This document shows positions 1-53,031 of a stretch of 53,031 nt of DNA, in pieces. Both the position numbers and the translations under genes were made by a program. Positions within the stretch are counted from its first letter, which is position 1. The number at the start of each line of letters is the position of its first letter. Below the pieces are notes generated by a model. That model saw only the letters and a list, made by a program, of their open reading frames with translations. It did no database searches and was not told the origin of the DNA. Location of the stretch: assembly GCA_017504605.1 (NCBI GenBank), contig JAFVQW010000010.1, positions 1-53,031 on the forward strand. Direction: 5' to 3'. The stretch comes from Clostridia bacterium (GTDB lineage Bacteria; Bacillota; Clostridia; Oscillospirales; CAG-272).

Positions 1-1049
1 ATTTCGCCCGTTTCCTCGTTCTTTATGCTGTTACTAAAAACAAAGTAATAGGCATCGGGATTTCCGCTTAAATTAAACCCTGAGTGCTTATACGCACCGT
101 AATGGTAGCCTTTGTCGTGCGGTAAAAATGCGTATTGTTTCGCTTCTCCCTCGGCGTATATAACCTCGCCACGTGTTCCGAGATACTTAAAGTTTCTCCC
201 GATTAAATAGTTATAAACGCTTTCAAGGTATTCGTGAAATTCATCTGAATCGGTGTCAAATAAAATTGTTTCGCTGTTCAAATTAATACAATCAATATCC
301 GTCGGCGCAGGCAAGCCCTCTACCATAAACTCCGAGAGCCTTTCGGAAGAAAAGAATTTAGCCTTTTCAAAAGCATTCCTTCTTTTTTTGCTTGCGATGC
401 TTGCCGGAACAGCGATAGCTGTAATAACGATTGCGGCAATTACGATTACAATAATGATTCTCTTAACAAGCGTAGGATTATCTTTAAGCCTCTTGACCGT
501 TCCTTCTGCCTTAATCTTCTTTATGAGCTTTATGACGGCGTAAGTCAGAATAGGTAAGCCAACCGAGATAGCAGCAATCAAGCACATAATAGGTGCGTCG
601 ATACCGAAGAAAATTCCTTGTATCAAGAATAGCACAACACCAGTCACGAGGATAATACCGCTAAGGATAAGGCCGTCCTTTTTCAATAGCATTAGCAGTA
701 TGCCAAACGCCGCTGTGACGATACCTATTCCAAGCATAAAAGGCATAATTGCACCGAGCACGAAGGATAAACCGCCAAGAGAGGTAAGCACAATTCCAAT
801 AATTTTGAATATGGGAAGATTCTTTTCAACATAAACAACCTTCGGCGGTGCTTCTTCACCGTTTGCAAGATATTCAACGCTAACGCCAAAAATCCTTGCA
901 AGTCCTATAAGGTTGCTCGTGTCCGGCTCTGTATGATTAGTTTCCCATTTTGATACAGCCTGCCTTGAAACGTCGAGTAGCTCGGCAATATATTCTTGTG
1001 ATAAATTCTTTTCTTTACGGCATTTTGCAATACGCTCACCGATTGTCAT
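1..1049 (-). CDS. XRE-family HTH regulator with C-terminal membrane segments (partial, 3' end off the window)
   Basis: The reading frame is open from an ATG at 1049 to the window edge (at least 349 residues). An AACGGAGGC ribosome site lies just upstream. Residues about 5-60 form a classic XRE helix-turn-helix (IAKCRKEKNLSQEYIAELL, then VSRQAVSKWE). After a short linker come four or more hydrophobic stretches (roughly residues 90-220), including one rich in Ile and Val, then a soluble tail. Proteins with this layout are usually membrane-tethered transcription regulators in Clostridia; the ligand or target is unknown. It is the last host gene seen on the left. The C-terminus lies outside the window, so total length is unknown. 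Confidence 0.85.
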   Translation of the reverse strand, partial: MTIGERIAKCRKEKNLSQEYIAELLDVSRQAVSKWETNHTEPDTSNLIGLARIFGVSVEYLANGEEAPPKVVYVEKNLPIFKIIGIVLTSLGGLSFVLGAIMPFMLGIGIVTAAFGILLMLLKKDGLILSGIILVTGVVLFLIQGIFFGIDAPIMCLIAAISVGLPILTYAVIKLIKKIKAEGTVKRLKDNPTLVKRIIIVIVIAAIVITAIAVPASIASKKRRNAFEKAKFFSSERLSEFMVEGLPAPTDIDCINLNSETILFDTDSDEFHEYLESVYNYLIGRNFKYLGTRGEVIYAEGEAKQYAFLPHDKGYHYGAYKHSGFNLSGNPDAYYFVFSNSIKNEETGE

Positions 1050-1219
1050 AGTAATGAGCCTCCGTTTTCGATAATAGAGGGGGTGGATACGTAGCATTTT
1101 ATCTGCCGCAGCTGTCGCCCTCGTGGTAGTATTTTACCATCAAGCCCTGAAAAACACCACCAACTATCGCGCAACTTTGGGTTGCACGGGGAATTTTCTT
1201 TAGAAAATACGTTTCAGCC

Positions 1220-2353
1220 TTAGCTTAGATGTTCAAGAAGCTCTCTCGGCACCTCCAACAAGTCAACACACCAACAAATCTCAACCGCAGGAAAGTTAAC
1301 GTCGGGCTCCGGCTGATAAACCGTTTTACATTCAATTTTATTTGTATTCACATCATAAAAATAATCCACGGGAATAAAATCAGCCGAACCGCTGACACAT
1401 CTTAAATAGCAAAGCATCACCTTTCCCTCAAAAAGAGTATCAAATGGCCCTTCGTACGGTACGCCTATATCGGATAACAATTTACAATAATCCTCTGAAT
1501 TATCAGCCAGATAATACTTTCCGTCATAGAAATCATATTCTTCTATCAAGCCTTCTACGTTATATCCGTACGATAACCTTTGCAATATATCGGAAAGCTT
1601 TATTTTGCCCGCGCTTGTCCAATAAATACTTGCGCCCTCATTAAGCCCCTCTGCCCATTTCTCATTCCAATTTTCACCGGGAGCAGCTACGCCGAAGTAA
1701 ATATTGGTCATATTATTTCCATTGAACACCCACGAACCCATTTTTTCAATAGAAGCGGGTACCCAAATGGTTTTAAGGCTTGTGCAGTTCTCAAATACCG
1801 AACCGGTAATTTCCTTTACATTCTTGCCGAGTGAAACCCTTTCAAGTGATGTGCAACCCTCAAAAGCACTTGCATAGATGTACTCGGTAGCGTCGCTTAT
1901 TACAACGGTTTTAAGGTTGGTGCAGTTCTCAAAGGCGCTTACGCCAATAGTAACGACACCCTTTCCTACGTTCACGCTTGTAAGAGCGGTCTGACTTTCA
2001 AATGCATCACCGTCAATACTCACTACGCTATCGGGAATATCGACAGAGGTAAGCTTGTATTCACTCTCAAATGCATCGTAGCCAATCTCTACGACAGGGA
2101 GTCCTTGGTACTTTGCGGGAATAACAACGTCGCCGCCCCTGTATCCCGGGCCGACTCTGTCAAGCTCGTATCCCGATTCGTCGGCTGTAAGCTTGAAAAC
2201 AAGCTCGTATTCAAAGCTGCAAGCATCACAAACACCGTCACCGTTTTCGTCGATGTGGTCAGCACATTTTTTATTGCAGGATGCAAGTAGTGTTACGCAC
2301 ATAATGGCGCATATTAAAGATGTGAATAAAAAACAAGTAATTATCTTCTTCAT
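1220..2353 (-). CDS. BspA-like leucine-rich-repeat lipoprotein
   Basis: The protein has 377 residues. I chose the ATG at 2353 because TTGAGGACTT lies just upstream and the protein then begins with a lipoprotein signal peptide (MKKIITC, hydrophobic core, lipobox LLASC with Cys26). A DxDxDGxCD-like motif (DENGDGVCDAC) follows, then about six repeats of roughly 23 residues with the LRR_5/BspA pattern (AFENCTNLKTV, AFEGCTSLERV, VFENCTSLKTI). The C-terminal 120 residues are non-repetitive. Such proteins are anchored to the outer face of the membrane and often act in adhesion. It lies next to the repeat array and the prophage border; nothing in the sequence ties it to the phage. Confidence 0.85.
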   Translation of the reverse strand: MKKIITCFLFTSLICAIMCVTLLASCNKKCADHIDENGDGVCDACSFEYELVFKLTADESGYELDRVGPGYRGGDVVIPAKYQGLPVVEIGYDAFESEYKLTSVDIPDSVVSIDGDAFESQTALTSVNVGKGVVTIGVSAFENCTNLKTVVISDATEYIYASAFEGCTSLERVSLGKNVKEITGSVFENCTSLKTIWVPASIEKMGSWVFNGNNMTNIYFGVAAPGENWNEKWAEGLNEGASIYWTSAGKIKLSDILQRLSYGYNVEGLIEEYDFYDGKYYLADNSEDYCKLLSDIGVPYEGPFDTLFEGKVMLCYLRCVSGSADFIPVDYFYDVNTNKIECKTVYQPEPDVNFPAVEICWCVDLLEVPRELLEHLS

Positions 2354-2442
2354 ATAAGTCCTCAATATTAATAGTTGTTTGTGCAAAGTATTACATAAAC
2401 AGTATATCACAGCCTAATGAAAAAATCAAGGCATGGTGTCGG

Positions 2443-2785
2443 CAACAGAAAAGGGCTTTCCTTGCGGAAGCCCTTTTGCGACGGGAATTTGCTCCGCCTT
2501 ACGAGCTCTCCACGGGAGAGGGCGGAGCAATGTTACGAACCCGTCATTGCGCTTCGCGCAACGACGAGTTCGATGGTAGTCGCTTGCTCCAACAGAAAAG
2601 GGCTTTCCTTGCGGAAGCCCTTTTGCGACGAGAATTTGCTCCGCCTTACGAGCTCTCCACGGGAGAGGGCGGAGCAATGTTGCGAACCCGTTTCGTGCAA
2701 AGCACGAAAGCGGGTCGAAAGTGTCGCTTGCTCCAACAGAAAAGGGCTTTCCCTGCGGAAGCCCTTTTCTGTTGGAGCAAGCGAC
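2443..2785. repeat. Tandem structured repeats (about 147, 144 and a short third unit) carrying tRNA-Gly 3'-tail copies
   Basis: Three units start with CAACAGAAAAGGGCTT at 2443, 2590 and 2734. The first two are followed by an identical second hairpin (TTGCTCCGCC paired with GGCGGAGCAA) and then a diverged third hairpin. Units 2 and 3 are preceded by GTCGCTTGCTC, so 2579-2596 and 2723-2740 are inverted copies of 18 of the 24 att-core bases, which are the 3' end of tRNA-Gly plus flank. The AAGGGCTTTCC/GGAAGCCCTT hairpin resembles a Rho-independent terminator. Open frames across the array are low-complexity shadows. It looks like a non-coding dispersed repeat, possibly grown by duplication of the tRNA terminator region. 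Confidence 0.75.
2723..2785. repeat. Perfect 27-bp inverted repeat abutting attL
   Basis: The left arm (2723-2749) and right arm (2759-2785) are exact reverse complements around a 9-nt loop. The right arm overlaps attL. Read on the - strand, this is the tRNA-Gly tail followed by AAAAGGGCTT...AAGCCCTTTT, so it probably held the host tRNA's own terminator before integration. Confidence 0.85.
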
Positions 2786-2791
2786 GGGAAT
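2768..2791. other. attL core (24-bp direct repeat)
   Basis: The 24 bases beginning TCTGTTGGAGCAAGCG are identical to 42721-42744; the flanking bases differ on both sides. They equal the last 19 nt of tRNA-Gly plus 5 nt of flank, reverse complemented. This copy carries only the tRNA tail, so it is the phage-distal remnant. Confidence 0.93.
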
Positions 2792-2857
2792 ATAAATATA
2801 ACTAAATATAGTATTCGTCCTCGTAGGATTTGCACTATATCTTGTGCTTGTGTTGTA

Positions 2858-2880
2858 TTTAGGAACATTTTAGGAACAAA
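2858..2880. promoter_or_regulatory. Candidate integrase arm-type sites, left end
   Basis: TTTAGGAACA occurs twice in tandem, at 2858-2867 and 2869-2878. The second copy extends to TTTAGGAACAAA (2869-2880), which recurs in the same orientation at 42588-42599 beside attR. Short direct repeats shared by the two ends of a tyrosine-integrase prophage fit arm-type integrase binding sites; the role is inferred. Confidence 0.5.
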
Positions 2881-3161
2881 CATCATCAAATTTTTATTCA
2901 TACGAGGCACAGAACGAGATTTTAACATTTCGCCCTCGAAATTTTATTTTAGAGTTTGTGCGTTAATAAAATATTCACAGTTTTTTGCTCATTTTCCGTC
3001 ATTCCCTGCTGACAGAGAACAAATAAAAGAAAAAGGAACCCAAAAAGAAAACAAAAAAGAGAGCTATTGATTAAATGGTTTTTTTATTATATAACACTCT
3101 CTCTTTCTCTCCCTCTTGTGAGAAAATCGGTGTTTTTTTCGTGTCGATAGGTAAAAATGTG
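2881..3161. other. Non-coding phage left end
   Basis: The sequence is AT-rich, with homopolymer runs (AAAAGAAAACAAAAAAG near 3040 and CTCTCTCTTTCTCTCC near 3100). No gene with a credible start and ribosome site is seen here. Together with 2792-2857 and the leader at 3211-3326, this makes a gene-free stretch of about 530 bp that carries arm sites, a promoter and a terminator. Confidence 0.6.
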
Positions 3162-3210
3162 AAAAACGCAAAAGATAGTGACCAAAAGCACTTTTGTTTG
3201 TGGTATAATA
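3162..3210 (+). promoter_or_regulatory. Late promoter copy 1, with internal CAAAAG-CA-CTTTTG dyad
   Basis: A perfect TATAAT (3204-3209) is preceded by TGTGG and, about 18-20 bp upstream, by GTGACC. The dyad CAAAAGCACTTTTG lies between the -35 region and the -10. The 49-bp block recurs at 16540-16588 with a single inserted T. It drives the terminase operon, through the terminator at 3256. The dyad may be an activator, operator or antiterminator site. Confidence 0.75.
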
Positions 3211-3255
3211 GACTTAACCAAATAAAAATCAAAGTGCCATATACCCATTGAGGTC

Positions 3256-3299
3256 AGAGCCATAGTACACGATATGATGTACATGGCTCTTCTTTTTTT
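3256..3299 (+). terminator. Leader terminator between the late promoter and the terminase genes
   Basis: The stem AGAGCCAT/ATGGCTCT (3256-3263 with 3283-3290) is extended by GTAC/GTAC after one bulged A, and is followed by TCTTTTTTTG. It lies about 45 nt after the predicted transcription start and before the terminase small gene, so it would block late transcription unless read through. Confidence 0.75.
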
Positions 3300-3326
3300 G
3301 CTTTGGATTATGAAAGGAGTTTTACT

Positions 3327-3815
3327 ATGAGCAAAAAGAAGCAGCCAAAAGAACCGCGAGCGGATAACGGTCAATTTCTCCCCGGGAATACTGTCGGCCT
3401 GAATACCAGATTCCAAAAAGGACACGATTCTTCCAGTAAATACAGTGCATCGTATCCCGAGCAGATGATTAACTACTTTCTATCCTCCGAGCACGCATTC
3501 CCCACCTTTGCCGGCTTTGGAGTAAGTATCGGAGTGCTTATTGAAACGCTCGAGAGATGGCGAGACAAGTACCCCCAATTCAAGAACGCCTACGCGCTAT
3601 GTAAGCAGATTCAGGAGGACAGGCTTTGCAACGGTGGCCTAAACCGAATGTACGACCCGTCTATGGCTAAATTTCTGCTCCAAAATAACCACGGAATGCG
3701 TGAGAAGAGCGAGCAAGAAATTAATGCTACCGCAAATGGCGCCTTTAAGGTTGAAATTTCATATTTCGACGAGGAGAACGATAATGCCGGGAATAAAGCT
3801 TCAGATAACACGTAA
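3327..3815 (+). CDS. terS: Terminase small subunit (P22 gp3-like)
   Basis: The protein has 162 residues. It starts at the ATG at 3327 after GAAAGGAG. It should bind phage DNA and recruit the large subunit for headful-type packaging. The basic, Gly/Asn-rich N-terminus is followed by a helical DNA-binding region (FGVSIGVLIETLERWRDKY, about residues 65-85), which resembles the HTH of P22-type small terminases, then a segment ending YDPSMAKFLLQNNHGM, common in this family. The tail is acidic. The gene overlaps terL by 32 nt. The call rests on motif resemblance plus position directly before terL. Confidence 0.8.
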   Translation: MSKKKQPKEPRADNGQFLPGNTVGLNTRFQKGHDSSSKYSASYPEQMINYFLSSEHAFPTFAGFGVSIGVLIETLERWRDKYPQFKNAYALCKQIQEDRLCNGGLNRMYDPSMAKFLLQNNHGMREKSEQEINATANGAFKVEISYFDEENDNAGNKASDNT

Positions 3816-5166
3816 GCAAGGCGAGTTTATAAAGGCCTCTGCGGGCGAGGTCCTCTTCGGCGGAGCTGCGGGTGGCGGCAAGTCTTACGGACAGGTTATC
3901 GATGCACTTCTCTTCGCGCTCAAGTATCCCGGCTCAAAGCAGCTTATATTACGTAGGACCTTCGCGGAGCTGGATAAATCCATTATAAGAACCGTAATGT
4001 CGCTCTACCCTCTATCCATATGGAGCTTTAACGCATCGTCGCATACGGGGCGTTTTGCGAACGGCTCAATAATAGATTTTGGCTACTGTGCCACCGAAAA
4101 CGACGTCTATCAGTACCAAAGTGCCGAGTATGACGTTATCCGCTTTGATGAGCTGACACACTTCACCGAGGCTCAGTACGTTTATCTTATATCGCGAGTG
4201 AGAGGTGCTAACAGCTTTCCGAAGCAAATAAAGTCTTCTACTAACCCCGGAGGTGTCGGTCACACCTGGGTAAAGGAGCGCTTCGTTGACCCGTCACCGC
4301 CAAATACCGAATTTGTCGGAGACGGCGGCATTACACGAATATTCATTCCCTCGCTGATTACCGACAACAAGCCGCTGATGAAGAGCGACCCCGACTACCG
4401 TAAGCGCCTCGAGGCTCTACCCGAGAAGGACAAAAAAGCACTGCTATACGGAGAGTGGAATATCCTCGAGGGCACGTACTTTAACGAGTTTTCAAGAGAG
4501 CGGCACGTCGTGGAGCCCTTTAAAATCCCTGCCGATTGGCGTAAATACAGAAGTATCGACTACGGACTTGACCGTCTCGCCTGCCTTTGGGTTGCCGTCA
4601 GCTCCACGCGTGACGTGTACGTGTACCGCGAGCTGTGCGAAAGCGACCTTCCGATAAGCGCCGGAGCAAAAAAAATACTCGCTTATACCCAGGCAGACGA
4701 AAAGATATACTCCACCCTCGCGCCCCCCGACCTGTGGTCGCGCTCTCAGGAGACGGGGCGTAGCAAGGCGGCGCTCTTCTATGACAGCGGCCTCGGATTG
4801 ACAAAGACATCGAATAACAGAGAGGCGGGGTGGCTATCAATCAAGGAGCTGCTCTCTACCGATACAAACGGCCACGCAAGGCTTCACATCTTCAATACCT
4901 GCACCGAGCTTATTCGTTGTCTCCCCGCACTGCAGCGTGACAAGCGTAAGCCCACCGACTGCGCTATCGAGCCCCACGATATAACGCATGCTCCCGATGC
5001 TTTGCGCGGCTTTGCTATATACTGGACACGGCCGAACGACCCGCCGCCTCCACGTCGCACGCGCTACCGCCCCGATATCCTCGAGGATTATATGAACGGA
5101 ACCGAGGAAGAAAGAGCACAAATAAGATTAATTTACGGAGAACCTGATATTTATGAAAATTTCTGA
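3784..5166 (+). CDS. terL: Terminase large subunit (ATPase and nuclease)
   Basis: The protein has 460 residues. I chose the ATG at 3784 because the next residues (MPGIKLQITRKQ) begin the conserved domain; upstream in-frame codons overlap terS. The packaging ATPase shows Walker A GGAAGGGKS (residues 26-34) and Walker B VIRFDE (D122, E123), with SSTNPGG further on. The C-terminal RNase H-like nuclease starts near YRSIDYG (about residue 252). It should translocate DNA into the prohead and cut it at the end of each headful. It overlaps the portal start by 14 nt, implying coupled translation. Confidence 0.95.
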   Translation: MPGIKLQITRKQGEFIKASAGEVLFGGAAGGGKSYGQVIDALLFALKYPGSKQLILRRTFAELDKSIIRTVMSLYPLSIWSFNASSHTGRFANGSIIDFGYCATENDVYQYQSAEYDVIRFDELTHFTEAQYVYLISRVRGANSFPKQIKSSTNPGGVGHTWVKERFVDPSPPNTEFVGDGGITRIFIPSLITDNKPLMKSDPDYRKRLEALPEKDKKALLYGEWNILEGTYFNEFSRERHVVEPFKIPADWRKYRSIDYGLDRLACLWVAVSSTRDVYVYRELCESDLPISAGAKKILAYTQADEKIYSTLAPPDLWSRSQETGRSKAALFYDSGLGLTKTSNNREAGWLSIKELLSTDTNGHARLHIFNTCTELIRCLPALQRDKRKPTDCAIEPHDITHAPDALRGFAIYWTRPNDPPPPRRTRYRPDILEDYMNGTEEERAQIRLIYGEPDIYENF

Positions 5167-7108
5167 TGTACCAAAGGCCGAGAAGCTCGCCTTTTTCCAA
5201 GAGCTTTACCAGGATGCACGGACAAAAACCGCTGAGGACAGAGCCCGCCTCGAGCAGCACCTGAAGCAATATAAGGGAGATACCGCAATCGACGGCTCGG
5301 ACGTTCCGGCCGATATCGTTAGAAACATCACCTACGAATTTATCGAGAGCCAGGTGGCGAACAACATACCGACCCCCGTCGCCTCTCCCGAGATGTACTC
5401 GGAGCTCAACGAGCGCCGCGCCCGCACCGTTGAAACACTGTTAAATGCCCTACGGCAAAAGCTCTCATTCAAGGAGATGAACGACATTGACGAGCGTTAT
5501 ACTTACATTTACGGCGGCTCTGTGTGGCTCATAGAGTGGGACGAATCTGTCGTAACTCACAACACCGTCGGCGGTGTGCGCGTGTCCTGTATATCCCCGA
5601 ACGATTTCGTAGGACAGCCTAACATATTCAGAGTCGAGGACATGGAATACTGCTTTGTGAGGTTCGTCACCACGAGGGAGGATATAGAACGCCGATACGG
5701 TGTATCCGAGGATACCGCCACGCAGGCAGCCGCCGAGGACGAGATAGCCGACGAGGATACCGCCGAAATTGTCGTTTGCTACTACAAAAACGACGACGGT
5801 AAGGTCTGTCAGTACGTCTGGGCGGGCGACGTAGAGCTGCTCGACATTGACGACTACTACGCGAGAAAACGCCGTGTGTGTAAAAAATGCGGAAAGCGAG
5901 AGGAGGTCTGCACCTGCGAGGATGCGGGCGATAAGGACTACGAGCTCAAGAGCTCTGATTGTGAGGAGCTCGAGAGAGATATAAAGCTCTCGGACGGCTC
6001 CCTGTTGCCGAGGCTCTCAAAGAAGATAGAGAACGGACAGTACGTCTATGACACGCGGAAGGCAAACGCCATAAATGCAGAGACTAATATGATGGTGTTT
6101 GATGAAAGCCTTCTGCCGCATTTAACGGAAGAAAGAATCCCCGTAGAAGAGCCTACGAGGCTTCCCTACTATATGCCCGACAGGCTCCCCATCGTAATCA
6201 GGAAGAACACCTCGGAGGAAGGGCGCCTCTACGGTCAGTCGGACTGTGAATTTGTGAGACCCCAGCAGCAGGCAATAAACAAGGTGGAAACGCGCATAAT
6301 GCAAAAGCTGTTACGCGCCGGTGTTACTCCCGTGATTCCCGAGGATGCTTCAATATCCGTAGGCAATTCGATTTTCGGTAAGGTTATCAAGATAAAGCCG
6401 GGCGAGAGCATGGCTCAGTACGGCAAAATAGATACCACGCCCGATATCTCGAAGGACATAGCAGAGGCAGAGCGCCTCTACGACCACGCGAAGAGAATAC
6501 TCGGAATTTCAAACAGCTTCCAGGGGCAATACGACAGCTCGGCACAGAGCGGCGTGGCGAAGAAGCTGCAGATTCAGCAATCGGCGGGCCGCTTGCAATC
6601 CAAGCGAGAGATGAAATGCACGGCGTATGCCGAGATATATAAAATTATCTTCAAATATTACCTCGCTTATGCCGACGAGCCTCGCCCCGCTATATACAAG
6701 GATGCAGAGGGCAAGCTGCAAAACTACGCCTTTCTCCGTTACGACTTTGTGGAGCGTGACCTCGATACAGGCGATTACTACTACAACGACGATTTTATTA
6801 TTTCCGCGGAGGAGGGCGTAAACTACGAGGAATACCGCGAGTTTCTCTGGGAAGAGGCGCGCAAAAATCTTCAGTCAGGCGCCTTCGGAGACCCGAATCA
6901 GCTCTCGACAAGGCTTATATTCTGGCTCACGATGGAAAAAGCACACTACCCCGGTGCTCACGATATGGTTGACCGTATAAGAGCACAGATAAGCTCTCAG
7001 ACGGAGCAGGTTAAAACCGAGAACACGGCTCTTAAGGAAGAGCTCGGTAACCGTATCGCATACGAGAATTTATTACATAGCATAGCAGGAGGAGAAAGCA
7101 ATGGCTAA
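5153..7108 (+). CDS. Portal protein with a cysteine-rich insertion
   Basis: The protein has 651 residues and should form the dodecameric ring at the capsid vertex through which DNA enters and leaves. The start at 5153 overlaps terL. The family core is suggested by the helical N-terminus, the segment around QSDCEFVRPQQQAINKVETR (about residues 362-381) and a C-terminal coiled-coil-like helix (QTEQVKTENTALKEELGNR). Its length and helical tail fit P22-like portals. An unusual feature is a small CxxC...CxC cluster at about residues 243-255 (CKKCGKREEVCTC), which could bind zinc. It overlaps the next gene by 8 nt. Confidence 0.88.
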   Translation: MKISDVPKAEKLAFFQELYQDARTKTAEDRARLEQHLKQYKGDTAIDGSDVPADIVRNITYEFIESQVANNIPTPVASPEMYSELNERRARTVETLLNALRQKLSFKEMNDIDERYTYIYGGSVWLIEWDESVVTHNTVGGVRVSCISPNDFVGQPNIFRVEDMEYCFVRFVTTREDIERRYGVSEDTATQAAAEDEIADEDTAEIVVCYYKNDDGKVCQYVWAGDVELLDIDDYYARKRRVCKKCGKREEVCTCEDAGDKDYELKSSDCEELERDIKLSDGSLLPRLSKKIENGQYVYDTRKANAINAETNMMVFDESLLPHLTEERIPVEEPTRLPYYMPDRLPIVIRKNTSEEGRLYGQSDCEFVRPQQQAINKVETRIMQKLLRAGVTPVIPEDASISVGNSIFGKVIKIKPGESMAQYGKIDTTPDISKDIAEAERLYDHAKRILGISNSFQGQYDSSAQSGVAKKLQIQQSAGRLQSKREMKCTAYAEIYKIIFKYYLAYADEPRPAIYKDAEGKLQNYAFLRYDFVERDLDTGDYYYNDDFIISAEEGVNYEEYREFLWEEARKNLQSGAFGDPNQLSTRLIFWLTMEKAHYPGAHDMVDRIRAQISSQTEQVKTENTALKEELGNRIAYENLLHSIAGGESNG

Positions 7109-9206
7109 ATATTCTACGCCTATTACGTTGTCATATAAGCTGCCAACGTTCGAGGAATTTATGCGCGGCCAGGTATCCGCTTACGGATTAAGCGGTAAAG
7201 CGAGCACAGGAGGCGCCACCGCCAAGCCTACAGGTTCTATTTTTTCCGGCGGCAACGCCGTAAATTTCGGTAGCACGCAGGTTAACCCGAATTACAACGG
7301 TGCAAATATCGGCGGCATCAACGGCGGTAAACAGCCGAGCGAAGGCGCTGATAAGGCTAAGACCGAAACAACCGATAACAAATATATTATCACGCCTTTT
7401 ACCTCGGCCCCGGGCGGTTTTGAAAATTGGATGAATACACAGTTAAACGGCGGCAACGTTGCACAGTACAGTGCTTCTCCTCCCCAAAACCAAGGGCATC
7501 AGAATTTTACCCCGCCTAACTTTAACGGATACAACAGCGGTAACAGCGGAAGTATGGACGTTACGCAGGTAGACCCGAATTACAACGGCGCAAACATTGA
7601 CGGGATTCCCGATTATAAAGACGGAGGTCATCACGCGAGTGAAGGCTCCTCGACAGAAAATACGACTCCTACCACCCCTGAGATTTCAAACAAGACCGAG
7701 ACCGAGCCTCCGACCGAGACTGAGCCTCCGACCGAGACCGAGCCTCCGACCGAGACTGAGCCTCCGACCGAGACCGAGCCTCCGACCGAGACTGAGCCTC
7801 CGACTGAGACCGAGCCTCCGACCGAGACAGGAACTCCCGCGGAGCCGCCCGCGACTACCCCCGAGGAAACCGTCAAGCCTGAAGCACCCGCGGAGCCGCC
7901 CACCCCAGAGAGCACCACCGAGCCCGAGGCCACGACCGAGACCGCGGGAAAATACACAGAGGCCCTTAAATATCTTCAAAGCATAAAGGACGGCAGCTAT
8001 AAAGCGGCAGAGGCCACGCGCGAAAGAAACGCGCTTGAATCCAACGCCGCTTACAACAGGAACAAGGCTACGTACGGTAAAAATGCAGAGAAGCTCGCGC
8101 AGATGGGCCTTACAGGAAGCGGATACGCCGATTATATTGCATCGCAGGCGTATGCACAAAACCGCTCAGAAATCCAGGCGGGCAAGGTCCTCGAGTCGCA
8201 GGAAAAGGCGGCGGCAGATAAGAACTTCGAGGACGGAAAGCGGCTTCTCGACCAGGATTACGAAACACGCTACAATACTCTCCTCGGCTACGCTATGAGC
8301 GGCTCTTATACCCCTGAGCAGATTTCCGCTATGGCAGCCTCTTACGGTCTCTCTACCGAGCAGGCTACGCTTCTTACGGAGCAGGCGACCGCCGCTATCA
8401 ATAAGGCCGAGGGGGAGAGGACGACGGAAACCTATAATACCCTTCTCGGCTACGCTATGAGCGGCTCTTATACCCCTGAGCAGATTGCAACACTCGCTAA
8501 GAGCTATGGAATAACGGACGAGGGACAGATAAACACTCTCGTCTCCGAGGCTACTACCGCCAAGGCGAATAGCGCAAGCGAAAACCAAAAGGGCGCGTTC
8601 CAGGCCCTTATGGAGCTTGCAATAAGCGGTCAGCTTGATGTAGACGGTGCGAAGCATCTCGGCGGCGCTTTCGAGCTTAGCGAGGAGCAAATTTCCGACC
8701 TCGTATCTGCCGCGGGCAGCTATGCGCTTTCCGTACTTAAGGAGAGCATTTCTTACGGCGAGGTTAGTGCAGAGGATATAAAAAGTGTTTGGGATAATGC
8801 CGACGAGAGTACGAGGAACGAGTTAATATCGGTTATCAGCTCTGAATTTTCATCTTACTTAAGCTCCGGCGATTTTGACAATGCCGAAACGCTACTTGCC
8901 ACCGCACACAATGCAGGCGCAATTACGAGAGATGACTATGTTGAGCGACTCGCTCATCTTACATTTTTAGCTCTTGATGTGAATATTTACAACGGGATAA
9001 AATACAGGCCTCTAATCGAAAATCATTCTCTTTCCAAAGCCGAAGCAACAAAAATTGTGACATACTGCATGAACAAGGTAGCGGATTTGGGAAAAAGAGC
9101 GGATGGTAAATATTATTATAGCGACCGCGTAAAATTCGACACTCAAGAGGCGTATGTATCATATCTAACAAACAACATTTTAAATGTTATCTACGGAAAT
9201 GGGTAA
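7101..9206 (+). CDS. Repeat-rich virion-associated protein (function unknown)
   Basis: The protein has 701 residues and starts after AGGAGGAG. No catalytic motif was recognised. The first 190 residues are Gly/Asn-rich and hold two copies of a motif around NPNYNGANI and DPNYNGANI. Residues 199-240 are seven exact TETEPP repeats, then a Pro/Glu/Thr linker to about 280. The rest is mostly helical, with a duplicated segment containing LLGYAMSGSYTPEQI. The position between the portal and the polyvalent protein suggests an internal or ejected virion protein. The extended PET linker would suit a flexible or surface-exposed part. Confidence 0.7.
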   Translation: MAKYSTPITLSYKLPTFEEFMRGQVSAYGLSGKASTGGATAKPTGSIFSGGNAVNFGSTQVNPNYNGANIGGINGGKQPSEGADKAKTETTDNKYIITPFTSAPGGFENWMNTQLNGGNVAQYSASPPQNQGHQNFTPPNFNGYNSGNSGSMDVTQVDPNYNGANIDGIPDYKDGGHHASEGSSTENTTPTTPEISNKTETEPPTETEPPTETEPPTETEPPTETEPPTETEPPTETEPPTETGTPAEPPATTPEETVKPEAPAEPPTPESTTEPEATTETAGKYTEALKYLQSIKDGSYKAAEATRERNALESNAAYNRNKATYGKNAEKLAQMGLTGSGYADYIASQAYAQNRSEIQAGKVLESQEKAAADKNFEDGKRLLDQDYETRYNTLLGYAMSGSYTPEQISAMAASYGLSTEQATLLTEQATAAINKAEGERTTETYNTLLGYAMSGSYTPEQIATLAKSYGITDEGQINTLVSEATTAKANSASENQKGAFQALMELAISGQLDVDGAKHLGGAFELSEEQISDLVSAAGSYALSVLKESISYGEVSAEDIKSVWDNADESTRNELISVISSEFSSYLSSGDFDNAETLLATAHNAGAITRDDYVERLAHLTFLALDVNIYNGIKYRPLIENHSLSKAEATKIVTYCMNKVADLGKRADGKYYYSDRVKFDTQEAYVSYLTNNILNVIYGNG
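7695..7820 (+). repeat. 18-bp tandem repeat, seven units, encoding TETEPP
   Basis: Seven in-frame units of ACCGAGACNGAGCCTCCG run from 7695 to 7820. The third codon mostly alternates ACC and ACT, giving a 36-bp higher-order period; one unit begins ACT. The array keeps the frame and could vary in unit number by slippage. Confidence 0.9.
8283..8486 (+). repeat. Exact 42-bp direct repeat inside the 701-aa protein gene
   Basis: The 42 bases at 8283-8324 and 8445-8486 (beginning CTCGGCTACGCTATGAGC) are identical, with a 162-bp period (54 codons). The absence of synonymous change implies recent duplication or gene conversion of a helical module. Confidence 0.85.
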
Positions 9207-9227
9207 TTGCAATTTTTAGGAGGCGAA

Positions 9228-12200
9228 ATGTCAAGTTCATTTGCTTTGACAAAAAACAACATTATATCAAGCTTTGGCAAGAATACAAATACAGGTAAAA
9301 AAATCAGTTCGTTTTCTTCCGCAACGAAAAAAAGCCCCGTACCTATAAACGTATACAGCAACGAAAAGGCGGCCGAGGTAAAGAAGAATAACGGCGGTAT
9401 TCTCGGCGGCGCTGGATATCTCGGAGAAAAGGTCCTCCTCGGCGCTCTGCAGAGCCTCGAGGGCATATGGGACTACACTACCGCCGGAATCGCAAAGCTC
9501 ATAGGTGAGGACGAATGGGCTGAGAGGCAGATGGAGGACGACTGGCTCAATTACTCTCACCCTGAGGAGTGGTTCAACCCCGGCGACGGCTGGAGAGTTG
9601 CGGGCGACGTTGCGGGCGGTATCGGCTCTACCCTGCCCTCGATAGCTGCCGCCCTTGTCCCCGGCATTGGCATCGGTGCATCGGTAGCAACCGCGGGCCT
9701 TGGCGCCGCGGGTAATGCGACGAAGGAAGCATACAGAGAGACGGGCAAGCTCACGGGCAAGGAATTTACTTACGGTGCGCTCGTCGGCGGCACTGAGGCG
9801 CTCGTAGAAAAGCTGACGGCGAGTATCGGTATGGGCACGGGACGAATAGTGAAGTCTATTGCCAAGCGCGGCACGGCAGAGGCGGGACAGATGATAGGCA
9901 AGACGGTGCTTACACGGCTCGGTGCAGACTTTCTCTCCGAGGCATTTGAGGAAGGACTCGCCGAGGCTCTCGCCCCGCAATACGCAAAGCTTACGTACAA
10001 CCCGAACGCAAAGAATGCAAGCATTGAGGAGATATCCTATTCCGCATTCGTTGGCGGTCTCTCGGGTCTCATTATGGGCGGTGCGCGCACGGGTATAACC
10101 TCGGTGAAGAATACGAGCCGCGGCAATACTATCGTAAACGAGGGCGGCGCCGAGGGTGTTATACAGCTCTCGGAGAAGCTCGCCGAATACGAGGACAAGC
10201 ATAAGACGGGTGACGACACCTACGCCGAAATATCGAAGACGGCGAAGGAGCTCCGCGCGAGCCTCGAGAAGACGGGCGGTCAGATTACCACCGTCAAGCA
10301 GAGGAGCATGCTCGGCAGGCTCGAGGAGTTGAATACCCTCGCGCCCTTAAAGCCCGCTATACTCCGCTCCGCTATATACGCGGCACAGAATGCAGAGCAG
10401 CTCGCCGAGCAGTTTGCGGGTGCCGAATTAACAGACGAGAGCGGAAACGCCATAAAAATCACGGCAGAGGCGCTACGAGAGGGATATAACCCGAATGACC
10501 CCCGCTCCGTCAATTCGGCGCTCAGAACTAATTCTGCCCTGCGTACCGTAGCGGTATCTCGCGCCGTTGGCGAGCTCACGCTCAATACCCGTAAATACGC
10601 CGAGGCAGTACGCTCGGGCGAGAGAAATATAAATTCCTACGACCTCGGTAAATTCGTCGAGACGGCAACAGAGGACGAAATCCGTGCCGTTTCCGAGGCT
10701 CTCGGCATTGAGGACTGGAACGACGTATCCCCCGAGGACCTGAACGCAAGGCTCAACGAATACCGCAAGGGCGAGGCATACCGGGCGGGACACAGACAGG
10801 CCCTCGCCTTCCGCGAGGCTGAAAATTCTCCCGCAAATAAAAAAATACCGCAGAGGCCGAACTTCAAGGACGGCGTATCGCGGTATAATGACGGTGTTAA
10901 TAATATCGGTATTTTGCGCGAGAATGCGAAGTATACAATCTACGACTACAACAGCAAGCAGCGTACGAGGCAGCTCTCCTACACCGAAGCAAGAGAGGTA
11001 CTCGAGAACTATCACGAGGGCACGGGAGCCGAGGCGGTGAGAGCTGCTTCATCGGTGACGGCGGAAGTGACTAATGGCAATATGGCAGAGCCCGCATCAG
11101 TTACCGAAGGTGTGGTCTCTTCTAAGAGAGCCGGTCGAAACGTAATAGATTTGAGTAATGATAGCGAGCTGACCCGAGCAATAGGCAAAACGACGGGCTC
11201 CGGCAAGTATAAAATTATTCAGCAGTATATTCTTGGCGCTCTCGGGGAACAGCCAATCACACTCAGCGACGGGAAGAGGGCTGTCGTAGATAAGAGTGAC
11301 GCATTGCATATTGCTAACAAGTCTGGTGATGTCAAAACATCTCAAATAGCAAAAATCAAGGAGATAGTCGAGAATGCTATTCCGTACGCAGAAGACACAC
11401 AAGTCGAGCATAACAAGTTCAACTATTTTCGCTATTATGAGGCTCACGTCAAATACGGTGATGAAACCTTCCCTGTTTACCTTAACGTGGGGAGAGCAAT
11501 AAACGATGGCAGTTACCACATTTACGATATTACGAAAAAAATAAAAGACACCGCAAACCGAATTAACGGTTTCGAGCGCCCCAAACCAAATGAGGGCTAC
11601 GCTCAAGAAAACGATGTCTTCGTTAATAGTATACCCCAAAACGCCGAAAAAATCAACCCCTCTGACAAAAATTCTTCCGAAAGCGGTGAAAAAACTGCAA
11701 AATCGGCGAAGAAAACCAAGTATCAGGAGCAGACCGAGGCGGCAGACAAGCTCGCATCGGAGAACGTCAAGGAATACTCTTCCCTGCCCGACGAGGATAA
11801 GGTAAGAGTAAGAAAGGTTATAAGGCAGGCACAGACCAGGGGCTTTAGCGAGAGCGATACTCTTCTCCTCGCTCGCGTGGCAGCTAAATCGGGGCTGGAT
11901 ATCGAGATAAGCGAGAAAAAGTGCATCCGCACAGAGCTCGACGAGAACGGAAAGGAGAAGACCGTCACCGTTGACGGCCTCTATGACGTTAAGACGGGGC
12001 GAATAGTAATAAACCCGAACGGAACTCGCTCTGCCGCTCGCATTCTCGGTCACGAGGCATTCCACGCTATATTTGGTGGGCTAAAGAATAGCCGTCAGGG
12101 CGCGAAGGCGCTCGCGAGGGTCGTTTACGCCGCCGCACAGCATCTTGACACTCCTGACGGAAAAAACAGGCTCACTAAGGCTGAAAGAATAGAGCTCGCC

Positions 12201-15200
12201 TACCGTAATCAGAGTGACGAGGTAATCCTCGAGGAGCTTGGCGCTCATTTCGTTGAGTGCTTTACCGACGAGGGCTTTATGCGAGAGCTCGTAGGCGAGA
12301 GCCCGAGCCTTAAGGATAAATTCCTCTCCTTCTTCGGCGGTGCCGTTACCGCATATTCCGATGATGCCCGTCTTGCCTCAGCTGCACGCAAATACAGAAA
12401 CCTCTACAAGAAAATGTTTGATGCCTTAGCTGCCTACAAGAATAGCGAGCGTGGAGTTATGATAGAGGCTCTCGCGGCTAATTCCGATGCGCTAACGAGC
12501 ACGAATAGCGAAAATATGAAGGTTAGCGGGAAGAATGACGGAAAATCATCTACTAAAACGAACACAGATGTTGATACTGATACAAGATTTGCGCTCCCTC
12601 TTGGAGACGGAATAGTCGATGCAAGGTCGGTGACCGAGCAAGATGTAAGAACCCTTCTCGATAACGCCTTCAATAAGCAATACAGGGACGGCTCATATAT
12701 TCCTGTAAGAGTTAATACGCCGTCCGTTCTCATCGAAGCGGCACAGAGCCTTGGAAAGACAATAGACGACCTGCCCGTAATTCTCAACGTCGACAAGGCT
12801 CGTCAGATGATGTCGTCTCAGAGAGAGTGGGCGCTGGAGCAAAAGCGCGGCACAGCTCACGACTTCACCGTAGACGATGTCATATCCCTTATCAAAGCTA
12901 TGGACGACCCGAAGCAAATTATCTACCAATCTGCAGACGAAAGATATGTCGAGGTCGTAGAGTTCGAGACAGCAGAAAAGACAAAAGCCGTCGCAGTACT
13001 CGAAATTGGGGAAAACAAGAACCCTGAGTACCTCAACGGCTATAATGGCGGTTTTTATCAGGTGCTGGTTACTGCATTTGAGCCAGACACGGGATATGTG
13101 GAGAGCTTGCTGGGAAAAGACGGTAATATCCGAATTTACCCAAAAAAGAAGAAAGGCTCTTCGCAAAGAGGTTCAGGCAACAGAGTGCCGTCGCATTTGA
13201 ACGAATCACCTTTCGCTGATAGTATACCCCAAACCGAGCAAAAAAGCAATAGTTTTCCCGAAAAAAGTTCGAAAAATTCTTCCAACGAGCGCTATGCCCT
13301 CGACCTCACGAGCGAAGACACCTCGCTCGGCTATATCTCTACCGCGTACGGCGGCGAGAGCTGGCTCGGACGGATTACCGAGCAAATTAAGAGCGAGGGG
13401 GTCGGAAGGACCGCAAAAGGCATATACAAAAGCGGCAAGGAGACACTATCCACGGGAATTCTCAACACACAGATTCTCTTCACCAACGAGCAGGCGGGTA
13501 TCGAGAAGGCGGGCAAGGCCCTCGGTGTAGATAACGTCGAGGAGCTCGTTCAGCAGATGAGAGCATCTACAAACGCCGCGCAGACTATGCTCGGAGACGT
13601 TCAGTACATACACGTAAACGGTAAGCTCGTTCGCGTTGGTGACGGCCTCGCGACTATTACCGGCGAGGTTAAGGCTCGCGGAGATATTTACTACAACAAT
13701 TGGCAAATGCTTCTCTTCCATCAGCACAATATCGACCGAATGTCGCTCGAGGAGCGCTCGATAGCAAGAAACGAGGCTAACCTCGAGAGGCTAAAGGGAG
13801 TAACCGAGCGCCTCGAGGAAATAGCGAAGCGCTTAAAGGCTATCTACGACGAGCAGGTTCGGCTCCGTGCGGTCGGCGACAGAGCGGCACAGCTCGAAAT
13901 CCAAAGGCTCGCTAACGAGAAGAAGGGGCTCGTAGCTGAAAAGGCGGCACTCGACAAGGCGGCTAAGGGGCTTCGCGAGGAAATACAGAATTTCACGCCC
14001 GAGGAAAATAAGCCCGTTTTCGGTAAAGAGGTTGACGGCGAGATGGTTCCCATCACCGCCGAGGAGAGCCGCGCCGAGGTCGAGAGGCTTTTCGCCGCAG
14101 CTCCCGAGATGGCGGAGTATGCCGAGAAGCTGTATAAATTCCTCGATGCGCTTCAAAGAGAGAGGCTCGATGCAGGTCTCATCGACGAGAAGCTCTACAA
14201 CGACCTTAAGGATAAATACCCGCACTACGTCCCCACCTTTCGCGACGAGCAGAACCAGGGGAGCCGCGGTATCAGCGGAAAGTTCAATATAAAGGTCAAG
14301 CAGGGTATCAGAGCGGCGAGGGGCGGCTATTCCGAGCTGCAACCGCTTGAAATATCCATTTCTCGTATGGTCGAGGAGACGATGAGCGCCGCGGCACACA
14401 ATCGTACGGCACGAGCGCTCGCGAAGGCGGCAAAGGGCAAGGAGAACGGGCATATCGCCGAGCTATCGAGAAGAAGGCTAACGTCCGACGAGGCCATCGA
14501 GGGCTCGGAGAAAAAGCGCCTAAGCAACCAAATCACCTATTACGAGGGCGGCGAGGAGGTTACAGTATCCGTCTCGCGCGAGGTGTTCGCGGGCTTCGAT
14601 GCTTTTAATTCGAAGGTCTACGATAATACCCTGCCCGTTAAGGCGGCGACCGCGGCGAATAATCTGTTTAAGCGGCTCGTTACCTCGGCTAACCCCTTTT
14701 TCCTCGTAAGAAACTCCATTAAGGACCTTCAGGATGCGGGCATTAATACCAGATACGGTAAATCCTTCGTTAAGAATTACGCGAGAGCGATAAAATTTAT
14801 ACTCTCTAACGACACTATGTGGCAGCTCTACCGTGCGGGTGGCGGCTTAAGCAACACCGTGTTCGAGTACAACAAGGGCTTTACGGGTGGCATTACCAAG
14901 ATGGGCTTTGCCGCCTCGGAGAACAAGTTTATCCGCTTCATAACCTCTATGGAGCGCGCTAATATGTTCGTAGAGCAGCTCCCGCGCTTCGCCGAGTTCA
15001 TAAGCTCGGTAGAGGCGGGAAACACCGTAGAAAAGGCGATTCTCGATGCCGCAGACGTAACGACCAACTTCGGCCGCACGGGCAAGGTGACGAAGCTGCT
15101 TAATCAGACGGCTATTCCCTTCCTTAACCCTGCGATACAGGGTATGAGCAAGATGGTTAGAAACCTCACCGATGCCTACGACGTCGAGCACCCGAGGAAG

Positions 15201-16535
15201 ATGTTTAAGGCCTACCTGACTCTCGCACTTAAGGCAGCTATTGTCGGCGTTATTCCACAGATGCTTAACCAGATGCTGCTCGACGATGACGAGGACTACA
15301 AGGAGCTGCGCGACAGCGATAAGGAAAACAACTATATTTTCCGTGCGGGTGACAGCTTTATTAAAATCCCGAAGGGCCGCGTTGCCGCGGTGCTCTCGGG
15401 CCTTGTCAACAGGACCTCGCAGGAGCTCAGAGGAGAGGGCGCGGACTGGAAGGACTACCTCGATAGCGTAATATCGAACGTTACCCCGGTAGAAAATTTC
15501 TCGCGCTCAATCATAGCACCTATAAGGGACGTCAAAAATAACGTAACCTGGTACGGCGGGACTATTGAGGGGGCGCAGTTCGAGAACACGAGACCGAGCG
15601 AGAGGTACGACGAGTCTACGAGCTCCGTCGCGATAGCACTCGGCAAGGCGTTCAACTACTCTCCTAAGAAAATACACTACCTTATCGACCAGTACAGCGG
15701 CGTTATAGGAGATGTTCTCCTTCCCGCCACCACCGAAAAGGCGGAAAAGGATATTATATCCGCAAACTTCGTCATCGACCCCACGAGTCAAAACAAGCTC
15801 TCCGACGAGTTTTATAAGCTCTACGAGGAGGCACAGTACGCGAGGACCGACGGCGTTGTAAGCGCTAAGTACCGGGTTAAGTATCTCAACAAGGTTAAAG
15901 AGGCTGTGAGCGAGCTATACGACGAGAAGTCGAAAATACAAAAATCAAGCCTTACGACCGCCGAGAAGCTCGAGCAAATCCGCGTGGTACAGGCGCTTAT
16001 AAACGAGCTCTACCGAAGCACTCTAAACGGTTATGAGGATTACTGCACCGCTATTGAAAAGACGGCGGGTCAGTATGACGAAAATACCGAGGAAAAATTA
16101 CGGCAGACCGAAATTACCCGAATAGTGTTCGGCGCAGAGCGCGCGCTCAAAGAGTATAACGGGAGCGTGTATGCGAAGGCAAGCACGTTCTCGGCGGGCG
16201 TTGACTGGGATACCTATTACCGCTTTTATTTCGCTACCGCCGACATCACCGCCGACACCGACAAGAACGGCAAGACGGTAAGCGGAAGCCGTCGGAAGAA
16301 GGTCGTCGCGGCAATTAATTCGCTCGGGAATATACCCCGCGCAGAGAGGCTCTTGCTTCTCGCCTCGCGCGGCTATTCCCTGTCCGACGGAGATTTCGGC
16401 TACCGTACCGCAGAGGCGGCGAAAAAGGCGCTTCTTCGCTACATTTTCTCGCTCAAGATTACGAGGGAGGAAAAGGCGGAGCTCGCCGCGGCGTGCGGTT
16501 TTACCGTCAAGGGTAACAAAATCAGCCTAAAATAA
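9228..16535 (+). CDS. Giant polyvalent protein with metallopeptidase-like, MuF-C-like and LPD38-like regions
   Basis: The protein has 2435 residues; the ATG at 9228 follows TTAGGAGGCGAA. Such phage polyvalent proteins are packaged and injected with the DNA. Visible order: a Gly/Ala-rich hydrophobic region (about 120-300) that could cross membranes; a compact domain (about 650-800) resembling LPD3/nuclease-type inserts; an HEAFH zinc-peptidase motif (942-946); a region (about 1115-1310) resembling MuF C-terminal toxin-like domains; coiled coil (about 1500-1600); and LPD38 with TSANPFFLVRNSIKDL near 1820. SIPQ-containing linkers (NSIPQNAE, DSIPQTEQ) follow the two insert domains. It likely protects or modifies the early infected cell. 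Individual domain names are tentative. Confidence 0.8.
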   Translation: MSSSFALTKNNIISSFGKNTNTGKKISSFSSATKKSPVPINVYSNEKAAEVKKNNGGILGGAGYLGEKVLLGALQSLEGIWDYTTAGIAKLIGEDEWAERQMEDDWLNYSHPEEWFNPGDGWRVAGDVAGGIGSTLPSIAAALVPGIGIGASVATAGLGAAGNATKEAYRETGKLTGKEFTYGALVGGTEALVEKLTASIGMGTGRIVKSIAKRGTAEAGQMIGKTVLTRLGADFLSEAFEEGLAEALAPQYAKLTYNPNAKNASIEEISYSAFVGGLSGLIMGGARTGITSVKNTSRGNTIVNEGGAEGVIQLSEKLAEYEDKHKTGDDTYAEISKTAKELRASLEKTGGQITTVKQRSMLGRLEELNTLAPLKPAILRSAIYAAQNAEQLAEQFAGAELTDESGNAIKITAEALREGYNPNDPRSVNSALRTNSALRTVAVSRAVGELTLNTRKYAEAVRSGERNINSYDLGKFVETATEDEIRAVSEALGIEDWNDVSPEDLNARLNEYRKGEAYRAGHRQALAFREAENSPANKKIPQRPNFKDGVSRYNDGVNNIGILRENAKYTIYDYNSKQRTRQLSYTEAREVLENYHEGTGAEAVRAASSVTAEVTNGNMAEPASVTEGVVSSKRAGRNVIDLSNDSELTRAIGKTTGSGKYKIIQQYILGALGEQPITLSDGKRAVVDKSDALHIANKSGDVKTSQIAKIKEIVENAIPYAEDTQVEHNKFNYFRYYEAHVKYGDETFPVYLNVGRAINDGSYHIYDITKKIKDTANRINGFERPKPNEGYAQENDVFVNSIPQNAEKINPSDKNSSESGEKTAKSAKKTKYQEQTEAADKLASENVKEYSSLPDEDKVRVRKVIRQAQTRGFSESDTLLLARVAAKSGLDIEISEKKCIRTELDENGKEKTVTVDGLYDVKTGRIVINPNGTRSAARILGHEAFHAIFGGLKNSRQGAKALARVVYAAAQHLDTPDGKNRLTKAERIELAYRNQSDEVILEELGAHFVECFTDEGFMRELVGESPSLKDKFLSFFGGAVTAYSDDARLASAARKYRNLYKKMFDALAAYKNSERGVMIEALAANSDALTSTNSENMKVSGKNDGKSSTKTNTDVDTDTRFALPLGDGIVDARSVTEQDVRTLLDNAFNKQYRDGSYIPVRVNTPSVLIEAAQSLGKTIDDLPVILNVDKARQMMSSQREWALEQKRGTAHDFTVDDVISLIKAMDDPKQIIYQSADERYVEVVEFETAEKTKAVAVLEIGENKNPEYLNGYNGGFYQVLVTAFEPDTGYVESLLGKDGNIRIYPKKKKGSSQRGSGNRVPSHLNESPFADSIPQTEQKSNSFPEKSSKNSSNERYALDLTSEDTSLGYISTAYGGESWLGRITEQIKSEGVGRTAKGIYKSGKETLSTGILNTQILFTNEQAGIEKAGKALGVDNVEELVQQMRASTNAAQTMLGDVQYIHVNGKLVRVGDGLATITGEVKARGDIYYNNWQMLLFHQHNIDRMSLEERSIARNEANLERLKGVTERLEEIAKRLKAIYDEQVRLRAVGDRAAQLEIQRLANEKKGLVAEKAALDKAAKGLREEIQNFTPEENKPVFGKEVDGEMVPITAEESRAEVERLFAAAPEMAEYAEKLYKFLDALQRERLDAGLIDEKLYNDLKDKYPHYVPTFRDEQNQGSRGISGKFNIKVKQGIRAARGGYSELQPLEISISRMVEETMSAAAHNRTARALAKAAKGKENGHIAELSRRRLTSDEAIEGSEKKRLSNQITYYEGGEEVTVSVSREVFAGFDAFNSKVYDNTLPVKAATAANNLFKRLVTSANPFFLVRNSIKDLQDAGINTRYGKSFVKNYARAIKFILSNDTMWQLYRAGGGLSNTVFEYNKGFTGGITKMGFAASENKFIRFITSMERANMFVEQLPRFAEFISSVEAGNTVEKAILDAADVTTNFGRTGKVTKLLNQTAIPFLNPAIQGMSKMVRNLTDAYDVEHPRKMFKAYLTLALKAAIVGVIPQMLNQMLLDDDEDYKELRDSDKENNYIFRAGDSFIKIPKGRVAAVLSGLVNRTSQELRGEGADWKDYLDSVISNVTPVENFSRSIIAPIRDVKNNVTWYGGTIEGAQFENTRPSERYDESTSSVAIALGKAFNYSPKKIHYLIDQYSGVIGDVLLPATTEKAEKDIISANFVIDPTSQNKLSDEFYKLYEEAQYARTDGVVSAKYRVKYLNKVKEAVSELYDEKSKIQKSSLTTAEKLEQIRVVQALINELYRSTLNGYEDYCTAIEKTAGQYDENTEEKLRQTEITRIVFGAERALKEYNGSVYAKASTFSAGVDWDTYYRFYFATADITADTDKNGKTVSGSRRKKVVAAINSLGNIPRAERLLLLASRGYSLSDGDFGYRTAEAAKKALLRYIFSLKITREEKAELAAACGFTVKGNKISLK

Positions 16536-16539
16536 TCCC

Positions 16540-16588
16540 AAAAACGCTAAAAGATAGTGACCAAAAGCACTTTTGTTTGTGGTATAAT
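16540..16588 (+). promoter_or_regulatory. Late promoter copy 2
   Basis: This block is identical to 3162-3210 apart from one inserted T (16548). It has the same CAAAAGCACTTTTG dyad and TATAAT at 16583-16588. It sits just after the stop codon of the polyvalent protein and upstream of the Com-like gene, so it can give capsid genes a second transcription start within the late operon. Confidence 0.75.
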
Positions 16589-16604
16589 ATATACGGAGGT
16601 GCTT

Positions 16605-16802
16605 ATGGTTAACATTTTCCCAACAGAGCACACAGAGGTAACCGATATACGCTGTCCTCGCTGCAGGTGGGTAGTTCCACACGTGAAGCTCAAGCGCGAC
16701 AGCATAGTTTCGGGATTGACCTTTAGGTGCGGCAGGTGCCGCGAGCTTTTAGAGCTGGAGGCAAGACCAATATTAAAAAAAGAACAGAGCCAGAGCCCAT
16801 AG
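16605..16802 (+). CDS. Com-like small zinc-finger protein
   Basis: The protein has 65 residues; the ATG at 16605 follows ACGGAGGTGCTT. Two CxxC knuckles (C17/C20 in DIRCPRCRW and C42/C45 in FRCGRCREL) flank a short beta region, the pattern of Mu Com-type zinc-binding regulators and of rubredoxin-like knuckles. Com binds mRNA to control translation, but whether this protein does is not shown. It is the first gene after the second late promoter and is followed by a terminator (16806-16850), so it may be made early from that promoter and act on expression of the following capsid genes. Confidence 0.6.
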   Translation: MVNIFPTEHTEVTDIRCPRCRWVVPHVKLKRDSIVSGLTFRCGRCRELLELEARPILKKEQSQSP

Positions 16803-16805
16803 AGG

Positions 16806-16850
16806 CAGAGCCATTTAAGCCTATTGAGGTTAATTTGGCTCTGTTTTTTT
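16806..16850 (+). terminator. Intrinsic terminator after the Com-like gene
   Basis: The stem CAGAGCCA/TGGCTCTG (16806-16813 with 16836-16843) has a partly paired inner arm and is followed by seven T. The loop contains TATTGAGGT, and the leader terminator at 3256 is preceded by CATTGAGGT. It lies between the second late promoter and the scaffold/capsid genes. Confidence 0.75.
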
Positions 16851-16877
16851 ATTTTTCAGGAAAGGAGAATTCAGAGG

Positions 16878-17012
16878 ATGAAAATCGGTAACAACCCCTA
16901 TGCAACCAATGCCGGCGGCCACATCAAGGCGCCGAAGAATACGTCCCAGGGACAGCCTAAGTCTACCGTAGTAACCGGTGACGACCTTCGTGTTAAGAAG
17001 GGTAAAAAGTAA
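16878..17012 (+). CDS. Small basic phage protein
   Basis: The protein has 44 residues. The ATG at 16878 has AAAGGAG 11 nt upstream. The sequence starts MKIGNNPYATNAGGH, is rich in Gly, Asn, Pro and Lys, lacks hydrophobic core segments and ends in a Lys cluster (RVKKGKK), so it is probably disordered and might bind nucleic acid. It lies just before the scaffold gene in the capsid cluster. No family function is known to me; it is kept because of its ribosome site and tight operon spacing. Confidence 0.6.
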   Translation: MKIGNNPYATNAGGHIKAPKNTSQGQPKSTVVTGDDLRVKKGKK

Positions 17013-17037
17013 AACAAAAATCAAACAGGAGTAAAAA

Positions 17038-17889
17038 ATGAACGACCGGAACGAAATCACAGAGGGCACCGTGGAGACTTCTCCCGAATACAGCCCTGAA
17101 GACGAAGCAGAGGTGCTCGGCACAGAGAACGACGGGGACGTCGACCCGAATGAGCAGGATAGCTTCGATTTTGACGAGGACGGAGATATCATAATCCCCG
17201 ACGAGCCTAACGACGCCCCCGAGGAGCAGTACGACTCCGAGGACGGCGAGGAGCCCGCCGAGGAGGCGGATACCACCGAGAACGGCAAGCCTAACGAAGA
17301 GGGCGAAGCCCCCGAGGCAAGAAAGCCGACCGACACCGAAAACGAACTCCGTGAGAGCCTCGCGAGCATAACTCAATATGCAAAGGCCGCTCTCAAGACT
17401 ATCGGTGTTGAGGGAGATGACGTGCTGGACAATCTAATCAAGGTTGCCGCAGAGGGAGAGGGCGTATCCAAGGAGGAGCTCGTCGCGCGACTCGACGGTG
17501 CGAAGGCTCTCGTTAAGCAGAGAGAGGCACAGTATACCGCTCTTGCCGAGAACGACCTTCGCGAGCTGAAGTCGCTCTTCCCTGCCTGCTCGCAGTATTC
17601 CTCGCTCGCAGAAATACCTAACGCCGTAAAATACGCCGCGTATCGCGATAAGGGGCTCTCGGTAAAGGAAGCGTTTGCGGCAGTTAACACCGACCTTCTC
17701 GCAGAATCGGCTACCCGAGCCGCGCGTAAGAATGCCGTAAGCGACAAGGCGCATCTGAAATCCGCCGTACCGCGAAAGAGCGGCGGCGAGGAAAAAAGAA
17801 TATCGAGGCGCGACGTCGAGCAGATGCGCGACATCTACCCCGATATGCCGGACAAGGAAATCGTAGCCCTTTTAAAGAGGGTTAACTAA
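17038..17889 (+). CDS. Capsid scaffolding protein
   Basis: The protein has 283 residues. The first 105 are strongly acidic and disorder-prone; the middle is helical (about residues 105-200, with EELVARLDGAKALVKQREAQ); the C-terminus is basic (KRISRRDVEQMRDIYPDMPDKEIVALLKR). An acidic N-terminus with a basic helical C-terminus is typical of scaffolds that bind the inside of the prohead and leave before packaging. The position directly upstream of the decoration and major capsid genes supports the call. The ribosome site is CAGGAGTAAAAA. Confidence 0.8.
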   Translation: MNDRNEITEGTVETSPEYSPEDEAEVLGTENDGDVDPNEQDSFDFDEDGDIIIPDEPNDAPEEQYDSEDGEEPAEEADTTENGKPNEEGEAPEARKPTDTENELRESLASITQYAKAALKTIGVEGDDVLDNLIKVAAEGEGVSKEELVARLDGAKALVKQREAQYTALAENDLRELKSLFPACSQYSSLAEIPNAVKYAAYRDKGLSVKEAFAAVNTDLLAESATRAARKNAVSDKAHLKSAVPRKSGGEEKRISRRDVEQMRDIYPDMPDKEIVALLKRVN

Positions 17890-17908
17890 AACAAGGAGAA
17901 AGAAAAAA

Positions 17909-18289
17909 ATGTTCAAGCTTTTAAAAATCGAAAACGGACGTATTAACGTCCCCGAGCCTATTGCTTTTACCGCCGGCGTGGCGTTTAAGAGCGGTACGGC
18001 TCTCAAGCTCTCGGGCGGTAAGCTCGCTCTTGCCGACGGAGCACCCGAATACATAGCTCTCTCGGACGGCGTAGCCGATACCGAGGCAACCGTATACCGC
18101 GTAACGCCCGATATGGTGTTTGAGGCGCCTGTAAGCGCTTCTCCCGAGGCACTTACGGAGGGTGACAGGGTCACGCTCTCGGAGGATGCCACGAAGCTCA
18201 CTGCTACCACCTCGAACGGCGTTGCCACCATAATCAACAAGAATGGCGCTGAGGCCGTCGGCGACAAGCTCGTCGTAATATTCGCATAA
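17909..18289 (+). CDS. Head decoration-like protein
   Basis: The protein has 126 residues with good AAGGAGAAAG spacing. It is Ala/Gly/Val-rich and predicted mainly beta, with repeats such as AFKSGTALKLSGGKLALADG and an end of GDKLVVIFA. Small beta-rich proteins just before the major capsid gene are commonly capsid-stabilising decoration proteins. No enzymatic motif is seen. The call depends on composition and on position between scaffold and major capsid. Confidence 0.65.
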   Translation: MFKLLKIENGRINVPEPIAFTAGVAFKSGTALKLSGGKLALADGAPEYIALSDGVADTEATVYRVTPDMVFEAPVSASPEALTEGDRVTLSEDATKLTATTSNGVATIINKNGAEAVGDKLVVIFA

Positions 18290-18304
18290 AGGAGGAATAA
18301 AAAA

Positions 18305-19357
18305 ATGCCTAAAGTTTTATATTCTAAAAGCGTGCCGGGCAGTGATATTATGTTCGGCAGATTCCAGGGTCCCGTTAGGGCAATCATCGAGCACGAATCG
18401 GATTTGCACAGTAAGAAGGACAGCCTCGTAGACGTCCTTTTTAACGTTGAAAAATCCAAGCGGCACTCTGAGACCATTTCGGGAGAGACCGACTTCGGCC
18501 CCTTCCAGGCAACGCGCGAGGGTGCAAGCGCCGAGAACGATTCCGTTCTTCCTACCTTCCCCAAGACCATACTGCACGTTCCGTTTATGAAGATGTTTAC
18601 CATCACCAAGGAGATGGCGGACGACTCCGTAGTCGGAATCGCATCGGATATCACGAGCAAGCCCAAAAACATGGTACGCTCTTACTACCGCACGCGCAAT
18701 CAGCTCGCGGCCGCGGCGGTTATCCACGGAAATAAGAAAAGCCACGTCTTTAACAAGGCGACCATTGACCTCACGACCGCGGACGAGCTGCCGCTCTTTT
18801 CCGCTCAGCACCGCTTCGTGGATGAGGAGCTGTTTGGAGACAGAAGACAGTCCAACCTCTTCTCCTCCGACTTCTCTACCGTCGAGGGACTCAGAAGAAC
18901 GCTCACGAGAGTATCGAACCGCATGAGGAATTTTAAGGACGAGAACGGTAACAATCTCGGCTACGCTCCCAACGTTATTCTTCTGCCCTGCAACAGGCCC
19001 GACCTCGAGGAGAACATAAAGGTAGTCGTCGGCTCCGAGAAAGCCGCGGGCAGTTCAAGCAACGATATTTCCATTCACTACGGCAACTGGGACCTCGTGG
19101 TTCTCGACGACTGGGAGCTCTCCGAGCACGCCGAGGACGAGCTTATGTTTATGTCAAAGGAGGCGAATAAAAACCTTCTCGGCTCGATGTTCTTCGACAG
19201 ACACACGCTCGACGTAATGAGCTTCATCGACCCCGGCACCCGCAATAACGTATGGAGCGCATATTGCCGTATGGGTATCGGCTTCACGACCTGGAAGCAT
19301 ATGTCGAGATGCGTAAGCAACGCCTCTGCGGTAGACGACACTACCTGGATTGCATAG
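18305..19357 (+). CDS. Major capsid protein
   Basis: The protein has 350 residues; the ribosome site is AAAGGAGGAAT. It should build the icosahedral shell. Features fitting HK97-fold capsids include an extended charged N-terminus, a helical spine-like segment around MVRSYYRTRNQLAAAAVIHG, a beta-rich peripheral domain with LPLFSAQHRF, and a C-terminal DRHTLDVMSFIDPGTRNN segment. LFSAQH is often seen in Mu gpT-like capsids. Its position after scaffold and decoration genes makes the call firm even though the subfamily is uncertain. Confidence 0.88.
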   Translation: MPKVLYSKSVPGSDIMFGRFQGPVRAIIEHESDLHSKKDSLVDVLFNVEKSKRHSETISGETDFGPFQATREGASAENDSVLPTFPKTILHVPFMKMFTITKEMADDSVVGIASDITSKPKNMVRSYYRTRNQLAAAAVIHGNKKSHVFNKATIDLTTADELPLFSAQHRFVDEELFGDRRQSNLFSSDFSTVEGLRRTLTRVSNRMRNFKDENGNNLGYAPNVILLPCNRPDLEENIKVVVGSEKAAGSSSNDISIHYGNWDLVVLDDWELSEHAEDELMFMSKEANKNLLGSMFFDRHTLDVMSFIDPGTRNNVWSAYCRMGIGFTTWKHMSRCVSNASAVDDTTWIA

Positions 19358-19372
19358 AGAGGCTTGTAAAGC

Positions 19373-20293
19373 ATGAGAGTTAACGAGCTATACGGACAGG
19401 TAGCGCAGCTCGGCTTTGAGGACTCTCTCGAAAGCGGGAGCAGATTTTACCGCGCGGTTAACCGAGCCGTTCTCGAGGTGAATCTGCTCCGCCCTAAAAA
19501 ATCAAGCACCGATATAGTTCACTCGCCGCCCCAAAATTTAATTTCGGCGGCGAGTTTTGTACCCGTACGCCACACCGACGAGGATATCTGCTATCTTGCG
19601 GAAGGCCCGAGGGCGTATTCCTTCGAGGTCGCAGGCAGCGGTATATGCCACGTCGAGAGGCTTCTTTCCGACGGCTCCTGGGAGCAAATTACCGAGCCCG
19701 TCGAATTCCCTGCCTCGCCGACCTTCGTCGCTTACAGGGGATTTATTCGCGACATAGACGGGTTTGTATCGGGGACGGTGCGGCTTCGATTCACGGGAGA
19801 GTATTCATACACACTGCGCGGTGTCTCAATGTACAGAGAGCTTATCGGCCCCGAGGTCTCGGATATACCGCTTTATTCTCCGTTCGTAAAATACCGCCTG
19901 CGCGATATAATTCCCGACTTTCTCGCGCTGGCTAACCCGCCGATTTCGGAGATTGACGGCTACGATAGGATTACTGAGGGCTACGAGGTCGAGGGAGGAG
20001 ATACGCTCCTATTCCCTTACGACGTCCCCGGGTGCTATCGCATTGTTTATAAGAAACTACCGAGGGCGCTCGCGGAGGCCTCCTCTCCAATAGACGACGA
20101 AAGCGAAATAGACCTCGACGAGGACCTCGCACATCTGTTGTCGCTCCTCGTTGCCGTTTACAATCTCGCCCAGGACGAGCCCGAGCTTGCCAACGCATAC
20201 CGAGAGATGTACCGACAAACCGCGGCACAGCTTCTCAGCACCGAGGAAAAGCACAACCCCATAAAAATCAAGGATGAATACGGATGGACCTAA
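19373..20293 (+). CDS. Head-tail adaptor (connector) protein
   Basis: The protein has 306 residues and begins 16 nt after the capsid gene. Helical N- and C-terminal parts (MRVNELYGQVAQLG and LAHLLSLLVAVYNLAQDEPELANAYREMY) flank a beta-rich insertion (about residues 70-170). This helical-bundle-with-insertion layout resembles adaptors that bind under the portal in podoviruses (gp4- or gp11-like). No enzyme motif is present. The position between capsid and nozzle-like genes supports the role. Confidence 0.6.
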   Translation: MRVNELYGQVAQLGFEDSLESGSRFYRAVNRAVLEVNLLRPKKSSTDIVHSPPQNLISAASFVPVRHTDEDICYLAEGPRAYSFEVAGSGICHVERLLSDGSWEQITEPVEFPASPTFVAYRGFIRDIDGFVSGTVRLRFTGEYSYTLRGVSMYRELIGPEVSDIPLYSPFVKYRLRDIIPDFLALANPPISEIDGYDRITEGYEVEGGDTLLFPYDVPGCYRIVYKKLPRALAEASSPIDDESEIDLDEDLAHLLSLLVAVYNLAQDEPELANAYREMYRQTAAQLLSTEEKHNPIKIKDEYGWT

Positions 20294-20296
20294 GCT

Positions 20297-22888
20297 ATGG
20301 CAAAATCTCTTTTCAAGGCAAAGAGCGCGTACAGCAGCTGCTATGACGATTTTCGCGGGGTGGACTTCTCCTCGGACCACACCCAGATAAACAATCACCG
20401 CTTCGCATACGCGGTAAATATGTACAGGGATTACCGCTCGGGACAAGGCAAGGCTATCGAGACGTTTCCGGGATTCCGCCGCATCTTCGAGAGCCCCGAC
20501 GGCTCGGCTATATACGGTATACACGAGTATTCGGGCCCCACCGAAAAAGTGAAGCTCTTTCACGCAGGGCGAGGACTCTACCGATTTTTCGGAGAGAAGG
20601 AGTCCGTAGAAGTGGCCGTTTCTCTCGAGGATGTATACGTTAGCGGCAGCTACGCATACGGCAAGTTGCTGGATGCCGACGGAAACCCTCTCGCTATCCC
20701 CGAGACCGCACAGGTGCTCTCTTATAAAAGTAGCGGCGGCACCTCTTATTTATCCTACGTACAAACGGTATCCCTCGGAAACGGTATGAAAGAGGTGCGT
20801 GTAAATTATCAGTGGGCACCCGACCTCGGCAATATAGTTTATCTTGAGCCTTCCTTTGCGGCCGTGTCGAAAAGCATAATGAACGAGCGTGAGAGCTGCT
20901 CCTTTATGGCGAACGGCCGCCTCTACATTCTCGACGGGGCATCGTTTTTCGTCTACGACGGCACGGAGCTGAAAAAGGTCTCCGAAGACAATCCTTATAT
21001 ACCAACCGAATATGCCGATATTTATGCAGATACGGACAAGCTCGCCCACGACTTTTTCTTCGAGCAGCGAAATCTGCTCTCGGATAAGGTTAAGAACACC
21101 TTCGCCGTGCGCGAGAGCTCCGATACCGAGGCTACCGAGGGCACGGAGGGCTCGGAGGGCTCGGCGGGCTCGGCGGCTGTTGTGTTCCCCTCTTTTATGC
21201 CCTATTCCGAGGGAGAGGTCGGCGAGGTTCGCGTTTACGGCGAGATGCAGACGGCGGGAACGGATTACGAGGTCTTGGAGACGGGAGAGGTGTCCTTCTT
21301 AAGGGCACTGCCGACCGCCGTCGAGGCAGGATACCCCGAGGGCTATTCGGGCGTTGAGATAACACTTATCAAGCAGCCTACATTCACACTCTCCGACGGC
21401 ACCGAAATCGGCGGCAAGGAGGTAATATGCGGCTGCACCCTCGTCGCAGAGTTCGACGGCCGTGTATTTCTCTCGGGAAATCCCGCTCTCCCGAATCACG
21501 TATTTTACTGCAAGAGAAACGATACGGGATACGTAGACCCCTCTTATTTCGGAGAGCTTGACTATTTTCAGGTAGGCATAGGCGCGGACAGGATTACCGC
21601 GCTCGTCTCGGTTGCCGATACTCTATGCATTCTAAAGTCCGATACGAGCCAGGGCGGAGCCGTCTACTACTACACCGGGGTTGACGGCGATAACCTCGTC
21701 CCCAGGTATTACGTAGGAGAAAAGGGCCTTAACGGTCTCGGCTGTCTCGGTGCTGCCGTGAATTTTCTCGACGACCCCGTTTTCGTCTCCCGTCTCGGCC
21801 TCGAGGGCATCGGCACGCTCTCCGCAAAATACGAGCGTGCTATCGAGCACCGCTCCTCGCTCGTAGATGCAGAGCTCTTAAAATGCGACCTCTCCAAGGC
21901 CCGCCTTGCAGAGTGGGAGGGATATCTCGTCCTTCTTTGCGAGGGTAAGATTTTCCTCGCAGACTCACGTCAGCGCTTTACTCATCAAACGGGCGTAATG
22001 CAATACGAGTGGTATTATCTTGAGGATATCGGCGTTTTTCAGAACAACTTTCTCGAATATGTGTTTTCCGAGCGCCTACGCGAGGAGCTTGTTGGTGTGA
22101 AGGTGGAGGTCACCCACGAATTGGAAATAGCATCGGCAGTATACGACGAGGTGACAGACGAGCACGTTAATCTTACGGGAACGACGGCAAACGCAAGAGT
22201 CTGGAACGAAGCCGAGGGGCGCTACGACTACAGCGGGCTCTCCGTGCGCTCAGTGCCGTTCGATTTCACCGATGAGGAGAGCGGACAGGTCTACTCTATC
22301 ACCGCACAGTATACGGTGCTCGGCGGCAGGTATTACGCAGTACGCGATACCGGCAGAAAGGTAGGAAGCGGCTTCTATCCGGCAAAAATAATTCGCTCTC
22401 TCGACGGCAACCTCTATTTCGGAACCGATAACGGCGTAGTGTGTATGTTCAATTTTGATAAGCGCGACGGTGCTACGCTTGAAATTCCGTCAAGATACTA
22501 CGACTTCGACGGACACTTAATACGCTCGGGCGTTGCTACGAAAATGGACAATTGCGGTATACCGCATCTGACGAAGAGCACCGTCCGCAAGTCAACGGTT
22601 ATAAAAACCAAAACACTTCCCTCCACCTCCGTAAAGGTAAAGGTAAGGACGAACAAGGAGCCCTACCGCCAAATTGCAAGGCTCGGCAGTGCCGCTCTTA
22701 ACTTCGGCGAGATATGCTTCGACGACCTCTATTTCACCACCACCGAGCAGACCCTCTTTGCCGTTCCCGAAAAGGAAAAGCGGTGGGTGGAAAAGCAATA
22801 CTACATTTTTTCCGACGATTTCAGGCGCCCCTTTGCACTGTTTTACATTGCATCGCGCTACACCGTCGCCGGAAGATACAAGGAGTAA
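20297..22888 (+). CDS. Tail nozzle / head-stabilisation-like protein
   Basis: The protein has 863 residues, four nt after the adaptor. The N-terminal motif FRGVDFSSDHTQINNHRFAY with VNMYRDYRSGQGKAIETFPGF is typical of phage stabilisation/nozzle proteins, which form a six-fold beta-propeller-based tube closing the podovirus connector. Beta strands dominate throughout. A Thr/Glu/Gly/Ser low-complexity loop (about residues 275-295, TEATEGTEGSEGSAGSA) interrupts the fold. With the adaptor and fibre it would make up a short tail; no tape-measure gene is present. Confidence 0.7.
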   Translation: MAKSLFKAKSAYSSCYDDFRGVDFSSDHTQINNHRFAYAVNMYRDYRSGQGKAIETFPGFRRIFESPDGSAIYGIHEYSGPTEKVKLFHAGRGLYRFFGEKESVEVAVSLEDVYVSGSYAYGKLLDADGNPLAIPETAQVLSYKSSGGTSYLSYVQTVSLGNGMKEVRVNYQWAPDLGNIVYLEPSFAAVSKSIMNERESCSFMANGRLYILDGASFFVYDGTELKKVSEDNPYIPTEYADIYADTDKLAHDFFFEQRNLLSDKVKNTFAVRESSDTEATEGTEGSEGSAGSAAVVFPSFMPYSEGEVGEVRVYGEMQTAGTDYEVLETGEVSFLRALPTAVEAGYPEGYSGVEITLIKQPTFTLSDGTEIGGKEVICGCTLVAEFDGRVFLSGNPALPNHVFYCKRNDTGYVDPSYFGELDYFQVGIGADRITALVSVADTLCILKSDTSQGGAVYYYTGVDGDNLVPRYYVGEKGLNGLGCLGAAVNFLDDPVFVSRLGLEGIGTLSAKYERAIEHRSSLVDAELLKCDLSKARLAEWEGYLVLLCEGKIFLADSRQRFTHQTGVMQYEWYYLEDIGVFQNNFLEYVFSERLREELVGVKVEVTHELEIASAVYDEVTDEHVNLTGTTANARVWNEAEGRYDYSGLSVRSVPFDFTDEESGQVYSITAQYTVLGGRYYAVRDTGRKVGSGFYPAKIIRSLDGNLYFGTDNGVVCMFNFDKRDGATLEIPSRYYDFDGHLIRSGVATKMDNCGIPHLTKSTVRKSTVIKTKTLPSTSVKVKVRTNKEPYRQIARLGSAALNFGEICFDDLYFTTTEQTLFAVPEKEKRWVEKQYYIFSDDFRRPFALFYIASRYTVAGRYKE

Positions 22889-22891
22889 CCT

Positions 22892-24988
22892 ATGGCAAAT
22901 AATTTTTCCGACGTCAAGGAAATACATAACGATTATCTAAAAAGAAACGGTGTGCAGGCTCTCTCGGACAGACCAAACGAGCAGCAAAAATACGGTGAAT
23001 CGGGACTCACGGCCGCTGAACTGAAGGCTTGGTTCGATAAATCGTCCGCGATGCTAATAAGCAAGTTTAATGAAATATTGACGAGGCTGAAGGAGCTATC
23101 CTCCTCTGATATCCCTTATACGATATACGACAGCGGAAACCCAAGTTCGGAGACGGTTCGCTCAAAATTAGATGGTGTTTCTTCTGAAATCCATTACAAA
23201 TATTTTTATGGACCTGCCTCCAGAGTTGGAAAAGGGCTATGCGAATGGATTGAAGACCTGGACATGCTTTTAAGCCGACTTCCGCTCGAAGATGTCACGA
23301 GCGACAATGCGCTCGCGCTCTTCGGAGCCCAAGCAGGTGTCAAGGGCTATTATTGGTCTGAAATCGATTTTTTAACGAGGCAAATCCGAGTAAGCGAAAA
23401 GCAAGTCAACCCACCGACCGATGACACGGGGAGTCCCTTGTTTAATACACCGCTTAGCGACGTAAACCCCCACGACGATATATGCAGATATAACGTCGGC
23501 GACGTAATCTCGATAATCAACGGCTCAAAATTCATTGACTGCCTCACGATAACCGAGAAGGACGGCGACGTTCTCACCTTTGACAAGGATTTTCCGTTTT
23601 CCGAAATTAAAGGGGGCGACGGCTTCGACGACAGCACAATTTTCTGTCTTGCCCGCCCGGACGTAGGCGCCGTAGACCTCGGTATGAACGCTGTCGGAAT
23701 AGGACCCGGCTCGGCGGCTCTCGCGTATCTCGCGCTCGCCATCGGGCGCGAGTGCACCGCTAAGTCTCAGTACGGTGTGGCTCTTAACCGCGGTACGGTG
23801 GCAGGCTATGCGGCTCTCGCAATAAACCGCCTGTGCGAGGCGCTCGGTGACAACTCCTTCTCGGGCGGTCACAACAGCTCGGCTAATCACAACACCGCCT
23901 ATTCATGGGGCCGTGACGTGCATACGGGATTTCAGTATCAGCATGTAATAGGTATGTTCAACGAAATACTCGAGCGCAGCGTAGCTCTCATCGTCGGAAA
24001 CGGCAGCAGCGACACCGCACGCTCCAACGCTCTCGTTCTCGAGTGGATAGGACACCTGAAGCTCGCTAACCGTATCACTATGGGAGCACTTCCCGAGGAC
24101 GAAATGGATGCGCTTAACTACGGTCAGTTCCTCGACTACATACTCGAGGCCGAGGAAAAGTACGCGAAAAAGACAGACCTCGCGAAAATATACCGTCCCT
24201 GTGGAACGATATCCGACATTTCCCTCTTCCCCGAGGATGCCGAGGTCGGCGATGTGTACGATATTGCGAGCGAGTTTGAGCTCGGCGGTGCGAACTACCC
24301 CGCGGGCACGAACGTTGTTAAGACCGAAAACGGTCTCGATGCGCTTTCCGGCAAAATAGACCTCTCGAAATACCTCGAGCTTCCCGAAGCGGCCAACGCT
24401 TACCGCGTACCCTTCTTTTATCCGAAGAGTAACGTTCCGCGCTGGATGCGAGTGTCCGCGATGGCTTCGGCTGATACAATAGCCCAGCACGGTAATAACG
24501 GCGAGTTTATTGTCAGAGAAAATCCTTCCATTCCGAACGAAGCGGTTCCGCTTAGCTACGTTAACGGCATACATTCAGCGCTCAACGAGCAGATGCAAAG
24601 CCTTGCAGACAAAATTCCCGAAAGCACCGCGAAATACGTCTATCAGCATAACTTTTACATTGAACTCTCTTCCAACGATGACAATTGCTATTGGTTTAAC
24701 GGCGTTTTCTCCATCCTGCACAGCAGCGAAGCATCACTTGCTTTAACGCTTACGGATTTATACAATCTAATTCTTCCTATGGGACCCATTAATTTTAACG
24801 GATATTGCGAGTCTGTAGACCCTGTGGACGTTGGTCCCCCGATGGCACTGCGAGCGACCGCAGAGCATTTAGAGATTGGAACAGGTGCGCCGGGCGGACC
24901 GCTTTGGATGTGGAAAGTGCCCGTAGCAGGATTTTCAGAGTGGAATTTCTCGTATACCGATACGGTTGTGAAAGTAGAGGTGAAATAA
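22892..24988 (+). CDS. Tail fibre / receptor-binding protein with a YadA-like beta-roll
   Basis: The protein has 698 residues. The N-terminal 60 residues (MANNFSDVKEIHNDYLKRNG) probably attach to the short tail. Residues about 265-345 contain short repeats such as GIGPGSAALAYLALAIG, SQYGVALNRGTVAGYAALAIN and GDNSFSGG, the pattern of YadA-head left-handed beta-rolls in trimeric adhesins and fibres. A helical linker (about 400-430) and a beta-rich C-terminal domain follow. It is the best candidate for host recognition. A shift towards AT-rich codons near the start and end hints at modular exchange. Confidence 0.68.
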   Translation: MANNFSDVKEIHNDYLKRNGVQALSDRPNEQQKYGESGLTAAELKAWFDKSSAMLISKFNEILTRLKELSSSDIPYTIYDSGNPSSETVRSKLDGVSSEIHYKYFYGPASRVGKGLCEWIEDLDMLLSRLPLEDVTSDNALALFGAQAGVKGYYWSEIDFLTRQIRVSEKQVNPPTDDTGSPLFNTPLSDVNPHDDICRYNVGDVISIINGSKFIDCLTITEKDGDVLTFDKDFPFSEIKGGDGFDDSTIFCLARPDVGAVDLGMNAVGIGPGSAALAYLALAIGRECTAKSQYGVALNRGTVAGYAALAINRLCEALGDNSFSGGHNSSANHNTAYSWGRDVHTGFQYQHVIGMFNEILERSVALIVGNGSSDTARSNALVLEWIGHLKLANRITMGALPEDEMDALNYGQFLDYILEAEEKYAKKTDLAKIYRPCGTISDISLFPEDAEVGDVYDIASEFELGGANYPAGTNVVKTENGLDALSGKIDLSKYLELPEAANAYRVPFFYPKSNVPRWMRVSAMASADTIAQHGNNGEFIVRENPSIPNEAVPLSYVNGIHSALNEQMQSLADKIPESTAKYVYQHNFYIELSSNDDNCYWFNGVFSILHSSEASLALTLTDLYNLILPMGPINFNGYCESVDPVDVGPPMALRATAEHLEIGTGAPGGPLWMWKVPVAGFSEWNFSYTDTVVKVEVK

Positions 24989-24989
24989 T

Positions 24990-25205
24990 ATGTCTGATAC
25001 CATCATCAAAGATTATAAACTGACTATTTTTAAGCTGAAGAAAAAGCTTTCCAACACCGATTATATGGCACTCAAATTTGCCGAGGGCGAGCTCTCGGAG
25101 GATGAGTTCTCTCCCATGCGCGAGAAGCGCCGCGAGTGGCGAGCCGAGATTAACAGACTCGAGGAGTGCATCAGGTCGATAAGGGAGGAAATGAAAAATG
25201 CTTAA
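24990..25205 (+). CDS. Small helical phage protein
   Basis: The protein has 71 residues and starts one base after the fibre stop codon. It is almost entirely charged helix (KLTIFKLKKKLSNTDY, then REKRREWRAEINRLEECIRS), probably a coiled coil. Downstream of a fibre gene such small helical proteins may assist fibre assembly, but that is inference. It overlaps the next gene by 8 nt. No family recognised. Confidence 0.6.
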   Translation: MSDTIIKDYKLTIFKLKKKLSNTDYMALKFAEGELSEDEFSPMREKRREWRAEINRLEECIRSIREEMKNA

Positions 25206-25653
25206 ATTCAGGCTTTTACATAGTGAGAGGGCTATCCTTCTCACACGTGAGCCCGAGTTCTTCGGGAGCACCGTAGCCCTTGCCTTTGACGGAATAGCAA
25301 ACGCCACGCTTGCACTCACCTTCGGCGGTCGCAAATGCTTTAGGAGCATAAAGGACGGAGTATGCAGCTTCGACGGCGGCATCCTCGAAGGGCCTATGGG
25401 TCGCATCGAGCTGTCGGTACGTCTGTACGACGGAACGACGAGCTACAAGCGCTATGAGTGCGAGGCGCTCGAGTACGCTTATTCGCCGTCGGGGGAGCTG
25501 CTTCTCTACCCCGCGCCCTACGACCGCGACGAAGCGTTTGCCCGTCTCGCGATAGCGCACGAGGAGCTTTCGGCGCGGCTTTCAGAGCTTGACGAGCGGC
25601 TCGCAGAAACAGAAAAGAAGGTTAACGGGCTCGTCGGCTTCGTTACCGAATAG
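25198..25653 (+). CDS. Minor structural protein with C-terminal coiled coil (hypothetical)
   Basis: The protein has 151 residues. The first 115 look like a beta-sandwich (alternating LALTFGGRKCF, IELSVRLYDGTTSYKRY), and the last 35 form a heptad-like helix (LSARLSELDERLAETEKKV). This head-and-stalk form suits a trimeric tail accessory such as a fibre tip or spike. It is translationally coupled to the 71-residue protein (8-nt overlap). Function is not established from sequence. Confidence 0.6.
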   Translation: MLKFRLLHSERAILLTREPEFFGSTVALAFDGIANATLALTFGGRKCFRSIKDGVCSFDGGILEGPMGRIELSVRLYDGTTSYKRYECEALEYAYSPSGELLLYPAPYDRDEAFARLAIAHEELSARLSELDERLAETEKKVNGLVGFVTE

Positions 25654-25662
25654 GAGGAAAAA

Positions 25663-26349
25663 ATGAAAAAACGCACAAAAATCACAAACTTACTTATACT
25701 CATCACCCTGCTTTCGCTCTGCTTTAACCTGCTTGCCTTCGCCGAGGAAGCACCCGAGGGCGAGGGGGGTGCAGTTGACGGCACGGACACCCAAACGCCT
25801 GCCGCAGAGGATTTATCGGGCTCAGAGACACAAGCGAGCGAGCCTACCTGGCTCGAAACGGTCACCGAGGTTATAAAATCGGCTCTCGGCGAGGATTTTA
25901 TGGCAATTGTCAGCGCCGTTTTCGACGTCGTTATCCTCATATGTCTAACGTTGCATAAGCGCACCAACACCACGAGCATAGCGCAGCTCGTAAAGGCGCT
26001 CGTGGCCTCTGGCAAGGATATAACAGAGCTTAAGAAAATACAGGAAGCAGAAAAGCCTGCGCTTGACGAGGCAAAGAAATACATAACGGAGCAGATGACA
26101 CTCGGTTTTGCCGCCTTTGAGGAGACGGTGCTCGAAAGAATCGAGGCGCTCGGCGTTTCGAGGGAGCAGATAGCCGAAATAGTAGAGCTCGAAAAGGCAC
26201 AGCTCGAAATATTCGATACCATATATCAGCACTCCTGCACCGTTTCTCAGGAGACGAAGGACAGGCTCTGCCTTCTTCATAACGGAGCCCTTAAGAAAAT
26301 AGAGCTGCTCGAGAGCGGCGGCGAGGTGAAAAATGAGGCGACAAACTAA
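25663..26349 (+). CDS. Secreted/membrane phage protein (first of a three-gene membrane cassette)
   Basis: The protein has 228 residues; the ribosome site is TAGGAGGAAAAA. A Sec-type signal peptide (MKKRTK, then an LLILITLLSLCFNLLAFA core) is followed by an acidic linker rich in Glu, Gly and Thr. A hydrophobic segment (FMAIVSAVFDVVILICLTL, about residues 73-91) is a candidate transmembrane helix. The rest is charged helix (KKIQEAEKPALDEAKKY). It could belong to a lysis or DNA-entry complex. It overlaps the next gene by 17 nt. No catalytic motif. Confidence 0.65.
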   Translation: MKKRTKITNLLILITLLSLCFNLLAFAEEAPEGEGGAVDGTDTQTPAAEDLSGSETQASEPTWLETVTEVIKSALGEDFMAIVSAVFDVVILICLTLHKRTNTTSIAQLVKALVASGKDITELKKIQEAEKPALDEAKKYITEQMTLGFAAFEETVLERIEALGVSREQIAEIVELEKAQLEIFDTIYQHSCTVSQETKDRLCLLHNGALKKIELLESGGEVKNEATN

Positions 26350-26704
26350 ATACGCTATACTCAATATATCCGCCTTGCTTCTTTGCATCGCTCCGCCCGC
26401 GGCAGTTACTCTGATACAGTTTCCGCTATGGGTGGAAAAGGGGCGCGGCGCTACCGTATCGGGCCTCGCAGTATTTCTTCTTTTCATCTGTGCGATTCCC
26501 TTCTTTCGCACGCTAAAGGAATACTTTAAGTCCCCCTCGGCGAAGATGATATGGTTCGTTTCGCTCCTCGTTCTATGGCTTCTGCGTACGATAATCGACG
26601 AAATGGTTATCGTATGCGCCGTAGGCTTCGTTTCTAACTGCATAGGAGCGCTATTCTTTAAATGGCGGGATAAATACAAGGCCTCGGAGGTAAACGGTGG
26701 ATAA
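26333..26704 (+). CDS. Holin-like multi-pass membrane protein
   Basis: The protein has 123 residues. Three or four hydrophobic segments are visible (about residues 8-30, 41-60 and 71-108), with a short positively charged N-terminus (MRRQTK) and a charged C-terminal tail (KWRDKYKASE). Size, topology and position at the end of the late operon fit a phage holin that would time host lysis. This is inference, since no holin family motif was recognised. It overlaps the genes on both sides, implying coupled expression. Confidence 0.55.
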   Translation: MRRQTKYAILNISALLLCIAPPAAVTLIQFPLWVEKGRGATVSGLAVFLLFICAIPFFRTLKEYFKSPSAKMIWFVSLLVLWLLRTIIDEMVIVCAVGFVSNCIGALFFKWRDKYKASEVNGG

Positions 26705-27593
26705 CGAGCTTCTTAAAACCAGCGAGGAAATCGAAGTAAAGAAAATCCCCACGCGGCTTAACGTTTTCCTCATTCTTTGTGTCATAATTGCCGCGCTCGC
26801 CTCGATGGGCGACCTTACGCTCTCGATAAAGGAGGCGGCGAGCATTTCGGCCCTCGTTCTTTTCATATACGTTGTATCGAGAATGATATTCCACAACGTT
26901 TATACCGAGAACGTGCTTATCGCCAAGGAGGGCGAGGAGTACCGCTCGGTCAGCGAGGAATACCGAAAAATATCTTCGGAGATTTACGACAGAGGGCTTT
27001 TTCCGAAGCTACCCGAGCTCTGCCTCAGATACAGAGAGGAGGAGCTTCGCGCCTTCCGCTCCGAGATACTCAGCGACGTCAATATAAGCTACGAGGTATA
27101 CGAAAAATCCTACCGCGGCAAGAGCCGAGCCGAGCTAAAGCGCCTCGGGCTCTCGCGCAGTGCGAGATACGCAATAGCTCGGGCAAACGCCGCTAAGGGA
27201 ATATACGTAGCCCAGGACACTCTTTTATCCGGCGACTGTAAGCCGCGTAAGAGGGGCGACCTGCTCCGCCGCTCGTCTGAACGGCAGCAGCGTAACGATT
27301 ACATATGGAACGGCGCCTCGGGGCTTTTGACGACGGTTCTCGCCGGCGTTATCGTCATATCCGTAGTCTTTAACTTCTCGCTTCATACGGTGATACAGTG
27401 GGCTATCAGAATGACACCTATTGCAACCGCGGCGCTGACGGCAGCTCCTGCGGGCAGAAGGAACGTCACGAGCGTTGCTATTCCGTATATAAAAAATAAG
27501 ACGTCCGTGCTCAAGACCTTTATCGCCTGGGAAACAGAGCCCGAGCAGACAGACGAGCACGGAGAAAACGAGGAAAAAACCGCGGCAGAATAA
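26697..27593 (+). CDS. Membrane protein at the end of the late operon (unknown)
   Basis: The protein has 298 residues. Two hydrophobic segments lie near the N-terminus (about 21-40 and 45-66), then a 130-residue charged cytoplasmic-type domain (EEYRKISSEIYDRGLF, RAELKRLGLSRSARYAI), then a third hydrophobic helix (GLLTTVLAGVIVISVVF, about 205-228), a possible fourth near 235-255 and an acidic tail. It overlaps the preceding gene by 8 nt. No family recognised. As part of the terminal cassette it could act in lysis, superinfection control or DNA entry. Confidence 0.6.
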   Translation: MDNELLKTSEEIEVKKIPTRLNVFLILCVIIAALASMGDLTLSIKEAASISALVLFIYVVSRMIFHNVYTENVLIAKEGEEYRSVSEEYRKISSEIYDRGLFPKLPELCLRYREEELRAFRSEILSDVNISYEVYEKSYRGKSRAELKRLGLSRSARYAIARANAAKGIYVAQDTLLSGDCKPRKRGDLLRRSSERQQRNDYIWNGASGLLTTVLAGVIVISVVFNFSLHTVIQWAIRMTPIATAALTAAPAGRRNVTSVAIPYIKNKTSVLKTFIAWETEPEQTDEHGENEEKTAAE

Positions 27594-27623
27594 AAAAGGG
27601 GCTGTCGCATTTAAGCATAACCG

Positions 27624-27665
27624 AATAAAAAACGAGGGGTATTGTGAAAAATCACAGTACCTCTC
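27624..27665 (-). terminator. Terminator between the converging late and early operons
   Basis: The 14-bp stem GAGGGGTATTGTGA/TCACAGTACCTCTC (27634-27647 with 27652-27665, one G-T pair) has a 4-nt loop. Read on the - strand it is followed by CGTTTTTT, so it chiefly ends the early operon; it may also stop late transcripts. The interval 27666-27844 holds no convincing gene. Confidence 0.8.
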
Positions 27666-27844
27666 TTAATATTATGTGTGTTTTGAGGAAATCAAGGTTG
27701 AAAACCTACGGTTTTCCTCTTTTTTATTCGTTTTTTATTCTATTGCCGTTTCCTCGCTCGACGTATTTATATACGCCTCACGCTCGGAGAACGACGATTT
27801 CTGCTCTAAATCCGTTCGCCCCGAGAGAGCGCGAGCTCTCTCTT

Positions 27845-28177
27845 TTACGTTAGCATTAATGCCTCGGCAACCGCATATATAACCTTTCTCTTGCGTGCGT
27901 AATAGGCGCTCTTGCACATATAGGTTGAGGCGGGAGAATAGGCGTAGCCTCTTCTCGTCTTTATATCGGTAAAGAGGTCTTGTCGGACGATAGGCTCGGC
28001 GTGTAGCAGGGCCTCGTCTATTGCCGAGTTGAGCCGCTCGTAGCATGCACGCACGTCCTCCCTCACGCTTTTCGTTTCAATGCACAGACGGCGCCTGTCG
28101 TAGTCGATACAGATATCTATCACTATATCCACAACGCCCCGGGGAAGGCCCCATCTGTCCCTCGCCCTTCCTCTCAT
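27845..28177 (-). CDS. Possible late-gene transcription regulator (ArpU/RinA-like position)
   Basis: The protein has 110 residues; it starts at 28177 after GCAGGCGAGAAA and overlaps the upstream gene by 4 nt. The C-terminal part (SPASTYMCKSAYYARKRKVIYAVAEAL) resembles the end of ArpU/RinA-type phage regulators, where a helix ending in RRK contacts DNA. The first half is an amphipathic region with VDIVIDICIDYDRRR. It is the last gene of the early operon, the usual place for the late activator or antiterminator, which would act on the two matching late promoters. Family membership is weakly supported. Confidence 0.4.
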   Translation of the reverse strand: MRGRARDRWGLPRGVVDIVIDICIDYDRRRLCIETKSVREDVRACYERLNSAIDEALLHAEPIVRQDLFTDIKTRRGYAYSPASTYMCKSAYYARKRKVIYAVAEALMLT

Positions 28178-28356
28178 TTTCTCGCCTGCCTTTCGGGCTC
28201 CTCACCATCACCGAAGAATTTCACGGTATACTCGGTTTTACCGTCTACCTTGACCTTGTCGAGCGCTACGGTATATCCCGCTCTGACGAGAATAGCCGCG
28301 AGGGCGATTCTGTCCTCCTCGTTGAACCTGCCTATTTTCTGCTTTCTGATTTCCAT
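28174..28356 (-). CDS. Small hypothetical early protein
   Basis: The protein has 60 residues with an AGGAGGAAACG ribosome site and a 4-nt overlap with the next gene. It starts with a basic patch (MEIRKQKIGRF), then a helix (EEDRIALAAILVRAGY), then a beta hairpin (TVALDKVKVDGKTEYTVKFFG). No family recognised. Function unknown; spacing and the ribosome site support it as real. Confidence 0.65.
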   Translation of the reverse strand: MEIRKQKIGRFNEEDRIALAAILVRAGYTVALDKVKVDGKTEYTVKFFGDGEEPERQARK

Positions 28357-28366
28357 CGTTTCCTCC

Positions 28367-28783
28367 TTATACCTCTTGAATTTTCAGCCCGTATTTATGT
28401 AACATCAGCTTGCGCTTTATAACGAATACCTTGTATCCCGCGCTCGCCGTATCGCGACAGCCCTTAGAATCCTCTACAACCGTCGCACCGTCCTTCTTGT
28501 ATACGAAGTCCGCAACGTAGTTCACCGCGAGCTCTACGCACACTCTTTCGGTCTTAGGCTGCCCTCGCTTCTCGCCTCGCTTGTAATACTCACCCGTCGG
28601 CAGCTCCTCGTACTGTGCCGGGATAAGCTCGTACTTCTTCTGAAGCTCGAGGTCGGTTATCTTCCCCGCCCTTTGAAGCAAAACAAGCTCGCGGTAGCGT
28701 GCGGCCTCTCTATGCGAAGCAAACTCAACGCCGTCAACGATTATCTTCTTGTTTTTGTACTTATTACCTACTCTCCAGCGCAT
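28367..28783 (-). CDS. DUF1064-type phage nuclease-like protein
   Basis: The protein has 138 residues, starting at 28783. The motifs follow the DUF1064 pattern: an N-terminal GVEFASHREAARYRELVLLQRAG segment (in parts FASHREAARYREL), a later VELAVNYVADFVYKKDG strand and VEDSKGC. This family has a PD-(D/E)XK-like core (E in REAARYREL, D in ADFVY, E and K in VVEDSKG) and is thought to act in phage DNA processing, possibly as a Holliday-junction resolvase substitute. It overlaps its upstream neighbour by 16 nt. Confidence 0.78.
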   Translation of the reverse strand: MRWRVGNKYKNKKIIVDGVEFASHREAARYRELVLLQRAGKITDLELQKKYELIPAQYEELPTGEYYKRGEKRGQPKTERVCVELAVNYVADFVYKKDGATVVEDSKGCRDTASAGYKVFVIKRKLMLHKYGLKIQEV

Positions 28784-29130
28784 GCGCCCTCCAACATCTC
28801 TTTTGCTTTCCGCTCGACTACATCGAGCCTAACTGTGCGAGGATAGTTGTTCGTTGCGTTTTCTGCCATAATATCAAGCATCTTCCGCACGGTGTCGGCT
28901 TGACCTCGTTCATAAGCATTGGCAATCTCGAAAATATTTGCTCTCTTTTGGCTTTTGATTTCGTTTTCGGCTCTCAACCTCTCATTCTCCTCGGTGATAA
29001 GCGAGAGAGTGTCACGCTCAAGTTTATCTATACACACCGAGTTACCACATTCGTACGGGCAATTTTCGCAACTCTTTTTAATGTAGCAACACTCCAAAGC
29101 CTTTATAATCTGTTCTCTGTTAAGTTCCAT
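28768..29130 (-). CDS. Cysteine-rich small early protein
   Basis: The protein has 120 residues. An N-terminal cysteine cluster (CCYIKKSCENCPYECGNSVC, in about residues 14-33) is followed by a coiled coil (ITEENERLRAENEIKSQ) and a helical C-terminus. CxNCPYxC clusters of this kind occur in many small Firmicutes phage proteins of unknown function and may bind zinc. It is the left end of a run of tiny cysteine-rich genes. Translation is coupled to both neighbours. Confidence 0.65.
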   Translation of the reverse strand: MELNREQIIKALECCYIKKSCENCPYECGNSVCIDKLERDTLSLITEENERLRAENEIKSQKRANIFEIANAYERGQADTVRKMLDIMAENATNNYPRTVRLDVVERKAKEMLEGACAGE

Positions 29131-29395
29131 TTTTGAACATCTCCCTTCGTTTCTTCTCTCTGTGGTAGCGCATATTGATTATAATTTGGAGATTATAGTC
29201 TTTGTCCTCGTCTACCCACATTCCGACAACGGGGCAGTTTTCAATCCTTATGCCGTCCACCCTTTTGCCGTGTATTTCCTCTCCGATAAGGTTGGTAAAT
29301 AAAGGCTTGGCGCAGATTGCTATATCGTCCGAATCCTCGTATATATCACACTCCGTGCAGTCGTCAAGTATGTCAGCTATCTGTTTAAGTTTCAT
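29120..29395 (-). CDS. Hypothetical early phage protein
   Basis: The protein has 91 residues, starting MKLKQIADILDDC at 29395. It shows a helix, then beta strands with DIAICAKPLF and GMWVDEDKDYNLQIII, and ends in a basic helix (MRYHREKKRREMF). It resembles small beta proteins in phage early regions that often have DNA-mimic or inhibitory roles, but nothing specific is visible. It overlaps neighbours by about 11 nt on both sides. Confidence 0.62.
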   Translation of the reverse strand: MKLKQIADILDDCTECDIYEDSDDIAICAKPLFTNLIGEEIHGKRVDGIRIENCPVVGMWVDEDKDYNLQIIINMRYHREKKRREMFKNGT

Positions 29396-29573
29396 TTGGC
29401 ACCGACTTACACCTTTCTACAATATCACCGAACATAATATGGCGGCTGTCTTTGTCTGCAACATCGCAACGGTCAAAGAATGGACAGTATTGGCACTTGC
29501 CTTTTTCTGCCGTGTTATTGCAACGAATTACAACCTCGGCAAACTCGCTAAAATCGTCATATGTTATTCTCAT
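29385..29573 (-). CDS. Small cysteine-rich protein
   Basis: The protein has 62 residues. Four cysteines in CNNTAEKGKCQYCPFFDRC (about residues 18-36) form a possible zinc site, within a short acidic helical context. It belongs to the zinc-ribbon run of the early operon. No named family recognised. Its start overlaps the upstream gene's end. Confidence 0.58.
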   Translation of the reverse strand: MRITYDDFSEFAEVVIRCNNTAEKGKCQYCPFFDRCDVADKDSRHIMFGDIVERCKSVPNET

Positions 29574-29778
29574 TTTCGCTCCTTAACTCCAAGTGATATA
29601 CACTATTTTTTGTTTCGACAACTCCGTTCACAAAATCGGCTTTTAGCACTCGTGAAGTGTGTATTGACGTTCCGTCTGCAAAACGGCGTTTAATGTCGTT
29701 ATAAATCGTGCCCATTATAATAACATTCCCGTCGCCTCTTCTTTCAAAATACCAATCTTTTAAATAATTAGTTTCCAT
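29557..29778 (-). CDS. Small beta-rich early protein
   Basis: The protein has 73 residues with ribosome site AAAGGAGCGAAA. Alternating strands (GNVIIMGTIYNDI, FADGTSIHTSRVLKADFV, VVETKNSVYHLEL) suggest a small beta-barrel. It has no cysteine cluster, unlike its neighbours. No family recognised. Confidence 0.6.
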   Translation of the reverse strand: METNYLKDWYFERRGDGNVIIMGTIYNDIKRRFADGTSIHTSRVLKADFVNGVVETKNSVYHLELRSENENNI

Positions 29779-29792
29779 TTTCGCTCCTTTCT

Positions 29793-30029
29793 TTAATACG
29801 GCGAAATGCCGTTTCTCTTACAAAAATTATCCCAACTGCAAATTTTCTTACCACACCTTTGACAGTACACAGTCGGCTTGTCAATGATTTTTTCGGCATT
29901 GTCGTACATTTCACCATTGTACCCTCTGCTTCCGTCAAAATTGTAATTCGTAGGTACATTTATTAAGTCGGATTTTATAAATACACCCCAATCAGAATGA
30001 CAATGAGGACACTCTTTAATCGGTGTCAT
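29793..30029 (-). CDS. Zinc-ribbon protein
   Basis: The protein has 78 residues. I chose the ATG at 30029, preceded by AAAGGAGAGGGGA, over the longer frame upstream. Two knuckles, CPHCHSDWG (residues 7-10) and CQRCGKKIC (about 56-62), bracket a beta-rich middle and an Asn/Gly loop. This is the general zinc-ribbon shape of phage Lar-like or DNA-binding accessory proteins. It is in a tandem run with similar genes. Confidence 0.65.
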   Translation of the reverse strand: MTPIKECPHCHSDWGVFIKSDLINVPTNYNFDGSRGYNGEMYDNAEKIIDKPTVYCQRCGKKICSWDNFCKRNGISPY

Positions 30030-30271
30030 TCCCCTCTCCTTTCGCCGTAACTGCAATAATGGTCTATCTCGGTGCAAACCTTTGTATCGGCTCCGCTATA
30101 CTTGCGGCATATTTGACCATATGTAACCCCGCCCCAATGCTTACAATCCTTGCACCTTACGACCTCAACCACATCGGCGGTTTTCAAAAATTGCTTGCAT
30201 TGTTCGTTCTCATTGCCATTAAGGTGAAAAATACAAATATCATAGTGAATACAATCTTTACACGTTACCAT
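30026..30271 (-). CDS. Small CxxC-repeat phage protein
   Basis: The protein has 81 residues, starting at 30271. The motifs CKDCIHYDIC and VVRCKDCKHWGG, then the C-terminal YCSYGERR, match a very common Firmicutes phage small protein of unknown function. The paired CxxC motifs presumably bind zinc. The related ending CGFGERR is present in the protein at 30662-30949, so the two may be paralogues. Confidence 0.7.
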   Translation of the reverse strand: MVTCKDCIHYDICIFHLNGNENEQCKQFLKTADVVEVVRCKDCKHWGGVTYGQICRKYSGADTKVCTEIDHYCSYGERRGE

Positions 30272-30282
30272 ATCATTCCCCC

Positions 30283-30480
30283 CTATTTCTGCGGTGCGCG
30301 TGTATTCCACGCCGTTATTGTCTTTTCTATAGAGTTATCTCTCACACCAGAACAGTCGTTTCTAAACTTCGTTTGGCATTTCGGACAGGATACCGAGTAT
30401 ACGTCCGTGAGTAGAGAATGTTCCACTATGGGGTGTTCAAAACCACAAAACGGACACGGCTTCAATTCGTTATGGTCCAT
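30283..30480 (-). CDS. Lar-like restriction-alleviation zinc-ribbon protein
   Basis: The protein has 65 residues. The ATG at 30480 has AAAGGAG at good spacing. ELKPCPFCG at the start, CPKCQTKF in the middle and ITAWNTRAP at the end form the signature of the Lar family (CPFCG...C..C...AxxAWNxR). Rac-prophage Lar modulates host type I restriction-modification. Here the fold is clear but the activity is only inferred. Confidence 0.78.
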   Translation of the reverse strand: MDHNELKPCPFCGFEHPIVEHSLLTDVYSVSCPKCQTKFRNDCSGVRDNSIEKTITAWNTRAPQK

Positions 30481-30491
30481 TTTCGCTCCTT

Positions 30492-30662
30492 TCACCATTC
30501 GTCAATATCAAATTCGGGGTGTTCTGCGTTATGGCAATCAAAGCAAAGCCAACCGTTCGGAGAATTGTTTGTCCTTATCATTTCGCTTTGTTCGTGCCGT
30601 TCTCCGCATACACCGCATTTTCGGTAATACTTGCGCTTTTTCTTTACTCGGTTAGGTGTCAT
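30492..30662 (-). CDS. Small zinc-finger protein
   Basis: The protein has 56 residues, starting at 30662 after AAAGGAGGAAATA. The N-terminus is very basic (VKKKRKYYRK). Two CxxC motifs (CGVCGERH and CFDCHNAEH) would bind one zinc in treble-clef style. The tail is acidic. It likely binds nucleic acid or protein; no named family recognised. Confidence 0.62.
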   Translation of the reverse strand: MTPNRVKKKRKYYRKCGVCGERHEQSEMIRTNNSPNGWLCFDCHNAEHPEFDIDEW

Positions 30663-30949
30663 TATTTCCTCCTTTCGCCGAAGCCGCAATAAAAGTCTTT
30701 TTTTACCCAATGCGTATGTTCGTCGTCACTCATTTTATCGCAATAAAGCATTTTCGAATGTTTGTCTTTCTTGCAATAAATGCAAGTCTCACACCTACAA
30801 ACCGAGTCCGCTTCCTTCTCCCTCAAGTCTTTTATCAGTTGAATTGCCGCGGCGACGGCCAAAAGAATAGTTACAATAGACACCGCGCCCATAAGCACGC
30901 ACGAGAAAATCCAAGTGGCAATATCAGCCATTTCAGCTATATTATTCAT
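30662..30949 (-). CDS. Membrane-anchored zinc-ribbon protein
   Basis: The protein has 95 residues. I took the ATG at 30949, which follows GTGGAGGGACCTG, instead of the longer upstream frame. A single transmembrane helix (WIFSCVLMGAVSIVTILLA, about residues 13-31) is followed by a coiled segment and a cytoplasmic cysteine cluster (CRCETCIYCKK, then MLYCDKM and FYCGFGERR). Its tail resembles the soluble protein at 30026-30271. A phage membrane anchor with a zinc cluster is unusual. Confidence 0.62.
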   Translation of the reverse strand: MNNIAEMADIATWIFSCVLMGAVSIVTILLAVAAAIQLIKDLREKEADSVCRCETCIYCKKDKHSKMLYCDKMSDDEHTHWVKKDFYCGFGERRK

Positions 30950-31397
30950 CAGGTCCCTCCACGTACATCCAGCTTTGAGGCGGTCTTTTGAGAGGAACGG
31001 GATGCCCGAAGCCATATTTGCTAAACTCAGAAAGCTCACGGGGCTTATCGTAGACCTTAAGATTAGAAATGTGCCAACCGAAAAGAATCGCTTTGTCGCC
31101 TTGGTACTCGTCAATCTCTTTTGGCGTTAAGCACCCCAACTCCACAAACCAACCGTCATTGTTGTTTAAGAAACTATCAATAATTCTATCGCAAACAAAC
31201 TCGCCTATGACTTTTCCGTTTGATATATCATCGCAAAATGCGGACTGCGTAAATGTCGGCTTCTCTTTTGTGCAATAGATATACACCTTAAACATCGTTT
31301 CAAGTTTCGGTCTTGTCTTGCGGACTTCAACCGTCTTTTTGCCCGATGCGATAAGCTCGCACCACTTCGGCTGAATTGATATTAAAACTGATTTCAT
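30942..31397 (-). CDS. ASCH-domain protein
   Basis: The protein has 151 residues with ribosome site GAGGAAGT. LISIQPKWCELIASGKKTVEVRK at the N-terminus (in parts IQPKWCELIASGKKT, EVRK) is the hallmark ASCH opening, with the beta-barrel continuing through KVIGEFVCDRII. ASCH domains resemble PUA and bind RNA or modified nucleotides; some are nucleases or amidohydrolases. They are common in phage early regions. The role here is unknown. It overlaps the next gene by 4 nt. Confidence 0.8.
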   Translation of the reverse strand: MKSVLISIQPKWCELIASGKKTVEVRKTRPKLETMFKVYIYCTKEKPTFTQSAFCDDISNGKVIGEFVCDRIIDSFLNNNDGWFVELGCLTPKEIDEYQGDKAILFGWHISNLKVYDKPRELSEFSKYGFGHPVPLKRPPQSWMYVEGPDE

Positions 31398-31603
31398 ACT
31401 TCCTCACTTTCTATGTAATCGATAATCGGGGCAATATCACCGTCACCCTCAATATATCCAAAGGCGCTTATAAACTCTTGACTATCCGTATCTACCCCCA
31501 ATTTCTCAAATTCTTTTTGGATTAGCTGATTTAGCCTTCTTGCACTCATAGCATTTGAAGCAAGGTTTTCGAGTAAGGATTTTAGTTTTTTGCTGACTTT
31601 CAT
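31394..31603 (-). CDS. Small helical hypothetical protein
   Basis: The protein has 69 residues. The ATG at 31603 follows GGAGGAAGGGAA. It has a basic helical N-terminus (MKVSKKLKSLLENLAS) and an acidic C-terminus (FGYIEGDGDIAPIIDYIESEEV). The frame continues upstream without its own ribosome site, so the shorter start is preferred. No family recognised. Confidence 0.58.
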   Translation of the reverse strand: MKVSKKLKSLLENLASNAMSARRLNQLIQKEFEKLGVDTDSQEFISAFGYIEGDGDIAPIIDYIESEEV

Positions 31604-31995
31604 TTCCCTTCCTCCGTGTATTTCTTTTTGAGTTCGGCACATTTGTCATCGAATAGTGATTCAATGGCACTGTCGATTTGTAACAAATTAAGCGTGTTAT
31701 AATTTTCTCCGTTACACATAACAAGAAATATATGCCTAAGCTCGCATTGAAAACGGTCTACCTCTTCCAAAGCAACCTTAGCGGCCTTCCTGTATCCGAG
31801 TTCGGTAAGGATTTTCGCCTCATGCTCGGCACGACCGTGGAGACGTGATACACCGTAATCAATAAAATTGTTGTTGTCGCGTGTATCTTTTCTGCACCGC
31901 GTTATTTCGTCCATAAAGATATCAGTTGCCTTTTGCGAGGCGGCTTGTATATCTATCGCGAACTGTTCAAGGTCCGAACGTATTATCTGTTTCAC
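31600..31995 (-). CDS. Helical hypothetical protein, GTG start
   Basis: The protein has 131 residues. A GTG at 31995 has GGGAGGATTAA directly upstream, so it is preferred to the TTG five codons earlier. It is nearly all helix with many charged residues (AAKVALEEVDRFQCEL) and ends KKKYTEEGK. No motif recognised. It lies two bases after the PP-loop protein. Confidence 0.6.
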   Translation of the reverse strand: MKQIIRSDLEQFAIDIQAASQKATDIFMDEITRCRKDTRDNNNFIDYGVSRLHGRAEHEAKILTELGYRKAAKVALEEVDRFQCELRHIFLVMCNGENYNTLNLLQIDSAIESLFDDKCAELKKKYTEEGK

Positions 31996-31997
31996 AT

Positions 31998-32807
31998 TTA
32001 ATCCTCCCAAAAATCGAATATTGATATTTGCTCAGGAAGAGAATTAAGCTCGTCAATGCGTCTGTCTACTTCCGAAAAGGGTAGCTCGTACCTGAAGCTC
32101 TGGCTCACAAGGTTCTCCGTTAGGCTCAAAATTCGGAGTTCCTCCCACAACTCAGGGTGTCTCTTCTTCAGCTCGGCAAAGCCTTTTATCGTCGTGTTAG
32201 GACAGAACCAACAGCCTTGCCGTTTGCCTGTTTTATATATTGGGGAACGCAGGTTATAGTTTCTGCATATCTGCGCGGTCTCGTGCTTTTCTATGCCGAG
32301 TTCCGCAAGGAGCGCCCTTCGATTCACCTTCTTGCTAAGCTTTTGGAGACGAGCCGCCTCGTCAGCACAAATTCCAACGATTTGCTCGCACTCTCCGACT
32401 TCGGCAAAGAACTTTCTCAAGGGTCTCATTTTCAGGTTTCGATTCGCTACGCACATTCCTCCGAGTAGAAAGCCAGCGTGCTTGTTGGCTCTCTCTGGGA
32501 TTCTGGGGTTCTTTGGCGTATAAAAGAACTCTTGGATATAATCGCTCTCGTCGCGCAGAATGTATACTTTGTAGCCGAACTGTTCCTCGATAATAGGTTT
32601 TGCGGTCTTATATACCCACTCTATGTGTTCTGGGTGTTCGCCGCTGATGTTACGGCGGTGGTCGAACATAACCTCGCTCATCACAACGCCGTCAAGGTGT
32701 ATGCCTTTTTCGTGGCACAAAATGATGCTCGCTGTGCTATCTTCGCCTCCGCTCCACGACACATACCGCTGCGCTGCCGCATCTTCCATAAAGCTCAGGC
32801 GCGACAT
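31998..32807 (-). CDS. PAPS-reductase-like PP-loop ATP pyrophosphatase
   Basis: The protein has 269 residues, ATG at 32807. The PP-loop SGGEDST (residues 19-25) and the following strand-helix order identify the adenine-nucleotide alpha-hydrolase fold of PAPS reductases. A cysteine motif near the end (GKRQGCWFCPNTTIKG) is typical of phage members and could hold zinc or an Fe-S centre. Relatives include DndC (DNA phosphorothioation) and tRNA thiolases, but no partner genes are seen here. It follows the methyltransferase directly, so a role in DNA modification is plausible but unproven. Confidence 0.78.
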   Translation of the reverse strand: MSRLSFMEDAAAQRYVSWSGGEDSTASIILCHEKGIHLDGVVMSEVMFDHRRNISGEHPEHIEWVYKTAKPIIEEQFGYKVYILRDESDYIQEFFYTPKNPRIPERANKHAGFLLGGMCVANRNLKMRPLRKFFAEVGECEQIVGICADEAARLQKLSKKVNRRALLAELGIEKHETAQICRNYNLRSPIYKTGKRQGCWFCPNTTIKGFAELKKRHPELWEELRILSLTENLVSQSFRYELPFSEVDRRIDELNSLPEQISIFDFWED

Positions 32808-32808
32808 A

Positions 32809-34783
32809 TCACACCACGCTCCTCGCCATAGCCTTTTCAAGCTCTGCCACGGTTTTTATCTCGATTTTGTAGCACAGCTCGGGGCAATTCGCCCTCACGA
32901 GCGCCGTAGCAACGGGCGGGCATACTGCGTTACCAAGGCGCGCTATCTGCTTTGCCTCGGAGTATTTCTTACCGATATAGCGCTCTATATCGATTATGTA
33001 ATCCACCGGGAAGCCCTGTGCGAGCTTCAGCTCCTCGGCCTTCAGCATACGCATACCGATATCCGCTATGAAATACGGAACGCCGGCAATTTCGATTATT
33101 AATATCTCGTTTTCCTTGATATCGTACCCCGCGTACTTGTTGAGCAGCTCGCGGACCTTATGCCACCTCTTTACCTCTACCCCCTCCTCGAGAGGCACTA
33201 TATAGGTGCGTACCTCGGCGAAATGCCCCGCAGAGGTAGTTAGCGTGGGTATGGGCTCATCGATAGCCTTGCCGTCCATATTCCGCCGCAAAACGCAAAG
33301 ATTGTGCGCCGTAAGATAATGCCGCGGCAAAGTCGTAACCGTGGGAACGGGAGAGCGCACGTCGCTCGCGTGGTCGTCTCCGCCGTAATAGTGAACGAGG
33401 TGAGGCGCTGTTACAAAATGCTTATTCGCGGCTACAACGGTGCCGAGCGGCTCGTGCAGGTCCTTCGCGCGAGGAGCCTGCCCCCTTGCGCTCTCCGTAT
33501 CCTATATTCACGAGATAAGGTGTAACCGCACCGACGCGCGTGGCTCCCGCCATTACCGTATCAAGAGGCTTGTCCGCAGATTGACCGCGACTGTGCTGCT
33601 GAAATTTTGTAAGGTAAGGAGCGGAGGCGGCAAAGCATGCCTTCCCGGTCTGTGTATTCATAGGAGCATCTACACCGTGCACGCCGGGACCGCTCTTGTG
33701 GGAGCACTCTACCAAGGTAGGCGTTACAACAAAATGCTTATTTATTGTCGTCTGCGTTGACATTGGCTTGCTAACGTCCTGGGGCGGATTCTCGTAATTC
33801 GCCTGCACCAAGCTCGGCGTAATCAGATAGTGATGGTTAGCGCTCGTCTGCGTGCTCATAGGTTTGTCTACGTCCTGGAAAGGATTATCAAAATTCATTT
33901 CCAGGATATAGGGCTTCGGATTCTTGATAACGAACTTGTCAAGGCCCTTCGCTATTCTTCTGAGGGTGTTTTCTACGAGCGGGCGCTTTCGCTCAAATAT
34001 CGAGGGACACGGAATAGACCAGTCAATGCATTCGGCGGCGGTCCTGTACGGCTTCTTGCCCTTACCTTCTCCGTGTGTCGCCTTAGGCCATACAATAGCC
34101 CTGCCGTCGCGGCGACCGACAATAATGAGTCTCTTCCTGATTGTAGGCGCTCCGACGTCACACGCCTTAATAATATTGTGCTCTACGTTGTATCCGAGCC
34201 CATCTATCAGCCTTCTTTCCTCAACGCTACCGCGAGCATATCCGAGAAATTCGCACGCTTCGGCAAGCGCGGGGTGCGTGGGGTCAATGCCCGTGGTAAG
34301 CATTTTAATAAAGCCGTCGAAGGTTTCGCCTGCCCGCTTCGGGTCGGGAATGAGCTTCTCGGAGTCCTCTGGGCTCTGCATAAGAGGTCCCCAGGTTAGA
34401 AATTCCTCGACGTTCTCCATAAAGAATACACGCGGAGAAGCGGAGGATGCGCACCAACGAAGAATAACCCAGGCGAGCCCGCGCCGCTTTCTCTCTACCG
34501 GCTTATTTCCCTTCGCCTTAGAAAAATGGGTGCAATCGGGAGAAAACCAGGCTATGCCGACGTGTCGGCCGCCCGTAACCTCCTCGGGATTTATCGCGAA
34601 CACGTCCTCCTGATAGTGAGTCGTGTACGGGTGATTCACGGCGTGCATTGCAATCGCATCGGCATCGTGATTCACTGCAATATCCACGGGGCGCCCGACC
34701 GCGAGCTCGATACCAACCGAGGCACCGCCGCCACCCGCGAAGTTATCAACGATAAGCTCGTTAAATAAATTGTCCTGATACAT
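32809..34783 (-). pseudogene. C5 cytosine DNA methyltransferase, interrupted by a 1-nt frameshift
   Basis: The two frames join into one 657-residue protein if one base is removed from the five-C run at 33481-33485 (G run in the coding strand). N-terminal motifs: FAGGGGASVG (motif I), SPDCTHFS with catalytic Cys84 (motif IV), MENV (E123, motif VI). The target-recognition region holds repeated DKPMSTQT-type motifs. The downstream frame carries AQGFP and GNAVCPPVA (motifs IX-X). Without the shift the protein ends before motif IX and would be inactive. The run could be an assembly error, a mutation or a phase-variable tract. It would methylate phage DNA against restriction. Confidence 0.82.
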
Positions 34784-34792
34784 AAGCCTCTC

Positions 34793-35254
34793 CTAAAATG
34801 GCAGGTCGCCTTCCTCGAGCCGTGAGGCTCCCTCGGCGGCCGCCTTTTCTTTTATTTTCTTTAGTGCTCCGAAGATATTTGCCTGCGTGATAGGCTCGGG
34901 CGGGAGGGCCTGCGTGCACTTATCCGCAATGCCCTCGTAACGAGCCCTTACGTACTCCGCGCGCCGCGCCTTAAGCACGGGGCAAGTGTAATAATGCTGC
35001 CGGTACGCCCAAAGAGGCTTGCCCTCACAGCGCCTGTCGCCCTTCCTATATAACAAACACTTCTCTATGACCTTCTTCTCATACACGAGATTTACGCGCC
35101 CTGTGGGGTGCATCACGAAGAGAACCGGCTCCTCGTCGCAGGGGAGCCAACGCTCCCCGTCGTAAATCCAACGAAGCGGCGCTTCGCAGTGAGGGCAAGA
35201 GTTAAAGTCCTCTCTGTGCCTGTGCTGCTTCCATATAAGAGGCAAAAATTCCAT
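34793..35254 (-). CDS. Cysteine-containing protein with SSB-like C-terminal tail
   Basis: The protein has 153 residues; ribosome site GAGGAGGAAT. An N-terminal zinc-ribbon-like part (CPHCEAPLRW, later CLLYRKGDRRC) is followed by helices and a final LEEGDLPF. The acidic tail ending in D-L-P-F mimics the C-terminal tip of bacterial SSB, which docks RecO, PriA, exonuclease I and other repair proteins. No OB-fold is apparent, so this is not a normal SSB. Its 5' end overlaps the exonuclease by 53 nt. Confidence 0.65.
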   Translation of the reverse strand: MEFLPLIWKQHRHREDFNSCPHCEAPLRWIYDGERWLPCDEEPVLFVMHPTGRVNLVYEKKVIEKCLLYRKGDRRCEGKPLWAYRQHYYTCPVLKARRAEYVRARYEGIADKCTQALPPEPITQANIFGALKKIKEKAAAEGASRLEEGDLPF

Positions 35255-36110
35255 CGTATTCCTCCTCGCACTCTGCCTGATAGCCGGGCTTGATATGATA
35301 ATACGGGATTACCCCGGTCAGCCTTTTGGTTTTTCTGCACCATTCGCAGTGACCGCACCGCCGCGGCCTTACCATACCCCACTTAACCTCGCGTATACGC
35401 TTCATATGGGCCTCAATTACCGAGAGCTCCCAATCATAGCGCTGTCTGTGATTCAGAAGATACGCACCCTTGTCGCAGGGCTCCTGCTTCGTCACGGCGA
35501 GAATTATAAAGGGCGGGTCTTCCTTATTGCCCGTAAACTGCTTCTCAATCTCGCTGTAAACCGCGGCACGCATAAGATAGCCGTACGCCTCGAGGAAGCA
35601 CTCTCGCTCTCCGAGAGCCAGGTTGTACTCGGTGCTAAGGTCTGCGGCGGTTTTATAATCGATAATCATTCGGTCGGGTGTATATTTGTCGAGGCGTATT
35701 TTCCACTTCATACCGAAGAGATTTCCCGTCATTATCTTTTCGTTTTCCCCGTCCATTAGAATAAACTGCTTAAGTGTCGGGTCGGTTAAAAAGATTTGTA
35801 TTATTTCGTCGGCCTTTTGAAATGCGGCGTATTTACCCGTTATTGAGGTCTCGCCCGTTGCTTTGCTTGTTTTCAGCTTGAAAATACTGTCCATATGCGC
35901 CTCGATGAACTCCTCGTGTGCCTCGTCACTCTCGAGCGCCGTATGCACGTAATTCCCGACGAGAAGCGCCTCGGTCTCCTTCGGCACGAAGAGGCCGTGC
36001 ATTTTCGCCATCGTCGCCGCCTCACACTCGAGGAAGTCCTGGTACTGAGAGCAGCTCATATACTCGCGGTCGGCCTCGGGCGAGTAATAATTATCCCTCG
36101 TCAGTTCCAT
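35202..36110 (-). CDS. PD-(D/E)XK exonuclease (RecE/DUF3799-like)
   Basis: The protein has 302 residues. The motif II/III pair of the fold is seen as RLDKYTPDRMIIDYKTA, giving D141, D151 and K153 as likely metal-binding residues, with a preceding E and an N-terminal helix YVHTALE. A cysteine cluster in RRCGHCEWCRKTK (about 253-262) is a family feature. It should resect double-stranded DNA for phage recombination. It overlaps the annealing-protein gene by 20 nt, and together they form a Red-type pair. Confidence 0.82.
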   Translation of the reverse strand: MELTRDNYYSPEADREYMSCSQYQDFLECEAATMAKMHGLFVPKETEALLVGNYVHTALESDEAHEEFIEAHMDSIFKLKTSKATGETSITGKYAAFQKADEIIQIFLTDPTLKQFILMDGENEKIMTGNLFGMKWKIRLDKYTPDRMIIDYKTAADLSTEYNLALGERECFLEAYGYLMRAAVYSEIEKQFTGNKEDPPFIILAVTKQEPCDKGAYLLNHRQRYDWELSVIEAHMKRIREVKWGMVRPRRCGHCEWCRKTKRLTGVIPYYHIKPGYQAECEEEYDGIFASYMEAAQAQRGL

Positions 36111-36933
36111 TACCCGTCTTACCGAGCCTTTCGTTCACTGTGGCGAGAGTGTTGGCCGCCGCCTCGTCGACGATTTCGGCACTCGCCCTGCCGAGCGCCG
36201 CATCGAGCTTCACGAAGCCGTCCTTAATGGCGTTATAAAGCGAGCGCAGACGTACTATATCCTTGGCATTAAAGCTGTCAAAGGGCTTGTTTATAACGGT
36301 CTCGAGGTGCTCCTTCGTCACCCAATCGCCAAGTGCTGTAAAGGCCGTGAGCATTTTCTCGCGCGTGACCTCTATTCCGTCCTTGAGCGTTATCTCCTCG
36401 AGGTAAGCCTCGCACTGTGCGACCGCCTCGTCTATAATGAATTTAGGTATTACCGCCTGTATGCAGGCTCTCTTCCTTCGAGCTGCCATATTTGCCATAA
36501 CCTCGTATTTATCGCGCTCGCTCGTTACGGGCACCACGCCCGACTTGGTTTCTCTTACGTAGGGAACGTCGAAGACCTTCTCGTCTGCGAAGTTGGTTTC
36601 AAGGTCCCAGCAGTACGCCCGCACGGTAGCGCGACTGCCGTCAGAGGCAATCTCCTTAACGCCCGAGATAATGTTACCCCAATAGCGGGCAACACACTCG
36701 ACAAGGCGAATGGAGGGTCCCTTGACAACGCTCGTGCCTCTTTTGAATTCGTATGTAGATACTTTGGCGAGCTCCTCATTCTTGCACTCCGCGGCTATGT
36801 ACGCGCGACAACGCTCGATATCACGGGGAAATTGCCTCGCCATTATCATTTTTGCCTGAATTTCCGCAATTGCCTGCGACTCCTCGACAGCGCTCATTCC
36901 TACGCTGCTTCCTCTTGCTATAATCTCGTTCAT
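36091..36933 (-). CDS. Probable single-strand DNA-annealing protein
   Basis: The protein has 280 residues, starting after TAAGGAGACAAG. The order of blocks (AKMIMARQFPRD, a VKGPSIRLVECVARYWGN segment, then AARRKRACIQAVIPKFIIDEA) matches a phage family usually found beside RecE-like exonucleases and thought to be a recombinase/annealing protein. It would coat the 3' strands made by the neighbouring exonuclease and pair them with homologues. The exact SSAP family is not certain; operon partnership is the stronger argument. Confidence 0.6.
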   Translation of the reverse strand: MNEIIARGSSVGMSAVEESQAIAEIQAKMIMARQFPRDIERCRAYIAAECKNEELAKVSTYEFKRGTSVVKGPSIRLVECVARYWGNIISGVKEIASDGSRATVRAYCWDLETNFADEKVFDVPYVRETKSGVVPVTSERDKYEVMANMAARRKRACIQAVIPKFIIDEAVAQCEAYLEEITLKDGIEVTREKMLTAFTALGDWVTKEHLETVINKPFDSFNAKDIVRLRSLYNAIKDGFVKLDAALGRASAEIVDEAAANTLATVNERLGKTGNGTDEG

Positions 36934-36945
36934 TTTCTTGTCTCC

Positions 36946-37155
36946 TTAAAGCGTTATTTTTTTATGTTTTCTTTTTAAGCAGTCTATACACACGTCCTTG
37001 CCGTCCTCCTCGAAAACCTCCTCGAGCGGATATTCTAACTTCGGGTCGCACTCGTCGCAATAATATACGGGTACGTTCCGTCTCGGGCATGCGGAGCCGA
37101 GGCAAGGATAACCCGGCACCGCACATTGACAGCAGTTGTTCTCTACTCGCCTCAT
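36946..37155 (-). CDS. Small cysteine-rich protein
   Basis: The protein has 69 residues with eight cysteines in CxxC-like arrangement (NCCQCAVPGYPCLG, YYCDECDPK, DVCIDCLKRK). It probably binds two zinc ions. Similar small proteins often accompany the recombination genes of Clostridia phages. No function assigned. It is coupled by a 4-nt overlap with its upstream gene. Confidence 0.68.
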   Translation of the reverse strand: MRRVENNCCQCAVPGYPCLGSACPRRNVPVYYCDECDPKLEYPLEEVFEEDGKDVCIDCLKRKHKKITL

Positions 37156-37400
37156 ACGCGTTCCTCACCGAGAAATACGAAGGTGACCGTTTTCTTTACG
37201 AGCGGGGGCATAAGGCTTCTGACGGGGTGCATTTCGTTCGGCAGCTTGGTAGTAGTTCTCTTTCCCATCGCGCAGGCGAGAGTGTACTCTGCTTTGAAGT
37301 TTTCCATAGCTTCGACGAAGGAAGAATAGAAAAAGCTCCTCCCCTCGCGCTCGAGGTCGCGCACCTCGGTAATACCCTTTTCCGTTCTGATTTTAAGCAT
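37152..37400 (-). CDS. Hypothetical early protein
   Basis: The protein has 82 residues, starting MLKIRTEKG with GGAGGGGTC upstream. It mixes beta and helix (REGRSFFYSSFVEAMENFK, then VKKTVTFVFLGEERV). No motif recognised. It overlaps both neighbours by a few bases, as expected for an early operon gene. Confidence 0.62.
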   Translation of the reverse strand: MLKIRTEKGITEVRDLEREGRSFFYSSFVEAMENFKAEYTLACAMGKRTTTKLPNEMHPVRSLMPPLVKKTVTFVFLGEERV

Positions 37401-37755
37401 TAGGGGACCCCTCCTCGATAGGATTAACGTAAAGAGCCAAAAGTGAAATAAAATGCGAGTTGCTCGGCTTAGACTTATAGAAGCTCACCGAATTTCCATA
37501 GAGCTTCTCTATAGTGTCGGGCGACAGATTAGCGTAGCTGCACTCTGCCGCGTACCTGATTGCCCGCTCTACGCGGCTGTAGGTCGTTTTGAATTTTTTC
37601 GCAATGGCGGGATAAATATCCTTTGTCACCATCGCGGGAGCCGCGGCGCCGAGCGTAAGCGATACTGCCTCGTAAAGATACGCGTATCCTCTTAAATTCG
37701 GTGCTACTCCAAAGGTCATAAGCGCCTCGGTAATCGTTCTTTTTTGCTTTTTCAT
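37393..37755 (-). CDS. Stand-alone Spo0A C-terminal-domain protein
   Basis: The protein has 120 residues and lacks a receiver domain. Nearly its whole length matches the Spo0A effector (DNA-binding) domain: LMTFGVAPNLRGYAYLYEA, then TKDIYPAIAKKFKTTYSRVERAIR (in parts IYPAIAKKF, SRVERAIR), and SNSHFISLLA near the end. In the host, Spo0A controls entry into sporulation by binding 0A boxes. A phage copy without the phosphorylation domain could bind constitutively or compete. It sits in the early operon, so it would be made at induction. Confidence 0.82.
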   Translation of the reverse strand: MKKQKRTITEALMTFGVAPNLRGYAYLYEAVSLTLGAAAPAMVTKDIYPAIAKKFKTTYSRVERAIRYAAECSYANLSPDTIEKLYGNSVSFYKSKPSNSHFISLLALYVNPIEEGSPNA

Positions 37756-37773
37756 TTTTGCTTTTCCTTTCTC

Positions 37774-38055
37774 TTAAAGTCTTGTTACTTTTGTTTTATC
37801 GACGAGGCTCTCCCAATAGAGCAGCTCCGCCATCTTAACCTTACCGCTTGCCCCGAGCATACCGCCGCCGCAACAGTATCTTACGGCGCGTATTATCTCG
37901 TGTGCCTTTTTTTCGCCGACCCGGTAACGCTCCATTATCCCCGCCGCATCTATGTACGGCGGCTCTCCCGTTCCCTCGCGCTTCAGCTTCTCTATGGCGG
38001 CAGTGTAGCCGTCCATATAGGCTCTCATATATTGCTCCTTGTAATTCTCGGGCAT
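37774..38055 (-). CDS. Excisionase/HTH-like DNA-binding protein
   Basis: The protein has 93 residues. AAGIMERYRVGEKKAHEIIRAVR is a winged-helix MerR/Xis-type recognition region (in parts IMERYRVGEKKAHEII). The preceding residues form a helix (EQYMRAYMDGYTAAIEKLK). Proteins of this form in Firmicutes phages act as excisionases or small regulators. The overlap of start and stop codons with the next gene (38055) shows coupling. Excisionase is the best guess; it is not next to the integrase. Confidence 0.5.
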   Translation of the reverse strand: MPENYKEQYMRAYMDGYTAAIEKLKREGTGEPPYIDAAGIMERYRVGEKKAHEIIRAVRYCCGGGMLGASGKVKMAELLYWESLVDKTKVTRL

Positions 38056-38279
38056 TACGCTTCCCTCCTTACAAGACGGTCGGATATGCTGTGTACCGGG
38101 AGCTTACCGTATATCCACGACTCCTTTGCAGGATAGAGCCTCACGATACCCTGCTCGGGCTTCCAGTAGCCGAGATACACTCCGCGGGTGATACCCTTAG
38201 TGTCCTTTACGAACACCTTTACCGCCCGGTGCGGTATAAGCCTGTCCGATTTGATGTAATAGGTGTTCTCGTTATTCAT
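38055..38279 (-). CDS. Small hypothetical protein
   Basis: The protein has 74 residues with ribosome site AAAGGAGTAAAA. It is beta-rich with conserved-looking aromatic and basic residues (RAVKVFVKDTKG, GVYLGYWKPEQG) and might be a small nucleic-acid-binding fold. No named family recognised. It lies between the replication initiator and the HTH protein, overlapping both. Confidence 0.6.
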   Translation of the reverse strand: MNNENTYYIKSDRLIPHRAVKVFVKDTKGITRGVYLGYWKPEQGIVRLYPAKESWIYGKLPVHSISDRLVRREA

Positions 38280-39033
38280 TTTTACTCCTTTCGTAAGCTA
38301 ACCGCAGCGCCTCTTCAGGGTCAAAATCCGAAAAAAGAGGCGAAATCTTGGTTTCTTCGTCATCCCACCGTCCTTGATTTAGCCATGTAGAGGGATGCGG
38401 TATGTATTTTCCGTTTTCGGCTAACCATTCCCGGCTTCTTTTCTGTCTTTCTATCGCCGCGAGCATTTTTCGCGTTAATTCAACCGAAGGCTTCAGCCTG
38501 CAAAAGCATTGTTTCGCATACGCCTTTCCTACCTTGCGCGGATATGCGGGCCAAAAACGCTTTTCAAATCTCTGTTCAATGTTGAACATGGAATCGCAAT
38601 CAAAAAATTCTTCATCTTCAACTTTATTTTCATTTATATTTCCATTTATATTTTCATTTTCAGGTAGGTTTTCGGTAGCTTCGGTGTAGGTTAACCTACC
38701 CGAAACCGATAGGTTTTGTTTAGGTTTTTGTGGACGACCACCAAGCGCACCATTTTGACGCCTCGAGTCTACGAATCGACACCGTATCTCTGTCTCCTCT
38801 TCCATTCGGTGCTGATAGTAGCGGCCGTCGTCGTCCCGAATGAATTTCTTCATCACGTCAGCTGACGGCTTACCGACTGCAAGCTCGATTTCCTTCTCGG
38901 TTAAGTGACCGCTCTGATGCTGTAAGCATAGCAGCGTTATGTACTGCCCTCGCTCTTGCATTGTGAGACCGCTCACCCCTACGAGAAAGTCCGAGGTGTA
39001 AAATAACACTGCCGGGTCCTTATTCTTTGGCAT
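38272..39033 (-). CDS. Phage replication initiator (DUF1376-like N-terminus)
   Basis: The protein has 253 residues. The N-terminal part (DPAVLFYTSDFLVGV, then MQERGQYITLLCLQHQ) matches the DUF1376/replisome-organiser winged-helix domain. A flexible Asn/Glu-rich linker (about 110-140) follows, and a C-terminal domain with WPAYPRKVGKAYAKQ and IPHPSTWLNQGRWDDE, common in Firmicutes phage initiators, ends the protein. It should recognise the phage origin and recruit host DnaC/DnaI or helicase. It is the second early gene after cro. Confidence 0.82.
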   Translation of the reverse strand: MPKNKDPAVLFYTSDFLVGVSGLTMQERGQYITLLCLQHQSGHLTEKEIELAVGKPSADVMKKFIRDDDGRYYQHRMEEETEIRCRFVDSRRQNGALGGRPQKPKQNLSVSGRLTYTEATENLPENENINGNINENKVEDEEFFDCDSMFNIEQRFEKRFWPAYPRKVGKAYAKQCFCRLKPSVELTRKMLAAIERQKRSREWLAENGKYIPHPSTWLNQGRWDDEETKISPLFSDFDPEEALRLAYERSKNE

Positions 39034-39041
39034 ACGCCCTC

Positions 39042-39097
39042 CTATTCCTCAACGAGTTCACCGTCAACGAGCTTGTACCGATTACGTTGTTTCCCAT
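39042..39097 (-). pseudogene. Tiny early ORF, possibly frameshifted
   Basis: A strong ribosome site (AAAGGAGAAC) precedes the ATG at 39097, which is read in one frame as a 25-residue peptide running into the next gene. A different frame encodes RNRYKLVDGELVEE, a sequence of natural phage-like composition ending at 39042. One extra G after the ATG would join start and peptide. The gene is tiny and uncertain. Confidence 0.3.
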
Positions 39098-39114
39098 TTT
39101 GTTCTCCTTTTTCT

Positions 39115-39127
39115 GCACAAAATGTGA
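39115..39127. promoter_or_regulatory. Repressor operator copy downstream of cro
   Basis: GCACAAAATGTGA matches the GCACAAnTTGTGC consensus of the cI-cro region in most positions. It lies just outside the cro stop codon, between cro and the next early gene, so it may let repressor hinder early transcription or form a DNA loop. Confidence 0.5.
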
Positions 39128-39132
39128 AGTCG

Positions 39133-39339
39133 TTAAGCAAAAAAAATATATGCAACGGATTTACCATAAAAATCAGCCAGCTTTCGCTTGACATCGTCTT
39201 TCGGAATTCGTTCCCCGCGCTCGTACATCGCAACTGCTGAAATAGATATCCCTACCGCCGCGGCGACCTCCGCGCGAGTTTTCTTTTTCTTATTCCGCAG
39301 CTCGACGAGCCTCTTGGAAAACATTTTTTTGTCGTCCAT
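39133..39339 (-). CDS. Cro-like XRE repressor
   Basis: The protein has 68 residues. I used the ATG at 39339 with AAGGGAGA upstream; longer in-frame starts lie in the promoter. The HTH is clear: SKRLVELRNKKKKTRAEVAAAVG, then SISAVAMYERGERIPKDDVK (in parts TRAEVAAAVGIS, MYERGERIP). Divergence from cI, small size and one-domain form indicate a Cro-type repressor that commits to lytic growth and autoregulates through the shared operators. Confidence 0.82.
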   Translation of the reverse strand: MDDKKMFSKRLVELRNKKKKTRAEVAAAVGISISAVAMYERGERIPKDDVKRKLADFYGKSVAYIFFA

Positions 39340-39371
39340 TCTATAATCTCCCTTCATTTTGGTATTTGATT

Positions 39372-39497
39372 GCACACTATGCGTTGTTGCAAATACATAA
39401 TAGCACAAACCGTGCAGTTTGTAAATAGGTTTCTGCACATTTTGTATAGTTGCACAATTTGTGTCGGTTGTTTCTTGACAAATTGCACAAATTGTGC
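39372..39497. promoter_or_regulatory. CI/Cro operator array (five sites)
   Basis: GCACA-type 13-mers lie at 39372-39384, 39403-39415, 39435-39447, 39452-39464 and 39485-39497. The last is a perfect palindrome, GCACAAATTGTGC. The site at 39403 sits in the 17-bp spacer of the leftward promoter, and the one at 39485 in the 17-bp spacer of the rightward promoter. This is the expected switch between lysogeny and lysis. Confidence 0.8.
39397..39425 (-). promoter_or_regulatory. Early leftward promoter (cro operon)
   Basis: On the - strand, TTTACA (39420-39425) is separated by 17 bp from TATTAT (39397-39402). The operator GCACAAACCGTGC lies in the spacer. Transcription would start about 50 bp before the cro ATG. 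Confidence 0.75.
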
Positions 39498-39503
39498 TAC
39501 ACT
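39475..39503 (+). promoter_or_regulatory. Repressor maintenance promoter (cI)
   Basis: TTGACA (39475-39480) and TACACT (39498-39503) are 17 bp apart, with the perfect operator palindrome between them. The cI ATG is at 39526. Repressor bound here would block its own transcription, so negative autoregulation is likely. Confidence 0.75.
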
Positions 39504-39525
39504 GTGAAAAAAGGAGAGTGAAATA

Positions 39526-40125
39526 ATGGCGTATTTTGACAACTTAAGAGCTCTGCGATTATCAAGAGGTTGGACACAAGCAGAGCTCGCGAAATTCATG
39601 AACATAGCACCGTCTACTATTGCTATGTACGAACGCGGTGAACGCGAACCCTCAATCGAAATGCTCTGTCGCTTTGCCGATATTTTCAATGTAGATATGA
39701 ACGCTCTATATGGAAAAAGACCTGCAAGCCCTGTTAAAATCCCCGTTCTCGGCTACGTAGCCGCTGGAATACCCATCGAGGCTATAACAGATGTTCTCGA
39801 CTACGAGGAAATTTCTCCCGATATGGTAAAGGACGGTAGCGAATACTTTGCCCTTCGTATCAAGGGCGACTCTATGGAGCCGAAGATATCCGACGGCGAC
39901 GTTGTTATCGTACGTAAGCAGACCACCATTGACTCGGGCCAAATAGGTATCGTCTGTGTTAACGGCGACCACGCGACCTGTAAGAAGGTCATCTTTCAGC
40001 CGAGCGGTATACTGCTCCAGCCCTTTAACGTGGCACATGCACCGCAGTTCTACACCGCCGACCAGGTTGCCGAGCTGCCTATAACCATCCTCGGCAGAGT
40101 TGTTGAATTAAGGGCTAAATTCTAA
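39526..40125 (+). CDS. CI-type repressor with LexA/S24 self-cleavage domain
   Basis: The protein has 199 residues; ribosome site AAAGGAGAGTG. The N-terminal XRE HTH (residues 7-60, LSRGWTQAELAKFMN) binds the operators. The C-terminal S24 domain has the cleavage bond A80-G81 (YVAAGIP), nucleophile Ser116 (KGDSMEP) and general-base Lys153. RecA-stimulated autocleavage after DNA damage should inactivate it, so the prophage is expected to be SOS-inducible. It is the first gene of the lysogeny operon. Confidence 0.95.
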   Translation: MAYFDNLRALRLSRGWTQAELAKFMNIAPSTIAMYERGEREPSIEMLCRFADIFNVDMNALYGKRPASPVKIPVLGYVAAGIPIEAITDVLDYEEISPDMVKDGSEYFALRIKGDSMEPKISDGDVVIVRKQTTIDSGQIGIVCVNGDHATCKKVIFQPSGILLQPFNVAHAPQFYTADQVAELPITILGRVVELRAKF

Positions 40126-40135
40126 GGAGGCATAA

Positions 40136-41356
40136 TTGGATAATACCCTTGTGCAGATACTGGTGGTTTTTTCACCTATTATCATATTCGGTATCATATT
40201 TGGAATTATCGACAGGTCGTCCAAAAAGCAACCTCTTTTTGATATAGAACAACGGTTAAACGAAGATACCGCAAAGCTCCGTAATGAAAAGTATAGTTTA
40301 GAGAGAAGAGAAATAGAGTTTAAGCATTATGTAGCAGAAGTTGAGAAAGAGAAGACCAAAGCTGAAGAAGCAAGAAAATACTATAACAGAAAGATTACGG
40401 AAATCGACCAAATAGCAAAAAGAAAACTCGATGCAATACCGTATTTTTCAAAAATAATGTCCGACTTCCTAACAAAGCACTACGAGGAGTCCGCATACAT
40501 TCTCGAGCATAAAAAGCACCCCGCCGAGACCGAAGCAAAGCGTATTCGTGAGTTAAAGAAAGAAACACGAGAAATCGTAAAGCGATTAAAGGAATTGGAA
40601 TACAAGCTTAAATATTTGGAGGAGCTCTTCCCTAACATTAACGATTTTTTTGACAACGACTACCTTGCCGATGGCGAGGAGGACTTCGAGCTCGAAACGG
40701 ACGAGAACACCGACAGAGTGCGAAAATTCCTTACTGTTGAAGAATATAAGGAACTTTCAACCGTTGAAAGAAATCAGCTCGCCCTGGACCGATACAACGA
40801 ACGTAAAAAGAGTAAGTGGCAAGTCGGCCGCGATTATGAAATGTACATAGGACAAGCGTTTGAGAGTAAAGGATTTTCCGTTGAGTACACCGGCATAATT
40901 GAAAATTTAGAGGATTTGGGCCGAGACTTGATAGCTACTAAGGAGCGAAAAACTTACATTGTGCAATGTAAAAATTGGTCCAAAGAGAAAACCATACACG
41001 AAAAGCATATTTTTCAGTTATACGGCACCGTCGTTTTAAGGAGCCTCGAGGAGCCGGGGCAAAAAAATCGCGGAGTATTCGTCACTACCACTGCTCTCTC
41101 TCCAAAAGCGAAGGCGGTAGCGCGCGAGCTTAATATATGGGTATATCAGAATATCCCTCTTTCCGCCTTCCCTCAAATTAAATGCAACGTGGGCCGTGAC
41201 GGTGAGAAAATTTATCACTTGCCTTTTGACCAGCAATACGATAAAACCGTCATAGACAAATCAAGGGGCGAGCTCTATGCGACCAGCGTTTACGAAGCGG
41301 AGGCTCTGGGCTTCCGTCGTGCCAAGAAGCACTTTTTAGCAAGCACGGAATCTTAA
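40136..41356 (+). CDS. Membrane-anchored coiled-coil protein with Mrr-like restriction endonuclease domain
   Basis: The protein has 406 residues and starts at a TTG (40136) with AAGGAGG five nt before it. Residues about 3-22 are a membrane helix (LVQILVVFSPIIIFGIIFGI); residues about 35-170 are long charged coiled coil; residues about 235-370 form an Mrr_cat-type PD-(D/E)XK fold with GRDLIA (D264) and VQCKNW (Q277, K279), the D...QxK core of Mrr nucleases. It is co-transcribed with cI, so it is expressed in lysogens and could protect the cell against other phages. Whether it cleaves DNA is untested. Confidence 0.78.
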   Translation: MDNTLVQILVVFSPIIIFGIIFGIIDRSSKKQPLFDIEQRLNEDTAKLRNEKYSLERREIEFKHYVAEVEKEKTKAEEARKYYNRKITEIDQIAKRKLDAIPYFSKIMSDFLTKHYEESAYILEHKKHPAETEAKRIRELKKETREIVKRLKELEYKLKYLEELFPNINDFFDNDYLADGEEDFELETDENTDRVRKFLTVEEYKELSTVERNQLALDRYNERKKSKWQVGRDYEMYIGQAFESKGFSVEYTGIIENLEDLGRDLIATKERKTYIVQCKNWSKEKTIHEKHIFQLYGTVVLRSLEEPGQKNRGVFVTTTALSPKAKAVARELNIWVYQNIPLSAFPQIKCNVGRDGEKIYHLPFDQQYDKTVIDKSRGELYATSVYEAEALGFRRAKKHFLASTES

Positions 41357-41365
41357 CAAAAGAAC

Positions 41366-41388
41366 AGCCCCACCGTTTTGGTGGGGCT
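41366..41388. terminator. Hairpin between the Mrr-like gene and the integrase
   Basis: A 9-bp perfect stem (AGCCCCACC/GGTGGGGCT) has a GTTTT loop. No clear U run follows on either strand, so it may be a weak terminator or an mRNA-stabilising structure that separates cI-operon and int expression. Confidence 0.5.
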
Positions 41389-41410
41389 TACAAAAAGGAA
41401 AAAGTATAAA

Positions 41411-42547
41411 ATGCCAAGTTTTCACAAGGATAAAAATTCGGGGCTCTGGAGCTGCCGGTTTCGCGAGGTAGACCTCGAGACAGGTAAAACCCGCCAGCCT
41501 CGCCTCTCGGGCTTTAAAACGAAAAAAGAGGCGCAATACGCCTACGAGGACTATATAACCGAGTATGCAAAGAAGAAAGAGGCCTACGGCAAGAATAAAG
41601 CGCAGGCAAAAACGGCGTTAGATATGACCTTCGGTGAACTGACGAGGCTATTCTTCAAATTCAAGGAAGGGCGCATTAAGGACACCACCTACTACGACCT
41701 CAGCAAGAAGATGGAACGCCGCATTTTTCCCTTCTTTGAAAAAAAGAAAATTCGAGACATAACCCCCGCTGTTATACTTGAGTGGCAAGACACGGTTAAG
41801 GATATGAGCTACAATTATCAGAAGGGACTCCATACGCTTCTCTCCGCGATTTATTCTTACGGAGAGCGATATCACGATATACCAAATGTAATGAATAAAA
41901 TAGAGCGCCCGCGCAAAAAGCCCGAGGACGTCAAGGAAATAAGCTTCTATTCCCCCGAAGAATTCGAGCAATTTATAAAGCACGTAGAAAAGAAACAGTA
42001 TCGCACGTTCTTTGAATTTTTGTACATTTCAGGGTGCCGCCGAGGAGAAGCCCTTGCGTTAACCTGGAGCGACGTAAACCTAACCACCGGCGCCGTCAGT
42101 ATAAAAAAGAGCGTGGCCTTCAAGGTGCACGATGGAGATAACGCGTACCGCATTACCTCGCCTAAAAACACCTCGAGCATACGCACCATATATATTCCTG
42201 TATTCTTTAGAGAGCGCCTACAGGCTTACAAGGCATGGCAAGCGCAAAACTACACAACCGAGGGCTTTATATTTTGTGGCAGCTCTCCTCTGCCCGCGAC
42301 GAGTATAGACCGCGAAATAAGAACAGCATCAGCTGCCGCCGGTGTCAAGCGTATCGGTGTTCACGGCTTCAGGCACTCCAACGCCTCACTTCTTTTGCAT
42401 AAAGGAGCATCAATCGTAGCCGTTAGCAAGCACCTCGGCCACAAGAACACACAGCAAACGCTCAACACTTATGCACATATGCTGCCCGACGACCGTTCTA
42501 TCATTCTAAACAACCTCGAAACACTTAACTCACTTTTGAGCGAGTAA
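41411..42547 (+). CDS. int: Tyrosine-type phage integrase
   Basis: The protein has 378 residues. I used the ATG at 41411, where the family's N-terminal MPSFHKDKNSGLWSC begins. An AP2-like arm-binding domain (residues about 1-45) and a SAM-like core-binding domain precede the catalytic domain, with R210 (GCRRGEAL), H318-x-x-R321 (HGFRH), H344 (LGHKN) and nucleophile Y354 (TYAHM). It inserts the phage into tRNA-Gly and excises it with help from an excisionase. It lies about 170 bp from attR. Confidence 0.95.
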   Translation: MPSFHKDKNSGLWSCRFREVDLETGKTRQPRLSGFKTKKEAQYAYEDYITEYAKKKEAYGKNKAQAKTALDMTFGELTRLFFKFKEGRIKDTTYYDLSKKMERRIFPFFEKKKIRDITPAVILEWQDTVKDMSYNYQKGLHTLLSAIYSYGERYHDIPNVMNKIERPRKKPEDVKEISFYSPEEFEQFIKHVEKKQYRTFFEFLYISGCRRGEALALTWSDVNLTTGAVSIKKSVAFKVHDGDNAYRITSPKNTSSIRTIYIPVFFRERLQAYKAWQAQNYTTEGFIFCGSSPLPATSIDREIRTASAAAGVKRIGVHGFRHSNASLLLHKGASIVAVSKHLGHKNTQQTLNTYAHMLPDDRSIILNNLETLNSLLSE

Positions 42548-42587
42548 TGATTAACCGCTAAATTATCTCCGAAAAAGTAGGCACAAA

Positions 42588-42599
42588 TTTAGGAACAAA
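42588..42599. promoter_or_regulatory. Candidate integrase arm-type site, right end
   Basis: TTTAGGAACAAA is an exact match to 2869-2880 at the other end of the prophage. A related GGCACAAA lies just before it. See the left-end entry for the reasoning. The interval 42548-42725 holds no gene. Confidence 0.5.
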
Positions 42600-42692
42600 T
42601 AAATAACTTATATCGTTTTGATTTTGCTTATATCCAACAAGTGCTATGCATAATGCACAAAAAACGCATTTTAACAGTACAATTAAATAGTA

Positions 42693-42723
42693 AGAGTGAC
42701 CAAGTTTTGTACTCGGTCACTCT
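42693..42723 (-). terminator. Phage-supplied hairpin downstream of tRNA-Gly
   Basis: A 9-bp perfect stem (AGAGTGACC/GGTCACTCT) lies two nt beyond the tRNA 3' end on the - strand, followed by TTACTATTTAATTG. It overlaps the first three bases of attR. It could replace the terminator left behind at attL, and might also stop int transcription on the + strand. Confidence 0.6.
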
Positions 42724-42744
42724 GTTGGAGCAAGCGACGGGAAT
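42721..42744. other. attR core within tRNA-Gly
   Basis: This is the second copy of the 24-bp direct repeat. It covers the last 19 nt of the tRNA gene on the - strand (T-arm 3' side, acceptor strand and CCA) plus 5 nt of flank, so the tRNA sequence is preserved after integration. Confidence 0.93.
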
Positions 42745-42799
42745 CGAACCCGCACGGTCAGCTTGGGAAGCTGAAGTTCTACCACTAAACTACGCCTGC
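42726..42799 (-). tRNA. tRNA-Gly (CCC anticodon)
   Basis: The gene is 74 nt with encoded CCA. The acceptor stem pairs GCAGGCG with CGCTTGC (one G-T). The anticodon loop TTCCCAA between TCAGC and GCTGA gives CCC, reading GGG codons. The T-arm contains GGTTCGATTCC. It is the integration target. Confidence 0.95.
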
Positions 42800-42874
42800 G
42801 ATTTGTGTGCGAGGGCGCCTTCGCGCTCTCGCACTAAATATTTTAGCAGACCTTTGCCGCTTTGTCAAGAGGTT

Positions 42875-45457
42875 TTAGGCGCTTAATTTATTCCATATCC
42901 TGCGAAGAACGTCGAAAATAAGCACCGAGACCGAAATTCCTATTACGGTAATAAACTGGGGCGGGCTCAGGGGATAGCTTCTGAAAAGCTCGCCGCCGAA
43001 ATAGATAATCAACACCTGAATTACCGATATGAAGCTCATAATCAAAAGGAAGGGGCGGTTCTTCAAAATACCGCGGAAAATAAAGAGCCTCTCGCACCGT
43101 GCGCCAAGACAGTTCATAAGCCCCGCGAAAATAAAGAGAGCATAGAACGCGCCCATTCGTGCGCGCTCGCCCGCGAAGAGCGTATCAAAGACGTCGAGGC
43201 GCAAAAAGAGCACCAAAATCAAAAGCGTGAAGGCTCCGTTTGCGATAATATGCGATATTATTTCCCTGTTTATTATCGGCTCGTCGCGGCGCTTCGGTCT
43301 CTCCTTCATATAATAGTCGACAGGGGCCTCACCTGCGAAGGCGAGAGCGCCGAGAGTATCCATAATAATATTTACCCAAAGCATTTGTATTATTGTAATC
43401 GGGTTCTCAATACCGAAGAGCTGACCTATAAGCGTTATGCCGCACGCGGCAAGGTTCATTATAAGCTGGAAGGTGATAAACTTTCTTATCGACTTGAAAA
43501 TCGTTCTGCCGTAAAGTATCGTCTTGGATATTGCGCCAAAGCTGTTGTCGAGTATGACTATATCCCCCGCGCTCTTCGCTATATCGGTGCCGCTCCCCAT
43601 AGCGAAGCCGACGTCGGCAAGCTTCAGCGAGGGGGCATCGTTTATACCGTCGCCCGTCATACCTACGACGAGCTCGAGCTCCTGCGAGAGCCTGACGAGG
43701 CGGGTCTTATCCTGTGGGAGCGCGCGTGTCACGACACGAAGGCGCGGTAATATTTCCTTTACCCTCTCGTCGGAGAGCTCGTTAAGCTCCGAGGAGCTTA
43801 AGGCTATATGCCCCGCACCGGCGCGATAGAAGCCGCACTCCTCGGCAATGCTGACGGCAGTATCCTTATTGTCTCCCGTGACCATTACTATCTGTATGCC
43901 GGCACTCTTTACCGCTCTTACCGCCTCTTTTACACCCTCCCTGATTTTATCCTTAAGGGTAATCAGGGCAACGAAGACGAGCGAGCCGCCGCGCTCCTCT
44001 ATTGCAACCGCAATAGCGCGCTCGCCGCGCGCGAGAGCCTCGTTCATCCTACGCCTAACCGAGCGCAGCTCCGAGGCGATATGACTGCCGTCCTGCGACA
44101 GATAATATTTACACTCCGAGAGGAGCACCTCGGGAGCACCCTTAACGAGCCGCGTTCCGCCCGAGAGGGTGACAGACGAGCATTTATTCTCACTGCTGAA
44201 GGGCAGCCTCTCTGTCACCGTCATTTTCTCATAGCTGACGTCGGAAAAAAAGCGGCTTATGGCTCTGTCGGTGGCGTTGCCGCCGACAACCTCGCCCCCG
44301 CTTACAAGGCAGTCGGTATTATAGGCCGCTGAGAGCGTGAGTGCCCTCTCCACAGCACCCGCACGGCTAAGAGCCCCGATAGCCCGATAGCTCCCCTCCT
44401 CAGTGATTATCTCGTTCACCGACAGTCTGCCCGTGGTTATAGTTCCCGTCTTATCGCTGAAAAGAATATTAAGCGACCCCGCGGTCTCTATACCGACGAG
44501 CTTCTTAACGAGTATCTTGTCACGAAGCATTCTTTTCATATTTGCCGAAAGGACCACGGTTATCATCATCGGCAGTCCCTCGGGCACGGCGACGACGACT
44601 ACGGTAATCATAAGCGTGAGCGCACGGACGAGTGTCGTCAACACGAAGGGAACATCGGAAAAGGCCGCCTTTATTCTTACAATATCAAAATCGAGCCCTA
44701 CGACGAAGGAATTAAAGAGAAAGCTGATGCCGACAAGAGCGGCTATTATATAGCCGAGAACGCTGATTTGCCCCGCGAGGCGCGAGAGGCGGAGCTTTAA
44801 GGGGCTCTCCCTCGTCTCGCTCTGAACGTCGCGGGCGACCATACCGTAAAAGGTAGCGTCGCCAACGCGCTCCACCTGCATTACCCCCTCGCCCTCGGTG
44901 ACTATAGAGCCGCGAAAGAGCTTTCCCTCATTTCCGAGCTCAAGCTCGCCGCCGAGACTGCCCCGCCGCTTCTCCACCTCGGTATTCTCACCGTTGAGGG
45001 CCGACTGGTCGACAGAGACCTCGCCCCGAATGAGTGTGCCGTCGGCGGCTATTTTCTCTCCGCGTGAGACGAGAAGTATATCGCCGACGACAACGTCCGA
45101 AACGGCAAGCGTGCATACGCCGCCCGCGCGCAGAGCACGAACTCTGCCCTCAAGCCCCTCCGCCTCAAGGCGCATAAAGGCTCGCTCACTGCCCATCTCG
45201 GACAGGGTTGATACGACAGTGGCAATCATAATTGCCATAACTATACCGAGCACCTCGATAAGATTACAGTTACCGAAGGTGAATAATACCTGTAGGGCGA
45301 GGGCTATAAGCAGTATTCTTATAATCGGGTCGGACAGGTTTTCAAAAAGCCGCCCGAAAAAGCCCTTTTTCTTTATCTTCAAAAGCTCGTTACTGCCGTT
45401 TTTCTCGCGCGAGGCGCTCGCCTCGCTCGCGCTCAGTCCCTTTAATCCCTTTAACAT
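42875..45457 (-). CDS. P-type cation (probably calcium) ATPase
   Basis: The protein has 860 residues, close to the usual size for bacterial P2-type ATPases. Visible motifs: cytosolic N-terminus, GEKIAADG and SALNGE in the actuator domain, transmembrane VVVAVPEGLPMMI with the PEGLP ion-binding kink, phosphorylation site D335 in SDKTGTIT, KGAPEV in the nucleotide domain and TGDGINDAP near residue 600, then C-terminal membrane helices. The VPEGLP sequence and overall arrangement match PMCA-like calcium pumps. It would export cations, using ATP. Confidence 0.9.
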   Translation of the reverse strand: MLKGLKGLSASEASASREKNGSNELLKIKKKGFFGRLFENLSDPIIRILLIALALQVLFTFGNCNLIEVLGIVMAIMIATVVSTLSEMGSERAFMRLEAEGLEGRVRALRAGGVCTLAVSDVVVGDILLVSRGEKIAADGTLIRGEVSVDQSALNGENTEVEKRRGSLGGELELGNEGKLFRGSIVTEGEGVMQVERVGDATFYGMVARDVQSETRESPLKLRLSRLAGQISVLGYIIAALVGISFLFNSFVVGLDFDIVRIKAAFSDVPFVLTTLVRALTLMITVVVVAVPEGLPMMITVVLSANMKRMLRDKILVKKLVGIETAGSLNILFSDKTGTITTGRLSVNEIITEEGSYRAIGALSRAGAVERALTLSAAYNTDCLVSGGEVVGGNATDRAISRFFSDVSYEKMTVTERLPFSSENKCSSVTLSGGTRLVKGAPEVLLSECKYYLSQDGSHIASELRSVRRRMNEALARGERAIAVAIEERGGSLVFVALITLKDKIREGVKEAVRAVKSAGIQIVMVTGDNKDTAVSIAEECGFYRAGAGHIALSSSELNELSDERVKEILPRLRVVTRALPQDKTRLVRLSQELELVVGMTGDGINDAPSLKLADVGFAMGSGTDIAKSAGDIVILDNSFGAISKTILYGRTIFKSIRKFITFQLIMNLAACGITLIGQLFGIENPITIIQMLWVNIIMDTLGALAFAGEAPVDYYMKERPKRRDEPIINREIISHIIANGAFTLLILVLFLRLDVFDTLFAGERARMGAFYALFIFAGLMNCLGARCERLFIFRGILKNRPFLLIMSFISVIQVLIIYFGGELFRSYPLSPPQFITVIGISVSVLIFDVLRRIWNKLSA

Positions 45458-45531
45458 ATAGCTTTTTCCTTGAATTTTATTCTGCCCGCTCGGGCTATTT
45501 AAACTATATGAAGGCTTAAAAACAAAAATGA

Positions 45532-45562
45532 GGGCGAAGCGGTAAAATTTACCGCTTCGCCC
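45532..45562 (-). terminator. Terminator of the 6S-like RNA
   Basis: A 15-bp perfect stem (GGGCGAAGCGGTAAA with its complement) has a one-base loop as drawn. On the - strand CATTTTTGTTTTT follows. It ends the 6S-like transcript and isolates it from the ATPase gene. Confidence 0.8.
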
Positions 45563-45745
45563 AAAAAGATACCCGCAGAGGCCGTGTAAGGCAATTTTTA
45601 ACCCGGGTTTACCAGGTGGGTGCTCTCTCTTTTCCTTTGCGCTTCCAACGTCTGCTTCGGGGGGTATAAAAACAGCCCCTGGCAGGAGGCCTGCATCCCG
45701 TAAAAAGAATACGAGCTCCCTTTATTAGTGTGTCGGTCCAAATAT
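45563..45745 (-). ncRNA. ssrS: 6S RNA (SsrS)-like
   Basis: The interval is non-coding and highly structured on the - strand. It has blocks I recognise from Clostridia 6S RNA: GGACCGACACACTAATAAAG, GGGAGCTCGTATTCTTT, a GCAGGCCTCCTGC hairpin, GAGCACCCACCTGGT and ACACGGCCTCTGCGG. 6S RNA binds the sigma-A holoenzyme and down-regulates transcription in stationary phase. Ends are approximate; the 5' end is set near GGACC. Recognition is from memory of the family. Confidence 0.68.
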
Positions 45746-45776
45746 CACAATATCACGCACCCCGCAGGAAGAAAAA

Positions 45777-46070
45777 TCAGTCGTATTCAACGTCCGTAAA
45801 GAGAAGGTCGTTGAAATAGTCCTCAATCTCCTCAAACTCATCGTCATCGTCGATGGTCTCGAAAAGCAAATCGTCGCCGTCAACGGTGCACTTAAGTATC
45901 ACGTACTCTCCAAGGTCATCGCCGGGACGGAAGGCGTAATAGGTCTGTCCCTCCTTATCATACCTCGCGGCAAGCGAGAGGGTGACGTCCTCGCCCGTCT
46001 CCTCATCCGTGAGGGTTACCGAGGTTCCGAGAGGAAATACGTTATCCTTGCCCTTTTCCATATCTGTCAT
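45777..46070 (-). CDS. DUF1292 protein (YrzB-like)
   Basis: The protein has 97 residues. The sequence is acidic, with the family pattern of a beta-rich start (VTLTDEETGEDVTLSLAAR), YYAFRP, then DDLLFETIDDDDEFEEIED. Members are small cytoplasmic proteins common in Firmicutes, usually near RNA-processing or Holliday-junction genes; the function is unknown. Ribosome site TTTGGAGATTG. Confidence 0.85.
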   Translation of the reverse strand: MTDMEKGKDNVFPLGTSVTLTDEETGEDVTLSLAARYDKEGQTYYAFRPGDDLGEYVILKCTVDGDDLLFETIDDDDEFEEIEDYFNDLLFTDVEYD

Positions 46071-46132
46071 AATTCAATCTCCAAAATGCTTTATACTTAT
46101 ATTTTACACACCGAGAGGTACTTTGTCAATAG

Positions 46133-47263
46133 CTAAAGAAGCTCGGTAAGCAGGTAATTGTTTACATACATTCCGCGGTCGGTAAGAGAGAGTCTGTCGG
46201 CCGAGAGAGTAACGAAGCCGCCGCGAGCGAGCCTATCGATAAGCTCCTCCTTCCCCTCGGTAAAGTCTTTACCGAAGCGAGAGCGGTATTCGGAAAGCGA
46301 AATCCCCTCGGCAAGGCGAAGCCGCATCATAGCGTATTCGTAGGCCTCTTCCTTCCCGTCAATTTCTTCCCTACACCTATATTTTTCGTATTCGGGGGAA
46401 AAATATTCGTCAAGGCTCGCGGAATTTCCGTATCTCTCGGATTTGAAATAGGAGTGCGCCGCGGCGCCAACGCCGATATATTCCTCGTCCCGCCAATAAA
46501 TAAGGTTATGCCGACACTGATAGCCCCGTCGTGCATAGTTTGAAATCTCGTAATGAGAATATCCCCGCCGAGCGAGGTAATCGCAGGCCATCTCGTACAT
46601 ATCGCACTCGGTATCGACGTCGGGGAGATTAAGGTTGTCCTTCATTTTATGAAAGGGCGTGCCCTCCTCAACGATAAGCCCGTAGAGCGATATATGCTCG
46701 GGAGAGAGGTCGGTAACGGCACGGAGAGTTTTTTCAAGGCTCTCTACCGTACCCTCGGGAATACCGTACATCAAATCAACGCTGATATTGTCAAAGCCCG
46801 CCTCGCGAGCCGATGCATAGGATGCAAGAAAATCCTCGTAGGTGTGTATTCTGCCGAGAATTTTCAGCTCGTTTTCGTGAATTGACTGTAATCCAAAGCT
46901 GATACGGTTGTATCCGATGGCGCGAAGCTCACGGAGCATACCCGCATCCGTCGTGCCGGGATTTGCCTCAAGCGTTATCTCGGCATCCTCTAAAACCTCA
47001 AAGCTCTCCCTTATTGCAGAGTGGATTTTCGCGTGCAGAGCCGATGGCAGAAGCGAGGGTGTGCCTCCGCCGAAATATATGCTCCGCACGGGCGTTTTTT
47101 TCTCTTCCCTGTAGCCTTCTATCTCGCGACAGACGGCATCGGTATAATCCTCCACCGTCTTTAAGTCAACCGAGCATAGCGAGAAAAAATCACAATAATT
47201 ACACTTACGCCTGCAAAAGGGGATATGAACGTAAAGCCCTACGCCGTCAGTTGCCGTCGTCAA
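46133..47263 (-). CDS. hemW: HemW radical SAM heme chaperone
   Basis: The protein has 376 residues. [16 protein letters not shown] gives the radical-SAM cluster at C17, C21 and C24. [14 protein letters not shown] and ISFGLQS follow as in HemW/HemN-like proteins, and the C-terminal HemN domain is present. HemW inserts heme into respiratory enzymes rather than oxidising coproporphyrinogen. The only start in range is a TTG at 47263 inside the lepA end (17-nt overlap), so translation is probably coupled. The lepA-hemW order is conserved in Firmicutes. Confidence 0.92.
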
Positions 47264-49061
47264 GACGAAGCACCGCCATAAACGCCTCGGGCGTAACCTC
47301 TACGCTACCGAGCTTACGCATCTTCTTTTTACCCTCTTTCTGCTTTTCAAGCAGCTTCTTCTTTCTCGTAATATCACCGCCGTAGCACTTGGCAAGCACG
47401 TCCTTACGCATAGCCTTAACCGTCTCGCGAGCGATGATTTTAGAGCCGATTGCCGCCTGAATAGGTATCTCGAAGAGCTGGCGCGGGATATTTTCCTTAA
47501 GCTTCTCGGCAATCTTCCGCGCTCTCGTGTAGGCGCGCTCCTCAAATACTATAAAGGAAAGCGCATCGACAACCTCGCCGTTAAGCATAAAGTCAAGCTT
47601 TACAAGTCGGGAGGGCTCGTAGCCGCGAAGCTCGTAGTCGAGCGAGGCGTAGCCCTTAGAGCGGCTCTTAAGCGCATCGAAGAAATCGTATATAATCTCG
47701 TTTAAGGGGAGCTCGTAGTGAAGCTCGACACGCTCGGTATCGATATATTTCATATCTATAAACACGCCGCGCCTGTCCTGGCAGAGCTCCATTATACCGC
47801 CGACGTAATCGGTGGGAGTAATAATGGTAGCCTTCATAAGAGGCTCGTAGGCGGTGTCTATCTCATCGGGCGACGGGAATTTCGAGGGGTTATCAATGTG
47901 AAGCATCTCGCCCGAGCGCAGCTTTACCTTATATATAACCGAGGGGGCCGTGGTGATAAGGTCAAGATTGAATTCCCTCTCAAGCCTCTCCTCGATAATC
48001 TCCATATGCAAAAGTCCGAGGAAGCCGCAACGGAAGCCGAAGCCGAGAGCAACCGAGGTCTCGGGCTCGAACACGAGCGAGGCATCGTTAAGCTGCAGCT
48101 TCTCAAGCGCCTCGCGAAGGTCGCCGTATCTCGCGCCGTCGGCAGGATATATACCCGAGTAAACCATAGGGTGAACGTCACGGAAGCCGGGGAGTGCCTC
48201 GTCAGCGGGGCAAAGTGCGCCCGTCACGGTGTCTCCAACCCTCGTATCGCCTACCGTCTTAATAGATGCGGTTATGTAACCGACCTCACCCGCGGAAAGC
48301 GCATCGGAGCGGGAAAGCCCGAAGGGCTCCATCGTTCCCACCTCGACGACCTCGAACTCGCTCCCGCGCGCCATAAGGCGTATTCTGTCACCCGCGCGCA
48401 CCGTTCCGTCAAAGACACGGATATATACCACGACACCGAGATAGGAGTCGTAGTGCGAGTCGAATATAAGCGCCTTAAGAGGTGCCGAGGCATCGCCGCG
48501 AGGTGCGGGAATATCGGTAACTATTTTCTCAAGCACGTCCTCGATATTAAGTCCGTTCTTAGCCGATACCGCGGGACAGTCCTCGGCGGGTATGCCGATG
48601 ATGTCCTCAATCTCCCGCCGCGCGCCCTCAATGTCGGCAGAGGCAAGGTCTATTTTGTTTATAACCGGCAGGATTTCAAGGTCGTTATCGATAGCGAGAT
48701 AGGCATTGGCAAGCGTCTGTGCCTCAACGCCCTGCGTAGCATCAACGACGAGCAGTGCTCCCTCGCACGCCTGAAGCGAGCGGGAGACCTCGTAGCCGAA
48801 GTCGACGTGACCGGGAGTATCTATGAGATTAAAGCAATAGTCCTCTCCGTTTTTCGCCGTGTAATTCAGCCGCACAGCCCGAGCCTTAATGGTAATACCG
48901 CGCTCGCGCTCGAGGTCCATATTATCGAGTATCTGCTCCTCCATATCCCTCGTTGCAACGGTCCTCGTCTTCTCGAGAATTCGGTCGGCGAGAGTAGACT
49001 TGCCGTGGTCGATATGGGCTATAATGGAAAAATTCCTGATGTTGTTCTGATTATCCGTCAC
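47247..49061 (-). CDS. lepA: Elongation factor 4 (LepA)
   Basis: The protein has 604 residues, a typical length. The start is GTG at 49061. GTPase motifs: [10 protein letters not shown] (G1), RERGITIKA (G2 region), DTPGHVDF (G3) and NKIDLA (G4). Later blocks match EF-G domains III and V, and the LepA C-terminal domain ends KKRKKKL-like near [15 protein letters not shown]. It binds ribosomes and promotes back-translocation or recovery under stress. It is upstream of hemW. Confidence 0.97.
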
Positions 49062-49079
49062 TTTACCCGTCCCCGAGGC

Positions 49080-50810
49080 TTATGCCTCGCCTATTTTTTT
49101 TGCGGAGGCTAAATAGCGCTCCATTTTCTTAGTAAGCTCCTCCTCGGTTTTTCCGTGCGCGAGAACGTAAATCTTAATCTTCGGCTCGGTGCCCGAGGGG
49201 CGAACTATTATTTTATCGTCGTTTTCAAGCGTGTAGTAGAGAACGTCCGAGCGCGGCTGTCCCGTAGGGGTAACGGCGCCGTCGCGAAGCGATGTAACCG
49301 TACCGAGAAGATAATCTCCAACGCTCGTAAGTGCCACGCCGCCGAGCTCGGCGGGGGTATTCTCACGCAGCGCACTCATAATCCTACGGCGTCTCTCGAT
49401 GCCGTCGGCGCCCTCCATATAAATATCCGTAACGCGCTCGGCGTAGTAGCCGTAACGCTCGTAGAGCGCCGCGAGTGCGTCCGAGAGAGTCATACCGCGC
49501 TTCTTATAGTAGGCGGTCATCTCGAGTATCAGCATAGATGCCTCAACCGCATCCTTATCTCTGGCGTAGGTACCGAGAAGATAGCCGTAGCTCTCCTCGA
49601 AGCCGAGCACAAACGCCTCGGCGCGGCCCCGAGCCTCGTAATTCTTTATTACCTCGCCGATAAACTTAAAGCCCGTGAGAACGTCGTAGAGCTTAATTCC
49701 GTTTTCGCTTGCGATTTTATAGGCCATATCGGTGGAGACTATGCTCTTAACGCAGAAGGCATCGGGTGCAAGAGTGCCGAGCAGTCTGCGCTGTCCAATC
49801 GCATAATCAAGTAAAAGCGCGCCCATCTGGTTACCGCTGACGGTGACGAATTTCCCCTCGGAGCTTCTCGTCATAACGCCTACTCTGTCAGCATCGGGGT
49901 CGGTCGCGATAATAATATCCGAGCCAACCTCGTCGGCAATTCCGATGCCGATGTTGAATACGTCGGCGTATTCGGGGTTAGGCTTATTAACCGTCGGGAA
50001 ATTGCCGTCGGGTGTCATCTGCTCCTCTACGGTATAGAGGTACTTAAGCCCTGCCCGCTTAAATGCAAGGGGAACGAGGCGGCAACCCGCGCCGTGGAGC
50101 GGAGTGTATACCACGCGAAGCTCGTCGGAAACCTCGGAGATAAGCGCGGGGTTGATAGCGGTCCTCATAACCGCCTCGAGATAAATCTCGTCGAAGTCCT
50201 CGCCGAGGACGGTAATAATACCGTCACGGACAGCACTGTCAAAGTCGGCAAGCCCCGAGGTGTCGAGAACGTCGTACTCTGCCCTCTTCGCAGATACGAC
50301 CGAGGCAACCTCGGGCCCTATCTGTGCTCCGTCCTCCCAATAAGCCTTATAGCCGTTATATTCCTTCGGGTTGTGAGAGGCGGTAATATTAATGCCCGCA
50401 ATAGCACCCAGGTGGCGCAGTGCAAAGGAAAGCTCGGGGGTCGGACGCAGTCCGTCGAAGATGTATACGCGCACTCCCGCGCCCGCGAGAACAGATGCCG
50501 CCGCGATAGCGAACTGCCGCGAATTGTTACGCGAGTCGTGGGCTATAGCAACGCCGCGCGATGCCGCGCCCTCCGAAATAACGAGAGCCGCAATAGCGCG
50601 AGTGGTCTGTATTACCGTAAAGCGGTTCATACAGCCGATGCCCATATACATAGTCGAGCGAAGCCCCGCGGTGCCGAAGTCCATAGGAGCGGAAAAGCGC
50701 ATTTTCTTCGCCTCGGTGTCGTTTTTAATACCTATAAGCTCTCGGCGCTCTTCATCGCTAAGAGCATCCGAGGCAATCCATCTTTCGTATTCAAGCTCGT
50801 AGTTGTGCAT
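49080..50810 (-). CDS. Phosphohexomutase (alpha-phosphoglucomutase family)
   Basis: The protein has 576 residues. I used the ATG at 50810 (MHNYELEYERW) with AAAGGAAC upstream. The phosphoserine loop is ITASHNPKEYNG (Ser145), the metal loop DPDADRVG, the sugar loop GFEESYGYL and the phosphate-binding RPSGTEPKIK. The length and sequence fit the PgcA-like group that interconverts glucose-1- and 6-phosphate for cell-wall and glycolipid precursors. Exact sugar specificity cannot be read from sequence. Confidence 0.92.
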   Translation of the reverse strand: MHNYELEYERWIASDALSDEERRELIGIKNDTEAKKMRFSAPMDFGTAGLRSTMYMGIGCMNRFTVIQTTRAIAALVISEGAASRGVAIAHDSRNNSRQFAIAAASVLAGAGVRVYIFDGLRPTPELSFALRHLGAIAGINITASHNPKEYNGYKAYWEDGAQIGPEVASVVSAKRAEYDVLDTSGLADFDSAVRDGIITVLGEDFDEIYLEAVMRTAINPALISEVSDELRVVYTPLHGAGCRLVPLAFKRAGLKYLYTVEEQMTPDGNFPTVNKPNPEYADVFNIGIGIADEVGSDIIIATDPDADRVGVMTRSSEGKFVTVSGNQMGALLLDYAIGQRRLLGTLAPDAFCVKSIVSTDMAYKIASENGIKLYDVLTGFKFIGEVIKNYEARGRAEAFVLGFEESYGYLLGTYARDKDAVEASMLILEMTAYYKKRGMTLSDALAALYERYGYYAERVTDIYMEGADGIERRRRIMSALRENTPAELGGVALTSVGDYLLGTVTSLRDGAVTPTGQPRSDVLYYTLENDDKIIVRPSGTEPKIKIYVLAHGKTEEELTKKMERYLASAKKIGEA

Positions 50811-50833
50811 TGGTATTTTTGTTCCTTTCTGTG

Positions 50834-51088
50834 TTACTGCTCCAGTGCCTCGCTGAGTGCAAGGGCGAGCTGGTCGGGACAGGAGGTCGAGCGCATTCCG
50901 CACTTTATTCCGCGAAGCCGCCGTACTGCCTCCTCCGCCGTCATACCGCGAACGAGCGCCGCAACGCCCTGAGTATTACCCGAGCAGCCTCCAATAAATT
51001 TACAGTCGGTTATTACACCGTCCTCTATATCAACGATAACCATTCTGGAGCAGGTTCCGTGATTTCTGTACTCTATATGTTTATTCAT
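50834..51088 (-). CDS. TSCPD-domain protein (TIGR03905-like)
   Basis: The protein has 84 residues. HGTCSRMVIVDIEDG, then GGCSGNTQGVAALVRG, and the name-giving STSCPDQLA near the end match the short TSCPD family. The same domain forms the C-terminus of some class II ribonucleotide reductases. Stand-alone members are small cysteine proteins of unknown role, perhaps redox or metal-binding. Confidence 0.88.
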   Translation of the reverse strand: MNKHIEYRNHGTCSRMVIVDIEDGVITDCKFIGGCSGNTQGVAALVRGMTAEEAVRRLRGIKCGMRSTSCPDQLALALSEALEQ

Positions 51089-51099
51089 ACAAATACCCC

Positions 51100-52050
51100 T
51101 TATTCAAGATTTTTATAAATTCCGACGGCGGCAAAGTCGTCGCAAAACGCCGTAAGATAGGTCAAAAGCGCCGTGAAATCCCCCTCGGTGCGAAGCACGA
51201 GAGAATAGAAAAGCTCACGCTCCCCCTCGCTCTCGAGCGCAACGGTATTTACACGGTAAATCTCCGAGCCGTAGATAGCCGCCGCATCAAGCACGCGGGT
51301 AAGAGCCTCGGTGCTCTTATCAAAAAGGCGGATTTCGAGATACCTGTCGTCGCCCTCGTTCTCGCTCGGCACTCTGAAGCTGCGAGAGAGGAGAGCGTAC
51401 TTAAGATCGGCTCCGCCGTCAAGGCCGAATACAGGAGTAACCGAATTAATTTTCAAATCGTATTTAAGCATCAGCTCGGAGCTTACGGCAAGGCGAACGC
51501 CGCCCCGCTCCTCAAGCGGCAAAAGGCAATACGACACCTCACCCGCCGACACCGCGCGGGCACTGTCGGTAAGACTGTCGGCATATACCACCCTCGGGTC
51601 GGAAAGCTCCTCGGCAAAGACGTCGAAGGCCTCGTCGCTGAGAGCATTCCTGACGTAGGTAACGGTAGCCTCCTCGGGCTCCGAGGGTAAAAAGTCGGCC
51701 TCGGACACCACTCTTCCCACCGCGTGAAGCTCGGATATAATAAGCTCGGCGAGCACCACCTTGTCTAAATTATCGGTATCTGCCGAAAGAAAGGAGAGCA
51801 TACGCCCCGTGCCCGACACGCTCGGCGTGGGCTCGGCACTCGGCATCTCGGCGGCGCCGAGAAGCATAGAAAAAACGTCGCGCACGGTATAGCCGTCTGC
51901 GAAAAGAGGCAAAGCCTCGGCCGCGAGTGCCGATGCGATATCGGCAAGCTCGAGGTAGCGCGCCTCGCCGTTTCTCGCTCTCGCCTCGGCAAGATATTCA
52001 AGATTTTCGCGCGATACGCCGTCTATTTTAAAAAGCACATCTTCTCTCAT
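51100..52050 (-). CDS. Prephenate-dehydratase-like protein
   Basis: The protein has 316 residues. The middle (RAVSAGEVSYCLLPLEERGG, then LMLKYDLKINSV) resembles the prephenate dehydratase signature AVExGEVDYGVLPIENS...YDLKI, though the catalytic-type Thr/Asn region looks changed (LPLEER in place of PIENS). The C-terminal part (about 235-316) looks like an ACT regulatory domain. The N-terminus is helical. It may be a diverged or non-catalytic relative. Its neighbours do not form an aromatic-acid operon. Confidence 0.5.
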   Translation of the reverse strand: MREDVLFKIDGVSRENLEYLAEARARNGEARYLELADIASALAAEALPLFADGYTVRDVFSMLLGAAEMPSAEPTPSVSGTGRMLSFLSADTDNLDKVVLAELIISELHAVGRVVSEADFLPSEPEEATVTYVRNALSDEAFDVFAEELSDPRVVYADSLTDSARAVSAGEVSYCLLPLEERGGVRLAVSSELMLKYDLKINSVTPVFGLDGGADLKYALLSRSFRVPSENEGDDRYLEIRLFDKSTEALTRVLDAAAIYGSEIYRVNTVALESEGERELFYSLVLRTEGDFTALLTYLTAFCDDFAAVGIYKNLE

Positions 52051-52158
52051 ATCGATAAGCCTCTAAATATTTATGCCCTAATTATACACTAAATCGAAGA
52101 TAATTACAATAATCTCGCGCGTATTTTTTTAAATTTCGCATAACTTTTCTATTAACGG

Positions 52159-52187
52159 TTGATTTCTTTTGGGAATTGGAATATAAT
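52159..52187 (+). promoter_or_regulatory. Sigma-A promoter of the flavodoxin-like gene
   Basis: TTGATT (52159-52164) and TATAAT (52182-52187) have a 17-bp spacer, about 28 bp before the ATG at 52215. Confidence 0.75.
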
Positions 52188-52214
52188 TAAGTAAAAACAT
52201 CTGTGGGAGGTTGT

Positions 52215-52841
52215 ATGGAAAACAGCTATAGCGGAAGTGTTATATTAATCAACGGAAGTCCTCATGCAAAGGGCTCAACGTATACCGCTCTTTCGGAAAT
52301 GGCAAAAGCCTTTGAGGCCGAGGGTATAAAGGCGGAAATTATACATATCGGCGACAAAGCGGTTTCGGGCTGCCGTGCCTGCTTTGCCTGCGCGAAGCTT
52401 GGAAAATGCGTTATCGACGACTGCGTAAACGAGGTCGCACCGAAATTCATAGCCGCGGACGGTATCGTTGTAGGCTCTCCCGTGTACATTGCCTCTCCCG
52501 CCGGTACGCTCGTAGCCTTTCTCGATCGGCTTTTCGAGTCTACAATCGCTGTAGACAAGAGAATGAAGGTCGGTGCGGCGGTTGCCTGCCTGCGCCGTGC
52601 CGGTGCTACGGCAACGACGGATATGCTGAACAAGTATTTTACAATCTCAGGAATGCCGGTAGCTTCGTCGTGCTATTGGAATCTCACTCACGGAAGAAAT
52701 GCCGAGGAAACGGCAAACGACGCCGAGGGTATGCACACTATGCGTACGCTCGCAAGAAATATGTCATTCCTCATTAAATCCATAAGGCTCGGCAAGGAAA
52801 AATACGGTCTTCCCGAGGCTGAGCCGAAGCCAAAGCACTGA
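52215..52841 (+). CDS. Flavodoxin-fold NAD(P)H-dependent oxidoreductase
   Basis: The protein has 208 residues. I used the ATG at 52215 with GGGAGGTTGT just upstream. VILINGSPHAKGSTYTAL is the phosphate-binding loop of FMN reductases (in parts NGSPHAKGSTY). CRACFACAKLGKCVIDDC matches the cysteine segment of iron-sulfur flavoprotein-like members, and GSPVYIASPAGTLVAFLDR is the flavin-binding block. It probably moves electrons to small acceptors. It stands alone with its own promoter. Confidence 0.9.
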   Translation: MENSYSGSVILINGSPHAKGSTYTALSEMAKAFEAEGIKAEIIHIGDKAVSGCRACFACAKLGKCVIDDCVNEVAPKFIAADGIVVGSPVYIASPAGTLVAFLDRLFESTIAVDKRMKVGAAVACLRRAGATATTDMLNKYFTISGMPVASSCYWNLTHGRNAEETANDAEGMHTMRTLARNMSFLIKSIRLGKEKYGLPEAEPKPKH

Positions 52842-52886
52842 GTAATAAGCAAATTTCGGTTTTGCCTATTTTTTCTCTAAAACGTA

Positions 52887-52915
52887 TTGATTTTTATTTC
52901 GGGTTGTGATAAAAT
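52887..52915 (+). promoter_or_regulatory. Promoter of tRNA-Leu
   Basis: TTGATT (52887-52892), a 17-bp spacer and TAAAAT (52910-52915) lie about 30 bp before the tRNA. Confidence 0.65.
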
Positions 52916-52944
52916 ATTATGGCTGGCGGTTTTTCCGCCACTAT

Positions 52945-53031
52945 GCCGGTATGGTGGAATTGGCAGACGCGTCGGACTCAAAATCCGAAGGTAGCAATAC
53001 CGTGTCGGTTCGACCCCGACTACCGGCACCA
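52945..53031 (+). tRNA. tRNA-Leu (CAA anticodon)
   Basis: The gene is 87 nt including encoded CCA and has a long variable arm, as class II tRNAs do. Acceptor GCCGGTA pairs with TACCGGC. The anticodon loop CTCAAAA between TCGGA and TCCGA gives CAA, reading UUG. It ends exactly at the window edge. Confidence 0.96.

Follow-up and report, generated by a model that had tools for sequence, protein, structure and literature searches.

A prophage carried by a member of the Clostridia uses nearly the same late promoter twice, and each copy faces an intrinsic terminator, which raises the question of how polymerase gets past these barriers into the virion genes and which phage product governs the step. 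The prophage lies between attL and attR within the window, the whole stretch of 53,031 nt that was analysed (Table 1). Its late genes occupy the + strand up to about 27.6 kb in the order terS (3327), terL, portal, a gene for a 701-aa protein, a gene for a 2442-aa polyvalent protein, com, scaffold and capsid, where the scaffold gene is putative and is named by position alone. The early genes lie on the − strand, and the last of them encodes P0001. Promoter 2 is located after the 7.3-kb polyvalent protein gene. Beside attL, positions 2432-2791 hold three tandem repeat copies, 147 and 144 nt apart, that combine a sequence resembling the 3' end of tRNA-Gly with inverted repeats and are perhaps remnants of repeated integrations.

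Table 1. Positions of the prophage features and of the two late regulatory units in the window.
Feature	Position	Strand	Basis or remark
attL core	2768-2791		24-nt direct repeat shared with attR (42721-42744), which coincides with a tRNA-Gly 3' end
Proposed activator box AGATAGTGAC, late promoter 1	3173-3182	+	G[T/C]GAC comparison; ends 21 nt before the −10
Dyad CAAAAGCACTTTTG, spacer of promoter 1	3183-3196	+	in both window copies
Extended −10 TGTGGTATAAT, late promoter 1	3199-3209	+	direct reading
Conserved 5' leader element GTGCCATAT	3234-3242	+	leader alignments
Com-target-type hairpin ACC-CATTGA-GGT, leader 1	3243-3254	+	RNAalifold, pair counts, motif of PMC6483171
Leader terminator 1	3256-3299	+	centroid −17.3 kcal/mol, z about −3; homologous to terminator 2
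terS, first late gene	3327-3815	+	PHROG terminase small subunit
2442-aa polyvalent protein gene	9207-16535	+	LPD38 and LPD3 domains; upstream of promoter 2
Proposed activator box, late promoter 2	16552-16561	+	identical to copy 1
Dyad, spacer of promoter 2	16562-16575	+	present in copy 2
Extended −10, late promoter 2	16578-16588	+	one of two in the window
com-like zinc-ribbon gene, P0002 (65 aa)	16605-16802	+	homologues in the same place in G035, G430, G458 and G459
Conserved 5' leader element, copy 2 (GAGCCAGA)	16787-16794	+	leader alignment; overlaps the com 3' end
Com-target-type hairpin GCC-CATAGA-GGC, leader 2	16795-16806	+	RNAalifold, pair counts; includes the com stop codon
Leader terminator 2	16807-16850	+	−21.6 kcal/mol, z −5.2; ahead of scaffold and capsid
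P0001, candidate late activator (Ltr/ArpU-like)	27845-28177	−	family alignment, position in relatives; last early gene
C1/S24 repressor	39526-40125		prophage
Integrase	41378-42547		prophage

The 49-bp block that a first, sequence-only reading of this DNA had picked out is duplicated as described, with 3162-3210 matching 16540-16589 apart from a single inserted base, and 41 nt of it (3170-3210 and 16549-16589) are identical without gaps; a 40-nt pattern with up to 3 mismatches found no third copy in the host genome. The perfect −10 claimed for each copy was also recovered as an extended −10 that occurs only these two times in the window. The −35 hexamer claimed alongside it was not: neither copy has a consensus −35, and a sigma-70 scan lists neither promoter. 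The spacer dyad does occur in both copies and nowhere else in the window, but it was said to lie between a −35 and the −10, and it has no consensus −35 before it and is not conserved in relatives. Conservation lies instead upstream of the spacer, where 7 of the 10 promoter copies in the comparison (G409 left out) have G[T/C]GAC with its end exactly 21 nt from the −10; both G430 copies and L188 lack it. Promoter copies are more alike within a phage (45/46, 37/46 and 38/42) than between phages (26-32 matches). The two copies in the G458 phage have box and −10 in common and differ in the spacer, which makes a protein site at the dyad improbable, and the dyad was dropped as one. With the conserved box upstream of an unconserved spacer, the earlier proposal of a Q-type binding site in the spacer is not upheld.

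An intrinsic terminator does follow each promoter copy, as had been proposed, but in copy 2 a 65-codon ORF lies between the promoter and the terminator. A simple terminator scan that allows only loops of 3-8 nt lists neither. Leader 1 (3216-3320) aligned with the end of com, terminator 2 and the following ribosome-binding site (16756-16880) with a score of 31.5, compared with a best of 18.5 in 5000 pairs of dinucleotide shuffles, and the leader 2 stretch was the best match of leader 1, itself excepted, among the windows tested; with T tails and ribosome-binding sites removed, the score was 22.5 against a best of 20.5 in 5000 shuffles, a small margin. Promoter, leader and terminator thus form one unit, with com placed between promoter 2 and leader 2, and the duplicated unit is larger than first described, its three parts being homologous between the copies; homology between two leaders is found in other phages as well. 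The motif ATTGAGGT, reported earlier near both terminators, precedes the stem on its 5' side in copy 1, whereas copy 2 has it within the terminator loop. It was dropped as a shared element; in the alignment, the copy-1 motif corresponds to CATAGAGG in copy 2 (16798-16805), and in leader 1 ATTGAGGT is part of a conserved leader hairpin. Terminator 2 lies between both promoters and the capsid gene, and the scan returned no promoter-like + strand site between terminator 2 and the capsid genes. Read-through must therefore occur somehow, and regulated read-through is likely.

Comparison of the leaders revealed a common anatomy: a GCC(A) stretch, a 3-bp hairpin with a C-NNN-GA loop, a terminator stem (AGAGCC...GGCU) with a variable loop, and a T run. 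The conserved core is the 3-bp hairpin, which abuts the terminator stem and whose loop is closed by C-G. CCNNNGAG on a 3-bp stem is present in all six leaders of the window, G035 and G430 phages, a set assembled without the motif, and RNAalifold returned the hairpin from these six unprompted, with C-G, U-A and G-C pairs at the middle position. Over 11 leaders of 7 phages (two each from the window, G035, G430 and G458, one each from G459, G460 and G409; L190, L191 and L192 left out as near-duplicates) the hairpin is 97% paired. The covariation score of hairpin plus terminator was 0.298, compared with 0.126 ± 0.025 for shuffled alignments, none of which (0/500) reached it, and at most 0.049 for slid versions; in the same 11 leaders, neither pairs changed on both sides (observed value reached by 33/500 shuffles) nor the number of pair types (231/500) went beyond the shuffles. 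The row for the viral locus L241 is misaligned by one base and has a 5-nt loop.

A Com-type hairpin abuts 12 of the 601 distinct terminator-like hairpins in the loci retrieved, 10 in late units and 2 in weak other cases, and five of the ten late units come from loci fetched without the motif (WIN_1, both of G035, G430_1 and G409). This filter missed leader 2 of the window and of G430, and a control with the reversed motif gave two abutting cases, one of them in late unit L225. The motif by itself is common, with 9 and 10 matches in the window on the + and − strands, respectively, at a stem of at least 3 bp, and the argument for the hairpin rests on place and conservation, not on the motif alone. 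Minimum-free-energy folds of both window leaders lack the 3-bp hairpin. In these computed folds the terminator stem is longer, because the GAG side of the hairpin is paired to the T run, and a bound hairpin and an extended stem would therefore be mutually exclusive alternatives. Immediately 5' of the hairpin (3234-3242 and 16787-16794) there is a GTGCCATATA-like stretch in which GCC is invariant in 11/11 aligned leaders.

The leader hairpin matches a published target. Mu-type Com is reported to recognise CC(N)2-3GAG in a hexaloop that has a C-G closing pair and a variable stem of 3-4 nt (PMC6483171); the same source cites another group for a preference of Com for duplex over hairpin. The stretch of Mu analysed contains one such hairpin, with a 4-bp stem, inside com and starting 27 nt before the mom start. 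From this match we infer that a Com-type protein may bind both leaders.

The small gene between promoter 2 and leader 2 encodes a candidate for this role. Like Mu Com, its product P0002 is a four-cysteine zinc ribbon of about 60 aa encoded beside its predicted target RNA: C17, C20, C42 and C45 are invariant in five com-family members, a target-type hairpin lies at or just past the gene's 3' end, and com ends just before the element in G035, G430, G458 and G459. Homology to Mu Com at the protein level is not firm. P0002 matched a PHROG translational regulator weakly (E 0.0079) and gave no match to Pfam Zn_ribbon_Com (PF10122) at E 0.1 or 0.01 or to Cys_rich_KTR (PF14205), and the com product of L241 did not match PF10122 at 0.001; Mu Com itself matches that family at 2.7e-9. 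The com-family profile aligned with Mu Com at 62.7% probability over 21 columns, with different cysteine pairs paired. In 36 loci of relatives, many of them partial, neither com nor the 2442-aa polyvalent protein was matched (E <= 1e-4). Searches of named phages with P0001 and P0002 by tblastn gave no match or only matches at E 6-10, and peptide patterns for the two proteins had no match in viral contigs.

Related phages show that the arrangement is not a peculiarity of this prophage. The portal protein was matched in 46/394 genomes of the order (E <= 0.001) and in 57/69 genomes of the genus (E <= 1e-20). Through portal homology rather than the motif, we found the full paired layout in phages of two same-genus hosts (G035:C28 and G430:C55), both with the order P0001 homologue, unit 1, terS, terL, portal, large gene, promoter 2, com, leader 2 with terminator, scaffold and capsid; parts of the 2442-aa protein were matched in both between portal and scaffold. 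Further phages carry both units (G458) or one (G459, G460 and G409). A degenerate leader pattern matched six viral contigs, of which L187 and L189 have a P0001 homologue, promoter, leader with terminator and terS in order. In the L187 record the second unit of G458 appears as a weak 22.5-bit match 15.8 kb further on, directly after com and with a matching promoter box. In G409, from another genus of the same family, the element directly follows the P0001 homologue (27.9 bits). A late promoter with a leader terminator, present twice, is thus borne out and is conserved in related phages. The search for the block itself had a divided outcome: the paired promoter/terminator layout was found, but a near-exact block was not, its 32-nt core being absent from 58 relatives at up to 3 mismatches and having no exact match in viral contigs.

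The P0001 family is linked to these promoters, as befits the candidate regulator that the sequence-only reading had named, but the lambda Q-type spacer site through which it was supposed to act is not supported. A homologue lies directly upstream of the first unit in G035, G430, G458, G460 and G409, where the order of regulator gene, promoter and terminator holds as far as the G409 contig reaches; P0001 of the window sits at the other end of the prophage from unit 1. The family occurs in 55/69 genomes of the genus (E <= 0.001), and by hand tally 49 of the 69 have both P0001 and portal, 8 portal only, 6 P0001 only and 6 neither. Two of eight family members match phage_arpU (TIGR01637) weakly (best E 0.07), and P0001 itself does not. 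Compared with the Ltr/RinA/ArpU activators of Gram-positive phages, which are described as about 130 aa long, P0001 is shorter (110 aa), and the window promoters differ from theirs in carrying leader terminators. With the conserved DNA box upstream of the promoter spacer and the spacer dyad not conserved, P0001 resembles a late activator more than a lambda Q.

We propose a paired late-gene switch in which promoter, leader (with its Com-type hairpin) and intrinsic terminator together make up each unit. P0001, as an Ltr/ArpU-like protein, would bind the box upstream of the −10 spacer and activate both promoters. Most transcripts would then end at terminators 1 and 2 unless further help arrives, and promoter 2 would yield mainly a short com message, since com precedes terminator 2. 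The Com-like protein would in turn bind the C-NNN-GA hairpin in both leaders and hinder folding of the terminators, much as Mu Com is thought to open an inhibitory structure beside its own hairpin, so that polymerase passes into terS and into the scaffold and capsid genes. We consider this account, with P0001 as activator of both promoters and Com as the factor that allows read-through, somewhat more probable than all others together; it builds on the homology of the units, the conserved layout, the covariation of the hairpin, the motif match and the gene order. The conserved regulatory cassette is real and the antitermination logic is supported; as its agent we prefer a Com-type RNA-binding regulator to a Q-like mechanism, which we do not favour.

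Known systems resemble parts of the proposal. In regulation of the LicT/BglG type, an RNA-binding protein on a leader hairpin beside a terminator decides read-through. The hairpins there overlap an arm of the terminator, the protein fold is other than Com-like, and the operons are metabolic; the window shares with them a predicted protein-bound leader hairpin beside a terminator but not the overlap with its arm. In Mu Com-mom control, too, the phage encodes a small zinc-ribbon protein at its RNA target or slightly upstream, and the target is a CCNNNGAG hexaloop hairpin closed by C-G next to an inhibitory RNA structure. Mu Com, however, opens a translation start, whereas the adjacent structure in the window is a transcription terminator, and the window has two target structures, one of them in trans to com.

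The main competitor is a lambda-Q-like mechanism in which P0001 binds promoter DNA and loads onto paused polymerase, which then ignores both terminators. The Q gene sits upstream of lambda PR', and P0001 homologues hold just this place relative to the first unit in the five phages named above, with regulator gene, late promoter, leader terminator and late operon following one another in these relatives as in lambda. The leader terminators are, moreover, conserved together with the promoters. Because of this gene order a lambda-type Q retains some standing, yet we regard it as unlikely. The conserved DNA box lies upstream of the spacer rather than within it, the spacer is not conserved and there is no consensus −35; by eye, the initial transcribed sequences of the two window copies have nothing obvious in common, hence no obvious common promoter-proximal pause element. 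P0001-family genes also stand beside the structural clusters L056 and L059, where no terminator was called between promoter and terS. Unlike lambda, the window has two units, an extra candidate RNA-binding protein and a conserved leader hairpin. A mechanism based on Q alone would not predict a conserved Com-target-type hairpin next to both terminators, and its presence suggests that the Com-like protein provides read-through, with P0001 as activator.

The same anatomy, with a hairpin that abuts the terminator and in the window overlaps the 3' end of com, would also fit a brake, in which binding of Com strengthens termination and limits expression of com and of the late genes. We consider this improbable: it is hard to see why a phage would express, late and at both units, a brake on all its virion genes, and Mu Com is an activator (PMC6483171). 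No better a chance is given to passive or translation-coupled attenuators, with either a fixed partial read-through or ribosomes that cover the 5' arm of the terminator as they finish com. The com stop codon does lie within the leader 2 hairpin, but no gene is evident in leader 1 ahead of the terminator, covariation of the hairpin extends over both kinds of leader, and com ends just before the element in four related phages. A cis-acting antitermination RNA of the HK022 put or Tn916 canT type, which changes polymerase without a phage protein and would suit a conserved short leader RNA beside terminators, including the GTGCCATATA-like stretch, is the least probable of all, as the element abuts one terminator, its loop matches a protein-binding motif, and canT was studied as a 452-bp fragment with some shorter fragments active (PMC11658703). 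Tn916 canT likewise provides antitermination in a Gram-positive mobile element; it is a cis-acting RNA elsewhere in that element, and the passages of PMC11658703 on it describe no zinc-ribbon partner.

If the Com-dependent switch is correct, the Com zinc ribbon, known as the translation switch of Mu mom, gains a second role at terminators, where it decides whether polymerase passes into the late genes. The repeated late promoter after a 7.3-kb gene would be explained, and the two units would work as a two-step timer, an activator followed by a self-encoded read-through factor. The top-ranked results in openly licensed literature include no description of a Com-type protein that works at a late terminator. 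A phage of a gut bacterium with a Com-like gene inside one of two such units points to a new mode of late-gene switching.

Signs of a wider pattern were sought with the covariance model R2, which matched in 23/394 genomes of the order (E <= 0.01), the window's own genome and G409 included. The contexts of 21 order-wide matches and of the viral L241 were read by eye (L212, L222 and L227 left out). In twelve of the 21 the match lies across the 3' end of a small zinc-ribbon ORF or immediately after it (L209, L211, L213-L218, L226, L219, L225 and L232), and in L210 it immediately precedes apparent HNH, TerS and TerL genes; two have no zinc ribbon beside them (L220 and L221) and six look like chance terminators (L223, L224 and L228-L231). 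Scores outside the genus are modest and several matches are chance-like. The viral-contig and many of the order-wide matches are not independent evidence for the loop, since the pattern and the model contain the loop motif. Pfam confirmed the KTR assignment for the four zinc-ribbon proteins tested, among them two com-like proteins before other terminator elements that matched PF14205 at 2e-6 (L256) and 2.9e-13 (L251) and stand for the L219 and L225 sites. The com profile found matches in 19/394 genomes (E <= 0.01), mostly partial ones, and a filter then picked out a small zinc-ribbon ORF in 4 of 20 loci (the window, L251, L256 and L258); L251 and L256 have the CCNNNGAG hairpin at the terminator, and L258 has it only inside the terminator loop. 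Most conjugative-type KTR elements have a loop that is longer or is closed by G-C, not C-G.

We take the KTR loci to resemble Tn916-type elements, and we know of no report on the function of the KTR gene in such elements. The matches outside the genus at the 3' ends of KTR genes, and of com-like genes ahead of apparent late operons, make a general link between small zinc ribbons and terminators plausible. We tentatively extend this to a broader idea, one that we think more doubtful than not, in which Com/KTR zinc ribbons are widespread self-encoded terminator regulators of Clostridia mobile elements, each encoded just ahead of a hairpin and terminator under its control, both at Tn916-like KTR genes and in the late operons of phages unrelated to one another. 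The Com-dependent switch itself, if correct, offers small zinc-ribbon genes located ahead of terminators, in phages as in conjugative elements, a function open to direct test.

In terS leaders of relatives where a promoter is recognisable, no terminator was found after it, except for a weak one in L042 (−6.7 kcal/mol), and a Com-type hairpin upstream of terS was absent from 10 of the 11 com-less loci examined; in the eleventh, L062, such a hairpin is present and is not beside a called terminator. Upstream of terS, the com-less clusters L040, L042, L046, L047, L055 and L062 have TACTTAC followed after 18-19 nt by a −10; L039, L041 and L056 instead have AATGAGCCC, then 20 nt, then a −10. By eye, several late clusters akin to that of the prophage (terS, terL, portal, scaffold and capsid) lie among apparent host genes, as in L055 with L108 (G000:C8), L062, L056 and L059, and in part also in L040, L042, L046 and L047, where L046 has a repressor-like match. 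The flanks read for L055 and L062 contain no phage early genes, L056 and L059 have kept a repressor-like gene and a P0001 homologue, and host sites are apparently common to L055 and L040 and to L056 and L059. These clusters look like domesticated phage or gene-transfer-agent clusters.

Three P0001 homologues lie outside late clusters, at G000:C8:53636-53956 (L096), G005:C11:63372-63683 (L073) and G313:C22:32853-33176 (L075), in genomes that carry a domesticated cluster elsewhere. Those in G000 and G005 follow a small ORF and are divergent from a C1/XRE-type repressor, and a repressor match is also found near the one in G313; a separate regulator locus is possible. Another early phage gene of the window (37393-37755) encodes a stand-alone Spo0A C-terminal DNA-binding domain (PF08769, 2.6e-27), and a homologue of it lies about 1.6 kb from a P0001 homologue in G096:C17.
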